From an uncultured Bacteroidales bacterium (GTDB lineage: Bacteria > Bacteroidota > Bacteroidia > Bacteroidales > P3), in NCBI GenBank assembly GCA_900319865.1, contig ONQD01000001.1, positions 62,001-126,000 on the forward strand: DNA of 64,000 nucleotides. The letters run 5' to 3'. The notes under the pieces are model-generated. The model was not told the origin of the DNA and did no database searches. It was given only the letters and a program-made list of their open reading frames with translations. Positions 1-64,000 of this stretch are shown in pieces. Positions within the stretch are counted from its first letter, which is position 1. Every line of letters begins with the position of its first letter. The translations under genes were made by a program, and so were the position numbers.

Positions 1-778
1 GATTGGTGAGCTGCGGACAATAGGAGAAAGGGCAAATGCCAATGCTGGAAACAGTGGAAGGAATTACCACATTGTTGACCACTGAACAGCAGTTGAAAGC
101 AAAGTCACCGATGGAGACCAACCCTTCCGGCAATGACACGGATGTCATACGACTATTGAATCCAAAGGCCATCTTGCCGACATAGCGCACAAACGGGGGT
201 ACGTTGATTACACCCGCAACCCCGTCAGGCACCACACAGAGCGCAAGGCTGTCCTTACTGTAAAGCCATCCACCTATAGAGCAGTAACGGGGGTTCTCCC
301 CGTCCACAGTGATAGCTGTGAGATTCCGTGCCCAGAAAGCAGCATCTCCATATTCCTCAAAATGTGCCGGAAGGTGAAGCGACCCCACACAGGAATAAAG
401 GAAAGCATGATCTCCAATGCATCGGAGTGAATCAGGCAACTGCAGCGAGGTGAAGCTGCAGTTATAGAAACAATACGACCCGATGCTGCAGATTGTTGGC
501 GGCAGGGTCAGGCTGGTGACCCCTCCGCAATTCTCAAAAGCCGACTCACCCAATGCTGTCACAGTATAGGTGATGCCACCATATTCCACTGTCTGTGGGA
601 TGGTGATGGCTCCGCTGTAGGGGGTTTCCAGCAGTGTATAGTGCGGCTGCACCGCTGCTGTCCGATTTGCAGTGATGCCATACACGATGCCGCCTACCTC
701 AAAATACTGCGCCTTTGTCGTGAAGGCCAAAACCAGCATCGCAACAAAAGTAAAAAGAATCTTCATCTGTTTCATCAT
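1..778 (-). CDS. BspA-type leucine-rich-repeat surface protein (partial, C-terminus outside window)
   Basis: The frame is open from an ATG at 778 to the left edge, so about 259 N-terminal residues are visible. They begin with a signal peptide (Met-Lys start, hydrophobic stretch FTFVAMLVLAF, Ala-Gln cleavage region) and continue with repeats of the BspA/LRR_5 type, recognisable by recurring blocks such as ITIPQTVEYGG, LGESAFENCGG, SIGSYCFYNC, CIGDHAFLYSC and SIGDFAFNCC. Known members are exported and bind host or matrix proteins; the ligand here cannot be told. Two in-frame ATGs (778 and 775) are both possible starts. No TAnnTTTG box was seen directly upstream. The missing C-terminus would decide whether a secretion-system sorting domain is present. 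Confidence 0.85.
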   Translation of the reverse strand, partial: MMKQMKILFTFVAMLVLAFTTKAQYFEVGGIVYGITANRTAAVQPHYTLLETPYSGAITIPQTVEYGGITYTVTALGESAFENCGGVTSLTLPPTICSIGSYCFYNCSFTSLQLPDSLRCIGDHAFLYSCVGSLHLPAHFEEYGDAAFWARNLTAITVDGENPRYCSIGGWLYSKDSLALCVVPDGVAGVINVPPFVRYVGKMAFGFNSRMTSVSLPEGLVSIGDFAFNCCSVVNNVVIPSTVSSIGICPFSYCPQLTN

Positions 779-805
779 TATCTGTATTTGATTATTATTC
801 ACATT

Positions 806-1336
806 TCACTCCATCTCTTTTTGGTTTTTAATTGCCCTATTGCTGACTGCGTCACGCATAGTCTTCGCGTCTATTGGCTCATAAATAGTCACGCAACGCA
901 GGTTGATAAAGATGAAGACGAAAAGGTCATTGGAACGCATGTCACCTGATTTGACTCTCTTTTCGGGTGCCTCACGATGGGCACGGAAGGTATAGAAACT
1001 GTACGGCATCTCAAGAAATTCATGTTTGACCGAATCCGGGAGGCCGAGTTCGTAGAGTATCTCCTCAACATGCCGAGTGTGTCCAAAAAGACTGTCTATA
1101 GCCTCCCAACCCTCATCGGTCTCGGCTTTGAGCAGGGTGACAGGGAGGCGCAGGGTGTCGTTGATTACCTTGTCCTGTACATAGGTGATGCACACCCCCT
1201 CCAGCTGCATATCAGCAAAGTGACGGTAAACATCGCTGCACTCGTCGTAGCTCAACGTATGCGGAATGAACTTCCACGCTGCAGCGCCACCTGCCAATAG
1301 CAGGGCCAAGAGTGCTATTATTGTACGGACTTTCAT
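806..1336 (-). CDS. Hypothetical membrane-anchored protein, third gene of a sigma-factor operon
   Basis: A 176-residue protein with an N-terminal hydrophobic segment (about residues 5-20, IIALLALLLAGGAAAW) that could be a signal anchor; the rest is soluble and acidic, with no domain I recognise. Its ATG overlaps the stop of the preceding 92-residue gene by an ATGA junction (1333-1336), and that gene overlaps the sigma-like gene in the same way, so the three are very probably co-transcribed and translationally coupled. By position it may act at the envelope in the same regulatory unit, but this is inference only. Function unknown. Confidence 0.7.
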   Translation of the reverse strand: MKVRTIIALLALLLAGGAAAWKFIPHTLSYDECSDVYRHFADMQLEGVCITYVQDKVINDTLRLPVTLLKAETDEGWEAIDSLFGHTRHVEEILYELGLPDSVKHEFLEMPYSFYTFRAHREAPEKRVKSGDMRSNDLFVFIFINLRCVTIYEPIDAKTMRDAVSNRAIKNQKEME

Positions 1337-1611
1337 AGGCTGGCAATCAATGTTTGGTCGATATTTTGAAGGGCATCCTTACGTGCTTGGGCGTTGCTTA
1401 GATAGTGGCCGTCGGGGTCAGGCAGGACGGTGACGACCACGAAGATGGCGACAGAGACTGCAACAACGGTGTCGGTCAAGAGACGGTACATCGTCTTGCG
1501 ACGGGCGCACCAACGTGAGAGATCGGCGTTGTGTCCGTCAGCGAGTCGACGCACATGGTCAATGTCGGTCTCCTGGCGGGTTATACGTTGAAGTATCTCT
1601 TTCTCGGTCAT
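1333..1611 (-). CDS. Small single-pass membrane protein next to sigma factor
   Basis: 92 residues: a charged cytoplasm-like N-terminal part (about 1-43), one hydrophobic segment (about 45-64, TVVAVSVAIFVVVTVL) and a short tail. Both ends overlap neighbours by 4 bases (ATGA at 1608-1611 and 1333-1336). Size, topology and position immediately after a sigma-factor-like gene resemble anti-sigma or sigma-associated membrane proteins, but there is no recognisable anti-sigma zinc motif, so that role is only a guess. Confidence 0.7.
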   Translation of the reverse strand: MTEKEILQRITRQETDIDHVRRLADGHNADLSRWCARRKTMYRLLTDTVVAVSVAIFVVVTVLPDPDGHYLSNAQARKDALQNIDQTLIASL

Positions 1612-2117
1612 AGTTTCGTGTTATTAAAGTGTTCTTGTCTCAGTTTTTCGATTATCCTGCGTTGTTTCTCACGGATGGTGCGTGGTTTGAGTCCAAGTCG
1701 TTCAGCAATTTCAAGGTCCGTGAGGTCTTGACGCATAAGGGCAAAGAGGCGTTGCTCGTCAAAGGACAAAGTCCGGGCTAGGTCGTCGAGGATTTCGCGG
1801 GTCTCGGAGGCATCGGGGGCGGGCAAATGGTCGAATTGGCTCTCGTCAACGGAAGGAAGGTTTTTCTCACTCTCGCGGTCGCGATGGGAGAAGACACTGC
1901 GGCATTGCCAAACCACCCAGGCGGTCTCCTGCATGGCGTGGACTTCGGGACGCAGCGAGTCGAAATGCTCCCACATGGCAATGTAGCACTCCTGCACGAG
2001 GTTGTCGCACAGGCTCTCGTCCCCCCACGAACGCCACCAGCAGAATTTGCGTATCAGTCTGCGGTGACGCTCTACCAGGAGGTCATATCTTTCGTATTTT
2101 GTCCTGTCATCAGCCAT
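1608..2117 (-). CDS. RNA polymerase sigma-70 family (ECF-like) factor
   Basis: 169 residues. Residues about 10-60 resemble sigma region 2 (RHRRLIRKFCWW...LVQECYIAMWEHFD, cf. the D-x-x-Q-E-x-F/Y-x-x-x-W pattern) and residues about 115-165 form a region-4 helix-turn-helix (LSFDEQRLFALM, LTDLEIAERLGLKPRTI, REKQRRIIEKL). Known ECF factors direct polymerase to stress or surface-function promoters and are often controlled by the membrane protein encoded next to them. It is the first gene of a three-gene operon with 4-base overlaps. Region 2 is less typical than region 4, so it could instead be a degenerate sigma-like regulator. Target genes cannot be read from the window. Confidence 0.8.
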   Translation of the reverse strand: MADDRTKYERYDLLVERHRRLIRKFCWWRSWGDESLCDNLVQECYIAMWEHFDSLRPEVHAMQETAWVVWQCRSVFSHRDRESEKNLPSVDESQFDHLPAPDASETREILDDLARTLSFDEQRLFALMRQDLTDLEIAERLGLKPRTIREKQRRIIEKLRQEHFNNTKL

Positions 2118-2531
2118 GCAAAGAGCTATTTGCCCATATAATAACCAACTTTTTAAAAATACGGTAGCCGAGGGGTTGAGATTTAGGATTTTTTAACTAA
2201 AATCAAGTCTGACAAGTAAACGTAGACATCAATTCTTAAGCACCCAGAAACATTCCTGCTCACCATATCTGCAAACATTCTAGCCTCGTTCATTCTTCAG
2301 TTGTCCAACATTTGTTTTTCGGTCGTTCTTCGCTTTAAAAGTGAAGAACGAGCGTCGAACAAGTGTCGATATAACGGTGCTGGAACAATGCCTAAGGGAT
2401 GGGGCACTGGTCCAACAATTGTGGTGGATTTGCCATCAATGAGTATGGGAAATAATCCCCAATAATCACGGGCTGATTATTGGGGAATATGTGTCACAAT
2501 TGTTCTATAACGCCGTATTGGAGGAGGGCTG
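2118..2531. other. Intergenic region with two hairpins, no gene
   Basis: 414 bases between the sigma-operon start and the end of sbcC. No convincing ORF. It holds two inverted repeats: one near 2322-2350 (TCGTTCTTC ... GAAGAACGA) and a perfect 12-bp stem at 2457-2485. The upstream side presumably carries the sigma-operon promoter, but I see no clear TAnnTTTG box there. Confidence 0.5.
2457..2485 (-). terminator. Candidate hairpin downstream of sbcC
   Basis: Perfect 12-bp inverted repeat CCCCAATAATCA / TGATTATTGGGG with a 5-base loop, 47 bases past the sbcC stop on the minus strand. It lacks the T-run expected of an intrinsic terminator, so it may equally be an operator or an RNA-processing hairpin. 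Confidence 0.35.
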
Positions 2532-5500
2532 TCAATTGACAATCTCAACGCGGCTTCGGCCTTCGCCCTGTCGGGTAATACATATCTGGGTGCGGATGCG
2601 CTCTATGAGCTCTTCGCGGTGCGAGATAATGCCTACACGACGATTGGACTGACCTGCGATAGTGGGCAGCTTTTTCAGCGTCGATATGACGCTTTCGAGG
2701 CTTTTTTCGTCCAGCGTTCCAAAACCTTCGTCGATGAAAAGGATGTTGACATTCATATCGGGTTTGTTGAGCGAGGAGAGGGCAAGAGAGAGGGCCAGCG
2801 ACACCATAAACCGCTCACCGCCGGACAGCACAGTGGCACTGCGGACGGCATCTTTGTTGTAACGGTCTATCACCAATATGGAAAGTTTCTCGTTCTCTTC
2901 GCTACAGGTCAGTTTATAACGGTCGGTAATCTTTTCGAGGAAGATATTGGCGTTGTTGAGCAGGGGTCGCAAGATATAGGTCTGGGCCAGAGTCCGGAAA
3001 CGGGTTCCGCCAAAATGGCTATTGATAAGGTGCCAACGGTTGAAGCGAAGCGTGACCTGGTCCAACTCGGCACGGGCCTGGGCTAGGCGTGCCACATTCT
3101 GGTTATAGACCTCCAGCAGGTTTTTGGCTTGGGCATGGCGTGCCACAGCTTGCTGGAGTTCGGTATTGAGGGCGGTTTTAGCTTCTTCAAGTTTGCTGAT
3201 TTCGGGCATGGGGTCATTGTCGCCCAGACCCAATTCCGCGCGGAGAGTAGCAATTTGGCCCGAAGTGGTAGCGATGGTGTTTTTGCACGATTGCTCCTGG
3301 GCGAGAGTTTTGTTGATATAATCACGAACCTGTTCCACATCGTTCTTTCTTCCCACCAGTTGTGCGAGGTAATCGACGTTGTGACCTGAACTGGAATACC
3401 ACGATTGCAGCATGTCGTTGCTGGCCGAGATGGATTGCTCAAGGCTGTCCACCTGTCCCTGGATATTGGCAACAATTGTAAGGAGGGTGCTCCATTCGTT
3501 CAAACCGGCAGGCTGCTGGAGTTGTTTTGGCAGATAGGTGAGGTCCCAATCGGGGTAGCGTTGAGCGAGCTGCTGTCGCATTTGGTCCATCTGGTCATGG
3601 TTGCCGCGTTCGGCAGTAAGACGGGTGAGCGATGTTTCATACTTCGTCTTGCGGGCCATATACTCGGAAGAATCCTTGTCGAGGCTGAGTATGGTTTGCG
3701 CTACGTCCTGCCGCCATTGGGGATAGAGTGCTTCTATCTGTTTGGAAATATTGCCGGACATATCATCCCGTTCGGCAGTGGCTTTGTTGATTTGGTCTTT
3801 CAGCGTGTCGATGGACTGACGGTTCAGTTGGGACTGCGAAACCGCCTCGTTCCACTTGGCATTAGCCGCGACGAGGGTGCTGTCGAGCTTTTTCTTCTCG
3901 TCCTGCATCCCGTTGATTTGGGACGTAAGCTGGTTGACCCGGGACTGCCGTTGGGTCAAGAGGTTCTCCTTTTGCTCAATATCGAGGCGTGATTGGTCCA
4001 GTTGACTGGATATTTGCGATGAGTAGGCAAAGCCGTGAGTAGTCAGACTATCGGACAGGGCTATTTCGTCAGCCTGCATTTGCTTTTCCTGCTTGGAGAG
4101 AGACTCACTACGTTCATGGAGGTAGCCTTCGAGCTTATCATATTGTGTTTTGACCGAGTTGTAAGCTTCGGTGGCATCGTCATAGACTTTTTTTGTGTCG
4201 GAGCGTTCCTGCTCGAGTGGGGAGAGTAAATTTTCGAACTGACAATCCAGCTGCTCGTGATTGATGGATTGGCCGCAAAGTGGACAAGTATCGACATGTG
4301 TGGCCTTGAGTTGGGAGCGCAGGCCTTTCAGCACATCGTCCACACTGCTGCTCATCACTGTGTAGCGCCGGAGGGCCGCTTCATACTTCTCTTTGGCCAA
4401 ATCCATTGCCTCACGTGATTGGTTCATCTTTGATGTCAGTTCTTTCAGCTGGACTTTTTTGTTGTCGATATCTCCTCTAAGATTTTGTATTTCCTTTTTT
4501 GCGGCAGTGAGTTGAACATCGGTGTCAATCCATCTCTGAATAAGCTGTTTCTGTCTGCCGCACTCGGCCAATTGATTGTTGATGTCGTCTGGATTAAGGT
4601 CGGCCTGCTGCTTTCGCAGAGCGTCTATCTGGGTCTGCTTGTTGGCCACTTGTTTTTCTGCATCTACACGGGCTTGGAGCGACTCTTTTTCCTGTTGGGC
4701 CAAAGTACTGGTTTTCGATTCGGCATCTTTCAGTTTTTGAGAGTGGTCGGCAATGTCGTTCAGACACTTCTGAAATTGTTCGAGAAGCAACCTGATGGCC
4801 GCCGAATTAAGGTAGATGTCGGCAACGGGAGCTTTAGAATCAAGCCATAGCCTGTCGGCTTCCAGTTGTTTGTCCATCTCGTCCAACTGGCTTTTAACCC
4901 ACCCCAGATGAGAGGAGAGCACACCGAAACGGTCGTGACAACGGGTCATTTTGTCTTTTGTCTTTGCCAAATCCGATTCTGCTTTCACGCTGTTGGTCCA
5001 CGCATTGCGCACCTGCTCGGTGGAATCCCAATCACTGACCAAAAGCACGCGGCTGCGATAATCGTCGGTTTGCATGATTTGACGGGTCTGTTCCAACTGT
5101 CGATTGGCATCGCTGAGCGTGTGCACGAAACTGTTGAGCTGAGTGGTTTTGAGAATAATATTGTCCACAGCGCTCACCTGTTTGGATAGAATCTCTATTG
5201 TCTGGCCGGCTTCGGACTGCTGTGTTTTAAGCCTTTCAACCTCCTCGTCGGTGAGTAGGTGGCCCGACTCGGTATCGAGCTTTTGCTCGGCCAGTTCTTT
5301 CTCTTTTTTAGTATTGTCGAAAATGGACTTGATGGCGAGGCCGTAGCGGGAAAACATCTCGGTGTTGGTGAGTTGTTCCAGTATCTCTTCGCGTTCTTTC
5401 TTGTCGCCACAAAGAAACGAGGCGAACTGTCCCTGAGCCAACATGGCCATGCGGCTGAATTGCTGGAAACTGAGACCTACGGCCTGAAGAATCTGGTTGT

Positions 5501-5954
5501 GCTTGTTGTCTACCTTCACCCAATCCTGGTCGCCCATCTTGACAGTCCATTTCGGGTCGCGGTGTGCTCCATTACGGTTAATGCCCAGCTCTAGTTTGGC
5601 GTGGTAAACTACATTGTCGTTGCCTTCGAACACCACCTCACTGTAGCATGGGGATTTAGATGAGATGCCCAAACGGGTGTACTGCTGGATGCTGTTGACA
5701 CTCATCAGCTCGCCATTGCCGCAATTAAAGGTGTTGCTGGCGGGGTTTACCACACTGTCCAGACGGGGTGTGGTTTTGTAGAGAGCCAACGAAATGCCGT
5801 CCAAAATGACGGATTTACCCACCCCAGTGTCGCCCGAAATGAGAAACAACGGAGAAGGAGAATTGTTATCAATATCGACTAAATCGCGCTCAAAGTCGAT
5901 GTCGGCAGTCTCGATGGAGGCTATATTACGTATATGCAGTTCTTTAATTTTCAT
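2532..5954 (-). CDS. sbcC: Exonuclease SbcC (SMC-like ATPase subunit of SbcCD nuclease)
   Basis: 1140 residues, normal for the family. N-terminal ATPase half with Walker A (SGDTGVGKSVILDG, around residue 40-50), then a long coiled-coil arm interrupted near residue 555-560 by the zinc hook CPLCG, a second coiled-coil arm, and a C-terminal half with the ABC signature LSGGERFMVSLALSL and Walker B ILFIDEGFGTLDE. SbcC hydrolyses ATP to open DNA ends and hairpins for the SbcD nuclease; the complex cleaves palindromic and protein-blocked ends during repair. It lies 9 bases downstream of sbcD on the same strand, so the two form an operon. All catalytic motifs are intact. Confidence 0.96.
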   Translation of the reverse strand: MKIKELHIRNIASIETADIDFERDLVDIDNNSPSPLFLISGDTGVGKSVILDGISLALYKTTPRLDSVVNPASNTFNCGNGELMSVNSIQQYTRLGISSKSPCYSEVVFEGNDNVVYHAKLELGINRNGAHRDPKWTVKMGDQDWVKVDNKHNQILQAVGLSFQQFSRMAMLAQGQFASFLCGDKKEREEILEQLTNTEMFSRYGLAIKSIFDNTKKEKELAEQKLDTESGHLLTDEEVERLKTQQSEAGQTIEILSKQVSAVDNIILKTTQLNSFVHTLSDANRQLEQTRQIMQTDDYRSRVLLVSDWDSTEQVRNAWTNSVKAESDLAKTKDKMTRCHDRFGVLSSHLGWVKSQLDEMDKQLEADRLWLDSKAPVADIYLNSAAIRLLLEQFQKCLNDIADHSQKLKDAESKTSTLAQQEKESLQARVDAEKQVANKQTQIDALRKQQADLNPDDINNQLAECGRQKQLIQRWIDTDVQLTAAKKEIQNLRGDIDNKKVQLKELTSKMNQSREAMDLAKEKYEAALRRYTVMSSSVDDVLKGLRSQLKATHVDTCPLCGQSINHEQLDCQFENLLSPLEQERSDTKKVYDDATEAYNSVKTQYDKLEGYLHERSESLSKQEKQMQADEIALSDSLTTHGFAYSSQISSQLDQSRLDIEQKENLLTQRQSRVNQLTSQINGMQDEKKKLDSTLVAANAKWNEAVSQSQLNRQSIDTLKDQINKATAERDDMSGNISKQIEALYPQWRQDVAQTILSLDKDSSEYMARKTKYETSLTRLTAERGNHDQMDQMRQQLAQRYPDWDLTYLPKQLQQPAGLNEWSTLLTIVANIQGQVDSLEQSISASNDMLQSWYSSSGHNVDYLAQLVGRKNDVEQVRDYINKTLAQEQSCKNTIATTSGQIATLRAELGLGDNDPMPEISKLEEAKTALNTELQQAVARHAQAKNLLEVYNQNVARLAQARAELDQVTLRFNRWHLINSHFGGTRFRTLAQTYILRPLLNNANIFLEKITDRYKLTCSEENEKLSILVIDRYNKDAVRSATVLSGGERFMVSLALSLALSSLNKPDMNVNILFIDEGFGTLDEKSLESVISTLKKLPTIAGQSNRRVGIISHREELIERIRTQICITRQGEGRSRVEIVN

Positions 5955-5963
5955 GGCAAGGGG

Positions 5964-7187
5964 CTATTGATTGGATTGAGTGCGCAGAAAGTCTTCCACT
6001 TCTTTGAAGGCCTCGGCCAACATGTCGATATCCAAACCGGGGTATTGGTCGATGGTTTGCCGTATAAAGTCCATGGGGTCGGTCATTTGCTGGATGACAG
6101 CCAGCCCTAAAGCATTATCGTCAGTATGACTGAGTTGTTCGGGTGCATTGAAGTAGATGGCCTTGGGATTGTAGCGAACCTCGTTGTTGTAAGGTTCAAT
6201 AAGACTATATATCTGTTGGTTCAGGTCGGGAGGGAGCTCCACATCGTAGTTTATCTTCAAGCGGAAATAGCCCGACTGCTTGGTTTCGGCAAACTCCATG
6301 ATGGACGAGAATATCTCTTCAACACTTTGGGCCACACCCTCGGCTGGCAACTCAAAGAAATGGCGGAGCTGTTGGATGCGCAGGCGTTCCACGGTAACCG
6401 GCCCACCATGATGATCGATAGTGACCAGACTGACAGAGTGAGGGAACTTTTCGTCGCAACTGACATGCAACGCACTGCCGGAATAACGAATGATGCCGGA
6501 GGGATAGGTGCTTACGGGTTGGAACTCATCATTGAAACCAAGAGTTTGGGGACGATGGATATGTCCAAGAGCCATGTAGTCATAGCCCTTGCCAAGCTCG
6601 TCGGTATTGAGCACCTGAAGGCGCCCCACATCCATGCCCAGACCCGAAATGTCCATGCCATTGACAGCCAGATGGCCCAAAAGGACGACAGGTTTGTTGT
6701 CCGTGTTCTCGTTGGCCACAAAGTCGAGTATCGACTGGACAGCCTGACTGCGGGAGCCAAAGTAGTAGGGCATGGCGATAATATACCCCTGAGGGAGACG
6801 GACAATGTAGTCGTTTTGCCATCCATCGGGGAGTTCATGGCTATTGGAGACCGGTGGCATACCCACCAAAACAACGTCGCCCATACCCCAAATGGAGTTG
6901 TCGGCATGGAGACGCATGGCCGAATCGTGATTGCCCGCCACAATGACGATGCGCATGGCGGGAACGGACCTGTGGAGACGGACAAAGAAATCGTTGAACA
7001 TCCTTTTGACCGAGATAACCGGGTGTTGGATGTCGAAAATGTCGCCACTCACCACCAAGGCGTCGGGGCTATATTGCTGGCACCACTCTTGGAGCTGCTG
7101 GAAGAAATAATTGTGCTCATCCTCCCGGCCGTAGTTCTGATACAGTATCTGCCCAAGGTGAAGGTCGGCAGTGTGTATTATTTTCAT
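5964..7187 (-). CDS. sbcD: Exonuclease subunit SbcD (Mre11-type phosphoesterase)
   Basis: 407 residues with the calcineurin-like metallophosphoesterase motifs in order: HTADLHLG (residues 5-12), VVSGDIFDI, VAGNHDSAMRL, LLGHLAVNG and ALGHIHRPQ, which bind the two metal ions. The C-terminal third is the capping and SbcC-contact region. SbcD supplies Mn-dependent 3'-5' exonuclease and endonuclease activity of SbcCD. First gene of the sbcDC operon; the start ATG at 7187 gives the canonical MKIIHTADLHLG N-terminus. Confidence 0.96.
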   Translation of the reverse strand: MKIIHTADLHLGQILYQNYGREDEHNYFFQQLQEWCQQYSPDALVVSGDIFDIQHPVISVKRMFNDFFVRLHRSVPAMRIVIVAGNHDSAMRLHADNSIWGMGDVVLVGMPPVSNSHELPDGWQNDYIVRLPQGYIIAMPYYFGSRSQAVQSILDFVANENTDNKPVVLLGHLAVNGMDISGLGMDVGRLQVLNTDELGKGYDYMALGHIHRPQTLGFNDEFQPVSTYPSGIIRYSGSALHVSCDEKFPHSVSLVTIDHHGGPVTVERLRIQQLRHFFELPAEGVAQSVEEIFSSIMEFAETKQSGYFRLKINYDVELPPDLNQQIYSLIEPYNNEVRYNPKAIYFNAPEQLSHTDDNALGLAVIQQMTDPMDFIRQTIDQYPGLDIDMLAEAFKEVEDFLRTQSNQ

Positions 7188-7251
7188 GATGACTGGATAA
7201 TCGTTTCAGGTATTGGTATGACAGTGAAAACACCTTCAGTTAGTGAATAAA

Positions 7252-7305
7252 CCATCCCCGCACTACACGGCAAAGCAGTACGGGGATGATGAAAGCGGGG
7301 GATGG
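7252..7305 (-). terminator. Possible hairpin terminator of aspartate aminotransferase gene
   Basis: CCATCCCCGC (7252-7261) can pair with GCGGGGGATGG (7295-7305), or CATCCCCG with CGGGGATG (7281-7288); the alternatives exclude each other. It lies 2-55 bases after the stop of the minus-strand aminotransferase gene and before sbcD. No strong T-run. Confidence 0.35.
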
Positions 7306-7306
7306 A

Positions 7307-8509
7307 CTATTTCAGATTGGCCAGAGCCTCCTTGATGCGGCGGAGAGCCTCACGCAAGAGGTCCTCGCTGGTGGCATAGCTGAGACGGATGCAGGAGTCG
7401 TCGCCAAAGGCAGAGCCCATGACGGTGGCCACATTGGCCTCGTTCAGCAGGTAGAATGCCATATCGGTGGAGTTCTCGATTTTATTTCCGTTGAAGCTTT
7501 TTCCATAGTAGGAACTGACATCGGGGAAGAAATAGAAAGCACCCTGTGGCAGGCGGACTTTGAGGCCGGGGATGTCGCAAAGAAGTTTATAGACCATGTC
7601 GCGGCGCTGGCGGAAAATTTCGCGCATATTGATGATGTCCTTGCTTGTGGCGGGATCCATCATCATGGCACGGACTGTGGCTTTCTGAGCGATGGAGCAG
7701 GTGGCACTGGTGACCTGTCCCTGCAGTTTGTTGCAAGCCTTGGCAATGGCCAACGGGGCGGCGATGAAACCGATACGCCAACCGGTCATGGCGAATCCCT
7801 TGGCAACACCATTGACGGTGATAACACGATCCCTGACCTCGGGGAACTGGGCTATGCTCTCATGTTTGCCAACAAAGTTGATGTGCTCATAAATCTCATC
7901 GGCCATGACAAAGAGGTTCTCATGCTTAGCCACAACCTCGGCAATGCCTTTAAGTTCATCTTTGGTGTAGAGCATGCCGGTAGGGTTGCTGGGGCTGGAG
8001 AACATGATGAGCTTGGTTTTGGGGGTGATGGCGGCCTCGAGCTGTTCGGGAGTAACCTTGAAATCGTTCTCGATAGCGGTCTTCACATACACGCATTTAC
8101 CTTCAGCCACACGGACAATTTCCTTGTACGAGACCCAGAAAGGAGTAGGGATAATCACCTCATCGCCGGGGTTGACCAAACACTGGACCAGCTGGTAGAT
8201 GCTCTGTTTGGCACCTGTAGAAACAACTATCTGCTCGGGCTTGAACTCGAGGTTGTTGTCTCTCTTGAATTTATGGCAAACAGCCTCACGTAAATCGGAA
8301 TAGCCCGGCACCGGGGGATAGTGGGTGAAATTGTCGTCGATGGCCTGTTTGGCAGCCTCTTTCACTTCCTCCGGGGTATTGAAATCGGGTTCACCGATGG
8401 AAAGACTGATAACGTCTTTGCCATGAGCTTTCAGTTCGCGGGCTTTAGCGGTCATGGCCAATGTTTCGCTCTCGGCCATGTTGAGAATTCTATTGCTAAG
8501 GATATTCAT
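7307..8509 (-). CDS. aspC: Aspartate aminotransferase (PLP class I aminotransferase)
   Basis: 400 residues. Fold-type-I aminotransferase motifs are all present: substrate-binding N-terminus (SLSIGEPDFNTPEEVKEA), the PSNPTGMLY loop, the MADEIYEH strand that holds the PLP ring, the PLP-lysine segment NGVAKGFAMTGWRIGF and a C-terminal arginine (CIRLSYATS) for the substrate alpha-carboxylate. Family members of this I-gamma type transfer the amino group between aspartate and 2-oxoglutarate, and some also accept prephenate; the sequence alone does not decide. Single gene, divergent from recA, with a -7 box at 8594-8601. Confidence 0.9.
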   Translation of the reverse strand: MNILSNRILNMAESETLAMTAKARELKAHGKDVISLSIGEPDFNTPEEVKEAAKQAIDDNFTHYPPVPGYSDLREAVCHKFKRDNNLEFKPEQIVVSTGAKQSIYQLVQCLVNPGDEVIIPTPFWVSYKEIVRVAEGKCVYVKTAIENDFKVTPEQLEAAITPKTKLIMFSSPSNPTGMLYTKDELKGIAEVVAKHENLFVMADEIYEHINFVGKHESIAQFPEVRDRVITVNGVAKGFAMTGWRIGFIAAPLAIAKACNKLQGQVTSATCSIAQKATVRAMMMDPATSKDIINMREIFRQRRDMVYKLLCDIPGLKVRLPQGAFYFFPDVSSYYGKSFNGNKIENSTDMAFYLLNEANVATVMGSAFGDDSCIRLSYATSEDLLREALRRIKEALANLK

Positions 8510-8593
8510 AACTATTAATATTGTGTGTGTTAATTTCTTGCATCAAACGCAGTAAATTACTGCCACGGAAAAGTAACTCAATAATTGAGAATG

Positions 8594-8601
8594 CAAAGTT
8601 A
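8594..8601 (-). promoter_or_regulatory. -7 promoter box of the aminotransferase gene
   Basis: Reads TAACTTTG on the minus strand, an exact TAnnTTTG match, about 85 bases before the start codon at 8509. No clear -33 TTG at the expected distance. Confidence 0.5.
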
Positions 8602-8642
8602 CACATATTTTTTCATATTTCTCAGATTTGAAAAAAAAATTG

Positions 8643-8650
8643 TATATTTG
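8643..8650 (+). promoter_or_regulatory. -7 promoter box of recA
   Basis: TATATTTG, exact TAnnTTTG match, 58 bases before the recA ATG; back-to-back with the box of the divergent aminotransferase gene. I see no LexA-type operator in the short leader. Confidence 0.6.
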
Positions 8651-8708
8651 TAGTCCGATAGACCGAAACAATATATAACAAAACAAATAATATAAACAAT
8701 TGTAAATT

Positions 8709-9740
8709 ATGGCAAAAGAGACCACAGACATGGATGCTCAGAAACTGGAAAAAATGAAGATTCTGCAGAGCACTCTTGAGAAGATTGAAAAAAACTACGG
8801 CAAAGGCTCCGTTATGAAGCTCGGAGACCAAGCATCCGTCAAGGTGGATGTGATTTCGACCGGAAGCATCAACCTAGATGCTGCGCTGGGTGTGGGAGGT
8901 TTCCCAAAAGGCCGAATAATTGAGATATTCGGACCCGAGTCGTCGGGTAAAACGACCTTAGCCATACATGCTATAGCCGAATGCCAGAAAAATGGTGGTA
9001 TAGCAGCGTTTATCGATGCGGAACACGCATTCGACAGCTTTTATGCAAAAAAACTCGGGGTGGATATTGACAATCTGCTTGTATCGCAGCCCGACAACGG
9101 GGAGCAGGCCTTGGAGATTGCCGACAACCTGATTCGTTCCGGAGCCATCGACATCATAGTGGTCGACTCGGTGGCTGCACTTACACCGAAAGCCGAGATT
9201 GACGGAGAAATGGGAGATTCGAAAGTTGGATTGCAAGCCCGCCTCATGAGCCAGGCAATGCGCAAACTTACCTCCACCATCAGCAAAACAAACTGCTGCT
9301 GCATCTTCATCAACCAGCTGCGCGAGAAAATCGGAGTGCTGTTTGGCAATCCCGAGACTACAACAGGTGGCAATGCCCTAAAGTTCTACGCATCGGTGAG
9401 AGTGGACATACGCCGTGTGCAGGCTATCAAGGACGGTGACCAGAATGTGGGTAATCGTGTAAAAGTAAAGATTGTTAAGAACAAAGTAGCACCTCCATTC
9501 CGCACATGCGAGTTCGACCTCATGTTTGGCGAGGGAATATCAAAACTGGGCGAAATAGTTGACCTCGGTGTGGAATACAATATATTGCGCAAGAGCGGGT
9601 CGTGGTTTAGCTACGGCGACTCGAAACTGGCACAAGGACGGGAAGCACTGAAGCAACTGTTGCGTGACAACCCAGAGCTATGCGAGGAACTGGAGGAGAA
9701 AATACGTGCTGCAATGAAAGACAACGCTCATCAAGAATGA
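8709..9740 (+). CDS. recA: Recombinase RecA
   Basis: 343 residues. Walker [11 protein letters not shown] near residue 77, Walker [11 protein letters not shown], the L1/L2 DNA-binding loops ([19 protein letters not shown] and [15 protein letters not shown]) and the conserved C-terminal domain are intact. RecA forms ATP-dependent filaments on single-stranded DNA for homologous recombination and triggers SOS co-cleavage where LexA exists. The start at 8709 follows a TATATTTG promoter box. Its TGA overlaps the ATG of the next gene (ATGA at 9737-9740), an unusual partner for recA. Confidence 0.98.
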
Positions 9741-10345
9741 AGAAAATACTATTTGCCCTCACACTATTGCTCACCACTGCCGCGTATGCTCAAACCGATT
9801 CCATAAGGTCGCACCCAAACGACACTATAGAAACCGGGCCATACGCATATTTCGATACAGCAGAGTATGAGGGCAAAATGTTCTTTAAGCCAAGAAGAAA
9901 CCCCATTTATTATTTCGGGAATCCATTCTGTGAGCATTTTGCCGAGGGTAGATTGATAATAGGCCCCGAGGGTATCGGATTGGGTGGGGTGTATAGTTAC
10001 ATTCCAGAAGTATGGGGATTCAATGTATCAGCCACACTGCTGAACAGTTCCTTTTACTGGGTATCGGGGGGTGTCGCATACCGGCTTTCCAAGCCATGGA
10101 CATACTTCGACTGGCATCTTTATAGTAACATTGGCATGAACTATGACAACCAGAGCAAACCAGTGATTTATCCCACCTTAGAGGCGGGAGTGCGATTGGC
10201 ATCACCTGATGGTTCGGGGAAATTTTGCATGACCAGTGCCAGTGTAGGAGTGCTAACCGATTTCCATTCGGTATATGTCACTATGGGATTTGGCATATCC
10301 ATAACCGCAGTGGTAGCCATGCTACTGCTGTTGGGCAACTTTTAG
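9737..10345 (+). CDS. Hypothetical secreted protein, translationally coupled to recA
   Basis: Starting at the ATG that overlaps the recA stop gives 202 residues with a clean signal peptide ([18 protein letters not shown]) followed by a mature part rich in Tyr, Gly and Ser with alternating strands ([38 protein letters not shown]), suggestive of a small outer-membrane or periplasmic beta protein; the C-terminus ends in a hydrophobic run ([12 protein letters not shown]). No family recognised. A longer frame upstream runs inside recA and is not the start because it would lack the signal sequence at its N-terminus. Confidence 0.75.
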
Positions 10346-10505
10346 TGCTACGCTCTGATACTTGGCATTAGAGGATTCTTGGTGATGTGATAGACGACAA
10401 TTGAAGCGTTTCGAAATAATGAAAACACTATAAAAACAGAACTCCCGATTAGTTCTACTCGTGCAACAAACTCTTTATTAACACCAATAAAAAAGACACG
10501 TAAAC

Positions 10506-12743
10506 ATGTATGTAATTGATGAGGCTCGTGAAGAGCAAGAGATACAGGCAAAGTATGAAGAGTTGCTGGAGGCATGTCGCAAGAACTCCCCCCTCACAGA
10601 CAAACAGGAAGACGAAATATTCCGTGCTTTCTCGCTTGCCAAGAAGGCCCATGCCGGCACACGTCGTAAATCGGGAGAGCCTTATATATTCCACCCACTG
10701 GCTGTGGCTCTGATTGCTGTTCAGGAAGTAGGACTGGGGCCCATAGCCGTGATATGTGCCTTGCTGCACGATGTGGTAGAGGACACCGACATCACCCTGG
10801 ACCAAATCAGGACAATTTTTGGGGAGCGGGTGGCCGTGATAGTGGACGGTGTGACCAAGATAGAGGATGTAATGGTAATACAACATACCTCTTCAAAACA
10901 GGCTGAGAACTACCGCAAGATATTGCTTTCGATGTGCAACGATGCGTATGTCATCTTTCTTAAAATATGCGACAGGCTGCACAACATGCGGACTCTTGAC
11001 TCCATGAAGGACACCAAGAAACTTGCCATATCATCCGAAACGCAATATCTATACATACCGCTGGCCCACCGACTGGGTCTTTATGCCATAAAGACCGAAC
11101 TGGAGGAGCTGGTGATGAAATACACGAACCCCGATATATACAATGAGATAGCCGCTCTTATACAGAAAGAATCCGTTACCAAGGACGAGCTTGAAGAAAA
11201 ATTCTCTAAGAGGGTGAGAGAGATGCTCGACAAGAACGGTTATAAATACACTCTGAAGACCCGTATCAAATCGGTATACAGCTGTTGGAAAAAGATGGAA
11301 AGAAAGGGTGTGAAGTTCGATCAAATATTCGACCTTTTCGCCATCCGAATTATCCTGGATGTGCCCAAAGAGAACGAGAAAGCGGAATGCTTTAAGGTAT
11401 ACTCGCTAATCTCCTCTGAATTCCCACCAGACCCATCACGTTTCCGTGACTGGATATCCACACCCAAAACCAACGGCTACGAGTCGCTGCAAACCACAGT
11501 AATGACGCCGATGGGAAAGTGGGTGGAAGTGCAGATACGAACGGAACGTATGGACCTTATAGCCGAGAAAGGTATGGCCGCCCATTTCCTGTACAAGGAG
11601 GCACACCCTGAGGAGCATATGGAACTAAGCCCCGTGGAGGTATGGCTGCAACAAATACGCAGTACCCTTGAAAACACTGAGAAAAGCGCACTGGACCTTG
11701 TGGAAGAGTTTAAGGAGACATTGTATACCAAAGAGATATATCTCTTTACACCCAAAGGCGATATGAAAAAGCTTCCTGCCCACTCTACAGTGCTTGACTT
11801 TGCATTTGCCATCCACTCGAACCTTGGCCTGCACTGCATGGGGGCCAAAGTTAATGGGAAAGTGGAACCCATAAGCTATACTTTACGTGCCGGCGAACAA
11901 GTGCAGGTGCTCACCAGCCGCAAGACCCATCCAACGGAAGAATGGCTCACAATAGCACATACCACACGTGCCAAAGAAGCATTGAAAGACGCCCTACGCG
12001 ATCAGCGCAAAGGATATAGAGACGAAGGCCGCCAACGGTTGGAAGATATCTTTATGCGACTCCATATCCGGTACTCCACCGCCACCATAGGACAGGTAAA
12101 GAGATTTTTCGACTTGAAGAGTGAAGTGGACCTCTTTTTCCAACTGGCCATGGGTATCATTACCGAGAATGACATAGCCCAGTGTTTCGGACGCGTTATC
12201 AGCCCCAACCACAACACCTATTTCATGGGTGAATATACTTCTCTGTTTGACAAAAGCAGTACTGCCATCATTCACAATGACTATGCATCCGCAAAAACCC
12301 AACAGTCGTTCCTTCTGGATGGCGACTATGATAAATATGTAACCGAACCGGCCCCCTGTTGCAAACCCGTACAGGGCGACCATGTAGTGGGTATAGTATC
12401 GGAGGGCAAAATCATGGTTCACCGCACCAACTGCAAGATTGCCATGGATGAGATGGCAAACCACGAGAACAGGATAGTGCGTGCCCGCTGGCGTCCAGGA
12501 GAGCATGTGGCATTTCTTACCGGTGTGGCATTCACCGCAATAGACCGCAAAGGACTGCTGCAAGAAATAACACGCATCGTGTCGGAAGAGATGGACCTTA
12601 ACATGAGAGCCATTACACTCGAGGCAGTGGAAGGCATTGTGAGAGGCATCATTATGCTATATGTGCTCAATCTCGATAACCTCAATCATCTGTTGGATAA
12701 CCTAGAAGCACTCGAAGGAGTAGAAGAAGTAAGACGATTATGA
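10506..12743 (+). CDS. rel: Bifunctional (p)ppGpp synthetase/hydrolase Rel
   Basis: 745 residues with full RelA/SpoT architecture: HD hydrolase domain (HAGTRRKSGEPYIFHPLAVA, LLHDVVEDT near residue 87), synthetase domain (TRIKSVYSCWKKMERK to EVQIRTERMDLIAEKGMAAH, about 250-370), TGS domain (IYLFTPKGDMKKLP, about 408-470), a Cys-rich segment (CCKPVQGDHVVG...HRTNC) and a C-terminal ACT domain. It makes the alarmone (p)ppGpp on starved ribosomes and degrades it otherwise. Both the HD pair and the synthetase residues are present, so it is probably bifunctional. It overlaps mazG by 4 bases. Confidence 0.96.
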   Translation: MYVIDEAREEQEIQAKYEELLEACRKNSPLTDKQEDEIFRAFSLAKKAHAGTRRKSGEPYIFHPLAVALIAVQEVGLGPIAVICALLHDVVEDTDITLDQIRTIFGERVAVIVDGVTKIEDVMVIQHTSSKQAENYRKILLSMCNDAYVIFLKICDRLHNMRTLDSMKDTKKLAISSETQYLYIPLAHRLGLYAIKTELEELVMKYTNPDIYNEIAALIQKESVTKDELEEKFSKRVREMLDKNGYKYTLKTRIKSVYSCWKKMERKGVKFDQIFDLFAIRIILDVPKENEKAECFKVYSLISSEFPPDPSRFRDWISTPKTNGYESLQTTVMTPMGKWVEVQIRTERMDLIAEKGMAAHFLYKEAHPEEHMELSPVEVWLQQIRSTLENTEKSALDLVEEFKETLYTKEIYLFTPKGDMKKLPAHSTVLDFAFAIHSNLGLHCMGAKVNGKVEPISYTLRAGEQVQVLTSRKTHPTEEWLTIAHTTRAKEALKDALRDQRKGYRDEGRQRLEDIFMRLHIRYSTATIGQVKRFFDLKSEVDLFFQLAMGIITENDIAQCFGRVISPNHNTYFMGEYTSLFDKSSTAIIHNDYASAKTQQSFLLDGDYDKYVTEPAPCCKPVQGDHVVGIVSEGKIMVHRTNCKIAMDEMANHENRIVRARWRPGEHVAFLTGVAFTAIDRKGLLQEITRIVSEEMDLNMRAITLEAVEGIVRGIIMLYVLNLDNLNHLLDNLEALEGVEEVRRL

Positions 12744-13432
12744 CACAAGATACACTTGACGCTTTCGGCAGGCTGAGCGACATATTGGACACCCTTCGGA
12801 AGCAATGTCCATGGGATAGAGTTCAAACAATGGATAGCCTCCGATACCTCACTATTGAGGAAACTTATGAGTTGAGCGAAGCTATCCTCAATCTCTCTCC
12901 TGCCGAACAGTCTGATAGTCCAACTGCCGAACAACGAAACTCCGACTTGAAGAAGGAGCTGGGAGATATATTCATGCACCTGCTTTTCTATTCCAAGATT
13001 GCTGAGGATGAACAGCGATTTAGCACTGCCGATGTGCTCAATGCCGTATGCGATAAGCTTATTGACCGACACCCATTTATTTATAAACCCGAAAGCTATA
13101 AAGGCGAAAGCTGGGAACAAATCAAAATGCATGAGGGACGGAAATCGGTGCTGGAGGGAGTGCCGACCAGTTTACCCCCATTGGTTAAGGCAGTGCGCAT
13201 GCAAGAAAAAGCCTCGGGGATAGGAGTGGAAGCCACTCTTTCGTCAGAAAAAGAAGAAATAGCAATTGACAGCATCACATCTGACCATGAACCCACCGAG
13301 GAGAGTTTCGGCAACCTTCTTTTCAATCTTGTTCATTGGGCACACGAACACGGAATCAATGCTGACACAGCACTGGCCCGTGCCAACTTAAGGTTTCAAG
13401 ACAAAGTGAAAGAATTTGAAAAAAAGCAGTGA
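12740..13432 (+). CDS. mazG: Nucleoside triphosphate pyrophosphohydrolase MazG
   Basis: 230 residues. N-terminal MazG domain with the signature CPWDRVQTMDSLRYLTIEE and the Mg-binding acidic helix ELSEAI...KKELGDIFMHLLFYSKIAEDE, then the second half KAVRMQEKASGIG...SFGNLLFNLVHWA. MazG hydrolyses (d)NTPs to NMP and pyrophosphate; in E. coli it is linked to lowering alarmone effects during starvation, which fits its translational coupling to rel (ATGA overlap at 12740-12743). Short for the two-domain form (about 260) but both halves are visible. Confidence 0.93.
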   Translation: MTQDTLDAFGRLSDILDTLRKQCPWDRVQTMDSLRYLTIEETYELSEAILNLSPAEQSDSPTAEQRNSDLKKELGDIFMHLLFYSKIAEDEQRFSTADVLNAVCDKLIDRHPFIYKPESYKGESWEQIKMHEGRKSVLEGVPTSLPPLVKAVRMQEKASGIGVEATLSSEKEEIAIDSITSDHEPTEESFGNLLFNLVHWAHEHGINADTALARANLRFQDKVKEFEKKQ

Positions 13433-13440
13433 AAGCTGTC

Positions 13441-14859
13441 CTATTGTTTTGACTTATAGCGTGACTTTATCTTGAGCCACCGTTTCCAACTAGCGAGGTC
13501 GAAGATGCTTGAATCGGTTGTGGCTTGCCATGTGAGCAAAATACCGATTGGGATAAAAACAAAGGTAGAAATCCACATGCCCACAGGAGGAACAGCACTC
13601 TCGCGCACTGATTTCTCACTTATCATGCCAATAACATAATAAAGCACAAAGAAAACAACCGAGGCCACCAAAGGCATGCCCAAACCTCCTTTGCGAACAA
13701 TAGAGCCAAACGGGGCTCCAATAAGGAAAAGCAACAGACAAGCAACAGAGAGGGTAAACTTGCGCATGAGCTCGATATAATGGCGGTTGATGTATTCCTG
13801 TTCCGGTTCAATCATGGATTCGTACATATCGGCATCGTTGAGTGCGTTGCGGGAAATGATACTGGCTTGGCTTATCACCGTGCGAAGAGCTTCGCCATTG
13901 GTATCGGCAAGCCACTGGTTGACGTCGAGATATGAGGAGCTATCTTCCACATGAGCTGTATGGTATCGATAAGCAGTGAGTTTCTCTAAACAATTATCTT
14001 TCATCTCGACATAACGTTTGTCAAGAGCATCCTTGAGAGACCCGACAGTTGAGTCGAGTTGGGCCACATTGAGCATTTGATAATGGCCGCTGAAAAACTC
14101 CTCGTCAGATTTCTCGAAAGCAAAGGAGGAAATGTCGAAGGTAAGCGTCTGCTCGGTGAAACCAATACTGGTAAGAGGGCGTGAAAGCTCGTTCTCGCCA
14201 TCGGTAGGCTCACTGTAATTATAACCATCATAGAGCGTAAAAAGAAGATAATGGTCGTCGGGGGTAGACTGCATATATCCGTGGTCGGCGACAATAATAT
14301 TGGTGCGGTTGATGCCCTCGGTATGGTCATAAATGATAATGTCACGCATGGTGCGTCCATCGGGATCTTTGGTATTGACGCGGATTACATAGCCGTCGAT
14401 TTCGCTGTAGAACTCACTGGGGCGGATACTTACTGCCGGCTTTTTGCGCTGGATATCGTATAGGGTGGAACGATACTTATACATTGCTACAGGCAGTACA
14501 TTATTGGCAAAATAGAAAGCGATGCCCATCAGTAGCATAGAAACGAGTGCCATAGGCATCATAACACGCCTGACCGAGATTCCGCCGGCTTTCATGGCAA
14601 CCAGTTCATACTTCTCGCCGAAATTCCCCATAGTCATGATTGAAGCAAAAAGAACCGCAATGGGTAGTGCCATAGGGACAAAAGTGGCAGAGGCATATAA
14701 CATAAGCTGGGCAATGACTGCAAAATCAAGTCCTTTGCCAACAAGGTCGTCGATGTATTTCCATACGAACTGCATCAAAAGAACGAACACCGCTATCACA
14801 AAAGTGAGCAATAATGGCCCAAGAAAGGATTTTAATATGAGGCGGTCGACTTTTTTCAT
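13441..14859 (-). CDS. LptF/LptG-family permease (YjgP/YjgQ)
   Basis: 472 residues with the LptF/G pattern: three membrane segments in the N-terminal 110 residues (FLGPLLLTFVIAVFVLLMQF, LMLYASATFVPMALPIAVLF, MALVSMLLMGIAFYFANNVL), a long periplasmic jelly-roll region, and three C-terminal segments (about 375-450). The family forms the membrane part of the LptB2FG exporter that lifts lipopolysaccharide from the inner membrane. It cannot be decided from one gene whether this is the LptF or LptG role. It follows the RseP gene by 24 bases on the same strand and converges with mazG (8-base gap). Confidence 0.9.
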   Translation of the reverse strand: MKKVDRLILKSFLGPLLLTFVIAVFVLLMQFVWKYIDDLVGKGLDFAVIAQLMLYASATFVPMALPIAVLFASIMTMGNFGEKYELVAMKAGGISVRRVMMPMALVSMLLMGIAFYFANNVLPVAMYKYRSTLYDIQRKKPAVSIRPSEFYSEIDGYVIRVNTKDPDGRTMRDIIIYDHTEGINRTNIIVADHGYMQSTPDDHYLLFTLYDGYNYSEPTDGENELSRPLTSIGFTEQTLTFDISSFAFEKSDEEFFSGHYQMLNVAQLDSTVGSLKDALDKRYVEMKDNCLEKLTAYRYHTAHVEDSSSYLDVNQWLADTNGEALRTVISQASIISRNALNDADMYESMIEPEQEYINRHYIELMRKFTLSVACLLLFLIGAPFGSIVRKGGLGMPLVASVVFFVLYYVIGMISEKSVRESAVPPVGMWISTFVFIPIGILLTWQATTDSSIFDLASWKRWLKIKSRYKSKQ

Positions 14860-14883
14860 GAGTTCGGAAGTTAGGAGTAAAAG

Positions 14884-16287
14884 CTATCGGGTAAATCCAT
14901 TGAAAAGCCGTATGAGATCGTTCCCGTTGGCAATGATGAGGAGCAGGAGCAGGAGCACTAAACCAATATTTTGTATCACATTAAGGACTTTTTCGTTGAC
15001 CGGCTTACGAGTAATCATTTCCCAGAGGGTGATGACAATATGGCCACCATCGAGGCCTGGAATAGGAATGATGTTCATAAATGCCAGGACCAATGCCAGA
15101 AGGGCTGTGAGATTCCAGAATCGGAGCCAATCCCAAGTGTCGGGGAAGAGGCTGGCCATACTGATGAATCCACCCAAACCTTTAGTACCTCCGGGAGTAA
15201 AGAGTATCTTGAGCGAAGAGACATATGAAACCAGAGTTTCCCATCCATAACTTATGCCTGCGGGGATGGCTTCGAAGAAGGTATAATCAACATGTTTAAC
15301 ATCGAAAAGTTGACTCATGTCGTCGACAGCGTAAATGCCCAGTTTCCCGTCCTTTTCGAGGAGGATGGGGATTTCCATATACTGTCGGTTGCGGTAGAAG
15401 CCCAACGTGATGCTATCGCCGGCAAACTTACTAAGGGTGGTTGTAAACTCAACCGCTGAAGGGGTGGGTATGCCACTGATGCTGACGAGGCTGTCCCCTA
15501 TTTGCATGCCACAATGTTTGCCCAAAGAACCAGGGATAAAGTCTTTCACCACAAAGGGGTATCGAGGAATCATCAGGTATTTGGGATTCGCATCGGTTAA
15601 TCTATTCAGAAGACCCTCACGAACGGAGAGGTCAACTAAGCTGTCGTTGCGAAGCACCGTGACCGTACGGGGATTATTAAGCAAAATGGCCTGACTAGCA
15701 TCTTTCATACTATATTGCTCTACTCCATCGATAGCATAAATGATATCGCCGTTTTGGAAACCCTCATCCAACAATAATTGATGGTATTCGTATCCCAACT
15801 TAGCATTGCGCATGGGCAATTCATCAGTGCCCCAATGAGCAAAAATGCAAGAATAAATAATCAGAGCAGAAATGAAATTGACCAGCACGCCTCCAGAGAT
15901 GATACAAAGGCGCTGCCAGCCCGGCTTGGTACGGTATTCCCACGGCTGGGGAGTGCTTGCCATATCACTGGAATCCTTGGTCTCATCAATCATACCCGCA
16001 ATGTCGCAGTAGCCGCCCAAGGGAATCCACCCAAGTCCCCAAAGAGTGTTGTTCTGATCCTCGGGACGCAGATTCTCGGTCTCCCATGATTCAGGAGTCT
16101 TGGAGTTGAAGAAGAGAAAATGCCACTTTCCGTTAAACTTTTTGGCCTTAATAATAGAGAACTTCCAATTGAAAAAGACATAGAATCGGTTGACACGGGT
16201 GCCAAAAAGTTTGGCAAAAAGGAGGTGTCCCAGCTCGTGGGTGACAACCAAGAGGGTAAGGCTGACAAGAAATATCAATGCTTTCAT
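14884..16287 (-). CDS. rseP: RseP-type site-2 (RIP) zinc metalloprotease
   Basis: 467 residues. The zinc motif HELGH sits in the first membrane helix (residues 17-21) and the second metal motif PGLDGGHI lies in a C-terminal helix near residue 400; one or two PDZ regions lie between (IIYAIDGVEQYSMKDAS and LVSISGIPTPSAVEF). RIP proteases cleave anti-sigma factors or signal-peptide remnants within the membrane. First gene of an operon with the LptF/G permease, behind a TATCTTTG box at 16324-16331. All catalytic residues are present. Confidence 0.93.
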   Translation of the reverse strand: MKALIFLVSLTLLVVTHELGHLLFAKLFGTRVNRFYVFFNWKFSIIKAKKFNGKWHFLFFNSKTPESWETENLRPEDQNNTLWGLGWIPLGGYCDIAGMIDETKDSSDMASTPQPWEYRTKPGWQRLCIISGGVLVNFISALIIYSCIFAHWGTDELPMRNAKLGYEYHQLLLDEGFQNGDIIYAIDGVEQYSMKDASQAILLNNPRTVTVLRNDSLVDLSVREGLLNRLTDANPKYLMIPRYPFVVKDFIPGSLGKHCGMQIGDSLVSISGIPTPSAVEFTTTLSKFAGDSITLGFYRNRQYMEIPILLEKDGKLGIYAVDDMSQLFDVKHVDYTFFEAIPAGISYGWETLVSYVSSLKILFTPGGTKGLGGFISMASLFPDTWDWLRFWNLTALLALVLAFMNIIPIPGLDGGHIVITLWEMITRKPVNEKVLNVIQNIGLVLLLLLLIIANGNDLIRLFNGFTR

Positions 16288-16323
16288 TCTGTTATACTAC
16301 AATTGTAATGTCAAAAAAACGTA

Positions 16324-16331
16324 CAAAGATA
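16324..16331 (-). promoter_or_regulatory. -7 promoter box of rseP-permease operon
   Basis: TATCTTTG on the minus strand, exact consensus, 36 bases before the rseP ATG at 16287. Confidence 0.6.
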
Positions 16332-16456
16332 CAAATTATTTTATAAACAGCAGTTTTTTTTAACCACATTAAAGAAATAAAGTATCTGGAATACCATCAA
16401 TTGGGGAAAGACATAATTTTTTTCGAGGAATTAACATTTGATACGTTTTTTTTCCG

Positions 16457-16464
16457 TATCTTTG
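16457..16464 (+). promoter_or_regulatory. -7 promoter box of the Xer recombinase gene
   Basis: TATCTTTG, with a TTTG at 16437-16440 as a possible -33 element. Only five bases separate the box from the GTG at 16470, so the transcript probably starts at or within a base or two of the start codon. Confidence 0.65.
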
Positions 16465-16469
16465 CAGTC

Positions 16470-17393
16470 GTGAAAATAGAAGATGCCATACAACAATTTG
16501 CCGATTATATCGCTACAGAACAGCGGTTGGCAGAAGGCACCATCCAGTACTACTTAAAAGTGACTGAATGGTTTGGATTATATCTATCGTCACAAGAAAT
16601 CCACACTATTGAAGAGATTGAACCCAGAGACATACGGGCATGGCAAATGGGATTGATAGAAGACGGAAAGGCTCCAGGAACAGTTACTAAACATCTAGCA
16701 GCCATCCGTGCCTGGTTTAAGTATCTCCGAAAAAATGGATATATGCAACGTGATATAATGGCTAAAATATCACCCCCCAAAGCCCCTAAACGTCTACCGG
16801 TGTTTTTTAAAGAGAAAGATGTTGAAAAGATATATTCGGACATCTATCCGGACACTTATGAAGGAGTTGTTGAAAAATTGGTGCTGCGCATGCTTTACGA
16901 GACGGGAATGAGGCGTTCAGAACTGGCATCACTAAGTTTGGCAAACATTGATATAGAAGGTTGTACCATCAAAGTTAGGGGAAAACGTAACAAAGAAAGA
17001 TATATTCCAATAGAAAATGAACTGGCACATAATATTTCACAATATATTGCGTTACGTAGTAGGAGAATGATGGAACTGCATGAAGAGCAACCAAACCTTG
17101 AGGACACAGACAGGCTCTTGGTGAACAGCAAAGGAAAGGCTATTAGCGATTCTGCAATATACAATATAGTGGAAAAGTATATGACGACACTTGCCCATGC
17201 AGAGAGATATAGCCCACATGTGTTCAGGCATTCATTTGCAACCCACATGCTGAACGAAGGTGCAAATATAGATGCCATAAAGGAATTGCTCGGACACAGT
17301 GACCTCGCAGCCACAGAAGTATACACCCATGTGACGCGTGAACATTTGAAAGAAACTTATAAACATGCCCACCCCAGGGCCAATAAAAAATAA
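16470..17393 (+). CDS. xerD: Tyrosine recombinase XerC/XerD
   Basis: 307 residues from the GTG at 16470. N-terminal SAM-like core-binding domain (about 1-95) and C-terminal catalytic domain with the full set R (ETGMRRSEL, about 148), K (VRGKRNKERY), HxxR (PHVFRHSFATHML, about 250), H (LLGHSDLAATEVY) and nucleophile Tyr (about 284). Xer enzymes resolve chromosome dimers at dif. The GTG start is chosen because a TATCTTTG promoter box ends five bases before it; an upstream ATG at 16401 would lie in front of the promoter and add 23 hydrophobic residues not typical of the family. XerC versus XerD is not decided. Confidence 0.92.
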   Translation: MKIEDAIQQFADYIATEQRLAEGTIQYYLKVTEWFGLYLSSQEIHTIEEIEPRDIRAWQMGLIEDGKAPGTVTKHLAAIRAWFKYLRKNGYMQRDIMAKISPPKAPKRLPVFFKEKDVEKIYSDIYPDTYEGVVEKLVLRMLYETGMRRSELASLSLANIDIEGCTIKVRGKRNKERYIPIENELAHNISQYIALRSRRMMELHEEQPNLEDTDRLLVNSKGKAISDSAIYNIVEKYMTTLAHAERYSPHVFRHSFATHMLNEGANIDAIKELLGHSDLAATEVYTHVTREHLKETYKHAHPRANKK

Positions 17394-17403
17394 GGAGATA
17401 ACT

Positions 17404-17697
17404 ATGAATACAACAATTAATGCCGTAAAATTCAAGGCAGACCCCAAACTGGAAAAATTTGTCAACGAAAAAGTTGCAAAACTGGACCGTTTAATTGACA
17501 ATGCCACCAAGTGTGAAGTAATCCTGAAAGTCGACAAACCAGAAAGCGACAACAACAAGATTGCAGAATTGTCGTTGAATCTGCCTGGACAGACCCTTTT
17601 CAATAGCAAACAGGCCGACACTTTTGAGGAAGCCGTTTCCGAATGCGTTGATGCCATGAAGGCTCAGATAGACAAATATAAAGAACGTTACAAATAA
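17404..17697 (+). CDS. hpf: Ribosome hibernation-promoting factor, short form
   Basis: 97 residues, beta-alpha-beta-beta-beta-alpha pattern of HPF/YfiA (INAVKFKADPKLEKFVNEKV, AKLDRLIDNATKCEVILKV, AELSLNLPGQTLFNSKQADTFE). Lacks the C-terminal dimerisation domain of long HPF. It binds the 30S decoding centre and silences ribosomes in stationary phase. The ATG at 17404 lies 10 bases after the Xer stop, so the two are co-transcribed; a longer upstream frame overlaps xer and is rejected. A strong terminator follows at 17720-17762. Confidence 0.93.
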   Translation: MNTTINAVKFKADPKLEKFVNEKVAKLDRLIDNATKCEVILKVDKPESDNNKIAELSLNLPGQTLFNSKQADTFEEAVSECVDAMKAQIDKYKERYK

Positions 17698-17719
17698 AAA
17701 AACAATCCCGTAGATAGGG

Positions 17720-17762
17720 AACAGGAGGCATGCGTTATTCTATGCGTGCCTCCTGTTTCTTT
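17720..17762 (+). terminator. Intrinsic terminator after hpf
   Basis: Perfect 11-bp stem AACAGGAGGCA / TGCCTCCTGTT (17720-17730 and 17747-17757) with a 16-base loop, followed by TCTTTAT. Confidence 0.75.
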
Positions 17763-17796
17763 ATGTCTACCACAATCTCTGACGATTAGTCACGAA

Positions 17797-17824
17797 AAAG
17801 GGCACCCCCGAAGGAATGCCCTTT
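17797..17824 (-). terminator. Intrinsic terminator after rpsU
   Basis: On the minus strand AAAGGGCA (17824-17817) pairs with TGCCCTTT (17804-17797), then a T-run continues; it starts 29 bases past the rpsU stop. Confidence 0.75.
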
Positions 17825-17852
17825 ATCGTTTGATACGTGCCGACAGAAAAAA

Positions 17853-18050
17853 TTATTTGTCGAGCTCTTGCTGACGCAGATGCTGAACATAGATGGCTTT
17901 CTGTCTGCGTTCCCGATTGATAACGGAAGGTTTAGTAAATTTCTGACGTTCGCGGAGTTCTTTTACAACACCGGTTTTCTCGAATTTTCTTTTAAGCTTC
18001 TTTAATGCTCTTTCAATGTTTTCACCTTCTTTGATAGGAACTACGATCAT
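17853..18050 (-). CDS. rpsU: 30S ribosomal protein bS21
   Basis: 65 residues, MIVVPIKEGENIERALKKLK start and the very basic helical body (RKFEKTGVVKELRERQKFTK, PSVINRERRQKAI) typical of bS21 in Bacteroidetes. It joins the 30S platform near the anti-Shine-Dalgarno end of 16S rRNA; in Bacteroidetes S18-S21-S6 contacts occlude that end, in keeping with the weak SD usage seen in this window. Follows rpmB by 64 bases on the same strand and ends at an intrinsic terminator. Confidence 0.96.
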   Translation of the reverse strand: MIVVPIKEGENIERALKKLKRKFEKTGVVKELRERQKFTKPSVINRERRQKAIYVQHLRQQELDK

Positions 18051-18114
18051 TGTTAATACCTCTTTCTAATTAAGGATTGATAAATAAAGTTTATTAAGAC
18101 CTACTTGTCTTCGG

Positions 18115-18354
18115 TTAGAATTGGAGATGTCCTTGAGCGGCGGCATCGTTAAGGGCTGCAAGAATGCCTTTCTTGTTAATGATGCGCATGCCTTTGGCAC
18201 TCACTTTGAGGGTAATCCACATATCCTCTTCAGGAATATAGAACTTCTTGGTTTGAAGATTCGGGGAGAAGGTACGTTTGGTGTGGATACGGGAATGGGA
18301 AACGTTGTTACCACGAATCACTTTCTTACCAGTAATTTCACAAATCTTTGACAT
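18115..18354 (-). CDS. rpmB: 50S ribosomal protein bL28
   Basis: 79 residues, MSKICEITGKKVIRGNNVSH start with the HSRIHTKRTFSPNLQ core and the KVSAKGMRIINKKG C-terminal strand of bL28. Cys-5 is present but no full zinc-binding Cys set, so a zinc-free form. Probably co-transcribed with rpsU. A weak -7-like box (GACTTTTG on the minus strand, 18419-18426, one mismatch) lies about 65 bases upstream. Confidence 0.96.
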   Translation of the reverse strand: MSKICEITGKKVIRGNNVSHSRIHTKRTFSPNLQTKKFYIPEEDMWITLKVSAKGMRIINKKGILAALNDAAAQGHLQF

Positions 18355-18639
18355 GTTACTTATAATTTTTATTGTTTCTTTACGTTATACAAGCGTTTTT
18401 TCTGTTGAAAAACGGCTGCAAAAGTCGGACTTTTTTTTGAATTGACAAAGATTTGAGAGACATAAAAATCACTAAAATAAAATATTTAACATATCGTATT
18501 TTGCAAAATACTGATTAATATGCAAATATAATTATTCTAAAATATTAGTTTAACATTGATTTATCAAGCACTTATACATTAATAACCTGTTCAAAAGTTA
18601 GAAAAAAAGTACTATTTTTCAAAAAAACGGCATACTTAG

Positions 18640-19695
18640 ATGTTCCAAAAAAAACTACTTACCTGGTATGAAGAATTCGGTAGAAAATTGCCTTGGAGAG
18701 AGACAAACAATCCTTATTATATATGGTTGTCGGAAATCATAATGCAACAAACCCGCATAGAGCAAGGTTTGGCTTATTATGAACTGTTTATAAAGAAATA
18801 TCCAACAGTAGAAGAATTGGCTGATGCATCTGAAGAAGATATACTTAAAAGCTGGCAGGGACTGGGCTATTATTCAAGAGCACGAAACCTGCATACTGCA
18901 GCACAACAAATAATGGATAACTATAATGGAAAATTTCCAGACACTTATGACGGAATCCTTGCACTGAAAGGTGTTGGACGATATACTGCCGCTGCAATAG
19001 CATCATTTGCTTTCGGAATGGCCTATCCCGTTATAGACGGCAATGTTTACAGGTTTATTTCACGATTATATGGAATATACACACCCATCGGGGCAGAACA
19101 AGCATATAAAGAATTCGAGAAGATTTTGATGCGATTAATCGACAAGGAACACCCTGGTCAATTCAACCAAGCAATGATGGATTTCGGGTCGACATGGTGC
19201 AAGCCAACAGGTTATGATTGCAATAACTGCATATTCAACGAAGAATGCGAGGCTCACCAAAAAGGAAAGGTGGATTTACTACCTGTCAAAACGAAACCAA
19301 CATCTATAAAGAAAAGATATTTTTACTATTTTGATATCCGATGGGGCTGCAACGAGAAATATCTACTCGTAAAGAAACGTGCTTCCGGAGATATTTGGCA
19401 AGGATTGTACGACTTTCCGCTATATGAACCCAATAGCCCTATCCCCGAAAAAAGGCAGAAGAAACAATTGCTCGAGATTCTCACTTCATGGTTTGGCGAT
19501 GAACCTACCATTTTTGAATTGGGTCCTGTTTATGAGCATAAACTTACACACCGCACCATTATTGCCCATTTTATTCAGGCAAAATACAACGATAAGCCCT
19601 CCAAAATACCTGAAAAAACTCAAATCATAATGGAATCCGACGTAAAAACCCTTCCCATTTCACGTTTGATTGACAGATATTTGTCGAAATTGTGA
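18640..19695 (+). CDS. mutY: A/G-specific adenine glycosylase MutY
   Basis: 351 residues. Catalytic Glu in SEIIMQQTRIEQ, helix-hairpin-helix LKGVGRYTAAAIASFAFG, catalytic Asp in PVIDGNVYRF, and an intact 4Fe-4S cluster motif C-x6-C-x2-C-x5-C (CKPTGYDCNNCIFNEEC). The C-terminal NUDIX-like domain (about 230-350) recognises 8-oxoguanine opposite the target adenine. MutY removes A mispaired with 8-oxoG to prevent G-to-T mutation. The upstream 285 bases are AT-rich and contain no gene. Confidence 0.95.
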   Translation: MFQKKLLTWYEEFGRKLPWRETNNPYYIWLSEIIMQQTRIEQGLAYYELFIKKYPTVEELADASEEDILKSWQGLGYYSRARNLHTAAQQIMDNYNGKFPDTYDGILALKGVGRYTAAAIASFAFGMAYPVIDGNVYRFISRLYGIYTPIGAEQAYKEFEKILMRLIDKEHPGQFNQAMMDFGSTWCKPTGYDCNNCIFNEECEAHQKGKVDLLPVKTKPTSIKKRYFYYFDIRWGCNEKYLLVKKRASGDIWQGLYDFPLYEPNSPIPEKRQKKQLLEILTSWFGDEPTIFELGPVYEHKLTHRTIIAHFIQAKYNDKPSKIPEKTQIIMESDVKTLPISRLIDRYLSKL

Positions 19696-19728
19696 ATATC
19701 TTTATCTAATCAGTTCGCCAAAAAATAC

Positions 19729-19736
19729 TATCTTTG
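19729..19736 (+). promoter_or_regulatory. -7 promoter box of ssb
   Basis: TATCTTTG, exact consensus, 68 bases before the ssb ATG and 33 bases after the mutY stop. Confidence 0.6.
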
Positions 19737-19804
19737 CAAACGAAAAATCGAGACATCGGACAAAGAATACTTGATTAATAGAGCTAATAATACAACTTTA
19801 GATT

Positions 19805-20251
19805 ATGATTGGAGTCAATAAAGTAATTTTGATTGGGAATTTAGGAAAGAACCCAGATGTAGTCGCTTTCCAACAGGACCGCAACGACGAAAACTCAAAT
19901 GTAGTAAAAAAGGCCTCCTTCCCCTTGGCCACAACTGAATACCGCAAAAACAAGGATGGCGAACGCGTGGAACAAACCGAATGGCACAACGTTGTTTGCT
20001 GGCGGACACTTGCCGAGATCGCCGAAAAGATACTTAGAAAGGGTACTCAAATATATGTTGAAGGTAAATTACAAACACGTTCATGGGAAGACCGAGACGG
20101 CAACAAACGTTACATAACTGAAGTTGTTGCCGACAATTTTACAGTTCTAGCCAACAAGAACCGTTCGGACGAGCAAAACATCCATGATCACGATCCCCTT
20201 TCCGCCATCTTAAATAATGACACCGAACCCATCGGAGATTTACCTTTCTAA
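19805..20251 (+). CDS. ssb: Single-stranded DNA-binding protein
   Basis: 148 residues: OB fold (GVNKVILIGNLGKNPDV, EWHNVVCWRTLAEIAEKILR, GTQIYVEGKLQTRSWEDRDG) and a short acidic tail ending DLPF, the contact point for repair and replication partners. Binds and protects single-stranded DNA as a tetramer. Its own promoter box lies at 19729-19736 and a shared bidirectional terminator follows. Confidence 0.96.
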   Translation: MIGVNKVILIGNLGKNPDVVAFQQDRNDENSNVVKKASFPLATTEYRKNKDGERVEQTEWHNVVCWRTLAEIAEKILRKGTQIYVEGKLQTRSWEDRDGNKRYITEVVADNFTVLANKNRSDEQNIHDHDPLSAILNNDTEPIGDLPF

Positions 20252-20265
20252 ATCTGACAAGAATA

Positions 20266-20310
20266 AAAAACACAAGGCCGGAATAAATGAATTTCCGGCC
20301 TTGTGTTTTT
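20266..20310. terminator. Bidirectional terminator between ssb and pgi
   Basis: Perfect 18-bp stem (20266-20283 with 20293-20310, core AAGGCCGGAA / TTCCGGCCTT) and a 9-base loop, flanked by A-run and T-run on the two sides, so it can end both convergent transcripts. Confidence 0.9.
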
Positions 20311-20332
20311 GTGTTATTATTTGAAGTTAGGA

Positions 20333-21652
20333 CTACTTGCTTTCATATCCCGGCTTCCCCAACAAGCGGAACATGTTTTTCTTGTAGGCCTCGACACCAG
20401 GTTGGTCAAAAGGATTAACCTTGAGTGTATATCCACTGATGCCGCAAGCAAACTCAAAGAAGTAAATCAACTGTCCCAACACATACTCGTCCACTGATGG
20501 TACCTCTATACGTAAAACCGGCACATTGCCGTCATAATGAGCCATAATAGTACCGAGTTCCGCATTGTGGTTGATTTCCGTAAGTGTCTTACCCAACAAG
20601 TAATTGATGCCATCCAAGTTCTGCTCGTCCTTGGGAATACTAACTTCATGCTGAGGTTTGGCAACACTGAGCACAGTTTCAAACATCAAACGCTCACCAT
20701 CCTGAACATATTGACCCATCGAATGCAAATCGGTAGTAAAACTGAGACTATGCGGCATAATGCCCTTCCCGTCTTTTCCTTCACTCTCACCATAAAGCTG
20801 CTTCCACCATTCACTGATATACTTCAAGTGCGGAACAAAGTTCGCTAATATTTCTACCTTACGACCTTTTCTATATAGGATGTTTCGCAGAGCTGCATAG
20901 AGCATTGCCGGGTTCTCCTCATAAGAATCTTTATCCACACAAACTTTACGCATATCTTGTGCTCCACGTAATAATTTTTCAATATCATAGCCGGCCATTG
21001 CTATTGGCAACAACCCAACAGGGGTCAAGACAGAAAAACGCCCGCCCACATTGTCGGGAATCACATATATATGATACCCACTTTGAATGGCAATATCATG
21101 CAATGCACCGCGACGAGCATCAGTAATGGCAATGGTTCGCCGTGCTGCCTCCTCCTTGCCATATTTTTGTTCCATATGAGACTTGATAATCCGGAAAGCC
21201 ACAGCTGGTTCGGTTGTGGTACCCGATTTGGAAATCACAGCCACCGCATAATCACTCTTATCAAGCAATTGCAATAATTGATAATAGTAATCCTCACTTA
21301 AAGTGTGACCAGCATATACTATATAAGGATGTTCACTATTATTTTCAAATGGTGAAAACTCAGACTGCAACGCCTCAATCACGGCTCTTGCACCCAGATA
21401 GCTGCCACCGATTCCTATAACTACAAATATCTTCGCTTTTCCTGACAAGGTTTTGACATCTTTCTTGATATTTTCTAACTCCTCGGCTGAAACATTATTT
21501 GGCAAATCTACCCAACCAAGAAAATCACTTCCAAGTCCACTGCCATCGAGAAGGGTTCGTTTAGCTTCTATAAGCTCTTTATGAATGGACGACATGTCTC
21601 TCTCGTTGACAAATTTACTTAAATGCTCTGTGTACAATTTAATAGTGTTCAT
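20333..21652 (-). CDS. pgi: Glucose-6-phosphate isomerase
   Basis: 439 residues, the shorter form common in Gram-positives and Bacteroidetes. SIS-fold phosphate-binding segments are visible: VVIGIGGSYLGARAVIEAL, AVISKSGTTTEPAVAFR and the PGI signature region GRFSVLTPVGLLPIAMAG, with catalytic residues in the C-terminal part (GVEAYKKNMF). Interconverts glucose-6-P and fructose-6-P. The ATG at 21652 is preferred over one at 21694 because the promoter box at 21684-21691 lies between the two, and MNTIKLYTEHL is the normal N-terminus. Confidence 0.95.
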   Translation of the reverse strand: MNTIKLYTEHLSKFVNERDMSSIHKELIEAKRTLLDGSGLGSDFLGWVDLPNNVSAEELENIKKDVKTLSGKAKIFVVIGIGGSYLGARAVIEALQSEFSPFENNSEHPYIVYAGHTLSEDYYYQLLQLLDKSDYAVAVISKSGTTTEPAVAFRIIKSHMEQKYGKEEAARRTIAITDARRGALHDIAIQSGYHIYVIPDNVGGRFSVLTPVGLLPIAMAGYDIEKLLRGAQDMRKVCVDKDSYEENPAMLYAALRNILYRKGRKVEILANFVPHLKYISEWWKQLYGESEGKDGKGIMPHSLSFTTDLHSMGQYVQDGERLMFETVLSVAKPQHEVSIPKDEQNLDGINYLLGKTLTEINHNAELGTIMAHYDGNVPVLRIEVPSVDEYVLGQLIYFFEFACGISGYTLKVNPFDQPGVEAYKKNMFRLLGKPGYESK

Positions 21653-21683
21653 AAGACAAATAATAATTAATACGTTGATTTTG

Positions 21684-21691
21684 CAAATATA
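21684..21691 (-). promoter_or_regulatory. -7 promoter box of pgi
   Basis: TATATTTG on the minus strand, 31 bases before the chosen start at 21652. Confidence 0.6.
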
Positions 21692-22295
21692 CACAATTAT
21701 TTTGAATAATTAAAAAAAGAGCCCTAAAAAAGAATCCAAACTCCTAATAAACACCCGTAAAAAGATGAAAGTGTATAACAAAACATGAAACTATAACTAT
21801 TAATAACTTTCATTCTACAATATTAAACTTCCAAATCCCGACACGTCAGCAAATTCATCGGAGGAAAGAAGAAAATGGTTTTTATACTAACAAACGTCAA
21901 ACTTTCCATTACTCTTTACCACATCCATTCATCCCACAACCCATTCCTTCTTTTTGTTGATGTTCATAATAGGACAGTAACTGAACCCAAGGTCAACATT
22001 CTTGAAAGAAAACTGATTGTTGATTGGACAAGTACGACTTGACTCACCATTTTTACAACTCTAATCATACATCAAATTGTCTTTTTTAACCCTACCAGCA
22101 TGGGGGGCTGAAATAATAGATATTCACGTATTGAGAATTATCAAACAAACACACTTACAATCAAAATATTAAATAAATACCACTATTCCCAAATCACTCT
22201 GACAGAAATCAGTTTTAATGTCCAAAAAACAAATCAATATAAAGCATATTTTATATCCAAATTGCATAAAATAATCTATATTATTCAAAAAAAAG
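21692..22295. other. Long AT-rich intergenic region, no gene seen
   Basis: About 600 bases between the divergent pgi and ompA-like genes. No ORF with coding character, no tRNA-like fold, no repeat family shared with the rest of the window. A regulatory RNA could hide here but I have no positive sign of one. Confidence 0.4.
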
Positions 22296-22325
22296 TTGCT
22301 GAGTAAAAAAAAAAGTGTATTTTTG
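22296..22325 (+). promoter_or_regulatory. Promoter of the OmpA-like gene
   Basis: TTG at 22296-22298 and TATTTTTG at 22318-22325 with 19 bases between, the best full match to the Bacteroidetes -33/-7 pattern in the window. The expected transcript start leaves a leader of about 40 bases. Confidence 0.7.
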
Positions 22326-22372
22326 CAATTTGAAATACTGAATAAAAATTGTATAACAAAAAGTATATCATT

Positions 22373-23665
22373 ATGTTGAAAAAAGTATCAAAAATCGCTG
22401 CGCTGTTCTGTCTGATAGCTTTTTCAGGCAGCGCATTTGCTCAAAACGAGGTTCCCGAATATCCTCAGTACGGTTTTTGGAGCAATTGGGGCATCGGTAT
22501 CAACGGCTCGTTTATGTGGCAACCCGATGTCACTAAATTCACTGGTGTTAAAGACCTCTATTTTGGTGGTGGTTACAATGCCGGTCTTGGTGTAATTCTT
22601 CAGAAAGAAGTTGACCGCGGTGCTTCCATTCGCTTGCACTACAACTACACCAGCCTTTTCTGGAAATCCAACAAAAATAATGCAGAGACCTATGCACAGA
22701 GAGATCCCAGATGGAATGTCGAGCCTTACAAATCACAACTTCAGTCAATGGATCAACACAGTGCTCTTACTGTTGATTTCTTGCTGTCTTTGAACAACAG
22801 TTTCCATAACTGGAACCCCGAACGTCGTGCCAACATCTACCTCTTTGGCGGTGCCGGTTTGGCTTTCAGCCACAACGAAGCTCGCGGTATGTATAAAGTT
22901 GGTTGCCAACTCGACGCTGGTCTCGGTTTCAGCTACAGAGTGTGCGATCGCCATTTCCTCTTTGCAGAAGTAGAAGCTGACGTCATCGCTGATGCTCCTC
23001 GTTTCTGGGACAAACAGACTGGATTCCACCACACCGATTTCCTTGCTTCCATTGGTTACATCTTCAACCTTGGCATCACCGCTGCCGACCAGGAGTTGAT
23101 TGCCCAGCGTGCACTCATCACCAAAGAGGCTCTCGATGCTCTCACCAACGAAAACGACGAGATCAAGAAAGAACTTGAAAACGCAAAAGACAATGAGAAG
23201 AAACTCAGAGATCAAGTTCAGGATCTTCGCAACGAAAACGACAAAATCAGACAGGAAGCTTTGGCTCGCGCTCAAAGCGTTACCGACAGCCTGAATGGTG
23301 TTCTCGACAAACTGAAGGCCGACCAACTTAACTACTACGCTATTCCTTTCTCTGTTCTCTATGCTAACGATGATTGGCACGTAAGCTCTTCCGAAATGAT
23401 TAAAGTGAAGGCCGTTTCTCGCGTCATGAAAGACAACCCCGATGTTAAAATCACCGTTGTTGGTTTCTGCGACTACACTGCTTCTCACGAATACAACATG
23501 GAACTCTCCAAAAAGCGTGCTGAAGAGGTTAAACGCCTCATGGTTAAAAAGTATGGTATCGATCCCGATCGTATCTCTGTTGACTGGAAAGGTAAAACTG
23601 TTGCTTTCGGCGACATCCAATACTCTCTCAACCGTCGCACCTCCTTCTATCGCGTGATTGAATAG
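22373..23665 (+). CDS. OmpA-family outer-membrane protein with coiled coil
   Basis: 430 residues: signal peptide (KIAALFCLIAFSGSAFAQ), an N-terminal eight-stranded-barrel-like region (about 30-235, aromatic and Gly-rich alternating strands), a coiled coil (NDEIKKELENAKDNEKKLRD onward, about 255-300), and a C-terminal OmpA peptidoglycan-binding domain (VTVVGFCDYTASHEYNMELS, about 335-430). Such proteins are abundant and tie the outer membrane to the cell wall. The ATG at 22373 gives the signal peptide directly. Own promoter upstream and terminator downstream, so monocistronic and probably strongly expressed. Confidence 0.9.
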   Translation: MLKKVSKIAALFCLIAFSGSAFAQNEVPEYPQYGFWSNWGIGINGSFMWQPDVTKFTGVKDLYFGGGYNAGLGVILQKEVDRGASIRLHYNYTSLFWKSNKNNAETYAQRDPRWNVEPYKSQLQSMDQHSALTVDFLLSLNNSFHNWNPERRANIYLFGGAGLAFSHNEARGMYKVGCQLDAGLGFSYRVCDRHFLFAEVEADVIADAPRFWDKQTGFHHTDFLASIGYIFNLGITAADQELIAQRALITKEALDALTNENDEIKKELENAKDNEKKLRDQVQDLRNENDKIRQEALARAQSVTDSLNGVLDKLKADQLNYYAIPFSVLYANDDWHVSSSEMIKVKAVSRVMKDNPDVKITVVGFCDYTASHEYNMELSKKRAEEVKRLMVKKYGIDPDRISVDWKGKTVAFGDIQYSLNRRTSFYRVIE

Positions 23666-23687
23666 TTCTTTTGAACAACAATACACT

Positions 23688-23716
23688 AAAAGAGGCGGAA
23701 AAAATCCGCCTCTTTT
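23688..23716 (+). terminator. Intrinsic terminator after ompA-like gene
   Basis: 12-bp stem AAAAGAGGCGGA / TCCGCCTCTTTT with a 5-base A loop, 22 bases after the stop, followed by further T residues. Confidence 0.88.
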
Positions 23717-24070
23717 TTTATTAGTTTGAGTTATCCAATGCCACCAAATATGTATCTTTCATTCCAAATTTGTCATTCTACTCTCTATCGTTTCATTTCT
23801 GAATTCTATATGATATCTATACCATTCCTGCATTTATTTCAGATTTTTTTTATTCTCTCACTGCATCAAAGTTGACCGCTTCGCTCCCGGCAATATGCGG
23901 CCGATCTTTCCAAAACAAATACTGCAATAGCTCAAATCCCATAGTCCGACATGTTATAACACTAATCAAGCAAAATATAGTCTAGAACAAAGCTCACCTC
24001 CCATCCATAAAGTTTCCTGGAAAGAAGATAATACTTAAAAACAATACGTTATTGAAACAGATTCTTTTCT
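23717..24070. other. Intergenic region, no gene seen
   Basis: 354 bases between convergent OmpA-family genes. AT-rich, no coding frame, no hairpin with a T-run for the minus-strand gene ending at 24071. Confidence 0.4.
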
Positions 24071-25258
24071 TTACATAGAAATGATTTTGAACTCAACCCT
24101 TCTATTCTTCGACCTCCCCTCTTCGGTTTCATTTGTATCTATCGGCATAGACTTTCCATAACCTTTATACTTTAATCTCTTGGGGTTAACACCTTTCGAC
24201 ACCAAATAATCAACCACAGATTTGGCACGGTTCTCCGACAGCCGTAGATTATAACTATCTGACCCTTTTGCATCCGTATGGCCTCTTACTTCAATAGTCA
24301 TATCTGGGTATTTTTCCATCAGAGTCGTAAGGCGCATAAGTTCAAAAAAGGACTGCTGTAGAATAGTACTCTTGTCATACTCAAAAAATATTTCTTGAAG
24401 CACAAAAGTACCCCCCACACTAAAAACTGGTTGCTCATTTGACAGATAAACCGAGTCAACATTCAAATCATCCACAACGGGAGGTGGGCAATTCAGACAT
24501 TCCACGCTTACACTGTCTATATAATAATATGCTCCCGGAAGCAATCGTGTCAGCATATCCAAATCCACATATCCCGACCGTTCTGCTATATTAAAATTGC
24601 CTATTGTAATATATTGTTCTCCGCCTTTGGCCACAAATGTATCACAGACACATTGCCATCCTCTAGTATCAACCAAAGGCCTGTCTGCTGGGTTAACAAT
24701 CTGAGGCTCGAATGGCCTTGCCACAGTCTGCGAGATATTCTCAGCCAGTTCTTCCCTTTCCTTATACAGGAAAAGGCTTCGTACCGTATCACTTATCCTT
24801 TCTTCTGTAAATAGGGCACCTATTGTTGCTACGGCACCCGTTGATTCCTCTGAAAGGCTAACATAGAACGATAGACGGATGCTATCTCCCAAGTGCAGTT
24901 TTCTTCTCAATCGAGTTTGCAGATACTCTCTATAGTCATTCCTGCTACAATAAATCCCGCAATAGGCATCCCCGTCATACGCTTCTTGCCTACCCAATTT
25001 GTTGGAGGGCACTCCACATTCCTTTCCACCACAGGCATTAAAATAATCTGCACTCCCCAACGTCGGCTGATACCAGCAATCCACATTGGATAATACCCCT
25101 GTTGCATTTACCCTCTTTGGACATGCTCGGAACTCCTCAAATGAACCATTGAACACCAAATTTACGGTCTTCGTACTATCTTGCAGAGCCTCTTCCTGTC
25201 CATGCACGCATAGCCAGGACAACAGCAGGAATCCCAATGAAATCCACCCTTTTCTCAT
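24071..25258 (-). CDS. OmpA-family protein with N-terminal beta-sandwich
   Basis: 395 residues: signal peptide (GFLLLSWLCVHGQ), an N-terminal region starting NLVFNGSFEEFRACPKR that resembles the carbohydrate-binding-like sandwich found in Bacteroidetes OmpA fusions, with several Cys (CGGKECG, CGIYCS) that may form disulphides, then a C-terminal OmpA domain (IFFEYDKSTI, TIEVRGHTDAKGSDSYNLRL, LKYKGYGKSMPID, about 285-395) for peptidoglycan. Last gene of a minus-strand operon purN, glycosyltransferase, this gene; the 4-base overlap (25255-25258) with the glycosyltransferase suggests coupling and perhaps a role at the cell surface. Confidence 0.85.
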   Translation of the reverse strand: MRKGWISLGFLLLSWLCVHGQEEALQDSTKTVNLVFNGSFEEFRACPKRVNATGVLSNVDCWYQPTLGSADYFNACGGKECGVPSNKLGRQEAYDGDAYCGIYCSRNDYREYLQTRLRRKLHLGDSIRLSFYVSLSEESTGAVATIGALFTEERISDTVRSLFLYKEREELAENISQTVARPFEPQIVNPADRPLVDTRGWQCVCDTFVAKGGEQYITIGNFNIAERSGYVDLDMLTRLLPGAYYYIDSVSVECLNCPPPVVDDLNVDSVYLSNEQPVFSVGGTFVLQEIFFEYDKSTILQQSFFELMRLTTLMEKYPDMTIEVRGHTDAKGSDSYNLRLSENRAKSVVDYLVSKGVNPKRLKYKGYGKSMPIDTNETEEGRSKNRRVEFKIISM

Positions 25259-26406
25259 ATCTCTCTTCTCTCGTCCATCTTTTCGCCCACTGTTTTCATC
25301 ATGCTATCCCACAACCTACTCGAGGTCTTCTCCCAACTAAAACACTTCCTGCGTTCCCTTCCTTTTTGCACCAAGTCAAAGCTAAGTGTTGGATCATTAA
25401 CTATCTTTCCGAGTGCTTCAGACATTGACCGACTATCGGTTGGATTCACTAGCAACGCAGCCTCCCCTGCCACTTCGGGCATCGAGGTACAATTCGACGT
25501 AATAACTGGAACCTCTGCCTGGAATGCCTCAATAATCGGAATCCCAAACCCCTCGAACAACGACGGATAAACCAATGCTTCCGCTGATCCAAGTAGGCGT
25601 GCCAACGTCTCCGACTCTGCTCGGCCTATAAATATTACATCCTCCTTGTGCTCCATCCGGTTATACGCGTCTTTCAACTCATCCTGCCACCACACACGCT
25701 GCCCCACAACGACCAGTTTCATACCCCCTGTGTCATTTTGTTTAAACAAATCGAACGCTGTCAACAGTGTGGCCAGATTCTTCCTTTTAATAATAGTACT
25801 GATAAAAATGAAATACCTGCTGCCTTGCGTAAATTCGTTTCGTGTTCTCTGTTTGAGCTCTGGGTCTATTGGCCTATAGTCAGAGTGTGCCCCGTCGTAT
25901 ACCACATCAATCTTCTCCGGCTCAATGTGATAGGTATCCACAATATCTTGTTTCGAAAACTCCGACACAGTGGCAATACGGGTGCTATATCGCGCATACT
26001 GAGGACTGAAATAAGTCATATACTTCTGATGCGATTTCTTTAGATAATTCGATCCATGCTCGAAATTAATATCGTGTATCACCATCAATGTGGGCACTTT
26101 GGAACCCAACGACATATATCCTTCAGGCGACAAAAACAAATCTATCTTATACTTTTCCAATGCCCTGCGAACACTCACCTCAAAAAAAAGATACCACAGA
26201 ACAGGATGTCGTGCCTGAGGGCAAAGCACTACAGGATGTACATTGTCGGCATACACAAAATCCAGATCGTAACTTCTGTCGAAAAAGAAGTAAAACTCAT
26301 GCTCTGGATGTTCCAACACAATGCGTTTGGTTGTTTCTGCCGTGAACCACCCTATACCATCCAGCTTGTTTTTCAACAGCAAACGCGTATTGACTGCTAT
26401 CCTCAT
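25255..26406 (-). CDS. Glycosyltransferase family 4 (GT-B fold)
   Basis: 383 residues. N-terminal Rossmann half with GIGWFTAETTKRI and the C-terminal nucleotide-sugar half with FIFISTIIKRKNLATLLTAF and the E-x7-E segment FEGFGIPIIEAFQAEVPVIT characteristic of retaining GT4 enzymes. It probably builds a surface polysaccharide or lipopolysaccharide sugar; donor and acceptor unknown. It overlaps purN upstream and an OmpA-family gene downstream by 4 bases each. Confidence 0.9.
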   Translation of the reverse strand: MRIAVNTRLLLKNKLDGIGWFTAETTKRIVLEHPEHEFYFFFDRSYDLDFVYADNVHPVVLCPQARHPVLWYLFFEVSVRRALEKYKIDLFLSPEGYMSLGSKVPTLMVIHDINFEHGSNYLKKSHQKYMTYFSPQYARYSTRIATVSEFSKQDIVDTYHIEPEKIDVVYDGAHSDYRPIDPELKQRTRNEFTQGSRYFIFISTIIKRKNLATLLTAFDLFKQNDTGGMKLVVVGQRVWWQDELKDAYNRMEHKEDVIFIGRAESETLARLLGSAEALVYPSLFEGFGIPIIEAFQAEVPVITSNCTSMPEVAGEAALLVNPTDSRSMSEALGKIVNDPTLSFDLVQKGRERRKCFSWEKTSSRLWDSMMKTVGEKMDERREI

Positions 26407-26969
26407 TGCAGAACAGTTTTCTCAATTACAACAGGGAAATAATCCCTTTCTAGTAGATGTATCTTCTCAGCCAAAGTGTCCGGTGTGTCCTTATCCGTTA
26501 GGATACATTTTGCCTGAAACAGAATTGAACCTCTGTCATACTGGTCATCAACAATATGGATTGTGATGCCGCTTTCTTTTTCATGATTGGCTATCACAGC
26601 TTCATGCACATGATGTCCATACATTCCCTTACCGCCATACTTGGGCAACAACGCAGGATGAATATTTATTATCTTGTTGGGGTAAGCCTTTAACATGTCC
26701 TCTGGCACAAGCCACAAAAAACCCGCCAATATCACCCAATCCACTTTCATATCCCGCAATTTATTCAATACGGCTCCATTCTCATAGAAATCCTTTCTAT
26801 TATGATAATAAGCCGGAATACCCAATTTACGGGCTCGCTCCGCCACATAAGCATCCTTTTTATTATAAATAATACATTCAACTTTTACCTTGTCGCTACC
26901 GGCAAAATATTCGCTAATTTGTTGAGCATTCGTGCCATTACCCGAAGCTAATATTGCTAATCTTATCAT
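26403..26969 (-). CDS. purN: Phosphoribosylglycinamide formyltransferase PurN
   Basis: 188 residues. N-terminal glycinamide-ribotide loop (ILASGNGTNAQQI), the catalytic Asn-His region INIHPALLPKYGGKGMYG and the catalytic Asp in GITIHIVDDQYDRGSIL are all present. Transfers formyl from 10-formyl-THF to GAR in purine synthesis. First gene of a three-gene overlapping operon. Confidence 0.94.
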   Translation of the reverse strand: MIRLAILASGNGTNAQQISEYFAGSDKVKVECIIYNKKDAYVAERARKLGIPAYYHNRKDFYENGAVLNKLRDMKVDWVILAGFLWLVPEDMLKAYPNKIINIHPALLPKYGGKGMYGHHVHEAVIANHEKESGITIHIVDDQYDRGSILFQAKCILTDKDTPDTLAEKIHLLERDYFPVVIEKTVLQ

Positions 26970-27272
26970 ATCTTGGATTATTATTGTTCCACAATAACGC
27001 TAAAACTCTCAAATTGTTGTATTTCCACGAAATTTAACATTATTGGCACCTCCAGTTTGTCACAATTTAACAAATTACAACCCCACTCCTTGTCTTTTTT
27101 TGTCGTTTCTCATTCCTTTTTTATCCTTAAATAGCAAACTTTTAAATTAACTATATCAATGTTTATCAAACTATTAATACATTCGTCCCAAAAGAAAAAA
27201 GTTAAAATTAGTGTTTATATGGATTTTTTTTCGTTTCTTTGCACCCTGTTTAACTCAAAAAATTAAATAAAC
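26970..27272. other. Intergenic region with weak acpP promoter
   Basis: 303 AT-rich bases between divergent purN and acpP. TTTCTTTG at 27234-27241 is one base off the -7 consensus and 31 bases before the acpP ATG; nothing else recognised. Confidence 0.4.
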
Positions 27273-27509
27273 ATGTCTGAAATTGCAACAAAAGTAAAAG
27301 CTATCATTGTTGATAAGCTCGGTGTTGATGAAAAAGATGTTACGCTGGAAGCCAGCTTCACTAATGATCTCGGCGCTGACTCTTTGGACACTGTAGAATT
27401 AATTATGGAACTTGAGAAGGAATTTGATGTTCAGATTCCCGATGAAGAGGCTGAAAAAATTGTCACCGTTGGTGATGCCGTTGCTTTCATTGAGAAAGCT
27501 CAGAAATAA
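27273..27509 (+). CDS. acpP: Acyl carrier protein
   Basis: 78 residues, acidic four-helix protein with the phosphopantetheine site [15 protein letters not shown]. Carries growing acyl chains during fatty acid synthesis. Lies 20 bases upstream of fabF and is co-transcribed with fabF and rnc, a classic bacterial arrangement. Confidence 0.97.
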
Positions 27510-27529
27510 TTAATTCCCGCTTCAGTACA

Positions 27530-28774
27530 ATGAAACTGAAACGAGTAGTAGTCACCGGTCTCGGCTCACTTACTCCTATTGGCAACAATGTGCCCCAATT
27601 GTGGGATGCGTTGTTACGAGGGGTAAGTGGAGCCGGCCTGATTACACGGTTCGACACCTCCGACTACAAATGTCGCATTGCTGCCGAAGTCAAGAATTTC
27701 GACTCTACTCAATTCTTCGATCGAAAAGAACTCCGCAAACTTGATTTATTCACCCAGTTTGGTCTCGTCTCTACCGACGAGGCTATCCACGATGCCGGTC
27801 TCGACATTGAAAAATTAGATCTTGACCGCATTGGTGTCATTTTTGGCACCGGTATGGGTGGTTGCGAAACTTTCCAAAACGAAATTGTCTCTTTTGCCGA
27901 GTCCCATTTCAACCCTCGTTTCAGTCCTTTCTTTATCACCAAGACCATTGGTGATATCTGTGCAGGACAAATATCCATTAAATACGGTTTCCGCGGCCCC
28001 AACTATTCCACTACGGCTGCATGCGCCACATCGGCCATCGCCATCAGCGATGCTTTCATGCTTCTCCGTTTAGGCAAGGCCGACATCATCGTCACCGGCG
28101 GCAGCGAAGCTCCCGTCATTCCCTGTGGTATAGGCGGTTTTTCCTCCATGCAGGCGCTCTCTACCCGCAACGATGACCCAGCCACAGCTTCCCGTCCGTT
28201 CGACAAGGACCGCGATGGTTTTGTTTTGGGCGAAGGCTCTGGAACCATCATCCTCGAGGAACTAGAACATGCCAAAGCTCGTGGTGCCAAAATCTATGCC
28301 GAACTGACCGGCTGCGGCCTCACTGCCGATGCACATCACATCGCCGCCTCTCATCCCGAAGGTCTGGGCGCCATGAAGGCCATGAAACAAGCCGTCGAGG
28401 AGTCTGAAATGCAACTCTCCGACGTCGACCACATCAACACTCACGGCACATCAACCCCCATCGGCGACATCTCCGAACCCAAGGCTGTTGTCTCGCTTTT
28501 CGGCGATCACGCCAGCAAGATTACACTCAACTCCACCAAATCAATGACCGGCCACCTCCTCGGAGCCGCCAGTGTAATCGAAGCAATTGCAACTGTCCTG
28601 TCTGTCAAGAACGACATTATCCCCCCAACTATCAACCACTTCACCGACGACCCCAACATCCCACCACTCGACTTCTCCTTCAACAAACCTACCCATCGTC
28701 GCGTAGACTTTGCCCTCAACAATGCGTTTGGTTTCGGCGGACACAATGCCTGTCTTGCCTTCCGCAAATATTGA
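27530..28774 (+). CDS. fabF: 3-oxoacyl-ACP synthase II (KAS II)
   Basis: 414 residues with the Cys-His-His triad in the motifs STTAACATSAIAI, INTHGTSTP and MTGHLLGAASVIEA. Condenses malonyl-ACP with acyl-ACP in chain elongation. Two bases separate its stop from the ATG of rnc. Confidence 0.96.
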   Translation: MKLKRVVVTGLGSLTPIGNNVPQLWDALLRGVSGAGLITRFDTSDYKCRIAAEVKNFDSTQFFDRKELRKLDLFTQFGLVSTDEAIHDAGLDIEKLDLDRIGVIFGTGMGGCETFQNEIVSFAESHFNPRFSPFFITKTIGDICAGQISIKYGFRGPNYSTTAACATSAIAISDAFMLLRLGKADIIVTGGSEAPVIPCGIGGFSSMQALSTRNDDPATASRPFDKDRDGFVLGEGSGTIILEELEHAKARGAKIYAELTGCGLTADAHHIAASHPEGLGAMKAMKQAVEESEMQLSDVDHINTHGTSTPIGDISEPKAVVSLFGDHASKITLNSTKSMTGHLLGAASVIEAIATVLSVKNDIIPPTINHFTDDPNIPPLDFSFNKPTHRRVDFALNNAFGFGGHNACLAFRKY

Positions 28775-28776
28775 CC

Positions 28777-29526
28777 ATGTTCCATTTCCGTCGCTACAAA
28801 GGGGAAAACAAAGATTTTTATCTTTTCTTCAAAAACACTCTGGGATTCACTCCCCACAACATCCCTCTCTATCAAATAGCTTTCATCCACAAGTCCAAGT
28901 CTGTCGACACTGGGCAAGGTTGGCGTGTCAATAATGAACGTCTCGAATACCTCGGCGATGCTGTTCTTAGCGCTATCGTGGCCGAATTTCTTTATAAAAA
29001 ATATCCCCACCAGGGAGAAGGATTCCTCACCGAAATGCGTTCCAAACTCGTCAGCCGGGCCAACCTCAACAAACTTGCTCAAAAAATTGGTCTCTCACAA
29101 CTTATCCAATACAACCGTATCTCGCAAGGTGTCTTTAAATCCATCGACGGCGATGCCTTCGAGGCTCTTGTAGGTGCCATCTATCTTGAAAAAGGTTACA
29201 AGTTCACCCGCCGCATCCTTATCAATAAAATAATCAACATCCACCTTGATGTCGATGCAATGGCCCATACTGACTGGAACTTCAAGAGCAAACTCATCGA
29301 CTGGGGACAGAAAAACCACAAGAAAGTCTCCTTCGAAGTCGAGCGCGTTATGTACCAAGGCCATGAAAGCCGCCGTCAATACGATGTCCGCGTCAAAATA
29401 GACGACACCCCAGCCGAGCACGCCATCGAATACTCCATCAAAGCTGCCGAGCAGCTCGCCGCCGAAAAAACCTACAAGAAATACCAGGAGGAAGGTATCA
29501 TTCCGCCCCACACCGACCAACCCTGA
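28777..29526 (+). CDS. rnc: Ribonuclease III
   Basis: 249 residues from the ATG at 28777. RNase III signature NERLEYLGDAVLSAIVAEFL with downstream catalytic Asp/Glu in DAFEALVGAIYLEKG, followed by a C-terminal dsRNA-binding domain (KSKLIDWGQKNHKKVSFEVE to AAEQLAAEKTYKKYQ). Cleaves double-stranded RNA for rRNA and mRNA processing. A TTG six bases upstream that overlaps the fabF stop is a possible but less likely start. Confidence 0.95.
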   Translation: MFHFRRYKGENKDFYLFFKNTLGFTPHNIPLYQIAFIHKSKSVDTGQGWRVNNERLEYLGDAVLSAIVAEFLYKKYPHQGEGFLTEMRSKLVSRANLNKLAQKIGLSQLIQYNRISQGVFKSIDGDAFEALVGAIYLEKGYKFTRRILINKIINIHLDVDAMAHTDWNFKSKLIDWGQKNHKKVSFEVERVMYQGHESRRQYDVRVKIDDTPAEHAIEYSIKAAEQLAAEKTYKKYQEEGIIPPHTDQP

Positions 29527-29868
29527 CCCGCCGCCTCATAAAGGCATCCCCCCTCACATACATCTATCCGTTCACAATAGACACCGGTGCAATTATCACA
29601 CCGTCCCCACCAATTTTTAACATATCCCCTGCCACGTTCATGCCGACGGAGCATCAACGAAGCAACAATGACTCCGACTCCACTCCCTTAACATCCAAAA
29701 TGTCCACTTAAATTTAAAATAAAAATGGCATAATAACCATCCCATCATAAACCGAAAAAATATATGCATTATTGATGATTATGCATGATCATAAAAAGAA
29801 TAGAGTATTAACACAAATCATCACCTCCTTTGGTAATGACTTCTGTGAATATTAAAAGTTGCCTGGTA
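29527..29868. other. Intergenic region, no gene seen
   Basis: 342 bases between convergent rnc and hepT. First half is C-rich without stop-free coding sense, second half AT-rich. No terminator with a clear T-run recognised. Confidence 0.4.
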
Positions 29869-30249
29869 TTATTTTTCTTTCAAAATATTCTCCCACTGCA
29901 CCCAGTCTATCTCATCAAGATATTGTTGAACACGTTTTCGTAATGTTGGTATATCATTAGTGATTATGTTCCACACTACTCGGTTATCAACCCTGTAGTA
30001 TCCATGCACAATATGATGGCGCATGCCAGCAATGTCAGACCATGGTGTTTCACAATGCTTGGAAGTAAATTCATGGCTTAGCTTATATCCTGCTTCGCCT
30101 ATAACCATGGTATAATAAATCAAAGCTCCATATAGTAACTTATCGGATAGAAACCTCTCGAAGTCAACATCCTTTGTATGCTCTATCACAAAGTCGGCTG
30201 CTTCAACGATGTGTTGCAAACGTTCTCGGTCTCTAACTGTTTCTCTCAT
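29869..30249 (-). CDS. hepT: HepT-like ribonuclease toxin (HEPN, DUF86)
   Basis: 126 residues, all-helical HEPN fold with the active-site motif R-x4-H-x-Y at R77, H82, Y84 (MRHHIVHGYYRVD). Family members pair with a nucleotidyltransferase antitoxin that can add AMP residues to the toxin near this motif and so inactivate it. It overlaps the antitoxin gene by 17 bases (30233-30249), the usual order antitoxin first. A role in phage defence or plasmid-like maintenance is inferred from the family. Confidence 0.9.
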   Translation of the reverse strand: MRETVRDRERLQHIVEAADFVIEHTKDVDFERFLSDKLLYGALIYYTMVIGEAGYKLSHEFTSKHCETPWSDIAGMRHHIVHGYYRVDNRVVWNIITNDIPTLRKRVQQYLDEIDWVQWENILKEK

Positions 30250-30529
30250 AGATTAGAATTTTGTCCCGATTGTAACTTTCACGAGCATAGTCGGCAAGTC
30301 CTTCCTCCGTTACCAAATCGACATTTCTGCCCAATAAAGACTCTAAATCATTCCACATCCCGAAGAACTTGAGACCCACGGGTTGGGAATGATCAAGGTC
30401 AATCATCAGGTCAATGTCACTATCGGCATTTTCTTCTCCACGAGCATAAGAACCGAAGAGCCATACCTTATTTACAGGTTTGTCTTTGAAATAACCACTT
30501 AGCAGCAGGATTATGTCCGAAGTACTCAT
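30233..30529 (-). CDS. mntA: MNT-type nucleotidyltransferase antitoxin
   Basis: 98 residues from the ATG at 30529. Minimal nucleotidyltransferase with the signature GSYARGEENADSDIDLMID (residues 26-44), whose Asp residues bind metal. Expected to AMPylate or bind HepT. A TTG-initiated longer form from 30553 is rejected because that TTG lies inside the TATCTTTG promoter box at 30551-30558. Confidence 0.88.
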   Translation of the reverse strand: MSTSDIILLLSGYFKDKPVNKVWLFGSYARGEENADSDIDLMIDLDHSQPVGLKFFGMWNDLESLLGRNVDLVTEEGLADYARESYNRDKILIYERNS

Positions 30530-30550
30530 TACCTTCCATTTTTCATTTTG

Positions 30551-30558
30551 CAAAGATA
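30551..30558 (-). promoter_or_regulatory. -7 promoter box of the mntA-hepT operon
   Basis: TATCTTTG on the minus strand, leaving a leader of about 15-20 bases before the antitoxin ATG. Confidence 0.65.
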
Positions 30559-30665
30559 CAAACTATTTTTGATTTGGCAAAATATTCTATCAATGTCTTA
30601 ACGAGGTTTGGAATATGCATCTATGCTGATTTTGTTCTGTAGTACAGAATACTTTTTCAAAAGGG

Positions 30666-32774
30666 TTACCACTTCAGCCGCATCTGCACTCGCCACTGTT
30701 GGCGGTGATTGCCTTCTATCAACTCGTACCCCGAGCCGAAAGAGTCCTTATCCACATACCCCGTTATGCCGTATTTTATCCCAATGTTCCACCACTTTTT
30801 TATATCATACCGCAGCAACAAATAGCATCTAAAACCCTCATTCTGATACACCATACTGTTCGATTGATATATAAAATCATTCTCCACCGCATATATCCGG
30901 GCCTCATAGTCGTCCACATCACACCACGACACCCTCACCACCGCCGTCAACGGAATCCTCTGTGCCTGATATTGCACATCTTGATACAGCAGCCAACCCC
31001 TGTCCCTCTCCGTAACTTCTCCATAATACAGCGCGTACGCCGCCCGCGAAACAAACTTCCATCCTCCCCTCTCGTAAACCACATCTGCCTGTATCTGATG
31101 TCTGTACACCTGTTCCATCAAATACTTCCCGTCCACCATTGTCGACGGAGTGATATTCCTCCCCTTGTCCTTATACCTATATCGCACATTCACCGTCAAC
31201 CCTTCTATCCTGCTGAATCCTCTCGACAAAGTCAATCTATAATCCTGTCCACGACTCGGTCCATAAACCAAATACTTCATATGCGGGAAATAAAACCAAT
31301 CCGCAGTTGCCACTGCATCTATCCCCAACGGCAATCTCCCCCGATACTGGATCCCGCAACCTATTTCATTCTGCGGACTGCTGTTCTGACCTATGGCATT
31401 GCTGTGAAGATTGTGGTATCTTTCCGAATAATATCGTGTCAAACCGCTCACTCTATGATTGTTGTTTATCACATACTCGCATCCCAGCAATGCTGCCGGA
31501 CTTACATTCTTCTCAACCGTATCCGCAGCCATGTTCACACACACCGCAGCCTCCCCGAACAACAGCACGTTTCTAAACCTGTATCGGAAATCCACCCCTG
31601 CGTTGTAATTCCTCCTCCCTACGAAAGCATTGTCGTTATACACGTATGTGGCCGGCACAATGGTCTTGTCCAGCAACATAGCCACTCCCGTCAGCCCCAC
31701 ACTCAATTCACTCACCCTGTATTCTATATGTCCACCCAACAGGTGTTCCCCCAGCTGGCCCTTCTTGCCTATCTCTGTCTGCGTGCGGTGGTATCCTGAA
31801 TTATAAATACTCTGAACTCTTGGCTCTGCATTCTCCCCGCCTCCACGCGGCAGCGTGGCATCTCTATCCACAAACGAGTAAAAAGCTGTCATCTGCCAAC
31901 TTCTGGCCAACTGCAACGTTGCGGCTCCTCCTCTCAAATAGCCATACTCCATAAAAGCCCCGTTGGGCCTCACCCCCTGTCCCGTCCGGCAGATACTGGT
32001 GCCAACTACCGACCTCCACCCATATCCCGACCACATGGTCAATCCCTGCCCGAATTGGGCGTGATACTGCCCCAACACCAACCGTTTCACATACACATTC
32101 CTTTCCCGTCCCCTCTCCTTCTCGGCATATCTGCCTATATCATTAATCATCAAGCTATAACCATAGAAATCAAATCCCTTCCTTTGGCTCCCGGCAAAGA
32201 AAGCCTCGCCCGGGTCCTTGTCGCCCGAAAGCTGCAGCTGCACCCTCTCTTTGTACTTGTACACATACCGCCACATTACCCTCATATTGTTGCCCTCATA
32301 AATGCTGTCCCTGTATCCCCTTGCCTGCTCCACCGTTCCACCAACTCCCGTCACAAAATTACTCCGTCCCCTTTTGAACAAATCCTTCCAACCCACACTC
32401 TCCCTCTCTTCCACAATCCCGGCCTTCGCCACCGGTCTCAGCATCTCAACCGTAGTGCTGTCAAACCCGTTCACATCATACAGCTCTTCCATACTCAGCA
32501 ACTGACCGTATAGCAATATGTGCACCCTCAGGCTGTTTCTCTGAAACTCGCTCACAAATGGAAATACCGACAGTCCTACTGCCGTATCGTTCACATTCAC
32601 CCTGTTCTCCTGACACTCGGCAAACAGCTCCGTCATTTCCTCCGCCGTCTCATCCTCACCCTCCTCCGACAGCATCTCTATATAGTTACGCCACACATAG
32701 GGCATCAGCTCCTGCGCCCTACCCGTTGCCGCCATCAGCAGCATCACCGCAACTATCAACCACTTACATCTCAT
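30666..32774 (-). CDS. Outer-membrane beta-barrel protein with helix-hairpin-helix N-terminus
   Basis: 702 residues: signal peptide (WLIVAVMLLMAATGRAQ), a helical N-terminal region (about 20-125) with ComEA-like HhH segments (VNVNDTAVGLSVFPFVSEFQ, SMEELYDVNGFDSTTVEML), then a long region of alternating aromatic strands (about 150-702) ending in Trp (RVQMRLKW), as in outer-membrane barrels. This HhH-plus-barrel family is common and uncharacterised in Bacteroidetes; a role in DNA handling at the surface is suggested by the HhH only. Last of three minus-strand genes with 4-base overlaps. Confidence 0.8.
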   Translation of the reverse strand: MRCKWLIVAVMLLMAATGRAQELMPYVWRNYIEMLSEEGEDETAEEMTELFAECQENRVNVNDTAVGLSVFPFVSEFQRNSLRVHILLYGQLLSMEELYDVNGFDSTTVEMLRPVAKAGIVEERESVGWKDLFKRGRSNFVTGVGGTVEQARGYRDSIYEGNNMRVMWRYVYKYKERVQLQLSGDKDPGEAFFAGSQRKGFDFYGYSLMINDIGRYAEKERGRERNVYVKRLVLGQYHAQFGQGLTMWSGYGWRSVVGTSICRTGQGVRPNGAFMEYGYLRGGAATLQLARSWQMTAFYSFVDRDATLPRGGGENAEPRVQSIYNSGYHRTQTEIGKKGQLGEHLLGGHIEYRVSELSVGLTGVAMLLDKTIVPATYVYNDNAFVGRRNYNAGVDFRYRFRNVLLFGEAAVCVNMAADTVEKNVSPAALLGCEYVINNNHRVSGLTRYYSERYHNLHSNAIGQNSSPQNEIGCGIQYRGRLPLGIDAVATADWFYFPHMKYLVYGPSRGQDYRLTLSRGFSRIEGLTVNVRYRYKDKGRNITPSTMVDGKYLMEQVYRHQIQADVVYERGGWKFVSRAAYALYYGEVTERDRGWLLYQDVQYQAQRIPLTAVVRVSWCDVDDYEARIYAVENDFIYQSNSMVYQNEGFRCYLLLRYDIKKWWNIGIKYGITGYVDKDSFGSGYELIEGNHRQQWRVQMRLKW

Positions 32775-33736
32775 GGCACACTTATTTTTATCGGCAGATG
32801 GTCGCTATACCCTCCCAGGTATTTCATCCCCGAATAGGTGCGGAACAGCTTCTTTCCCATATATTTCTCATCGTCTACCATCATAAAGTCGGCTGCAAAT
32901 ATCTCCACATCCAGTTTCCTGTTCGCTATCACTTGGTCTATACACGACCAAGCATCTCTGTATTTGTACGTTCCCGTCCCCTTTTCCACACCCGCCATCA
33001 GGTTGTAAAATCCTTCTGCGTTCCGCTCTCTCTCGCCAAACCCCATCCCAACACTTATCGCTTCCTCCTCGGGTGCGGCATTGAAGTCGCCCACTGCCAC
33101 CACCAACGCCCCTGGGTGCGCCCGTTGCACACTGTCCATCACCGCCCTCAGCCTGCAGGCAATCTTCATCCTCCGGCTCTCGGCCATGTGTCCGTTCAGT
33201 TTCGAAGGCCAATGATTCACCATCACATAGCAGGTGTCCCCCTCGGGCACCACCACTCCCCCAACCATCAATATATCACGTGTATAGAAATGCTCCCCGC
33301 TGTCCGACACCTCTATTCTTCCCTTCTCCAGCACACAGAAACGCTCCCGTCTGTACAGCAATGCACAGTCCACACCCCGCACATCGGGCGATTCATAATG
33401 CACATATTCATACCCACGCTTCCGCAACGGGGTGTATCGGCACAAATCATTCAGCACCCGGTCGTTCTCCACCTCCGCCATTCCCACCAGCACCGGATTC
33501 CCCATTGCCGCTATCATCTTGTATATCTTGTTGCGCTTGTCGGCATACCGCTTGGCCGTCCAGTGGTTGTCTCCCTGGGGCGTGAAGGTGCAGTCGTCCT
33601 TCAGTGTGTCGTGCTGCGTGTCAAAGTAGTTCTCCACATTCCAGAAAGCCATCGTCCAGCGTGCGTCCTCCTGCCCCCAAAGCATGGGCGGGAGCAGAAT
33701 GAGAAGGAGGATGAAAGCCGAACGGCACGTTTTCAT
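32771..33736 (-). CDS. Secreted endonuclease/exonuclease/phosphatase-family protein
   Basis: 321 residues with a signal peptide (RSAFILLLILLPPMLWGQ) and the EEP fold motifs: FWNVENYFDTQHD, GMAEVENDRVL (metal-binding Glu), MVNHWPSKL (catalytic His), AVGDFNAAPEEEAIS (Asp/Asn) and the terminal SDHLPIKI (His). Substrate could be DNA, RNA or a phosphoester; being exported and coupled to a HhH barrel protein, extracellular nuclease is a reasonable guess. Confidence 0.87.
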   Translation of the reverse strand: MKTCRSAFILLLILLPPMLWGQEDARWTMAFWNVENYFDTQHDTLKDDCTFTPQGDNHWTAKRYADKRNKIYKMIAAMGNPVLVGMAEVENDRVLNDLCRYTPLRKRGYEYVHYESPDVRGVDCALLYRRERFCVLEKGRIEVSDSGEHFYTRDILMVGGVVVPEGDTCYVMVNHWPSKLNGHMAESRRMKIACRLRAVMDSVQRAHPGALVVAVGDFNAAPEEEAISVGMGFGERERNAEGFYNLMAGVEKGTGTYKYRDAWSCIDQVIANRKLDVEIFAADFMMVDDEKYMGKKLFRTYSGMKYLGGYSDHLPIKISVP

Positions 33737-34164
33737 GGGTGTCGCTTTTTATCTGCGTGGTTGCGGATATACTCCACCATGCCGATGGCCTCTTCCATAT
33801 CAGTATCCATCAGGACATGGAGAAACTCATGTCCCGGCAGCGTGGTGCGTACTATCACTTGATAGCATTCTCCAGGACCGAAGTCGTTGGAGTTGTTGCA
33901 CGTCACATTCGCAATGCAGCCGTATGGCACTTGGATGCCCGCCAAAACCATAAAGTCCTCATAGAAAAGCAAGGGCATATCGCGTGTCCACAGCATCTGC
34001 TGCGGCTCGCCATAGCGGGCTACCATCGCCTCGCCATACTCCTCGCGCCGCTGCTCTAGTGTCTCATTGGCCTTTGGCTCCACCCGTTTCTTGCTCCACC
34101 AGAAGGCTGCTATGGGCAACAGGGTGAGCAATGCCAGTAAGACGTTTTCCCAAATATCAGACAT
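33733..34164 (-). CDS. Hypothetical protein with N-terminal membrane segment
   Basis: 143 residues. One hydrophobic segment (about 8-23, LLALLTLLPIAAFWW) then a soluble domain with no recognised family (EGMVARYGEP, DFGPGECYQVIVRTTLPGHE). It overlaps the downstream EEP gene by 4 bases and is the first gene of that operon. Confidence 0.7.
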   Translation of the reverse strand: MSDIWENVLLALLTLLPIAAFWWSKKRVEPKANETLEQRREEYGEAMVARYGEPQQMLWTRDMPLLFYEDFMVLAGIQVPYGCIANVTCNNSNDFGPGECYQVIVRTTLPGHEFLHVLMDTDMEEAIGMVEYIRNHADKKRHP

Positions 34165-34184
34165 AAGCAGTGGCTATTGGTAAT

Positions 34185-34217
34185 GTTCGGCGGCGGGCGT
34201 TCCGCCCGCCGCCGAAC
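34185..34217. terminator. Strong GC hairpin downstream of phosphohexomutase gene
   Basis: Perfect 15-bp stem GTTCGGCGGCGGGCG / CGCCCGCCGCCGAAC with a 3-base loop, 10 bases past the mutase stop (minus strand). No T-run, so termination may be weak or the hairpin may protect the mRNA 3' end. Confidence 0.6.
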
Positions 34218-34226
34218 CAAAGGGGA

Positions 34227-35978
34227 CTATGCCAAATTCATCGAGTGCTTTATCTCCTCAATCTTGCCATCCAGCGCGTTGTTCACCTTGTCGAAGTCCT
34301 CTTTGCTCTCCAAGGTACCCTTCACGCCGAAATAGAACTTAATCTTAGGCTCTGTGCCGCTGGGGCGCACGGTCACCTTGTTGCCCTTCTCAGTGAAAAA
34401 CTGCAGCACATTGCTGGCAGGCAGGTCGATGGTCTCTTTCTTGCCCGTAACAAGGTCGGTGCTCTCGTGCAGCTTGTAGTCCTTGATGCAAACCACCTTT
34501 TCGCCGTCTATCTCCTTGGGCGGGTTCTCGCGGTAGTCTTTCATCATTTGCTGAATCTCCTCGGCACCGCTCTTGCCCTTGCGTACTACGCTCAGCAAGC
34601 CCTCTTTGTAGAAGCCGTATTCGCGGTATATGTCCACCAGTACGTCGTAGAAGGTCTTGCCCTGCTCGGCTGCCCAGGCGGCAATCTCGGCTATCATCGA
34701 GCAGGCGGCCACAGCGTCCTTGTCGCGCACAAAGTCGCCAATCATATAGCCGTAGCTCTCCTCGCCACCGCCGATAAACACCTCTTTGCCTTCCAGCTGG
34801 CGAATCTTGTCGCCAATGAACTTGAAGCCCGTCAGCACGTCGTACACCTTCACGCCCACCCGCTTGGCAATGTCGGCGGGCAGCTCGCTGGTGACAATGG
34901 TCTTGACTATAAACTCCTTGCCGGTCAGGCGGCCGGTATCCTTCCACTCTTTCATCAGATAGTATATCAACACACTCATTGTCTGGTTGCCGTTCAGCAG
35001 CATCCACTCTCCGTCGGGGCGTTTCACAGCCACACCCACGCGGTCGGCGTCGGGGTCGCTGGCAAACACGATGTCGGCATTTATCTTCTGAGCCAAATCC
35101 ACAGCCATCTTCATGGCCGCCCGTTCCTCGGGGTTGGGGCTAGGCGTGGTGGGGAAATTGCCGTCAGGTGTGGCCTGTTCCTTCACCACATTCACATTGG
35201 TGAATCCCAGTTTCTCAAGCATACGCGGTATGAGGGTGATGCCCGTGCCGTGCAGCGGAGTGTAGACAATCTTCAGGTCGTGGTGCTTCTTTATCAGTTC
35301 GGGGTGCAGGGAGTTCTGCTCAATGCGGTCCAGATAGACGCTGTCGACATTCTCCCCGATTATCTCGATGTTGGCTTCGCCACCGCTCATCTTCACATCT
35401 TCAAGGCCCTTGATTTTCATCACCTCGTCAATCACATTGGTGTCGTGCGGAGCCACCAGCTGGCAGCCGTCGTCCCAATAGGCCTTGTAGCCGTTATACT
35501 CCTTGGGGTTGTGGCTGGCAGTCACCATCACGCCCGTTTGGCATCCGAAGTGGCGCACGGCAAACGAAAGCTCCGGAGTGGGACGCAGAGCCTCGAACAG
35601 ATATACATGGAAGCCGTTTGCGGCCAACACATTGGCAGTAATCTCGGCAAACTCGCGGCTGTGGTTACGGCTGTCGTGGCTCACAGCGGACTTGATGGGA
35701 TTGGCCGTGGGAAAGCACTTCTTCACATAGTTAGCCAAGCCCTGAGTGGCCATAGCCACCGTGTATTTGTTCATGCGGTTGGTGCCCACGCCCATAATGC
35801 CGCGCAAGCCACCCGTGCCGAACTCCAAACTGCGGTAGAAACTCTCGTTCAGCTCGTTCGGGTTATCCATCATGTCGCGGATAGCCTGTTTGGTCTCCTC
35901 GTCATACTGGCCGTTCAACCAAGTCTTGACGTTTTCTTTTGCCGAAGCATCAATGTTCAGATTCTCGATATTTGTCAT
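34227..35978 (-). CDS. Phosphoglucomutase/phosphomannomutase (alpha-D-phosphohexomutase)
   Basis: 583 residues, typical for the PgcA-like long form. Phosphoserine loop TASHNPKEYNGYKAYW near residue 150, metal-binding loop FASDPDADRVGVAV, sugar-binding loop GGGEESYGYMIGD and phosphate-binding loop VRPSGTEPKIKFYF. Interconverts hexose 1- and 6-phosphates for glycan synthesis. Preceded by a TATCTTTG box at 36026-36033. Confidence 0.94.
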   Translation of the reverse strand: MTNIENLNIDASAKENVKTWLNGQYDEETKQAIRDMMDNPNELNESFYRSLEFGTGGLRGIMGVGTNRMNKYTVAMATQGLANYVKKCFPTANPIKSAVSHDSRNHSREFAEITANVLAANGFHVYLFEALRPTPELSFAVRHFGCQTGVMVTASHNPKEYNGYKAYWDDGCQLVAPHDTNVIDEVMKIKGLEDVKMSGGEANIEIIGENVDSVYLDRIEQNSLHPELIKKHHDLKIVYTPLHGTGITLIPRMLEKLGFTNVNVVKEQATPDGNFPTTPSPNPEERAAMKMAVDLAQKINADIVFASDPDADRVGVAVKRPDGEWMLLNGNQTMSVLIYYLMKEWKDTGRLTGKEFIVKTIVTSELPADIAKRVGVKVYDVLTGFKFIGDKIRQLEGKEVFIGGGEESYGYMIGDFVRDKDAVAACSMIAEIAAWAAEQGKTFYDVLVDIYREYGFYKEGLLSVVRKGKSGAEEIQQMMKDYRENPPKEIDGEKVVCIKDYKLHESTDLVTGKKETIDLPASNVLQFFTEKGNKVTVRPSGTEPKIKFYFGVKGTLESKEDFDKVNNALDGKIEEIKHSMNLA

Positions 35979-36025
35979 AGTCGGGTCCTTTCTATATGGT
36001 GAAACAATTCAAATAAATCAGTCTG

Positions 36026-36033
36026 CAAAGATA
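36026..36033 (-). promoter_or_regulatory. -7 promoter box of the phosphohexomutase gene
   Basis: TATCTTTG on the minus strand, 47 bases before the ATG at 35978. Confidence 0.6.
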
Positions 36034-36208
36034 CACATTATTTTTGAATTATCAGAATTATTTGACGATTACTGAACCTACTTCTGCCCATTGTGCCGAC
36101 ATAAGGCAATACCAGCAACCTTTTGCACATTTGTGCATCAACCCCGCTCCATCACTTCCCTACCCTTCCCATCAACCGAAATAGTCTATTGAAAAAACGG
36201 AGCTTCTC

Positions 36209-36290
36209 CAGCGTAGGTTCGCTGTAGGTTCGATCTACCTTAGCTCTAAGTCCGCCCCCCAGAGCGAACCCACGGCGAACCCAAAAGGGC
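36209..36290. repeat. Imperfect inverted repeat of GGTTCG-type words
   Basis: Left arm AGGTTCGCTGTAGGTTCG near 36214 and right arm CGAACCCACGGCGAACCC near 36264 are imperfect inverted copies (about 14 of 18 matching). Related words recur at 62403-62432. Confidence 0.5.
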
Positions 36291-36325
36291 TCTTCAACGG
36301 GGTTGGAAACGCCCCCGCGCTACAG

Positions 36326-36425
36326 CTACAGTTGCTACAGTTCCTTTTACCCAAAATCGGACATTGGGGTTTAACTCCATTGCGGTACCCATATAAGAAG
36401 TTTTTTCATACTGTAGCAACTGTAG
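36326..36425. repeat. Perfect 16-bp inverted repeat with 68-base spacer
   Basis: CTACAGTTGCTACAGT (36326-36341) and its exact complement ACTGTAGCAACTGTAG (36410-36425). Intergenic, no adjacent transposase. Confidence 0.6.
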
Positions 36426-36543
36426 CGTAGCACCCGACTCATCAAGCTACCCACTGAATCTGGAAAAAACAGTCAACCAATTTCATGTAAAGTCATAAGT
36501 GTCAATGAGCCATCACACACACTGTAGGTGGGTCATTTTTGTC

Positions 36544-36863
36544 GCGTCCCTATCGGGACGCTGGTCTATTGGTTGTCTTCTCACGGCACTGCGAGGACTT
36601 CGTCCTCTTGTACCGTGATATGCAAGGTCTCGTCCCTATCGGGACGTGTCAGGATGTCAGCATGACAGCCGATAGGGCGTCCCGACAGGGACGCGATATG
36701 CATAACACGGTACAAGCCCACAGGGCGCAGTGCCGTGATAGCAACATAACAACCCCTAAGGCGTCCCGACAGGGACGCGATATGCATAACACGGTACAAG
36801 CCCCCTAGGGCGCAGTGCCGTGATAGCAGCATGACAGCCCCTAAGGCGTCCCGGCAGGGACGC
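36544..36863. repeat. Cluster of palindromic repeats (core GCGTCCC-N4-GGGACGC)
   Basis: Palindromes at 36544-36561, 36631-36646, 36677-36694, 36761-36778 and 36846-36863. The last three head units of 84-85 bases in direct orientation that also share ACGGTACAAGCCC and GCGCAGTGCCGTGATAGC; the first two belong to a copy in the opposite orientation (TCACGGCACTGCGAGG ... CTTGTACCGTGATATGC). A further core lies at 38149-38165. The cluster ends 13 bases from the dusB stop. No coding frame. Confidence 0.8.
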
Positions 36864-36875
36864 GACATGCATATT

Positions 36876-37850
36876 TCAGGCGTAGTATTCGGCCACGCGG
36901 TCGAGGATGGGAAGGATTTGGTCGAGGGTGGTGGTGTTGACCATCGGGATGCGGAACTGCTTGAAGGCGGGCAGGCCTTTGAAGTATCCGCCATAGTGTT
37001 TGCGCATCTCGAACATAGCGGTGTGCTCGCCTTTGAACTCGACAGCGGCCATCAGATGTCGGCGGCACACCTCCACACGCTCGGCCACAGTGATTTCGCG
37101 TTCCTCCTCGCCCCGCAGCAGGCGTTGGGTCTGCTCGAATATCCAGGGGTTGCCGATTGCCCCGCGGCCTATGAGAATGCCATCCACACCATAGCGGCGG
37201 CGGGCATCGAGGGCTTGTTGCGGAGTGGTGATGTCGCCGTTGCCGAAAATGGGGATATGCATGCGGGGATTGTTTTTCACCTCGCCGATGAGAGTCCAGT
37301 CGGCGGTGCCCTGATACATCTGGGTCTTCGTGCGTCCGTGTATGCTGAGGGCGGCGATGCCGATGTCCTGCAGCCGTTCGGCCAGTTCCACAATGGGTTT
37401 GTCGTCGGCATCATAGCCCAGACGGGTTTTGACGGTGACGGGCAGATGGGACCGCCGTACAAGGGCTTCGGTGATGCGGAGCATCTTGGGTATGTCCTTC
37501 AATATGCCGCTGCCCGCCCCTTTGCCGGCCACCTTGCGCACCGGGCAGCCCCAGTTGATGTCGACAAAGTCGGGCTCACGCGACTCCACTATGTCGAGGC
37601 ATTGCAGCAGTTCGTTCTCGTCGGCACCGAATATCTGGATGCCTATGGGGTGCTGCTCGGGGGTGAAACACATTTTGCGGTAGCTCTTTTCGGCTTCGCG
37701 GTTCAAGGCCTCGGAGGCGATGAATTCGGTGATAAGCAAGTCGGCACCGAACCCCTTGCACAGTTGGCGGAAGGGTTGGTCGGTGATGTCGTCCATGGGC
37801 GAAAGTCCAAGGACACAATATTTTCCGAAATCCAGCGTTTTAGTGTTCAC
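36876..37850 (-). CDS. dusB: tRNA-dihydrouridine synthase DusB-type
   Basis: 324 residues from a GTG at 37850. FMN-binding TIM barrel with LSPMDDITDQPFR at the N-terminus, catalytic Cys in INWGCPVRKVAGKGAG, Lys and Arg in VTVKTRLGYD, His in ALSIHGRTKTQMY, and the phosphate grip GNGDITT / GRGAIGNPW. Reduces uridines in tRNA D-loops. The GTG is chosen because it gives the family N-terminus and follows a TATCTTTG box by four bases; the open frame continues upstream through the promoter to 38147 but that extension has no family resemblance. Confidence 0.92.
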   Translation of the reverse strand: MNTKTLDFGKYCVLGLSPMDDITDQPFRQLCKGFGADLLITEFIASEALNREAEKSYRKMCFTPEQHPIGIQIFGADENELLQCLDIVESREPDFVDINWGCPVRKVAGKGAGSGILKDIPKMLRITEALVRRSHLPVTVKTRLGYDADDKPIVELAERLQDIGIAALSIHGRTKTQMYQGTADWTLIGEVKNNPRMHIPIFGNGDITTPQQALDARRRYGVDGILIGRGAIGNPWIFEQTQRLLRGEEEREITVAERVEVCRRHLMAAVEFKGEHTAMFEMRKHYGGYFKGLPAFKQFRIPMVNTTTLDQILPILDRVAEYYA

Positions 37851-37854
37851 GATG

Positions 37855-37862
37855 CAAAGATA
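37855..37862 (-). promoter_or_regulatory. -7 promoter box of dusB
   Basis: TATCTTTG on the minus strand, four bases before the GTG start, which implies a leaderless or nearly leaderless transcript. Confidence 0.65.
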
Positions 37863-38148
37863 CAAAAAAAGCGGAGAACCGATGCACCAAAGTGCCTGAA
37901 TCGTCGCTTTTTTTACCGCAACGGTCTCTATTTGCCGGGCTTGGATACTATTATTGTTGGGTTGGCGTTCAGTACTGGCCGTTGCGTGATAGGCAATGAG
38001 AGGAATTGGGCATCGAATTGCCTGATGCAGAGCAGGCACGCCACTGGCTACAGCGGACTGTGCAAACTGCCACCATACAGTCCAACGGCTGATGACAGCC
38101 CCAGCAACCGCCCGCGCTGCGTGGCAAATGCCGAAGGCAAAGGACAAA

Positions 38149-38165
38149 GCGTCCCGAAGGGACGC
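38149..38165. repeat. Isolated copy of the GCGTCCC palindrome
   Basis: GCGTCCC-GAA-GGGACGC, followed by GCGACA as in the 36.5-36.9 kb cluster; lies 45 bases before the cdd start. Confidence 0.65.
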
Positions 38166-38209
38166 GACAAAATAGAATCATTACACGAACAACAAAAAAG
38201 ATTGATACT

Positions 38210-38683
38210 ATGGAAAAGAAACAATTATTGATAGATTACTGCGAATACGACTCGCTGGCCGAGATGCCCGCGTGCGACCGCGAGCTGATGGAGTGCGCTA
38301 TGGATGCCACCCGCAGCAGCTACTCGCCCTATTCCCGTTTCCGTGTGGGGGCGGCGGTGCGTCTGGCCGACGGGACGCTGGTGCAAGGTAGCAACCAGGA
38401 GAATCTGGCCTACCCTTCGGGCCTGTGCGGCGAACGGGTGGCGTTGTTCACCGCCTCGGCCCAGCATCCCGGGCAGGCGGTTGTGGCGTTGGCCGTGGTG
38501 GGTAGTCAGGAGGGCGACTTCCTGGAGGCGTCGCCCTGCGGTGCCTGCCGCCAGGTAATGGTCGAATACGAGATGCGCTACGGCAACGAAATTGATGTGT
38601 TTTGTTACCTCAAAGGGGGTCGAGTTCGGCGCATTCATGGTGTGAAAAGCCTGCTTCCCTTCACTTTCGAGGCTGAGTTATAA
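38210..38683 (+). CDS. cdd: Cytidine deaminase
   Basis: 157 residues. Zinc ligands Cys73 (GLCGERVALF), Cys110 and Cys113 (SPCGACRQVM), with Glu75 as the proton shuttle. Deaminates (deoxy)cytidine in pyrimidine salvage. The usual CAE is CGE here (Gly for Ala), a small change that keeps the catalytic Glu. Base composition is GC-rich compared with flanking intergenic DNA. Confidence 0.94.
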   Translation: MEKKQLLIDYCEYDSLAEMPACDRELMECAMDATRSSYSPYSRFRVGAAVRLADGTLVQGSNQENLAYPSGLCGERVALFTASAQHPGQAVVALAVVGSQEGDFLEASPCGACRQVMVEYEMRYGNEIDVFCYLKGGRVRRIHGVKSLLPFTFEAEL

Positions 38684-38779
38684 GTTTTTTTAAGAAATAC
38701 AAAATGCTAATATATAGCACAATGTGAATTCTCAGTAAGAAAAACCAACAAAAAAGTTTCATACACTAAAAAATCTTTG

Positions 38780-38787
38780 TACCTTTG
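38780..38787 (+). promoter_or_regulatory. -7 promoter box of the foldase gene
   Basis: TACCTTTG, exact TAnnTTTG match, 54 bases before the ATG at 38842. Confidence 0.55.
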
Positions 38788-38841
38788 CACGCTTAAAATA
38801 GCAAACAAAAGGAATAGATAAAATAAATAAAAATACTTAAT

Positions 38842-40959
38842 ATGGGAATTATAGGAAGTATCAGAAAACACTCTTGGATAGCAGTCGTCGTAGTGGGCGG
38901 AGCTATCATTGCATTCATTATCGGTGACGTGTGGAAGAACAACAGCCGCATCCCCGATATGGGTAAAATCAACAACTCTACAATCACCTACCAGCGTTTT
39001 AACGAACTGACCGAGGAGATGGAGAACAACTACAAACGTCAGCAGGGCGTCAGCCAGGTGCCCGCCGATGTGGAATACCAGCTCCGCGACCAAGTGTGGC
39101 AGACCCTCGTGGGCGAAACACTGACCGAAGAACAGTTAAACAAACTGGGTCTCACCGTGACCAATGCCGAATTGAGCGACATGTATCTGGGTAACTTTAT
39201 CCACCCCTACCTCCGCCAGTCGTTCACCGACCCCAAAACCGGCACCTACCAGACCGAGGCCATCCAATACTATCTCGACAACTTCGAAAACCTCGATACC
39301 GCCCAGCGCATGCAGTGGATGGAATTGGAGAAGGCTGTCAAAGCCGACCGCAAACAGCAGAAATATAGCAACCTGATTGCCCGCGGTATGTATATGCCCA
39401 ACAACATCGCCAAGCAGATTGCCGAGATGGGCAACCAGCTGAGCAATGTCACCGCCCTGAACCTGACCTACCAGTCGGTCGAAGACGGTGAAATCACCCT
39501 GAGCGATGAGGATTACCAGAACTACTACAAGAAACACAAAGCCGAGTTCCGCGTGCGTGAAGAGCTCCGCGAGCTGGACTATATCGTCTATCCCATTGTA
39601 CCCACCGCACAGGATATGGCCAACATCCAGGCCGAGGTAGAGAAGACCTGGGAGGAATTCCAGACCATCGAGCCCGACGAGCTTATCTTCTTCGTCAACT
39701 CCGAATCGGACCACAGCTATGACTCCACCTACCGCAAAGCCAGCGAGTTCACCTCGCCTATGGATTCTGCCCTGATGGCAGCCGGCGAAGGTTCGCTGAT
39801 TAGCCCCCGCATTGCAGGCAACGAGTGGATTATGGGCAAAGTGCTGAAAGTGGCCAACCGCCCCGACAGCATCCGCGCCAGCCTCATCCAAATTCTCAAC
39901 AGCAAAGTGGGCGGCAACATCACCCGCGGTGACGAGCAGGCCAAACTGCTTGCCGACAGCGTGCTGAATGTGCTCCGCTCCGGTGCCATGACCTTCGAAG
40001 AGGCTGTTGAAAAATACAGCGAAGACCCCCAGAAGAGCAGCAACGGCGGCGACATGGGTTGGCAGCTCGACGGCTACTACGGCCTCCTCAACGAGGACAT
40101 CGTGAACAATGCTGAAGGCAGCATGTTCATCACCCGTCTGCCCAACGAGATTGGCTACACCATCGTGAAGGTTACCGGCAAGACCCCCCTCAACAGAAAA
40201 TACCGTGTGGCCGCCATCACCCGCACCATTGCCGCTTCCGAGACCACCACTCGCAACATCTACAACAGCGCCAACAAGTTTGCCGGCAACAACCGCACCT
40301 ATGCCGAGATGACCGCTGCCGCACAGGCCGAGAACCTGCAGATACGCAACGGCATGGTGAACTCCATGACCTACTCCTTGGCCGGCATCAACAACGCCCG
40401 CAGCATCGTGCAGTGGGCCTTCAACGACGAGACCAAAGTGGGCTCGGTGGCCGACCAGATTTTCGAGTCTGACGACATGTATATCGTAGCCGCTTTGAAG
40501 GATGTCTATAAAGAAGGCTTTGCCTCCCTCGACCAGGTCCGCACCATGATCGAGAACCAAGTGCGCATCGAGAAGAAAGCCGAACTGCTCAAAGCCCGTC
40601 TGGAAGAGGCCAAACAGACTAGCAAAGACATTGCCTCTATCGCCGCCAAGATGAATGTGAAGCTTGACACTCTCGACAGCATCTCGTTCAACGACTACTT
40701 CCTGGGTGCCTACGGCATGGAGCCCAAAGTGCAGGCCGCTATCGCAGCCTCTGCCGAGAACACTCTTATCGGACCCATCCAGGGTGCCAACGGCGTGTAT
40801 ATGGTCAAGGTCAATTCCAAGACCGCCAATACCACCGCTCCCGATGTGGCCGCCATCCGCAGCCAGAAAGAGCAGAGTTTCCGCCAGAGCCTGCGTAACA
40901 TCCAGCTTGTGCTCAGAGACAACGCCAAGATTATCGACCAACGCAACAAATTCTTCTAA
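38842..40959 (+). CDS. Membrane-anchored parvulin-type peptidyl-prolyl isomerase (PpiD/SurA-like)
   Basis: 705 residues: N-terminal membrane anchor (SWIAVVVVGGAIIAFIIGDV, residues 12-31), a SurA-N-like helical domain (about 35-200), and a parvulin domain (about 345-455; SLIQILNSKVGGNI, MTFEEAVEKYSEDPQKSSNG, GDMGWQLDGY), then a C-terminal helical region. Such periplasmic foldases help outer-membrane proteins fold. Strong codon bias and high GC fit high expression. Its TAA overlaps the next ATG by one base (TAATG). Confidence 0.9.
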   Translation: MGIIGSIRKHSWIAVVVVGGAIIAFIIGDVWKNNSRIPDMGKINNSTITYQRFNELTEEMENNYKRQQGVSQVPADVEYQLRDQVWQTLVGETLTEEQLNKLGLTVTNAELSDMYLGNFIHPYLRQSFTDPKTGTYQTEAIQYYLDNFENLDTAQRMQWMELEKAVKADRKQQKYSNLIARGMYMPNNIAKQIAEMGNQLSNVTALNLTYQSVEDGEITLSDEDYQNYYKKHKAEFRVREELRELDYIVYPIVPTAQDMANIQAEVEKTWEEFQTIEPDELIFFVNSESDHSYDSTYRKASEFTSPMDSALMAAGEGSLISPRIAGNEWIMGKVLKVANRPDSIRASLIQILNSKVGGNITRGDEQAKLLADSVLNVLRSGAMTFEEAVEKYSEDPQKSSNGGDMGWQLDGYYGLLNEDIVNNAEGSMFITRLPNEIGYTIVKVTGKTPLNRKYRVAAITRTIAASETTTRNIYNSANKFAGNNRTYAEMTAAAQAENLQIRNGMVNSMTYSLAGINNARSIVQWAFNDETKVGSVADQIFESDDMYIVAALKDVYKEGFASLDQVRTMIENQVRIEKKAELLKARLEEAKQTSKDIASIAAKMNVKLDTLDSISFNDYFLGAYGMEPKVQAAIAASAENTLIGPIQGANGVYMVKVNSKTANTTAPDVAAIRSQKEQSFRQSLRNIQLVLRDNAKIIDQRNKFF

Positions 40960-41501
40960 TGGATAGCGAACGGTCGAACGCGATAAAAGAGAAAGGCGCG
41001 GCCATGCGGCTGCGCCTTTCTGATAAATGGCAGGACCTACGCGAACGGATGCACCACAAGCACCGCTTTGTGGTGATGGACACCGACACGTTCCAGGAGA
41101 AATTCTCCATCGAGCTGACCGGTGTCAATCTGTTCACCTACGCCGGCATCAGCATCATCGTGCTGATAGTCCTCACCTCGCTACTCATCGCGTTCACCCC
41201 CCTGCGCGCCCTGGTTCCCGGATATATCAAGCCCGAACTGAAGGAGCAGAGCATCCGCAACTCGCAAATAATCGACTCGCTGGAAGTGATTATCGACCAG
41301 CACGAACAGCACATCAAAATCATCCAGAGCGCCCTGAGCGGCAACACCCTCTCCACCCCCGTCGAAGCTTCCGGCGAGGAGGTGTCAGGCGAAGCCATCA
41401 CCTATCGACACTCCAAGGCCGACTCGCTGCTGCGCAAGAAGATAGAAGACCGCGAGAAGAAACAGAAGAAGTCCGATAAGAACAAACGCAAAAAAAAGTA
41501 G
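40959..41501 (+). CDS. Single-pass membrane protein resembling the N-terminal part of Bacteroidetes M23 peptidases
   Basis: 180 residues: cytoplasmic segment (HHKHRFVVMDTDTFQEKFSI), one membrane helix (about 62-84, ISIIVLIVLTSLLIAF), the motif TPLRALVPGYIKPE, a short coiled coil and a Lys-rich tail. From memory of the family, the part up to PGY matches the N-terminus of Bacteroidetes M23-domain proteins, but the peptidase domain (HxxxD, HxH) is absent. Co-transcribed with the upstream foldase (TAATG overlap). It may be a scaffold for a cell-wall enzyme; function unknown. Confidence 0.7.
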   Translation: MDSERSNAIKEKGAAMRLRLSDKWQDLRERMHHKHRFVVMDTDTFQEKFSIELTGVNLFTYAGISIIVLIVLTSLLIAFTPLRALVPGYIKPELKEQSIRNSQIIDSLEVIIDQHEQHIKIIQSALSGNTLSTPVEASGEEVSGEAITYRHSKADSLLRKKIEDREKKQKKSDKNKRKKK

Positions 41502-41576
41502 CTGCCACAATAGGCAACCGCTAAAATAAGCCCTGTAAGGGCAAAACTTTAAATCCGTATTTAGAGCCCACAAATA

Positions 41577-42722
41577 ATGATGAAACGTATCGCTATACTA
41601 GGGTCGACAGGCTCCATAGGCACACAGGCGCTGAACGTGATAAGGCGTCACCGCGACCGCTTTGCCGTCGAGGTGCTGTGCGCCGGCGGCAACGCCGACC
41701 TGCTGATACAACAGGCCCTCGAGTTCGAGCCCAACGCCGTGGCCATTGCCGACGAGACCAAATACCCCCAGGTGCAGGCCGCACTCGACCCCCACGGCAT
41801 CAAAGTCTTTGCCGGCAACGACTCCATTGCCGACCTCATGGAGATGAGCACTATCGACATGGTGCTGGCCTCCATAGTGGGCTTTGCCGGTCTGCGTCCC
41901 ACCCTCCGTGCCATCGAGCACCACAAAACCATCGCCCTAGCCAACAAGGAGACTATGGTGGTGGCAGGCGAGATAGTGACCGCCGCCGCTGCCCGCAACC
42001 AGGTGCCCATCCTGCCCGTCGACTCCGAACACTCCGCCATTTTCCAGAGCCTCGTGGGCGAGATGGGGAATATCGACAAAATCCTCCTCACCGCCTCGGG
42101 CGGCCCCTTCAGGGGCTATTCCAGAGCCCAGCTGGAGCAGGTTACTCTGGCCGATGCTCTAAAACACCCCAATTGGAACATGGGACGCAAAGTAACCATC
42201 GATTCGGCCTCCCTGATGAACAAGGGGCTGGAGGTAATCGAAGCCAAATGGCTGTTCAACGTGCCCGCCGAGCGGATACAGGTGCTGGTACACCCGCAGT
42301 CCATAGTGCACTCAATGGTGCAGTATGTCGACGGCAGCATCAAGGCGCAGCTGGGCGTGCCCACCATGGAAACTCCCATACAGTATGCCTTCAGCTTCCC
42401 CGATCGCATCGAGAGCCACCTGCCCCGGCTGGACTTTGCACAGCACCCCCAACTCACCTTCGAAGAGCCCGATACCAAGACTTTCCGCTGTCTGGCCCTG
42501 GCCTATCAGGCCATTGCCCAAGGCGGCAATATGCCCTGCATCATGAATGCCGCCAACGAGGTGGCCGTGCAGCTGTTCATCGAAGGGAAAATACCCTTCC
42601 TCGGCATTGCCGACTTTGTAGAGGCACAGATGCAGAAAGGACACTTCATAGCCAAGCCCTCGCTCGACGACCTTTTCCAGACCGATGCAGAGATACGGCA
42701 ACAAGCCGCCCTGCACCGCTAA
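41577..42722 (+). CDS. dxr: 1-deoxy-D-xylulose 5-phosphate reductoisomerase
   Basis: 381 residues: NADPH-binding GSTGSIGTQALNVIRRH, the ALANKETMVVAGE segment, metal ligands in PVDSEHSAIFQ, and substrate residues in SASLMNKGLEVIEAKW and VHPQSIVHSMVQY. Commits carbon to the MEP isoprenoid pathway. Two adjacent ATGs (41577, 41580) both work. Followed by an intrinsic terminator at 42754-42799. Confidence 0.96.
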   Translation: MMKRIAILGSTGSIGTQALNVIRRHRDRFAVEVLCAGGNADLLIQQALEFEPNAVAIADETKYPQVQAALDPHGIKVFAGNDSIADLMEMSTIDMVLASIVGFAGLRPTLRAIEHHKTIALANKETMVVAGEIVTAAAARNQVPILPVDSEHSAIFQSLVGEMGNIDKILLTASGGPFRGYSRAQLEQVTLADALKHPNWNMGRKVTIDSASLMNKGLEVIEAKWLFNVPAERIQVLVHPQSIVHSMVQYVDGSIKAQLGVPTMETPIQYAFSFPDRIESHLPRLDFAQHPQLTFEEPDTKTFRCLALAYQAIAQGGNMPCIMNAANEVAVQLFIEGKIPFLGIADFVEAQMQKGHFIAKPSLDDLFQTDAEIRQQAALHR

Positions 42723-42753
42723 CCAGCCGTCCCGGGCCTTTGGCCTTCGCCAC

Positions 42754-42799
42754 AAGCGGGAGGGAAATACCCAGTCAGTTACTTTCCTCCCGCTTTTTT
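42754..42799 (+). terminator. Intrinsic terminator after dxr
   Basis: AAGCGGGAGGGAAA pairs with TTTCCTCCCGCTT (one bulged G), 15-base loop, then a T-run at 42794-42799. Confidence 0.85.
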
Positions 42800-42831
42800 A
42801 TATGGATTATGTCGCCGCGCCAACATAAAGG

Positions 42832-43269
42832 TACAAGCGTCACCGCGCCAGCGTCCCCATTTCAAAGGGGTGCCACGACAGTGGCGGGGTATGTATCCCG
42901 CTGGCGGAGCCAGCACAAATCACAATAGTCCTCTTTTAAATACAATATGGACTTTCTGCATTTGTTTTACAATACATACCCCCCGGCTCCGCCGTACCCC
43001 TTTCGAAAGGGGACGCGCAGTAGCAGTCCATCTGTCTCTTGCTAAGGATACTGAATGTAGATACAAGCGTCACCGCGGCAGCGTCCCCTTTCGAAAGGGG
43101 TGCCACGACAGTGGCGGGGTATGTATAACGCTGGCGGAGCCAGCACATATCACAAAAGTCCTATTTAAAAAAATAATTGGACTTTCTACATCTGTTTTCA
43201 GCTACATACCCCCCGGCTCCGCCGTACCCCTTTCGAAAGGGGACGCGCGGTAGCAGCCCGTCTGTCTCT
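42832..43269. repeat. Two direct 208-bp repeat units, each with internal inverted arms
   Basis: Units 42832-43039 and 43062-43269 (230-base period) start TACAAGCGTCACCGCG and end TCTGTCTCT. Inside each, a left arm (GCGTCCCC ... GGGGTGCCAC ... GGCGGGGTATGTA) and a right arm (TACATACCCCCCGGC ... CCCC ... GGGGACGCGC) are imperfect inverted copies. The palindrome CCCCTTTCGAAAGGGG occurs at 42997-43012, 43085-43100 and 43227-43242 and is decayed in the first left arm (42855-42870). Smaller hairpins such as GCTGGC-GGA-GCCAGC lie between arms. No ORF or transposase. Confidence 0.85.
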
Positions 43270-43806
43270 ATCTGTTTAATAAAACCAATTCCCCTTCAGG
43301 ATTCCATCCATCTATATTCAAGTTCCGTTCACCCTTCACCTCATAGCAACTCCATAAAAAACACTTTTTAACCCCCAAGGTCAAGAAAACCTTACTAAGA
43401 AGTGACTAAAAGCTTAACATGTTGCGAACCCAAATAGGACATAACATCAAAAAACTGCAACCCTGTGTTTTCCTGAAATCGCTTGACAGTTTTTTGCTGG
43501 TTAAACTGATTGGCTTGTCAAATAGGAAATAGGATAAAAAAGACCTGAATCAGATAGGGCAACGAAGCTGTACATAATTGGGGACAATATAGAGATAGAT
43601 AAAGTAACAATATTACATAATCGTTCATTAGAAAGGGATGTAATATATCTGTATTCTTCCCTCCTTTGTGTAGGTTTACATAATAACTGATTGATGTAAA
43701 AACTCATATACACTTATTTAAAATCATCATAAAAAAAGATTACAAATCCTACTAATTGTTTTAATTGTTTTTTTCAGTCCAAAACAATAAATGAAGAAAA
43801 AATACG
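43270..43806. other. AT-rich intergenic region before the defence island
   Basis: About 540 bases with no convincing gene, between the repeat pair and the first methyltransferase. It presumably contains the island promoter, but no exact TAnnTTTG box was found close to the start codon. No direct repeat resembling an attachment site was recognised here and at 57.5-57.9 kb. Confidence 0.4.
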
Positions 43807-43832
43807 TTTTACCTTATTGTAATAAGGTAAAA
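43807..43832. promoter_or_regulatory. Near-perfect 26-bp palindrome at the start of methyltransferase 1
   Basis: TTTTACCTTATT (43807-43818), centre GT, AATAAGGTAAAA (43821-43832). It ends two bases before the ATG at 43835, where it could be an operator for a controller or the methyltransferase itself, or an RNA hairpin masking the start. Confidence 0.7.
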
Positions 43833-43834
43833 AA

Positions 43835-45055
43835 ATGGCAAAACCGACATGTATAGATTTGTTTGCAGGCTGCGGAGGGCTCTCCCTCGGTCTGTACCTT
43901 GCTGGATGGCAAGGGATTTTTGCCATTGAGAAAAATGCTTTCCCTTTTGAGACGCTAAAGCACAACCTTGTCGACAATAAGAAGCATTTCGATTGGCCTG
44001 ACTGGCTTCCTCAAACCAATCACGACATTAACGAGGTGCTTGAGAAATACCAAGACCAACTGAGAGCCTTGCGTGGCAAGGTGGATTTGGTGGCTGGCGG
44101 ACCTCCTTGTCAAGGGTTTTCTATGGCGGGAAAACGAGTCGAAGACGATGTGCGCAACCAGTTGGTCTTCTCCTACATCAAGTTCATCGATTTGGTGCGT
44201 CCCCACATGCTCCTTTTTGAGAATGTGAAGGGTTTTACCTATGCTTTCGACAGAAAGAACGCTAGCAACGCTGAGCCTTATTCGCGCAAGGTGATTCGAG
44301 GACTACAAGGATTGGGGTATAACGTCAAGCCGCATGTTTTTGACTTCTCCAACTATGGTGTTCCACAGCGTCGCAAACGCTTCATCCTTGTGGGAATTCA
44401 AGAAGGATTAGGGTCTCCCGACAACTTTGAACAACTGCTATTGGCTCATCGTGACGCTTTCTTAAAAAGCAAAGGGTTAAAATCTACGGCTACGCTACAT
44501 GAGGCCATATCCGATTTGCTACGCAGCAATGGAGAGCTACCTACGCCAGACCGAAAAGGATTCAATTCGGGAATCTATGGCAAAGGGAGAATCAGCAATT
44601 ACGCAAAGGTGATGCGTGGGGATTATCCAAAGATGCATACCATTCCCGACAGTCATAGCTTTGCCCACCACACATCTGAAAAGACTGCATTATTCCAACG
44701 CCTCCTGTCCGAATATCAACCCAGAGGCAAGCGCATTGATGGAACAGCCCGCGAAGCCTGGGGCATCAAGCAGCGTGGAATAACAGTATTAGACCCCAAT
44801 GCTGTTTCGCCAACTATTACCGGGTTGCCAGATGACTACCTACACTATTCAGAACCCCGCATTATGACAGTCCGAGAGTGTGCACGTATTCAGTCATTCC
44901 CCGATTGGTATGAGATAAAAGCAAAATACACCACCGGTGGCAAGATGCGTAAACTTGAAGTCCCCCGCTACTCTCAAGTCGGTAATGCTATACCCCCGTT
45001 GTTCGCAGAACAGGCCGGAATCGTATTAAAGGAGATGTTGCAGAATGAAAGATAA
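43835..45055 (+). CDS. DNA cytosine-C5 methyltransferase 1
   Basis: 406 residues with the ordered C5-MTase motifs: I (DLFAGCGGLSLGLYLAGW), IV (GGPPCQGFSMAGKR, catalytic Cys), VI (LFENVKGF), VIII (VPQRRKRFILVG) and X (SQVGNAIPPLFAEQAG); the variable target-recognition stretch lies about 245-330. Methylates C5 of cytosine in an unknown site. All motifs intact. It overlaps the next gene by 11 bases (45045-45055), so the pair is translationally coupled. A palindrome sits directly upstream. Confidence 0.95.
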   Translation: MAKPTCIDLFAGCGGLSLGLYLAGWQGIFAIEKNAFPFETLKHNLVDNKKHFDWPDWLPQTNHDINEVLEKYQDQLRALRGKVDLVAGGPPCQGFSMAGKRVEDDVRNQLVFSYIKFIDLVRPHMLLFENVKGFTYAFDRKNASNAEPYSRKVIRGLQGLGYNVKPHVFDFSNYGVPQRRKRFILVGIQEGLGSPDNFEQLLLAHRDAFLKSKGLKSTATLHEAISDLLRSNGELPTPDRKGFNSGIYGKGRISNYAKVMRGDYPKMHTIPDSHSFAHHTSEKTALFQRLLSEYQPRGKRIDGTAREAWGIKQRGITVLDPNAVSPTITGLPDDYLHYSEPRIMTVRECARIQSFPDWYEIKAKYTTGGKMRKLEVPRYSQVGNAIPPLFAEQAGIVLKEMLQNER

Positions 45056-47447
45056 CCTACAATTCCGTGTTAGTGCAGAACTGAAAAACATTCTGGGTCG
45101 GGATTTGATAACAAGTCCTGACATCGCCATATTAGAGTTGGTCAAAAACTCATACGATGCCCACGCCACCAAAGTGGAAATCACATTTGATAAAGATTAT
45201 CTGTGCATTGCGGATAATGGCAAGGGCATGACAAAAGACGATTTAATCAATAAATGGCTATTTGTCGCCTATTCTGCCAAAAGCGATGGAACAGAAGACA
45301 AATCTTATCGCAGCAAATTCAAACGCCATTATGCAGGTGCCAAAGGAATCGGTCGTATGTCATGCGACCGTCTGGCACAAAATCTAACCCTTACCACACG
45401 CAGTGAGGAGTCTAAAACCGAGGTACTTCACGTGGATTGGAGTGTGTTTGAAAAAAATAGGCAGACCGAGTTTGACACAGTAGATATTCCTCATGAGACA
45501 TTGGACACGATACCACAATTTCCATTAGGGTATCCGACGGGAACGATATTGGATTTTACTGGATTACATACTTCCTGGCGTCGAGATGACATCAAACGGC
45601 TTCGGAAGTCTCTGGAAAAAATGATTAATCCATTCTCAGGAACAGATGATAACTTCCAGATAGAAATAATCGCTCCAGAGATGATAGAAGAAGACTCTCA
45701 GATAGAATCTAAACACGACAAAGTGAATGGTATAATTGAAAACTCCATCGCTGATGTCTTGAAACTAAAAACCACACAGATAGAGAGCCATATTCTAGGC
45801 GGAACAATTCACACGACTTTAAAAGATCGCGGAATTCTCATGTACGAAATTGAAGAACCCAATACCGATTTCTCCCAATTAGATTCCGCTTCTATAAGTC
45901 TTTTTTTCTTGAATCGTGCTGCCAAGTATTCATTTACTTCAATGATGGGAGTTCAACCAGTCAGTTATGGGAATGTATTACTATTTAGAAATGGATTTCG
46001 TATTCTGCCTTATGGCAATTGGAACGATGACAGTTGGGGATTAAATCAACGCCAACAGCAAGGATACAATCGCTTCCTCGGCACCCGTGACTTATTTGGA
46101 CGGGTTGATATCGAAACGGACAATCCCGAATTAATCAAAGAGGTTTCCAGTCGTGACGGTGGCTTGATAGAAACAGAAGCATCCCAACAATTGATGGAAT
46201 ATTTCACATTAATCCATCGTCGGTTGGAGAGATATGTAGTCGGTGTATTGTGGGGAGAGGGCTTCCTGAGAAAGGAATATTTCGTCAGTCAAGGTCACGC
46301 ATTGGATGCACGGAAACAATTGGAAGATGATAAAGATTCCGATTCCGCAAAACATCTATATTCAAATATCGGTAGCAAAGTCGACTTCCTTCAACTCATA
46401 AAATCTCTTGTCAACGACAAGTCCATCAATGTAATTCAATACAATGAAGATTTGGCCAACATTGTAGCTGACCCTACGGACACCGAGGTAATTCAGGCAC
46501 AGATGATTGATGATGTCCGTAAGTTGGCAGAAAAAACCAACGATCCCTACTTGCAGGATAGGATTGCGGAGTTTGAGAAGCACATGGACGAGTTGCGTCG
46601 CCAAAAGGAAGAGGCGGAACGGGAAGCAGAGGCGGAGCGCAGGGCAAAAGAGGCGGCAGAACGAAAAGCAACAGAAGAGCGTAGGGCGAAGGAACAAGCA
46701 GAACTTAAGGTTAAAGAGGAAGAGGAAAAACGCAAAAAAGTTGAAGTAGAATTAAAACAGCGAACGAAACAAAACCTATTTCTGCAATCTGTTGGGAGTC
46801 TTGACACCGACCGTATATTAAAATACCATCATGACATCCGCATTCATGCAGCAACAATACATAACACTATTGGACAGATTTTAAGAAAAGCGAGTCAGGG
46901 CTCATTGTCAATAGAGGATACTATCAAGATGATTGAACGTATTTCCCGCGCTAATGACAAGATAACCTCTATCGCCCAATTTGCCACCAAAGCGAACTAC
47001 AGCATCAATGCAGACACAATTCATGCAGATATTGTAAATTACATCGATGAATATATCAACAATGTACTGCCGGAGTTCTATGGGGACCTTAAGATGCACT
47101 GCATCAGTAATACTTGTTCTAAAAATCTTGACTTTTCTCCATTGGAAGCATGCATTTTTATAGACAATTTGGTGTCTAATTCGGTAAAAGCAAACGCAAA
47201 ACACTTTGATGTGGCCTTTGAGAACGACAATGATGCAGTATGTATGACCATCTCGGATGATGGCGACGGCCTATCACCAGATATTGCCGACCCTAATAGC
47301 ATTCTGGAGAAAGGTTATACAACAACCAATGGTTCCGGATTAGGCCTCTATAATGTGGCCTCATTTGTCAAAACGGTTATGCATGGCTCTGTTTCTGTTG
47401 AAAACAAGTTGGGCAAGCAGGGATTTAAACTAAAAATAAAATTCTAA
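45045..47447 (+). CDS. Protein with two GHKL ATPase modules: Hsp90/MORC-like N-terminus and histidine-kinase-like C-terminus
   Basis: 800 residues. N-terminal Bergerat ATPase: N-box ELVKNSYDAH (31-40), G1 IADNGKGM (55-62), G2 YAGAKGIGRMS (96-106), followed by an uncharacterised middle (110-500) and a highly charged coiled coil (about 505-585, repeats of EAERRAKEAAERKA). The C-terminal part looks like a complete kinase core: a candidate phosphoacceptor segment YHHDIRIHAATIHN (His595/His596), N-box IDNLVSNSVKAN (706-717), G1 ISDDGDGLS (736-744) and G2 GSGLGLYNV (763-771). No membrane segment, so it is cytoplasmic. It is flanked by methyltransferase 1 (11-base overlap) and a response-regulator gene 5 bases downstream, its probable partner. 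Two GHKL modules in one chain are uncommon; sensing of DNA or phage is inference. Confidence 0.85.
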   Translation: MKDNLQFRVSAELKNILGRDLITSPDIAILELVKNSYDAHATKVEITFDKDYLCIADNGKGMTKDDLINKWLFVAYSAKSDGTEDKSYRSKFKRHYAGAKGIGRMSCDRLAQNLTLTTRSEESKTEVLHVDWSVFEKNRQTEFDTVDIPHETLDTIPQFPLGYPTGTILDFTGLHTSWRRDDIKRLRKSLEKMINPFSGTDDNFQIEIIAPEMIEEDSQIESKHDKVNGIIENSIADVLKLKTTQIESHILGGTIHTTLKDRGILMYEIEEPNTDFSQLDSASISLFFLNRAAKYSFTSMMGVQPVSYGNVLLFRNGFRILPYGNWNDDSWGLNQRQQQGYNRFLGTRDLFGRVDIETDNPELIKEVSSRDGGLIETEASQQLMEYFTLIHRRLERYVVGVLWGEGFLRKEYFVSQGHALDARKQLEDDKDSDSAKHLYSNIGSKVDFLQLIKSLVNDKSINVIQYNEDLANIVADPTDTEVIQAQMIDDVRKLAEKTNDPYLQDRIAEFEKHMDELRRQKEEAEREAEAERRAKEAAERKATEERRAKEQAELKVKEEEEKRKKVEVELKQRTKQNLFLQSVGSLDTDRILKYHHDIRIHAATIHNTIGQILRKASQGSLSIEDTIKMIERISRANDKITSIAQFATKANYSINADTIHADIVNYIDEYINNVLPEFYGDLKMHCISNTCSKNLDFSPLEACIFIDNLVSNSVKANAKHFDVAFENDNDAVCMTISDDGDGLSPDIADPNSILEKGYTTTNGSGLGLYNVASFVKTVMHGSVSVENKLGKQGFKLKIKF

Positions 47448-47452
47448 CGATT

Positions 47453-48343
47453 ATGAATTTGAAATACCGAATACTGTGGATTGAGAACGCGGAAGATTGG
47501 GTAGAGAGCATTGAAGACCAAATTCAAGAATACCTTGAAGATCTGGGGTTCATTTACGAAAGAAAACTGATTGCCAAAGAAGATCAAGACATCAGCTATA
47601 ATGATTATGACTTAATCCTTATGGATTTAAATCTTGCTGACCAACCAAATGGTGCAGAACTCATCTCTAAAATACGTGAGTTAGGTGTTTATACAGATGT
47701 CGTATTCTATTCAGCGAGTGGTATAGACGAATTGAGAGCCAAAGGAAGGGAGAAAGAGCTTGAGGGTGTATTCTACAGTGGTCGCACCCCAGATACAGCA
47801 TTTGTGAATAGAGTAAAGGCTGTCATTGACGCCACGCTCAAGAAAGTTCAAGACCTGAACAATCTGCGAGGATTGGTGATGGCTGAAGTCAGTGAACTTG
47901 ATGCGTTGATGGATAAAATCATACCCTCTTATTTCAACACGGAGGAAAGAATGGTGTTGTTCCACAAGCATATTACTGCCAACAGAGAGAAAACACTTCA
48001 GAAATCATTAAATTGCAACAACAAATGCCAGCTTTCATGGCGAGGCATTGACATTCAAGAGATAGTACCTCAGTTAGACTCGTCACAAAAAGCCCGTGCA
48101 ATAAAATTAATTCTTGAACAGGGCAAGCCAGATTTGAATAAAGATGGCAACTTCTACGAAGAATATGTAGTGGCAATTATTATTCCTCGGAATGAGTTGG
48201 CACATTGTAAAAGCGAAATACGCGAAGGCAAAGAAATTCTACTGACTAGAAAAGGGGATAAATGTTTTGATGAGTATTTCTTTAAGGATATACGCAAAAA
48301 CATATTGAAGTATTCAGGTATTTTTAATGAACTTTTGAAATAA
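47453..48343 (+). CDS. Response-regulator receiver protein with HEPN-like C-terminal region
   Basis: 296 residues. Residues 1-130 form a receiver domain: acidic patch RILWIENAEDW (6-16), phosphoacceptor Asp58 in DLILMDLNL, switch Ser/Thr strand DVVFYSASG (82-90); the usual Lys after strand 5 appears to be Arg (YSGRTPD, 108-114). The C-terminal 165 residues are mostly helical with no DNA-binding motif, and contain PRNELAHCK with R246-x4-H251, the spacing and the Asn after Arg that mark HEPN ribonucleases. It may thus be an RNase effector switched by phosphorylation from the upstream kinase-like protein. Its stop abuts the ATG of methyltransferase 2. The REC call is strong, the HEPN call tentative. 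Confidence 0.8.
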   Translation: MNLKYRILWIENAEDWVESIEDQIQEYLEDLGFIYERKLIAKEDQDISYNDYDLILMDLNLADQPNGAELISKIRELGVYTDVVFYSASGIDELRAKGREKELEGVFYSGRTPDTAFVNRVKAVIDATLKKVQDLNNLRGLVMAEVSELDALMDKIIPSYFNTEERMVLFHKHITANREKTLQKSLNCNNKCQLSWRGIDIQEIVPQLDSSQKARAIKLILEQGKPDLNKDGNFYEEYVVAIIIPRNELAHCKSEIREGKEILLTRKGDKCFDEYFFKDIRKNILKYSGIFNELLK

Positions 48344-49408
48344 ATGTCCAAAAAGAAATATAACGTTTTAGATTTATTCTGTGGGTGTGGCGGCTTGTCA
48401 AAAGGATTCGAGATGGCGGGTTACAACATTGTATTAGGTGTTGATTTTAATGAACCCGCCCTTAAAACATACGCTTATAATCATAAAGGAAGCAAAACGC
48501 TTTGTGGAGATTTAGCGGATCCAAACACCTTTGATAAGATAGATTATCTACTGGGAAGGAAAAAAGTTGACGTTATTATTGGAGGTCCTCCATGTCAAGG
48601 TTTTAGTTTAACAGGACCAAGGCAGTTTGATGATAAAAGAAACAAACTATACCTTGCCATGATAGAAACAGTACGGCGCTATAAACCGAAGGCCTTTTTG
48701 ATTGAAAATGTCCCCGGTATGGCCACACTATATAAAGGTGAAGTAAAAGATGAAATTGTAAGACGTTTTACGGCAATGGGATACACTGTAAACACCCAGA
48801 TTCTTTGTTCTGCCGATTATGGTGTTCCGCAGATTCGCAAACGGCTAGTATTTGTTGGGTTGTTAGACAGAAAAGAAAAATTTCAATTCCCGGCGCCCTA
48901 TCTTAAACCAGAAGAATATATTACTTGCGAACAGGCAATAGGGGATCTCCCCAGTTTAGAACACACTCTTGGAGATGATGTGTCTGAGTACGAGAAAGAA
49001 CCGTTCTCCGATTATCAAAAACTTATGAGAGGTCAATGCAACGTGTTGCACAACCATAAATCCATAGATCACAAACAATTCGTCAAGGACACTATCGCAT
49101 TGGTTCCGGATGGCGGTAACTGGAAGGATTTACCTCCTGGAGTAGGTGAGAGCAGAAACTTTCATATGGCATGGACAAGATATTGCAGTTTCAAGCCATC
49201 AAGGACGATAGATACTGGCCATAGAAATAACTTCCATTATAAATGGAATAGATGTCCAACTGTTAGAGAAAGTGCACGTCTTCAATCGTTCCCCGATGAT
49301 TTTATCTTCTTAGGAACAAAGGGGCAGCAAGATAAGCAGGTGGGCAATGCCGTACCTTGCCTTATGGCCAAAGCTGTGGGCATACAATTGCTAAAATACT
49401 TGAAATAA
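48344..49408 (+). CDS. DNA cytosine-C5 methyltransferase 2
   Basis: 354 residues. Motifs I (DLFCGCGGLSKGFEMAGY), IV (GGPPCQGFSLTGPRQ), VI (LIENVPGM), VIII (VPQIRKRLVFVG), IX (CPTVRESARLQSFPDDF) and X (KQVGNAVPCLMAKAVG) are intact. Target-recognition region about 190-285. Starts directly after the receiver-protein stop and shares one base (TAATG) with methyltransferase 3. Confidence 0.95.
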   Translation: MSKKKYNVLDLFCGCGGLSKGFEMAGYNIVLGVDFNEPALKTYAYNHKGSKTLCGDLADPNTFDKIDYLLGRKKVDVIIGGPPCQGFSLTGPRQFDDKRNKLYLAMIETVRRYKPKAFLIENVPGMATLYKGEVKDEIVRRFTAMGYTVNTQILCSADYGVPQIRKRLVFVGLLDRKEKFQFPAPYLKPEEYITCEQAIGDLPSLEHTLGDDVSEYEKEPFSDYQKLMRGQCNVLHNHKSIDHKQFVKDTIALVPDGGNWKDLPPGVGESRNFHMAWTRYCSFKPSRTIDTGHRNNFHYKWNRCPTVRESARLQSFPDDFIFLGTKGQQDKQVGNAVPCLMAKAVGIQLLKYLK

Positions 49409-50649
49409 TGTCGAAGAGAAAATATAATACGATAGACCTGTTCGCTGGATGTGGAGGATTAATGGATGGATTTATGCAAGAGGGTGGGTTCAACACATTG
49501 GCCTGTGTTGAGTGGGAAACGTATCCATGTCTTACAATTGCGAATAGACTCGAAAAAAAATGGCTCCATAAAAACGCAAAAGAGGAGGTTGTCCGATTCG
49601 ATATTCAACGCACGGAAGAACTAATAAACGGCTTTGATGATAAAGAATACGGAAAACATGTTGGACTTGATAAGATAATTGGAGGGGAAAAAGTTGATGT
49701 TGTGATTGGAGGTCCCCCATGCCAAGCATATTCTTTAGCCGGTCGCATAAGAGACCCATATGGTATGAAGAATGACTATAGGAACTATTTGTTTGAGAGC
49801 TATATTCGGATCTTGGAATATTACAATCCGAAATTCTTTATTTTTGAAAATGTTGTCGGAATGCTTAGTGCAGCACCAGACGGGACGCCAATCGTCAATC
49901 GAATAAAAAAAGCATTTGACGATGCAGGCTATTGTGTGATAGATGATTTTAAAGACGCAGTTTTTGATGTTGCAGATTATGGAATACCACAACATAGAAA
50001 ACGTGTCATTATACTGGGTATAAACAAGCGATCATTCTCCAAACAAGACAATATTGGCAATAAGATACTGGATGATTTTTACAATGTCATTATGCCGAAA
50101 TATCGGGAGCAGGCAAAACAAAGAACAGTAAGAGATGCCATTGGCGACTTACCTGCATTAATGCCAAGTAAAGATATTATCATCCATAATGGACATAAGT
50201 TTTCTCATATTCCTATAGATGGAGGTGGCATTTTGAATCACGAACCCCGTTTCCATAATGAAAGAGATCAGAAAATATTTGCCATGTTAGGGGAAGACAT
50301 CGCATCTGAGAGAAATGAATTTGTTTCTATTGAGTCATTAAAAGCATTATATACTAAAATGACTGGGAAAAAGAGTAATATACATAAATATTATGTTCTC
50401 CGTTGGGATGAGCCTAGCAACACTATTCCTGCGCATCTATACAAAGATGGTATGAGGCATATTCATCCAGATCCAAAACAAGCTCGCTCAATCACAGTAC
50501 GAGAAGCTGCCCGACTACAAACGTTCGATGATGATTTCGAATTGATCGGCCCCATGATGGAACAATACAAAATGGTGGGCAATGCCGTTCCATCAGCCTT
50601 TGCTTTTATTATTGCAGATGCATTAAAAAAGATTATTGATAGATACTAA
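49408..50649 (+). CDS. DNA cytosine-C5 methyltransferase 3
   Basis: 413 residues from the ATG at 49408. Motifs I (DLFAGCGGLMDGFMQEGG), IV (GGPPCQAYSLAGR, with Ala-Tyr in place of Gly-Phe), VI (FENVVGM), VIII (IPQHRKRVIILG), IX (SITVREAARLQTFDDDF) and X (YKMVGNAVPSAFAF). An in-frame upstream ATG at 49357 lies inside methyltransferase 2 and is rejected. Methyltransferases 2 and 3 side by side before a nuclease suggest the two strands of one asymmetric site, or two recognition sites. Confidence 0.94.
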   Translation: MSKRKYNTIDLFAGCGGLMDGFMQEGGFNTLACVEWETYPCLTIANRLEKKWLHKNAKEEVVRFDIQRTEELINGFDDKEYGKHVGLDKIIGGEKVDVVIGGPPCQAYSLAGRIRDPYGMKNDYRNYLFESYIRILEYYNPKFFIFENVVGMLSAAPDGTPIVNRIKKAFDDAGYCVIDDFKDAVFDVADYGIPQHRKRVIILGINKRSFSKQDNIGNKILDDFYNVIMPKYREQAKQRTVRDAIGDLPALMPSKDIIIHNGHKFSHIPIDGGGILNHEPRFHNERDQKIFAMLGEDIASERNEFVSIESLKALYTKMTGKKSNIHKYYVLRWDEPSNTIPAHLYKDGMRHIHPDPKQARSITVREAARLQTFDDDFELIGPMMEQYKMVGNAVPSAFAFIIADALKKIIDRY

Positions 50650-50653
50650 TGCC

Positions 50654-51667
50654 ATGTTATATTATACTGATCTAGAGAAAAAAGTATTTGATTTGTCGCT
50701 TAACAGTCAAATTAACGAGTATGTAATAATTTCTGGTTACGTGGGGAGCGAACCTATCAGACAACTATCAACTCTTCCAAGAGAAATACACAAAACAGTA
50801 ATTTACGGAATGTATGGAAGCGATAATATTTCTGCCCCTCTCCATCAAACATTAATAAATATCCATCAAAACATTGAAAACATTGATATTTTGTACTCAA
50901 CTATTCCTATTCACTCTAAGATATACATGGGGCTTTTAGACAATTCTATTGTCAAAGGGTTTATCGGTTCGGCCAATTTTTCTATAAATGGTTTACGGAA
51001 TGATTTCAAGGAAGTATTAGCAGATATAGACAATAGTACATTCCCTAATTATGAGATATATCTAAATTATGTGAAGGAACATAGTATTCCTTGTATAGAT
51101 AAAAGTATTAAAGTACGAAAAATAGTAAAGATTCCACGCACAACTCTAAAAGTTCAACCATTAATTGCGAATAATATTTGTCGAGCAACCTTATTAGATA
51201 ATATGGGCTTAGTCCCTGAGAAATCTGGATTAAATTGGGGCTTGAGTAAGGGTCATGTTTCTGCAGGCGATGCATATATTCCAATAAGATTAAGTTATAT
51301 CCGTATGTTCCCTAAAATATTTCCCCCTAAGAAATATATTGATGGAATCGTAAATACTAATACTACAGGGAAAAAGAACAGGGAAAATGATGAAGTAGAA
51401 TTAATTTGGGATGATGGTACTGTTATGGTTGGCCTACTTGAAGGGCAAGCCTACAATAAAGATGACGGTATGATATACCCAAAGCAACTAAGCTCAAGCC
51501 CACAAAAATCCATCATGGGGAAATATTTACGGAATAGACTTGGAGTTTCCTTAAATCATACTATAACCAAAACTGATTTGTTACGATACGGACGATCTCA
51601 TATTGATATTAGCTTAATTTCTGATGGTGTCTATTATATGGACTTTTCTGTTAATCGATCAAAATAA
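50654..51667 (+). CDS. PLD-fold restriction endonuclease, NgoFVII-like
   Basis: 337 residues from the ATG at 50654. One phospholipase-D half-site: PIHSKIYM (H87, K89) and KGFIGSANFSINGL (S106, N108), the arrangement of BfiI/NgoFVII-type nucleases, which pair two chains into one metal-independent active site. The remaining about 200 residues presumably recognise DNA. It follows methyltransferase 3 by 4 bases, so it is the likely restriction partner. A TTG start at 50636 overlapping the methyltransferase is possible but weaker. Confidence 0.85.
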   Translation: MLYYTDLEKKVFDLSLNSQINEYVIISGYVGSEPIRQLSTLPREIHKTVIYGMYGSDNISAPLHQTLINIHQNIENIDILYSTIPIHSKIYMGLLDNSIVKGFIGSANFSINGLRNDFKEVLADIDNSTFPNYEIYLNYVKEHSIPCIDKSIKVRKIVKIPRTTLKVQPLIANNICRATLLDNMGLVPEKSGLNWGLSKGHVSAGDAYIPIRLSYIRMFPKIFPPKKYIDGIVNTNTTGKKNRENDEVELIWDDGTVMVGLLEGQAYNKDDGMIYPKQLSSSPQKSIMGKYLRNRLGVSLNHTITKTDLLRYGRSHIDISLISDGVYYMDFSVNRSK

Positions 51668-51672
51668 TTAAT

Positions 51673-53463
51673 ATGTCACTTTTCGAAGATTCTTCTCCTA
51701 TTTGCAGAGGGAAAAACCTTACATGGGAAACAATTATATTGTTCTTCAACAATATGCCCAAAAAACCCATGCCCAAGAACCAATTTAATTCATTTGTTGA
51801 ATCGCGTATAAAGGCATGGACACAAACACATAGTCAAATTGCGAGACAACTGGCTTTTTATTATGAAAAAGATGGGATTTGCTATCCTAGATTTGATGAA
51901 CGGACCACATATGCAGAGCTTTTTTCTTATGTTCAAAGTTGGGCTTCAAAATATTTCATCCCCAATCCCTATGCACCAAGTTTAAAAGGTCAAAAGCCCA
52001 CTTGCATATATTCTTATGTTGTCAAAGCAGTCCAAGAAGGGAAGAATAATTTTGATGAAATTGTTGATTCAATTTTTGGAATCAAACTAAGCAGTCACGA
52101 TAAGTTGATTGTATTCCTCTCGAATTTTACAGATATATTAATTGACGAAGACCATAACGTCTCCATTAATGACAAGTTATATCCCATTAATTCAGAATTA
52201 TATCCAAATGAAGTCTATGCGCAAGACCCTTCACTATATTTTAATTATTTCTCCCAAGTAACAAAAAACAATCTTCCTCAAATAAAACTCCATGAACGAG
52301 AAATAAACCCTGTCTTTTCTATATATCTCACCGCCTTGCGGACGAAGCCGTTTATGTTGCTGGCAGGGATTTCGGGAACGGGGAAGAGCCGTATTGTGAG
52401 GGAGATGGCCAAGGCATGTTGGAAACCCGAAGACGACGAATACTGGAAGGACAAGGATAAACAAATAAGGAATAACCACCCGAGGAACTTCTGCATGGTA
52501 CAGGTAAAACCCAACTGGCACGACAGTAGCGAGCTGATAGGCTATGTGTCGCGACTAAGTGGAGAGAAGTTCGTGGTGGGGCCTTTCCTGCGCTTCCTGG
52601 CGGCTGCACTCAAAGAACCCGATGTGCCTTACTTCCTATGCCTCGACGAGATGAACCTTGCCCCTGTGGAGCAGTACTTCGCCGAATATTTGTCGGTCAT
52701 CGAGAGCCGCAAAGTAAATGAAGACCCGGTGTCCGGGCAGACAATAATAGAAACCGATCCAATCATCCCTTATGAGAACACTGATGCCTACGGTAGCTTG
52801 ATAGACCAACTGTTTGACACACCAGAGGAGCGCAAGGCCTATAAAACAGAAAAGGGTGGAAAGCGTTTGACCATACCGCAGAACCTCTTTGTGGTGGGCA
52901 CGGTGAATATGGACGAGACCACCTTCTCGTTCAGCCGCAAGGTGCTGGACCGCGCTATGACCATAGAGATGAACGAGGTGGATTTGCATGGCGGTCTGGA
53001 GAAAGACTCCGGCAACGAAATTGGCTCTATCGGCAATAGCATTATCGGCGATGCCGCCGAGGGTAGCGACGTGTATGAGGCGAACAAGGAGTTGTGCGAT
53101 GAGGTGCTGGCCTACTTGGAGAAGGTGAACTCCATACTGGAGCGCACGCCTTTCAAGATAGCCTACCGCACAAGGAACGAGTTCCTGATGTACGCCGTGA
53201 ACAGAAAGATACTGGCAGAGGACAGCCAACTGTGGCAGACACTGGACGAGATGACGAGCATGAAAATCCTCTCACGCATAGAGGGCGACGAAGAACGCAC
53301 CCAGAAAGTGCTGAAGGAACTGAAGGACCTGGTGAAGGCGGAAATAGAAGACCATATCCCACCAGCCGAAGAGGGCAAGACTGCCCCCGAGAGCATATCG
53401 GCAAAGAAGATAGAAGAGATGCTGAATAAACTGAGCTCCGGATTCACCAGCTACTGGACATAA
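51673..53463 (+). CDS. McrB-like AAA+ NTPase
   Basis: 596 residues. Residues 1-215 are a variable N-terminal domain without recognised fold; then a McrB/dynein-related AAA+ domain: Walker A AGISGTGKSR (Lys238), Walker B FLCLDEMNLAP (Asp325, Glu326), the segment TVNMDETTFSFSRKVLDRA (412-425; McrB has NTAD at this place) with probable arginine finger. Known McrB proteins translocate DNA and drive an McrC nuclease; here the DUF2357 protein two genes on is the likely partner. Base composition switches from AT-rich to GC-richer near 52320 (about residue 217), exactly before the AAA+ domain. Located 5 bases after the PLD nuclease. Confidence 0.85.
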   Translation: MSLFEDSSPICRGKNLTWETIILFFNNMPKKPMPKNQFNSFVESRIKAWTQTHSQIARQLAFYYEKDGICYPRFDERTTYAELFSYVQSWASKYFIPNPYAPSLKGQKPTCIYSYVVKAVQEGKNNFDEIVDSIFGIKLSSHDKLIVFLSNFTDILIDEDHNVSINDKLYPINSELYPNEVYAQDPSLYFNYFSQVTKNNLPQIKLHEREINPVFSIYLTALRTKPFMLLAGISGTGKSRIVREMAKACWKPEDDEYWKDKDKQIRNNHPRNFCMVQVKPNWHDSSELIGYVSRLSGEKFVVGPFLRFLAAALKEPDVPYFLCLDEMNLAPVEQYFAEYLSVIESRKVNEDPVSGQTIIETDPIIPYENTDAYGSLIDQLFDTPEERKAYKTEKGGKRLTIPQNLFVVGTVNMDETTFSFSRKVLDRAMTIEMNEVDLHGGLEKDSGNEIGSIGNSIIGDAAEGSDVYEANKELCDEVLAYLEKVNSILERTPFKIAYRTRNEFLMYAVNRKILAEDSQLWQTLDEMTSMKILSRIEGDEERTQKVLKELKDLVKAEIEDHIPPAEEGKTAPESISAKKIEEMLNKLSSGFTSYWT

Positions 53464-53501
53464 TATCCAATCATTATTAAACGCTATTAGACATAAAAAC
53501 T

Positions 53502-55352
53502 ATGATGACTTGTCGGGAGATAAAAGAGTTGCTGCTATATGGCGAAAGCATCCATCTGGAATGCAAAGAGTGTCGGGTAGACATTCCAAAATCAGTATGG
53601 GAGACTTATTCGTCGTTTGCTAACACTTACGGGGGTGTAATACTATTGGGGGTGCATGAGGATGTCAACGAGCCTGACATGAGGAAACGGTTCACCATAG
53701 CTGGCGTGTCCGATAAGTCGAGAGTTATCGGGAATTTCTGGAATACCATTAACGGCGACAAGACAAATGTTAATATACTGAAAGACGAGAATGTATACGC
53801 TGTTAATGTCGATGGCAAAGAGGTTGTTGTAATTGACATACCGCAGGCCGATTATCGGCAACGCCCTGTGTACATAAATGGGAATCCCATAAAAGGCACT
53901 TTCAAAAGGACATACGAGGGAGACTATCATTGCAACGAGGTTGAGGTCAGGGCAATGCTTCGCGACGCAAACGAACAGGGATGCGACGGAATGCTCATTG
54001 AGGACTACACTATGGACGATGTTGACCTCACCTCGCTACATGCCTACCGCAACGAATTCGCCGTGAGGAATCAAGTACACGCATTCAACCAACTTGACGA
54101 CAAGACCTTTCTAAAAAGCATTGGTGGCTATACTGCCAACCGCAAGCAAAAGCAGGAGGGGCTGACATTGGCAGGGTTGCTTATGTTTGGAAAAGGATTG
54201 TCCATAAGAGAGCGGCTTGACAATATCAGGATGGATTATATAGACAAGACCAATCTTGCCGATGGTCAGCGATGGAGTGACCGCATAACATACGATGGCA
54301 CATGGGAGAACAACCTATACAACTTCTTTCATATAGTTGTTGGCAAACTGACAACAGGCCTAAAAAAGCCATTTGTTCTGAAGGGTATTGCCAGAGAGGA
54401 TGACTCGCCAGTGTTCCGAGCAGTGCGCGAGGCGGTGACAAATATGATTATCCACGCCGATTATATGATAACTGGTGTCTTGCGCGTAGAGAGAAGAGAG
54501 AATCTTTTTTACTTCTCCAATCCCGGTAGTCTACGAATCCCTGTAGAGAGGATTTACGAAGGGAATCACACCGCAGCCCGTAATCCAAAGCTGCAGGACA
54601 TGTTCCGTATGATAGGCTATGGCGATAATATCGGTAGCGGATTTCCTACCATACTGGATGCTTGCAGACAAGAGCAGTGGCGCAAACCTGATATGAAAGA
54701 GATTCCTGATTTGAGAACTGTCGACCTGAAAATATGGATGGTATCCATGATGCCAGAAGAGATTATTACCAAACTCCACGATATGTATGGAAACTCATTC
54801 GACCAACTGAATGGTATAGAAAAAAGGGTGTTGGCAACAACTATGCTTGAAGAGGAGATTGACAACGGCACCATTCAGACGTTGCTTGAACAGAACTCAT
54901 TGGATGTTGGACATCTGCTTTCCCATCTGGTTGAACAACAGTTTTTGGTATCGGATGGCAAAGGACGCTGGACGATGTATCAGGTTAACAAGAATTATCT
55001 TGAAAGTACTGCACAAGATACTGCACAAGATACAAAACTGAAAAACAGCGATATACAAAATACTGCACAAGATACTGCACAAGATACTGCACAAGATACT
55101 GCACAAGGTACTAGACAAGATACTGCACAAGAAAAGTCACTGAGAAAAATCCATCAAGAGAAACTCATAATCGCTTTTTGTAAAGAGCCTCATACTTTGA
55201 AAGAAATAGCCGCTCACTTGAAATACAAAAATACCCGATGGCTACGGGAGGTATACATCAATCCTCTACTTGGAACACAACTTTGGATGACTATTCCTGA
55301 TGCTCCCACAAGTGGCAACCAAAAATACACTTCTATACCCCCTAAAGAATAA
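53502..55352 (+). CDS. AlbA_2/schlafen-type protein with C-terminal ATP-binding region and TAQD repeats
   Basis: 616 residues. N-terminal AlbA_2 domain (HLECKECRVDIPKSVWETYS, NTYGGVILLGVHED, residues 18-54), then the HATPase_c_4-like region (AVREAVTNMIIHADYM near 308-322, FYFSNPGSLRIPVERIYEG, YGDNIGSGFPTI) usually annotated as RecG-like ATP-dependent DNA helicase or transcriptional regulator; no helicase motifs are seen. Residues 503-545 are a low-complexity TAQD repeat (12-base unit), followed by a winged-helix-like tail. It separates the McrB-like gene from its presumed nuclease partner. Role in the system unknown. Confidence 0.8.
   Translation: MMTCREIKELLLYGESIHLECKECRVDIPKSVWETYSSFANTYGGVILLGVHEDVNEPDMRKRFTIAGVSDKSRVIGNFWNTINGDKTNVNILKDENVYAVNVDGKEVVVIDIPQADYRQRPVYINGNPIKGTFKRTYEGDYHCNEVEVRAMLRDANEQGCDGMLIEDYTMDDVDLTSLHAYRNEFAVRNQVHAFNQLDDKTFLKSIGGYTANRKQKQEGLTLAGLLMFGKGLSIRERLDNIRMDYIDKTNLADGQRWSDRITYDGTWENNLYNFFHIVVGKLTTGLKKPFVLKGIAREDDSPVFRAVREAVTNMIIHADYMITGVLRVERRENLFYFSNPGSLRIPVERIYEGNHTAARNPKLQDMFRMIGYGDNIGSGFPTILDACRQEQWRKPDMKEIPDLRTVDLKIWMVSMMPEEIITKLHDMYGNSFDQLNGIEKRVLATTMLEEEIDNGTIQTLLEQNSLDVGHLLSHLVEQQFLVSDGKGRWTMYQVNKNYLESTAQDTAQDTKLKNSDIQNTAQDTAQDTAQDTAQGTRQDTAQEKSLRKIHQEKLIIAFCKEPHTLKEIAAHLKYKNTRWLREVYINPLLGTQLWMTIPDAPTSGNQKYTSIPPKE
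55008..55134 (+). repeat. In-frame 12-bp tandem repeat (ACTGCACAAGAT)
   Basis: About nine copies or near-copies encoding Thr-Ala-Gln-Asp, in two blocks split by KLKNSDIQN. Copy number changes would keep the frame, so the linker can change length. Confidence 0.85.
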
Positions 55353-55358
55353 CCATTT

Positions 55359-57485
55359 ATGGACCTCCTGCGCATAGAACACGAAGACTTCACGCTGACG
55401 GTGGAGAGCACCCAGTTCCAACGGATGTGGGACAAGGGGGAGCACATACTCGGCAGGGAGAGGTTGAAATCCCCCTACCGATGGAGCGACGGGGTAGAGT
55501 CTGTACAGTTGGTTCATGATGGCGTGGAACAGGATATAACAATGGACGATGCCGATGCGGAAGCAATATTCTTTGAGCAGACAGACTACAGTGTTTGGGT
55601 GGACTTCAAGAAGAAGGTGGCAAAAGTTTGGTTCGACAGTCCGAGGAAGGATGTCAATGACCGCTTCTCGTGGAAGGAGAGCAAGCAACTGCTAGCGGGA
55701 TTCCTGAACTACGGCAACGAGATTGGGCGTGCCGACATGCCGATAGTCTACACCCTTGACGGGGTGCAGAAACGCTTTGTATTCTCCTACGATGTTATCT
55801 CGGCCAAACTGGACTATCACAACGATTGGAAGGCGATAATCAAAGACATTGAGGCGGAATACCGCATGCTCTCGCTAGACTACTTGAAACGCACCTATCA
55901 CGGCATTAAGGAGGAGAAGGGCGAGAGTTACGACATCATTTGGTGGAATGTTTTTGCAAGCAAGCAGGAGCAGTTTCTGCGCACTGTCCACACCATTATA
56001 GACCGTCCACGCCACCGCCTGAAAGGAATAGAGACCTACAAACGTGCCGACCAGATACGCCGTTTCACTCCACAACTGGAGCAACAACTGGCCGAGCACC
56101 GCACGGAGGAGGCCCGCCTGTACCGCGTGGAGGAACAACAGAACACCTACAACACTCCGGAGAACCGATTTCTGAAACACGCCCTGCTGACGGTGCAGAA
56201 ACGATATGCATTCCTTGCCAAGAGGGTTTTGGCTCAGGAAACCAATCTGGCCGAAACCCATAGGGATCGGATTGCAAGCATACGTGACGAGCTGAACCGA
56301 CTGTCGCGCCACCCATTCTTCCGCACCGTGGGGCCATTTGACGGCATAAAACAGGAATCGCTCATCCTGCAAAAGGATGTGAATTACTCAAAAATATTCA
56401 GCATTTACACAATACTGAAGAAATCATTCAGCCTGAACGACGGCCTCTACCGCATGGAGACCAAGGACATTGCAACCCTATACGAGATATGGTGCTTCAT
56501 CCAGGTGGAGAAGGTGGTCAAAGAGCTGACCGGCATAGAACCCGAACAAGACAATCGCGTGGAGATGAGCGGAATCTTCGCCTATAACTTGAGGAAGGGG
56601 GAACACTCGAAGATTATCTTCAAGAAAGACGATGTGACACTTGCTGAACTGGTGTACAATCCCAGACACAGCGACAAGGACGATGTGAAAGGTATTGGAG
56701 ACTTGGAATCAAAGACAGTTCCACAGAAGCCGGATATTGTACTTCAGCTGACCAAAGACGACCTGCAGCAGGGCATGAAACTCACCTACCTCTTCGATGC
56801 CAAATACCAACTTGAGAAGGATGGTGCGAACGATGTGCCACCCGACGACGCCATCAACCAAATGCACCGCTACCGTGACGCAATATATTATCATAGCAAA
56901 CTCCACGACGAAAAGATAAAGAAAGAGGTTATCGGTGGCTACATCCTCTTCCCCGGACTGATGGACGACACCTCGCGCTTCCGCCGCAGCATTGACGAGG
57001 TGAACATCGGAGCCTTCCCCATGCGCCCAGGAGACAATCAGCATGAGTTGCTGGCCGCCTTTATCAAGGATTTGTTGGACAGACATGCCGTGGAAATAGT
57101 AGAACAGGTAATCCCTCAGAAAGGGACCTCCTTGGAAATAAAGAGGCGTGTGCTCGTCGGGATAGTCAAGCCCGACAACCCACAGTACGACAATTTCAAG
57201 AACGGCACAGCAACCTATTATTATTCTGGTGACACTTTCCCCTCGACTATTGCCATTGACGGCATTGACTATTTTGCACCCTATTTTTCGGGACTCGGCA
57301 TCAGAGACTTATACGAGGTGGTGAGGATACACACAGATACCAAGGCCAAAGGCGAGGGAGACGATAAACTAAGAATAACCTTCGACCTAAAATATAGTCG
57401 ACAACTACAAAAGGACTACCAAAATGTGAAATTGCCCATACTACACAGCTATGCCGACACAACTATAGACAGTTTGCCTATATAG
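55359..57485 (+). CDS. DUF2357 protein with PD-(D/E)xK nuclease domain (McrC-like)
   Basis: 708 residues. N-terminal DUF2357 beta region and a helical stalk (about 140-330), then a nuclease core: LYEIWCF (Glu376), QKPDIVLQL (Asp459) and LFDAKYQL (Asp480-x-Lys482), followed by MHRYRDAIYYH. This matches McrC-type nucleases that act with McrB-like ATPases. It starts 6 bases after the AlbA_2 gene and is the last gene of the island. Expected role: cleavage of modified or foreign DNA upon ATPase translocation (family knowledge). Confidence 0.87.
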   Translation: MDLLRIEHEDFTLTVESTQFQRMWDKGEHILGRERLKSPYRWSDGVESVQLVHDGVEQDITMDDADAEAIFFEQTDYSVWVDFKKKVAKVWFDSPRKDVNDRFSWKESKQLLAGFLNYGNEIGRADMPIVYTLDGVQKRFVFSYDVISAKLDYHNDWKAIIKDIEAEYRMLSLDYLKRTYHGIKEEKGESYDIIWWNVFASKQEQFLRTVHTIIDRPRHRLKGIETYKRADQIRRFTPQLEQQLAEHRTEEARLYRVEEQQNTYNTPENRFLKHALLTVQKRYAFLAKRVLAQETNLAETHRDRIASIRDELNRLSRHPFFRTVGPFDGIKQESLILQKDVNYSKIFSIYTILKKSFSLNDGLYRMETKDIATLYEIWCFIQVEKVVKELTGIEPEQDNRVEMSGIFAYNLRKGEHSKIIFKKDDVTLAELVYNPRHSDKDDVKGIGDLESKTVPQKPDIVLQLTKDDLQQGMKLTYLFDAKYQLEKDGANDVPPDDAINQMHRYRDAIYYHSKLHDEKIKKEVIGGYILFPGLMDDTSRFRRSIDEVNIGAFPMRPGDNQHELLAAFIKDLLDRHAVEIVEQVIPQKGTSLEIKRRVLVGIVKPDNPQYDNFKNGTATYYYSGDTFPSTIAIDGIDYFAPYFSGLGIRDLYEVVRIHTDTKAKGEGDDKLRITFDLKYSRQLQKDYQNVKLPILHSYADTTIDSLPI

Positions 57486-57531
57486 CAATAATTACGACGA
57501 TATCCCGTTAAACCAAGAAAGAAAGATATCT

Positions 57532-57801
57532 ATGGGAGTTACATATCGAATCAGGTGCCGCAAGTGCGGACATACGTTCAGCCGGAACTACGGCGTGGGT
57601 AATAACGGACAGGGGACGATGTATTGTGTGCGCTGCGGACGGGCGCAGGCGGTGGATTTCAGCGGCGGATGGGGCTGGGACCCCACATGCGAATGCGGCG
57701 GGACTTACGATGCCGACGCGCTGGGGCGATGCCCTCAATGCAACAGCATGCTCTCCAAGGAGGATATAGCGGAAGATGAGCCCGGCACGCATGGCGGCTG
57801 A
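57532..57801 (+). CDS. Small zinc-ribbon protein
   Basis: 89 residues with four Cys pairs: C9-x2-C12 (RCRKCGH), C32-x2-C35 (YCVRCGR), C53-x-C55 (CECGG) and C67-x2-C70 (CPQC), enough for two zinc ribbons. No known family or enzyme domain. It follows the DUF2357 gene by 46 bases on the same strand and is followed by a terminator, so it may be read with the island or mark its edge. Confidence 0.75.
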   Translation: MGVTYRIRCRKCGHTFSRNYGVGNNGQGTMYCVRCGRAQAVDFSGGWGWDPTCECGGTYDADALGRCPQCNSMLSKEDIAEDEPGTHGG

Positions 57802-57875
57802 GCCAAGAAAAATGGCCTGTATTATGGCGCTGGAAGAGCCGTAGACCCGCTTATAGCAGACACCGCTGAATAATG

Positions 57876-57914
57876 AAGCGGGTGCCCCAAATAGGATTGA
57901 GGCACCCGCTTTTT
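57876..57914 (+). terminator. Intrinsic terminator after the zinc-ribbon gene
   Basis: Perfect 11-bp stem AAGCGGGTGCC / GGCACCCGCTT (57876-57886, 57901-57911), 14-base loop, then TTTATT. It also faces the end of the convergent tryptophanase gene. Confidence 0.85.
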
Positions 57915-57940
57915 ATTGTGTGTCAGAAAACGGCGAGAAA

Positions 57941-59317
57941 CTATTTCAGGCGTTTGAACTGGCAGGTGAAGTGGCGCATAAGCTCGGCTTCCCAAGTGAT
58001 TTCGAGACCGCGTTTGATGGTTTCGCGACGGTCGTACACATTCTTGAGGGCGGCGGCGATGACATCCATGTGGTTGTTGGTGTAGACACGACGGGGGATG
58101 CAGAGGCGCACGAAGTCGTTGCCACCAAAGCGGTTTTCACGGGTCACGGGGTCGCGGTCGGCCAGGACATAGCCAATTTCGCAAGCACGGATACCGGCTT
58201 CAAGGTAGAGCTCGCAGGTAAGGGTCTGGGCGGGGAACTCTTCCTTGGGAATCTGGGAGAGGATTCTGTCGGCATCGACAAAGATGGCGTGACCACCGGC
58301 GGGGCGCTGGTAGGGGATGCCGTATTCGTCGAGTTTGGCGGCGAGGTACTGGACCTGCTTGATGCGGGTTTCGACCATGTCGAACTCAATGTTCTCTTTC
58401 AGACCAACGGCGAGGGCGTCCATATCGCGGCCATTCATACCGCCATAGGTGAGGAAGCCTTCGAAGGGGATGCAGAAGAGCTTGGCACCTTCGTACCAGT
58501 CTTTCTTGTTGGTGGCGATGAAACCACCCATGTTGACCAAACCGTCTTTCTTGGCGCTCATGGTCATGCAGTCGGCATAGCTGAACATTTCGCGGGCGAT
58601 TTCGCGGAGGGTCTTGTTGGCATAGCCTTCTTCACGGGTTTTGATGAAATAGGCGTTCTCGATGAAACGGGCGCTGTCCATGTTGACGGGGACACCGTAT
58701 TTGTGGCAGAGTTCGCAGGTTTCGCGGATGTTCTTCATGCTGACGGGCTGACCGCCGACGGTGTTGTTGGTGACGGTGAGGACCATGAAGGGGACATTGC
58801 CCTTATTTTCCTGAAGCACCTTTTCGAGTTTCTCGAGGCTGACATTGCCTTTGAAGGGGACTTCGAGCTGGGTGTCGTAGGCTTCGGGGACGGTGACGTC
58901 GATGGCGAAGGCCTTGCGGCTCTCGATGTGGCCCTTGGTGGTGTCGAAGTGGGCGTTGCCGGGCACAACCATGCCGGGTTTTACGAGGTAGCTGAACAGG
59001 ACGTTCTCGGCAGCACGGCCCTGGTGGGTGGGGATGACATAGTCGAAGCCGGTGAGCTCGGTGATGGTGTCCTTCATGTGGAAGAAGCTGCGGGCTCCGC
59101 CGTAGCTTTCGTCACCCATCATCATGGCGCTCCACTGGCGGTCACTCATGGCGCCGGTGCCGGAGTCGGTGAGGAGGTCGATGTAGACGTAATCGCTCTT
59201 CAACATGAAAATGTTCTGGTGGGCTTCTTCGAGCCATTTTTCGCGCTGTTCGCGGGTGGATTTCTTGATAGGTTCAACCATCTTGATTTTCCACGCTTCT
59301 GCAAATGGTAATTCCAT
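57941..59317 (-). CDS. tnaA: Tryptophanase
   Basis: 458 residues of the beta-eliminating lyase family: YIDLLTDSGTGAMSD, PTHQGRAAENVL, NMDSARFIENAYFIK, PLP-Lys in MSAKKDGLVNMGGF (near residue 257) and FPAQTLTCELYLEAGIRA. The close relative tyrosine phenol-lyase has YDATRC and GVRSMERG at two of these places; this protein has MDSARF and GIRACEIG as tryptophanases do. Splits tryptophan to indole, pyruvate and ammonia. The 5' leader (59318-59502) has a short ORF and an attenuator-like hairpin. Confidence 0.93.
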   Translation of the reverse strand: MELPFAEAWKIKMVEPIKKSTREQREKWLEEAHQNIFMLKSDYVYIDLLTDSGTGAMSDRQWSAMMMGDESYGGARSFFHMKDTITELTGFDYVIPTHQGRAAENVLFSYLVKPGMVVPGNAHFDTTKGHIESRKAFAIDVTVPEAYDTQLEVPFKGNVSLEKLEKVLQENKGNVPFMVLTVTNNTVGGQPVSMKNIRETCELCHKYGVPVNMDSARFIENAYFIKTREEGYANKTLREIAREMFSYADCMTMSAKKDGLVNMGGFIATNKKDWYEGAKLFCIPFEGFLTYGGMNGRDMDALAVGLKENIEFDMVETRIKQVQYLAAKLDEYGIPYQRPAGGHAIFVDADRILSQIPKEEFPAQTLTCELYLEAGIRACEIGYVLADRDPVTRENRFGGNDFVRLCIPRRVYTNNHMDVIAAALKNVYDRRETIKRGLEITWEAELMRHFTCQFKRLK

Positions 59318-59378
59318 AATATAACGATTTTAAAGATTAAATATTAACTTATTGAATGATGAAATTGTCTGTTGCGAC

Positions 59379-59413
59379 AAAAAGAAAAAGGCCACACCGG
59401 CAATGCCGAATGT
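59379..59413 (-). promoter_or_regulatory. tnaA: Attenuator-like hairpin with T-tract in the tnaA leader
   Basis: On the minus strand ACATTCGGC-ATT-GCCGGTGT can fold (one bulge, one wobble) and is followed after GGCC by TTTTTCTTTTT. It lies four bases after the stop of a 26-codon leader ORF and about 60 bases before the tnaA start. Confidence 0.4.
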
Positions 59414-59416
59414 AAC

Positions 59417-59497
59417 CTACAGACACACATAAACGTCTCTTTTCTTAATGTTTAAGAAACTCATACGGACGTTAATATGTTGATTGTTTCTGGCCAT
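59417..59497 (-). CDS. Candidate 26-residue leader peptide upstream of tnaA
   Basis: ATG at 59497, TAG at 59417-59419; about five bases after the predicted transcript start. Encodes a basic peptide ending RDVYVCL with no tryptophan, unlike E. coli TnaC, so tryptophan sensing through it is not supported by its composition. Listed because of its position before the attenuator-like hairpin. Confidence 0.3.
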   Translation of the reverse strand: MARNNQHINVRMSFLNIKKRDVYVCL

Positions 59498-59507
59498 ATT
59501 GATTTTG

Positions 59508-59539
59508 CAAAATTACTAACTATTTTTCAAATAGACAAA
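59508..59539 (-). promoter_or_regulatory. tnaA: Promoter of tnaA
   Basis: Minus strand: TTTG (59539-59536), 20 bases, then TAATTTTG (59515-59508), a good -33/-7 pair. It implies a leader of about 185 bases. Confidence 0.65.
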
Positions 59540-59558
59540 TCTTTTTTATAAACGGGAC

Positions 59559-59605
59559 AAAAAAACTCGGGAATCCCTATTCACACGAGAAGAGGGATGC
59601 CCGAG
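59559..59605 (-). terminator. Intrinsic terminator after queF
   Basis: Minus strand: CTCGGGCATCCCTCT pairs with AGGGATTCCCGAG around a short loop (one mismatch), then seven T (59565-59559). Confidence 0.88.
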
Positions 59606-59649
59606 AGGAAGGTGCCACACACAGGAACCCGGCGGCAAGAGCAAGTGGA

Positions 59650-60111
59650 CTAGTTGAGACGGTAGTTCATCATGCGGTGGTTGGCGAGGGTCTCGTACTT
59701 GGTGCCGGGACGGCCAAAGTTGGCAAAGGGATGGATGGCGATGCCTCCGCGTGGCACAAAGAGGCCCTGCACCTCGATATAGTGTGGCTCCATAAGGCGA
59801 TTGAGGTCGTTCATGATGATGTTGACGCAGTCCTCGTGGAAGTCGCCATGATTGCGGAAAGAGAAAAGATAGAGTTTGAGGCTCTTGCTCTCCACCATGC
59901 GCTGGTCGGGGATGTAGCGAATGCGGATTTCGGCAAAATCGGGCTGCCCGGTGATGGGACACAGAGTGGTGAACTCGGGGCAGAGAAACTCCACCCAATA
60001 GTCGTGGTCGGGATGCTGATTGGCGAAAGTTTCCAATACTTCGGGGTCATAATCGGTTCTGTATTCGGTGTGATGACCCAACACTTGCAAATTATCTTTG
60101 GTTCTGTCCAT
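59650..60111 (-). CDS. queF: preQ0 reductase QueF (7-cyano-7-deazaguanine reductase)
   Basis: 153 residues, short type-I QueF. Catalytic Cys51 in [14 protein letters not shown], QueF motif [17 protein letters not shown] (73-89), and FHEDCVN with the active-site His/Glu. Reduces preQ0 to preQ1 with NADPH for queuosine in tRNA. It lies 24 bases downstream of a precursor transporter gene and so behind the same preQ1 riboswitch. Confidence 0.95.
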
Positions 60112-60135
60112 CGTATTTGATTTATATGTGTAACT

Positions 60136-60807
60136 TCATTTGAAAATATTGTAGGAGATGCCGTTGTCGTAGACATCGACATTCTCACGAAGCTTGATTG
60201 CCTTGACGACCCTCACGGTGACCGGGAGAATCACAATCTCGTAGAGGGTTTTGAGTGCCACCTGCCACAACACGAAGCTGGGCATTGCCTGCCAAGGCAC
60301 AAGGCCAGCCAACGCAATGGGGAAAAAGATGAGCGAATCGCACAACTCGCCACCCAGCGTGCTCAGCACAGCCCTCAGCGGAAACCAACGGCCTTTGCAC
60401 CTCACTTTCATGCGCGAAAGGATGGCGGCATTGACAAACGAACCGATAAGAAAAGCAATGAAGGAGGCGGCTGCCACACGGGGAGCCAGGCCGAAAATGG
60501 CGTGGAAACTCTCTACATTGTCCCCCACACCGGGCAGGAAGTCGACCAAAGCACCGAGCAGCACAAACAGGAAATTGACCCCAAAGGCCAGCCAGATAAG
60601 CTTACGGGTTCGGCGATAGCCCCACACCTCGGCTACAACATCGTTGATGATGTAGCTGATAGGAAATACCAACAACGCCCCAGTGAAATTGACGGGGCCA
60701 AAACTGAATTGTTTCAATGCGAAAAGGTTCGCCGCTATCAGACAGGAGGTAAACACCGTTGCCAAGACGACGAACAAAGTGCTTACCGGTTGGGTCTTAT
60801 TCTGCAT
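60136..60807 (-). CDS. yhhQ: Queuosine precursor transporter (YhhQ family)
   Basis: 223 residues, about six membrane helices (LFVVLATVFTSCLIAANLFA, LVFPISYIINDVVAEVWGY, LAFGVNFLFVLLGALVDFL and others). The segment INDVVAEVWGYRRTRK is the family hallmark. Imports preQ0/preQ1 in characterised members. The preQ1-I aptamer ends three bases before its ATG, and queF follows, which confirms the substrate assignment. Confidence 0.93.
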   Translation of the reverse strand: MQNKTQPVSTLFVVLATVFTSCLIAANLFALKQFSFGPVNFTGALLVFPISYIINDVVAEVWGYRRTRKLIWLAFGVNFLFVLLGALVDFLPGVGDNVESFHAIFGLAPRVAAASFIAFLIGSFVNAAILSRMKVRCKGRWFPLRAVLSTLGGELCDSLIFFPIALAGLVPWQAMPSFVLWQVALKTLYEIVILPVTVRVVKAIKLRENVDVYDNGISYNIFK

Positions 60808-60810
60808 TAT

Positions 60811-60844
60811 CTTGTTTTGTTAAAGGGGGTTATCAAGTACCCCT
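60811..60844 (-). promoter_or_regulatory. preQ1-I riboswitch
   Basis: Minus strand: stem AGGGG (60844-60840) with the C-run of ACCCCC (60830-60825); loop TACTTGATA whose CTTG (60837-60834) pairs with CAAG (60814-60811) in an A-rich tail, the H-type pseudoknot of preQ1-I. The tail TTAACAAAACAAG and the TAACCCC stretch match, as I recall it, the Thermoanaerobacter tengcongensis aptamer. Ending three bases before the ATG, it probably blocks initiation when preQ1 is bound. Confidence 0.88.
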
Positions 60845-60861
60845 ATGATGAAATCGGACTG

Positions 60862-60869
60862 CAAAAATA
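60862..60869 (-). promoter_or_regulatory. -7 promoter box of the yhhQ-queF operon
   Basis: TATTTTTG on the minus strand; the predicted start leaves a leader of about 50 bases consisting almost only of the riboswitch. Confidence 0.6.
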
Positions 60870-60980
60870 CAAAATTTATTTCGATTAGAGCGAAAATAGT
60901 TGAGCGGTGTGGAATTCGGGTAGCGTGAGTGCTGTTGCACTAAGACTTCGGCGGGGAGAAATGGCAGAGCGCATGGCACA

Positions 60981-61012
60981 AAAAGAAGCAGGAAGTCTCG
61001 TCGACCTCCTGC
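60981..61012 (-). terminator. Terminator after the Ser/Arg-rich gene
   Basis: Minus strand: GCAGGA / TCCTGC stem (61012-61007 with 60993-60988) followed by TTCTTTTT. Confidence 0.55.
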
Positions 61013-61056
61013 TATAGTAAGATAACTTTACACTCTTGATTCGATTGTTCGGGGCA

Positions 61057-62148
61057 TTAATCGGCCTCGTATATGAGCAGCTGACCGTCCTCGGTGTAGA
61101 AGAAAAGGAGGGGATCTTTATCGCGTTTCTTCATTATCCAGCAACCGCCGTTCTCGGGATCGACCTCGATTTTGCAGTACTTGCGGCTCACCTGCTGTTC
61201 GGCCAAGAGCTTGTCATTTCTGTCGTAAATCTGGAGGTAGGTGTGGCCATCGGGGTCGTTGACCAGAGCATACATATAGTTTCCACTCATGGCGTAGGTA
61301 ATCAGATCCAGACTGTAGGTCTCCTTGACATACTGGCGCACCACAACCACATCGGTTACATGATAGTCGAACCAGTAGCTATCGCAATATACCCAGAAGC
61401 CAGGCCAGTAGTAGGGTCTCGGGATGAAAGGATCCCAATAGAGTCTGTGGCAATGGACCATACAGTGGTGATGGGGATGCCAGAAGTAAGGTGCGGGATG
61501 GATGGGTCTGTGTGACGGAGGCATAGGTCCCGGATGACCCGGACGGGCATATCCACCCTGTGGAGCCGGTGCAATGCCGCTGGGGCGACCACTGGTTCCA
61601 ACAACTCTGCCGCCTTCCTTGGGGGCATCGACGCGGGAACCTGCACTGCGCTGGGGTCCTACACTGTTGCTACGTGATGACTGGGCGCTGCGGCTGCGAA
61701 TCTGGTCGGGAACGCTGCCCGAACGGGAACGCATACCACTGGAACGCATTGTGGATTCTCCGGAGTCGTCACCGCCGCTACGATAGGATGAGCGGCTGGA
61801 GGGGAACGAAGACTCGCTGCGGCTGGATGAGAAGCTGCTGCCTCGATCGCTCACACCCGAACTGCTACGGCTGGAATAACTTGAGGAACTGCGGCTGGAA
61901 TAACTGGGTGAGCTACTGCTGCTGCGGCTGGAAAAACTGGAGCTGCTGCGGCTGCCCGAGTAGCTCGAGCCACTGCTGCGGCTGCTCGAAAAACCACCGC
62001 CGCCACCGCGGCTGCTGCTCACGCTGCTCCCGCTACTATGGCCACCACCGCCACCGCGGCTACCGCCACCACCTCTTTGTGCATATACCGGAGTAAGTGT
62101 CAAAGCCACTCCAAGAAGAGCGATGCTTACTAAACGGGACATTTTCAT
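61057..62148 (-). CDS. Secreted Gly/Ser/Arg-rich low-complexity protein
   Basis: 363 residues: signal peptide (LVSIALLGVALTLTPVYAQ), Gly-rich start (RGGGGSRGGGGG), a long Ser/Arg repeat region (about 38-165, units like SSRSSSSYSS), a Pro/His/aromatic region (HPGPMPPSHRPIHPAPYFW, HPHHHCMVHCHRLYWDPF) and a C-terminal domain of about 100 residues (VVVVRQYVKETYSLDLI to the end) that may be folded. No family recognised. ATG at 62148 or 62142. Function unknown; the low-complexity part suggests a surface or matrix-binding linker. Confidence 0.8.
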   Translation of the reverse strand: MKMSRLVSIALLGVALTLTPVYAQRGGGGSRGGGGGHSSGSSVSSSRGGGGGFSSSRSSGSSYSGSRSSSSFSSRSSSSSPSYSSRSSSSYSSRSSSGVSDRGSSFSSSRSESSFPSSRSSYRSGGDDSGESTMRSSGMRSRSGSVPDQIRSRSAQSSRSNSVGPQRSAGSRVDAPKEGGRVVGTSGRPSGIAPAPQGGYARPGHPGPMPPSHRPIHPAPYFWHPHHHCMVHCHRLYWDPFIPRPYYWPGFWVYCDSYWFDYHVTDVVVVRQYVKETYSLDLITYAMSGNYMYALVNDPDGHTYLQIYDRNDKLLAEQQVSRKYCKIEVDPENGGCWIMKKRDKDPLLFFYTEDGQLLIYEAD

Positions 62149-62502
62149 GTTATTTCTCCTTTCTGTTTTATTGTTTTACTTTCTTTTTTTGCTTGTTTCA
62201 GACGACTTGCAACTATTGGTATTGCCCAGCGTCTTTTTTCACGATGCAAAAGTACAACCATTTTTTCAGGAAAAATCCCTATTTCAACCCTATTTTTCCC
62301 CTAAACTTCCTACAATAATCCCACCAACTTATATCACAAGAACTTGCAGCTACCGCACATCTGTCAGAAAACACAATACTATTTCACCACAAACTGCACA
62401 AGAGGTAGGTTCGGGGAAGGTTCGCTGTACGTTCAGTATGAATTTGGGGATACAACAGGCAACAAGTGGTGTACCGAACAGCCTATATTGGCCGATTAGG
62501 GG
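62149..62502. other. Intergenic region with promoter and GGTTCG words
   Basis: Contains the -7 box TACTTTTG (minus strand, 62254-62247) for the Ser/Arg-rich gene and, at 62403-62432, the words GTAGGTTCG and AGGTTCGCTGTA also seen near 36.2 kb. No coding frame recognised. Confidence 0.5.
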
Positions 62503-63255
62503 TCAACTGAATAGCGGCATGCTCCCACTCCGCTCTGTGATGGCATAGTCGACCAACCGATACTCCAAAGTGCCCGAGGCGGAGTAATGGAGCTGCGAAA
62601 GCAAAGAGACCTTGACGGAGCCGGAACGCCAACCCAGAGGCCCCGAGATGTGCACTCGGAACAACGCTTTGCACTGCTTGCCGGGAAGGCCTGAAAGGCG
62701 CGTGGGCATCTCGATTCGCACAATCTCAACCGACGTAATATCCCACCTTAAAGGGCCTTTTCCGCACACCTCTTCCTGCACTATGCGCTCCACATCCTCT
62801 TTCATGTTTTCCACAAACGATTCGGCAGTGATGTCAATGATGGCGTTTTCGAGCATAGCCTGCTTGTCCTTCTCGTAGAGTTGCAGCCAAGTGGCACGCA
62901 CGGAGCGGTAGCCGCTGTTCAAGAACCATTCTTCCACCTGTTGCGACTTGGTAAGATACTCGTAATACGAGTCGTATTGTTTGTTGTTGAAGAACAAATC
63001 CATCTTCTCGAACAACTCTTTCATACGCTTCACGTCGTCCACATGAGCACAGTTCTCCTGTCCAAAGTCGGCCAGATAGTCGTCCATCCGTTTGATGGCA
63101 GCAGTGGTGGTTGTAAATGGAGTTTCGCACACTTCGGCATATTCTGCCTCGCAATCTTTCACAACCGGTTCGGCCTCCTGACTGGGCGAGGAGCATCCAA
63201 CCCACATAACGGCTGATACAACTGATGTAATGATGAATTCACGGATATACCTCAT
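62503..63255 (-). CDS. Hypothetical lipoprotein
   Basis: 250 residues with a lipoprotein signal (hydrophobic ITSVVSAVMWVG followed by Cys and Ser-Ser). The mature part is helical and charged in its first half (about 30-150) and strand-rich in its second (DITSVEIVRIEMPTRLSG, LFRVHISGPLGWRSGSVKVS). No family recognised. Own TATCTTTG box at 63314-63321. Confidence 0.75.
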   Translation of the reverse strand: MRYIREFIITSVVSAVMWVGCSSPSQEAEPVVKDCEAEYAEVCETPFTTTTAAIKRMDDYLADFGQENCAHVDDVKRMKELFEKMDLFFNNKQYDSYYEYLTKSQQVEEWFLNSGYRSVRATWLQLYEKDKQAMLENAIIDITAESFVENMKEDVERIVQEEVCGKGPLRWDITSVEIVRIEMPTRLSGLPGKQCKALFRVHISGPLGWRSGSVKVSLLSQLHYSASGTLEYRLVDYAITERSGSMPLFS

Positions 63256-63313
63256 GTTGCTATCGTCTTTATTTACAATGTCATCAAGAGTTCTTTCCTT
63301 TCGGGAGCGGTTG

Positions 63314-63321
63314 CAAAGATA
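63314..63321 (-). promoter_or_regulatory. -7 promoter box of the lipoprotein gene
   Basis: TATCTTTG on the minus strand, 59 bases before the ATG at 63255 and 38 bases past the stop of the upstream peptidase gene. Confidence 0.6.
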
Positions 63322-63358
63322 CTCATTTTATTTTACCCGCACAATTTCTATCGGAACA

Positions 63359-64000
63359 TCAATGTGCCTCCTGCTGGAATGGTGCTTTGACGGCGGTAAG
63401 TGTCATCTGGCATTGGCGGCAGTCGAAATCAAGACGGAACCAGTTCCTGTTATTGTTGAGATAGAGGGTATCGCCGAGCGAAACTGCCACTCTGGATTGA
63501 CCCGCAGATTTCCCCTTCAGGCAACAGCCCAACTCATATCGCAAACAGTATTTTGTGGTCATTAATGATTTGCCCTCATAGTCCAGGGTCTTCTCCAATC
63601 CATATTCCAACTGCTCTACCCCGTGACGACGATAAAAACTTTCGGTATGGGCGTTGAGAATATTGGCCCTATAGTCTACCGACGGACTGATATATGGAGC
63701 ATGGTTTGAAAGTCGCTGTGCAAGAGTGCCGGAGTGGCCTCGACGCTGCATGTGGTCGGCTATGCGGTTGGCTTCGAGTTGCGACACAGCCTGCCGGCGC
63801 AACGCATTGAGCACCGCTGCAGGGATGAAATAGACACCTTTGCATTGGTTGCTGACAGCGGTGACCTCGAAAACTGTGTCGCCCAACTTGGATACTTGCT
63901 TTTCTATCTGCTCCAATGCCCGTTCGGGTTGGCGTGCCGGCTGCTTGTCGCACACCACAGCACTCTCGCCCCTACATCCCTCGGCATCGACCATTTCGAG
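63359..64000 (-). CDS. Peptidase U32 family protein (partial, N-terminus outside window)
   Basis: The frame is open to the right edge; 213 C-terminal residues are visible. The end (TKYCLRYELGCCLKG to LYLNNNRNWFRLDFDCRQCQ) carries the Cys pattern C-x2-C plus earlier Cys residues typical of the C-terminal region of U32 proteins that bind an iron-sulphur cluster, and the middle (DTVFEVTAVSNQCKGVYFIP, ALNALRRQAVSQLEANR) matches the DUF3656-type domain. Family members are now linked to RNA hydroxylation (RlhA) or ubiquinone-like hydroxylation as well as to collagenase activity. An internal ATG at 63994 is not taken as the start because the frame continues upstream. Confidence 0.75.
   Translation of the reverse strand, partial: LEMVDAEGCRGESAVVCDKQPARQPERALEQIEKQVSKLGDTVFEVTAVSNQCKGVYFIPAAVLNALRRQAVSQLEANRIADHMQRRGHSGTLAQRLSNHAPYISPSVDYRANILNAHTESFYRRHGVEQLEYGLEKTLDYEGKSLMTTKYCLRYELGCCLKGKSAGQSRVAVSLGDTLYLNNNRNWFRLDFDCRQCQMTLTAVKAPFQQEAH

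Follow-up and report, generated by a model that had tools for sequence, protein, structure and literature searches.

The window, a stretch of 64,000 nucleotides from an uncultured Bacteroidales bacterium, carries three closely spaced genes on its forward strand. The first encodes a C5-cytosine DNA methylase of 406 residues (M1, 43835..45055; PF00145, 1.4e-53), and its 3' end overlaps by 11 bases the start of a gene for an 800-residue protein with a GHKL ATPase and a histidine-kinase-like part (45045..47447; Pfam, structural model and Foldseek). After a gap of 5 bases follows a gene for a 296-residue protein that combines a receiver with a HEPN-like domain (47453..48343; Pfam, model, Foldseek and the HEPN matches of its relatives). 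Further along the same strand lie two more C5 methylases, M2 (48344..49408; PF00145, 2.2e-68) and M3 (49402..50649; PF00145, 1.2e-53), an NgoFVII-like type II restriction endonuclease with PLD and B3-like domains (50636..51667; PF09565, 2.3e-33; PF20731, 2.6e-35), an McrB-like AAA ATPase (51673..53463; PF07728, 3.6e-5; PADLOC PDC-M26A, 9.3e-41), a Schlafen/AlbA_2 and HATPase_c_4 protein (53502..55352; PF04326, 5.1e-10; PF13749, 7.4e-10) and an McrC-like DUF2357-PDDEXK_7 nuclease (55359..57485; PF09823, 6.6e-40; PF04411, 9.9e-34). M1, the kinase and the receiver protein form the unit retained in the nearest relatives, and M1 is 76-83% identical to its counterparts in loci L040-L043 and L053. 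The adjoining genes differ between these relatives; M2, which varies among them, and M3 stand outside the conserved unit. The repeats found were a 211-base tandem pair upstream and one coding repeat, and the idea of an island bounded by repeats was dropped.

The kinase is supported, by sequence and model, as a soluble protein with two GHKL ATPase modules and an H-box-like helix carrying an invariant histidine. Its N-terminal HATPase_c_3 domain (residues 24-147, 45114..45485; Pfam 3.4e-27) is followed by a second, transducer/S5-like part of the N-terminal half (residues about 244-372, with approximate limits, 45774..46160; model and Foldseek), a long charged helix modelled as a coiled coil (residues 501-554, 46545..46706), a DHp-like helical hairpin (residues 586-617 and 623-647, 46800..46985) and a C-terminal HATPase_c (CA) domain with N, G1 and G2 boxes (residues 706-793, 47160..47423; PF02518, 5.3e-21). 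Both HATPase families are matched in Pfam by all 56 aligned kinases (alignment A4, the window and 55 of the 80 related loci). Invariant throughout the alignment are the N-terminal GHKL motif residues E31, N35, D57, G59, G61, G98, G101 and G103, together with H596, N712, G765 and G767, and D738 is kept in 53 of the 56.

The single-chain model of the kinase (pLDDT 77.9, pTM 0.52) places H596 in a predicted DHp-like two-helix hairpin between helix 501-554 and the alpha/beta CA domain. Foldseek returned Hsp90, GyrB, MutL, SMCHD1 and HK853, the last (6rfv_B) at E 1.1e-8 and a TM of 0.57 by target over 238 columns. The original prediction of an Hsp90/MORC-type ATPase, a coiled coil, an H-box-like segment and kinase boxes is thus borne out. 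Its refuting condition, a structure prediction showing no four-helix dimerisation domain near residue 595, did not arise in so far as the single-chain model predicts a two-helix hairpin there. It had named His595 and His596 together as phosphorylation sites. His596 (codon 46830..46832) is the candidate that stands, invariant in 56/56, whereas position 595 is His in only 25/56; the residue after His596 is Q, D or H in 38/56 and so not dependably acidic. Assignment to a known PADLOC system was rejected: the kinase matches two type II restriction endonuclease models (best 1.2e-14, in the ATPase part) and MzaB (0.003), and the receiver protein of the window matches none.

Residues 1-132 of the receiver protein (47453..47848) were assigned to a receiver (REC) domain from the model (pLDDT 92, pTM 0.85) and from Foldseek, in which 108 PDB entries matched at E <= 0.001 and the 50 listed were all receivers or receiver proteins. 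The Pfam score of Response_reg lies under its cut-off (1.1e-5, 26 bits against 30.2). In an alignment of the window with all 50 receivers of the receiver-HEPN class described below (A3, n = 51), D53, Y86 and the candidate phosphoacceptor Asp58 (codon 47624..47626) are invariant, position 11 is E or D in all 51, and position 87 is S or T in 49. Position 12, the other half of the acidic pair, is D in 37 and N in 14, the window having E11-N12; the canonical Lys at beta 5 is absent from the window receiver, and R111 occurs in 44/51. A 2025 perspective describes receivers that lack any one of the five active-site residues DD, D, T/S and K as pseudo-receivers (PMC12632262), and without the canonical Lys and with N at position 12 the window receiver is therefore a pseudo-receiver by this strict definition. 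For the same reasons phosphotransfer from kinase to receiver is, on sequence grounds, plausible rather than established.

The position of the receiver gene, its fold and Asp58 agree with what had been proposed; the protein is nevertheless not a lone receiver, and its output half, a C-terminal domain of 163 residues (134-296, 47852..48340), had been overlooked. Pfam searches of the window and its relatives gave no DNA-binding output domain in the receiver protein. This second half is probably a HEPN RNase domain, judging from the Pfam matches of relatives, from profile alignments with controls and from the topology of the model. The window domain itself matches no Pfam family at E <= 10, and the per-sequence profile scores, which come from relatives, are weak. 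Together, 48 C-terminal domains matched 95 Pfam families at E <= 10; most often matched among the 25 shown were HEPN_RiboL-PSP, by 8 domains (best 2.8e-4), HEPN_MAE_28990, by 6, and HEPN_Swt1, by 5, followed by Abi_2 with 3, level with Effector_1; a single domain also matches the unrelated PG_binding_4 at 3.1e-4. A search of PDB sequences gave 13 matches at E <= 10, none of them to a HEPN structure. In PADLOC the 51 receiver proteins gave scattered weak matches, with PDC-M60B in 6 (best 0.0028), single matches to PDC-M01B, Csm6 and Csx1, two to Cas13a, and others.

Local hhalign comparison with seven RiboL-PSP members (of 14 matches) scored 28.3 at a probability of 24-28%; the controls stayed lower, with maxima of 16.5 over 60 column shuffles and 20.2 over ten slices taken from the alignment of kinases, and with 14.3 for the reversed alignment. 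With nine Swt1 members (of 10 matches) the score was 22.7 at a probability of 9%, and none of 60 shuffles exceeded 15.2. In global mode two of 60 shuffles reached 128-130 against a real score of 24.6, and we take these shuffle scores as artefacts. In both full alignments an Arg and a His fall in register. They belong to an Rx4H motif, R246-N-E-L-A-H251 (48188..48205), in which R246 and H251 are invariant in 51/51 and polar N247 is kept in 48/51, with I in the remaining three; position 150 is D or E in 49/51. In the model the motif closes helix 234-250, and H251 is followed by a hairpin (253-264) and a last helix (274-295). In a survey of HEPN domains Rx4-6H lies where helix 3 ends, and for Csx1 a hairpin directly after the motif is described (PMC3710099); the position read from the secondary structure of the model agrees with the helix-3-end description. 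A HEPN-like output makes it likelier that the pair drives an effector of cell shutdown than that it steers a restriction enzyme.

Of 586 candidate stretches, at least 509 contain a gene for a relative, and the best 80 by similarity were analysed; because only these were kept, the counts are not frequencies and are biased to Bacteroidota-like kinases. The 80 span many bacterial phyla and include two archaea. A C5 methylase is present in 80/80 loci, in 66 of them upstream within 150 bases on the same strand, and Vsr occurs in 18 and HNH_2 in 9. The original prediction had set the pair inside a restriction system: the link to a methylase holds, but the wording is loose because the genes beside the methylase-kinase-receiver unit change among the nearest relatives. 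For the same reason we dropped the idea that the pair is dedicated to regulating the NgoFVII-like or McrBC-like genes. In L040 four flanking ORFs gave one Usp protein and three without a Pfam match, and Pfam gave no nuclease family among them. A phage-borne origin was rejected: tblastn of the receiver against 50,697 phage records found no match. Among plasmids, 91 records have a partial match to the kinase, and in none does it cover 80%.

Downstream of the kinase the output is exchanged as an alternative. Fifty loci have the receiver-HEPN protein (class A), 26 have a short receiver and a separate gene with a GHG...C motif (class B), none has both and four are unclassed, the classes being called no more than 150 bases from where the kinase ends, with profiles that were themselves derived from the families concerned (8 receivers; 20 short receivers with 20 effectors). 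The unclassed loci are L057, which ends within the kinase, L115, which breaks off in a receiver-like fragment of 60 residues, L072, which ends 569 bases past the kinase and has an ORF without a receiver match, and L117, with a 141-residue receiver-like ORF. Alignment A5 holds 47 of the 50 class A members and A7 holds 20 of the 26 class B members. On the kinase tree (FastTree only) the output changed at least three times, all changes being forced by starred branches. The GHG...C protein is tentatively caspase-like, with a score of 28.6 against C14 compared with 20.2 in shuffles (probability 14%). A CHAT protease was rejected, its score of 18.1 not exceeding the 19.3 of the shuffles, and the best PDB-sequence matches, to cytochrome P450 (E 0.005), are taken as noise.

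The layout of kinase and receiver beside C5 methylases is already known from the HEF_HK/Response_reg_2 two-component-like pair (Bellieny-Rabelo et al., 2021; PMC8011034). The likeness includes a soluble kinase with HATPase_c_3, DHp-like and HATPase_c parts, an adjacent receiver, C5 methylases, and the Vsr and HNH_2 neighbours described there. In each of six HEF_HK loci that we fetched, the HEF_HK protein is a homologue of the kinase in the window (profile E 1.3e-39 to 8.9e-46) and follows a methylase-like ORF as judged by eye. However, their kinases have 966-1001 residues and their receivers 525-567, against 800 and 296 in the window. PF19191 (HEF_HK) matched none of eight proteins from the window and its seven first relatives at E <= 10 and none of the 56 kinases at E <= 0.01; PF19192 (Response_reg_2) likewise matched 0/8 at E <= 10, and PF00072 matched 8/8. 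Neither PF19191 nor PF19192 was matched in the genome of the window, and all seven genomes with a PF19192 match over the cut-off also have a PF19191 match. Plain membership was therefore rejected, and by sequence the window pair is homologous to HEF_HK/Response_reg_2 but separate. The passages on these pairs in the 2021 paper leave their function open because no other known domain was found in the receivers; the word HEPN is absent from its text.

Other systems share parts of this arrangement. The paraMORC GHKL ATPase-Ymh HEPN proteins (Anantharaman et al., 2013; PMC3710099) unite a MORC-like ATPase, a HEPN RNase and a restriction-modification (R-M) context, a combination that the window unit probably shares, but there the HEPN domain is fused to the ATPase, whereas in the window the two are separated by a kinase module and a receiver. 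PrrC, a HEPN RNase restrained by PrrI, an R-M system, and serving as a second defence behind it, is similar in principle; it differs in that one protein carries both the RNase and an SbcC/Rad50-like ATPase and in that the R-M system is of type Ic, and the survey's account of it describes no histidine kinase or receiver (PMC3710099). Detocs, compared by description only, is a three-gene defence named for its two-component pathway and has a toxic effector, but its best-described effector is an ATP-cleaving PNP and its description mentions no methylase (PMC11249213); none of the three PADLOC families matched by the kinase is named Detocs. CnuA of Type I-B CoCoNuT has a receiver domain within a restriction-type system and a proposed role in cell death, but this receiver is fused to a PYD/CARD-like domain in an McrBC-type system for which the account describes no dedicated kinase (PMC11090510). 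A receiver-HEPN pairing was not found in the literature text searched, figures, supplements, preprints and subscription papers being outside its scope. In PMC13092281 the legend of one figure names HATPase and REC among systems that are predicted but unvalidated, and the window family may be one of these.

We propose, at a probability of about one half, that M1, the kinase and the receiver-HEPN protein are a portable three-gene cassette in which a methylase accompanies a kinase-gated suicide effector. M1 would mark host DNA, and the MORC/Hsp90-like ATPase half of the soluble kinase would act as a sensor inside the cell, most likely in the form of a clamp responding to DNA or to the state of the methylase. 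On the presumed trigger the kinase would autophosphorylate His596 and pass the phosphate to Asp58. Phosphorylation, presumably an on rather than an off signal, would free the HEPN domain, a probable metal-independent RNase, which would stop the cell (abortive infection) as a putative antiphage function. In sister loci the same kinase type would act through a short receiver and the separate GHG...C protein, possibly a caspase-like protease. It is conceivable, although we hold it only tentatively, that this is a distinct modification-based immunity, in which a C5 methylase marks self and a MORC-type sensor kinase, not a DNA nuclease, is the 'restriction' arm that releases an interchangeable suicide effector (HEPN RNase or caspase-like protease).

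The cassette could instead protect itself and not its host. As an addiction module, the kinase would guard the methylase, and loss, inhibition or dilution of M1 would make it drive the receiver-HEPN protein and kill the cell. The C5 methylase is the sole other gene type common to all 80 loci, Pfam showed no nuclease family in four flanking ORFs of L040, and PrrC, held inactive by PrrI (PMC3710099), offers a precedent. Sequence alone cannot separate this from abortive infection and both could hold; we nevertheless consider it rather unlikely. Regulation without killing is a poorer prospect. Here phosphorylation would tune the adjoining restriction genes or methylases, the C-terminal domain being an RNA-binding or dimerisation bundle; this accords with the tight run of M2, M3, NgoFVII-like and McrBC-like genes, with reports that certain HEPN domains are non-catalytic (PMC3710099) and with the suggestion in PMC8011034 that signalling controls R-M systems, which is speculative there. 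Against it, the receiver protein has no DNA-binding output domain in Pfam searches, the genes beside the cassette differ in the nearest relatives, and the invariance of R246 and H251 goes beyond the needs of a scaffold. Improbable as well is a nucleotide-driven switch without phosphotransfer, in which ATP would drive the opening and closing of both GHKL modules and a pseudo-receiver would dock on the kinase: the missing Lys, the E-N pair and the 2025 definition (PMC12632262) suit it, but H596 and D58 are invariant over several phyla.

Under the preferred reading of a kinase-gated suicide effector, trouble signalled by DNA marking or by invading DNA may lead the cell to shut itself down through a phosphate relay. 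The output of the pair now has a candidate active site in R246 and H251, and the second branch carries another candidate death effector. An architecture of no known function is thereby turned into the question of whether a DNA methylase and a phosphorelay trigger RNA cleavage. If true, DNA modification would be wired by phosphorylation to programmed cell shutdown, in a cassette that among the loci analysed occurs across many bacterial phyla and in two genomes of archaea.

The kinase ORF (45045-47447, 800 aa) and the receiver-protein ORF (47453-48343, 296 aa) lie on the + strand with a gap of 5 bases, and the positions and spacing of the original prediction are borne out. Both belong to a tight + strand run that opens with a C5 methylase gene at 43835, whose last 11 bases are shared with the start of the kinase ORF. 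Downstream of the cassette (methylase M1, kinase and receiver protein), Pfam matches identify the C5 methylases M2 and M3 and NgoFVII-like endonuclease, McrB-like, Schlafen/AlbA_2 and McrC-like genes, which probably represent other systems that share this run. M3 and the NgoFVII-like PLD restriction enzyme (49402-51667) overlap by 14 bases and resemble an ordinary type II R-M pair. Further, a McrB-like AAA ATPase (PADLOC match PDC-M26A), a Schlafen/AlbA_2 plus HATPase_c_4 protein and a DUF2357-PDDEXK_7 nuclease follow consecutively at 51673-57485 as a type IV-like restriction set. Between dxr and the methylase island, a 211-base sequence occurs as two tandem copies 230 bases apart (42829-43269; 88% alike), and a 12-base coding repeat (55003-55154) yields TAQD repeats within the AlbA_2 protein, a possible length-variable site.

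The kinase carries two ATPase modules, one of Hsp90/MORC type (HATPase_c_3, 3.4e-27) and one histidine-kinase-like (HATPase_c, 5.3e-21), as had been predicted; these matches and that of the receiver protein to Response_reg (1.1e-5, below the family cut-off) are far from chance. The AlphaFold2 model, built on 56 aligned sequences (pLDDT 77.9, pTM 0.52, region 76-102 below 50), comprises a GHKL module and a second, strand-rich part, followed by a long helix (501-554), a helical hairpin (586-617/623-647) and finally an alpha/beta CA domain. Its Foldseek matches include Hsp90, GyrB, MutL and SMCHD1, as well as the histidine kinase HK853 (6rfv_B, E 1.1e-8). Both ATPase sites look active from their residues: E31, N35, D57, G59, G61, G98, G101 and G103 of the first are each invariant (56/56), as are N712, G765 and G767 of the second, with D738 in 53/56. 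H595/H596 had been proposed as the site of autophosphorylation; H596, in the first helix of the hairpin, remains the candidate (56/56), whereas position 595 is H in 25/56 and drops out.

The expected receiver with Asp58 is also present. The model of the receiver protein (pLDDT 92, pTM 0.85) consists of a (beta-alpha)5 receiver (1-132) and a helical domain (134-296), and D53 and D58 are invariant in 51/51 sequences, comprising the window protein and every one of the 50 class A relatives (receiver-HEPN protein after the kinase). Position 11 is E/D, position 12 is D (37) or N (14) of 51, the window having E-N, and position 87 is S or T in 49/51. Lys is missing from its usual position in the window receiver; R occupies 111 in 44/51. 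Because of the E-N pair and the missing Lys, it is a pseudo-receiver under the definition in PMC12632262, and it is here that the phosphorelay claim is weakest.

The helical C-terminal domain is an output domain that the original prediction missed, and it is probably a HEPN domain. R-N-E-L-A-H at 246-251 (R and H 51/51, N 48/51) fits the HEPN motif, Rx4-6H with a polar second residue (PMC3710099). In the model helix 234-250 ends with this motif, and a beta hairpin and then the last helix come after it; according to the HEPN survey (PMC3710099) the motif lies at the end of helix 3, and Csx1 has a hairpin of this kind. A scan of 48 C-terminal domains with 24,736 Pfam models (E up to 10) gave matches of at least one member to 95 families, and among the 25 displayed those matched by most members were HEPN_RiboL-PSP (8, best 2.8e-4), HEPN_MAE_28990 (6) and HEPN_Swt1 (5), then Abi_2 and Effector_1 (3 each); the window's own domain matched none of the models at this threshold. 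Profile-profile comparison with 7 RiboL-PSP members gave a local score of 28.3, against at most 16.5 for 60 column shuffles, 14.3 for the reversed profile and at most 20.2 for ten kinase-alignment slices, and comparison with 9 Swt1 members gave 22.7 against at most 15.2 for 60 shuffles. R and H are in register with both profiles in the extended alignment. Counting against a HEPN assignment, the probabilities are low (24-28% for RiboL-PSP, 9% for Swt1), two shuffles in global mode reached scores near 130, and searching PDB sequences with a profile of this domain found no HEPN.

Among 395 genomes of the phylum, 52 match the receiver protein at E <= 0.001, mostly in the receiver part alone, and 7 besides the window match below 1e-11. 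C5 methylase, GHKL kinase and receiver stand in one row in five of these seven; at loci L034 and L038 the methylase lies behind the receiver in convergent orientation. The best 80 of 509 loci, kept from a kinase-profile scan of genome contigs, come from Bacteroidota, Spirochaetota, Verrucomicrobiota, Pseudomonadota, Bacillota, Campylobacterota, Planctomycetota, other bacterial groups and two methanogen genomes. L086 and L091 are the archaeal cases of the cassette, from two genomes of Methanimicrococcus. A C5 methylase is present in 80/80 of these best loci, directly upstream in 66. In L040-L043 and L053, identity to the window is 76-83% (methylase), 74-83% (kinase) and 56-78% (receiver), and the downstream genes differ; four flanking ORFs scanned with Pfam at L040 gave one Usp protein and three without match. 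In several further loci, where few neighbours were scanned, the cassette is by eye apparently alone.

A receiver-HEPN protein directly follows the kinase in 50 of the best 80 of 509 loci, and a receiver of <250 aa in 26 (class B: L044, L045, L046, L048-L052, L054-L056, L058, L060, L062, L063, L069, L078-L085, L087, L089), all with a third gene; four loci are assigned to neither class, and both outputs occur together in 0/80. The third-gene product (~200-270 aa, shortened in L062) has invariant G-H-G and C-x-S in 20 aligned sequences. Its Pfam matches are weak (Peptidase_C25 in 3/20, best 0.12; C50 in 1/20), with no good match. Against caspase C14 profiles it scores 28.6 versus 20.2 for shuffles, with H and C in register, and against CHAT profiles no alignment score exceeds shuffles. 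This protein may tentatively be regarded as caspase-like, perhaps a new family. Three changes of output are required on the kinase tree, and starred branches force every one of them; random labels need a mean of 22, and the output label is therefore strongly clustered. Yet the six class A kinases of the window's group have as their sister a group that includes 15 class B kinases. One kinase type is found beside different candidate effectors, and this speaks for a signal passed to an effector.

The architecture itself was already described in 2021 as HEF_HK/Response_reg_2, in which HATPase_c_3 + DHp-like + HATPase_c kinases and neighbouring receivers occur with C5 methylases, Vsr and HNH_2 (PMC8011034). 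PF19191 matches 0/56 kinases, and neither PF19191 nor PF19192 matches the window. In six loci the HEF_HK kinases are homologous to the window kinase (profile E 1.3e-39 to 8.9e-46) but longer (966-1001 aa, with receivers of 525-567 aa, against 800 and 296 aa). The window family is a sister family of the same system type. HEF_HK systems of Bacteroidota are found at L120-L126 and L168-L173, six loci being ordered methylase-like ORF, kinase, receiver; the receivers, of 525-575 aa, have a long C-terminal part. An exact-phrase literature search found no description of receiver-HEPN proteins. GHKL-HEPN fusions within R-M loci were reported in 2013, and in PrrC/PrrI a HEPN RNase is governed by a modification system (PMC3710099).

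Alongside the observed anatomy, residue invariance, linkage and output swap, we infer, as the most likely mechanism, a chain with its transfer steps, their sign, trigger and benefit, to which as a whole we give a probability of about one half. The methylase would mark self DNA, and the MORC-like ATPase half of the kinase would sense DNA or methylase state. The CA domain would then phosphorylate H596, D58 of the receiver would take the phosphate from it, and the HEPN domain, thereby freed, would cut RNA.
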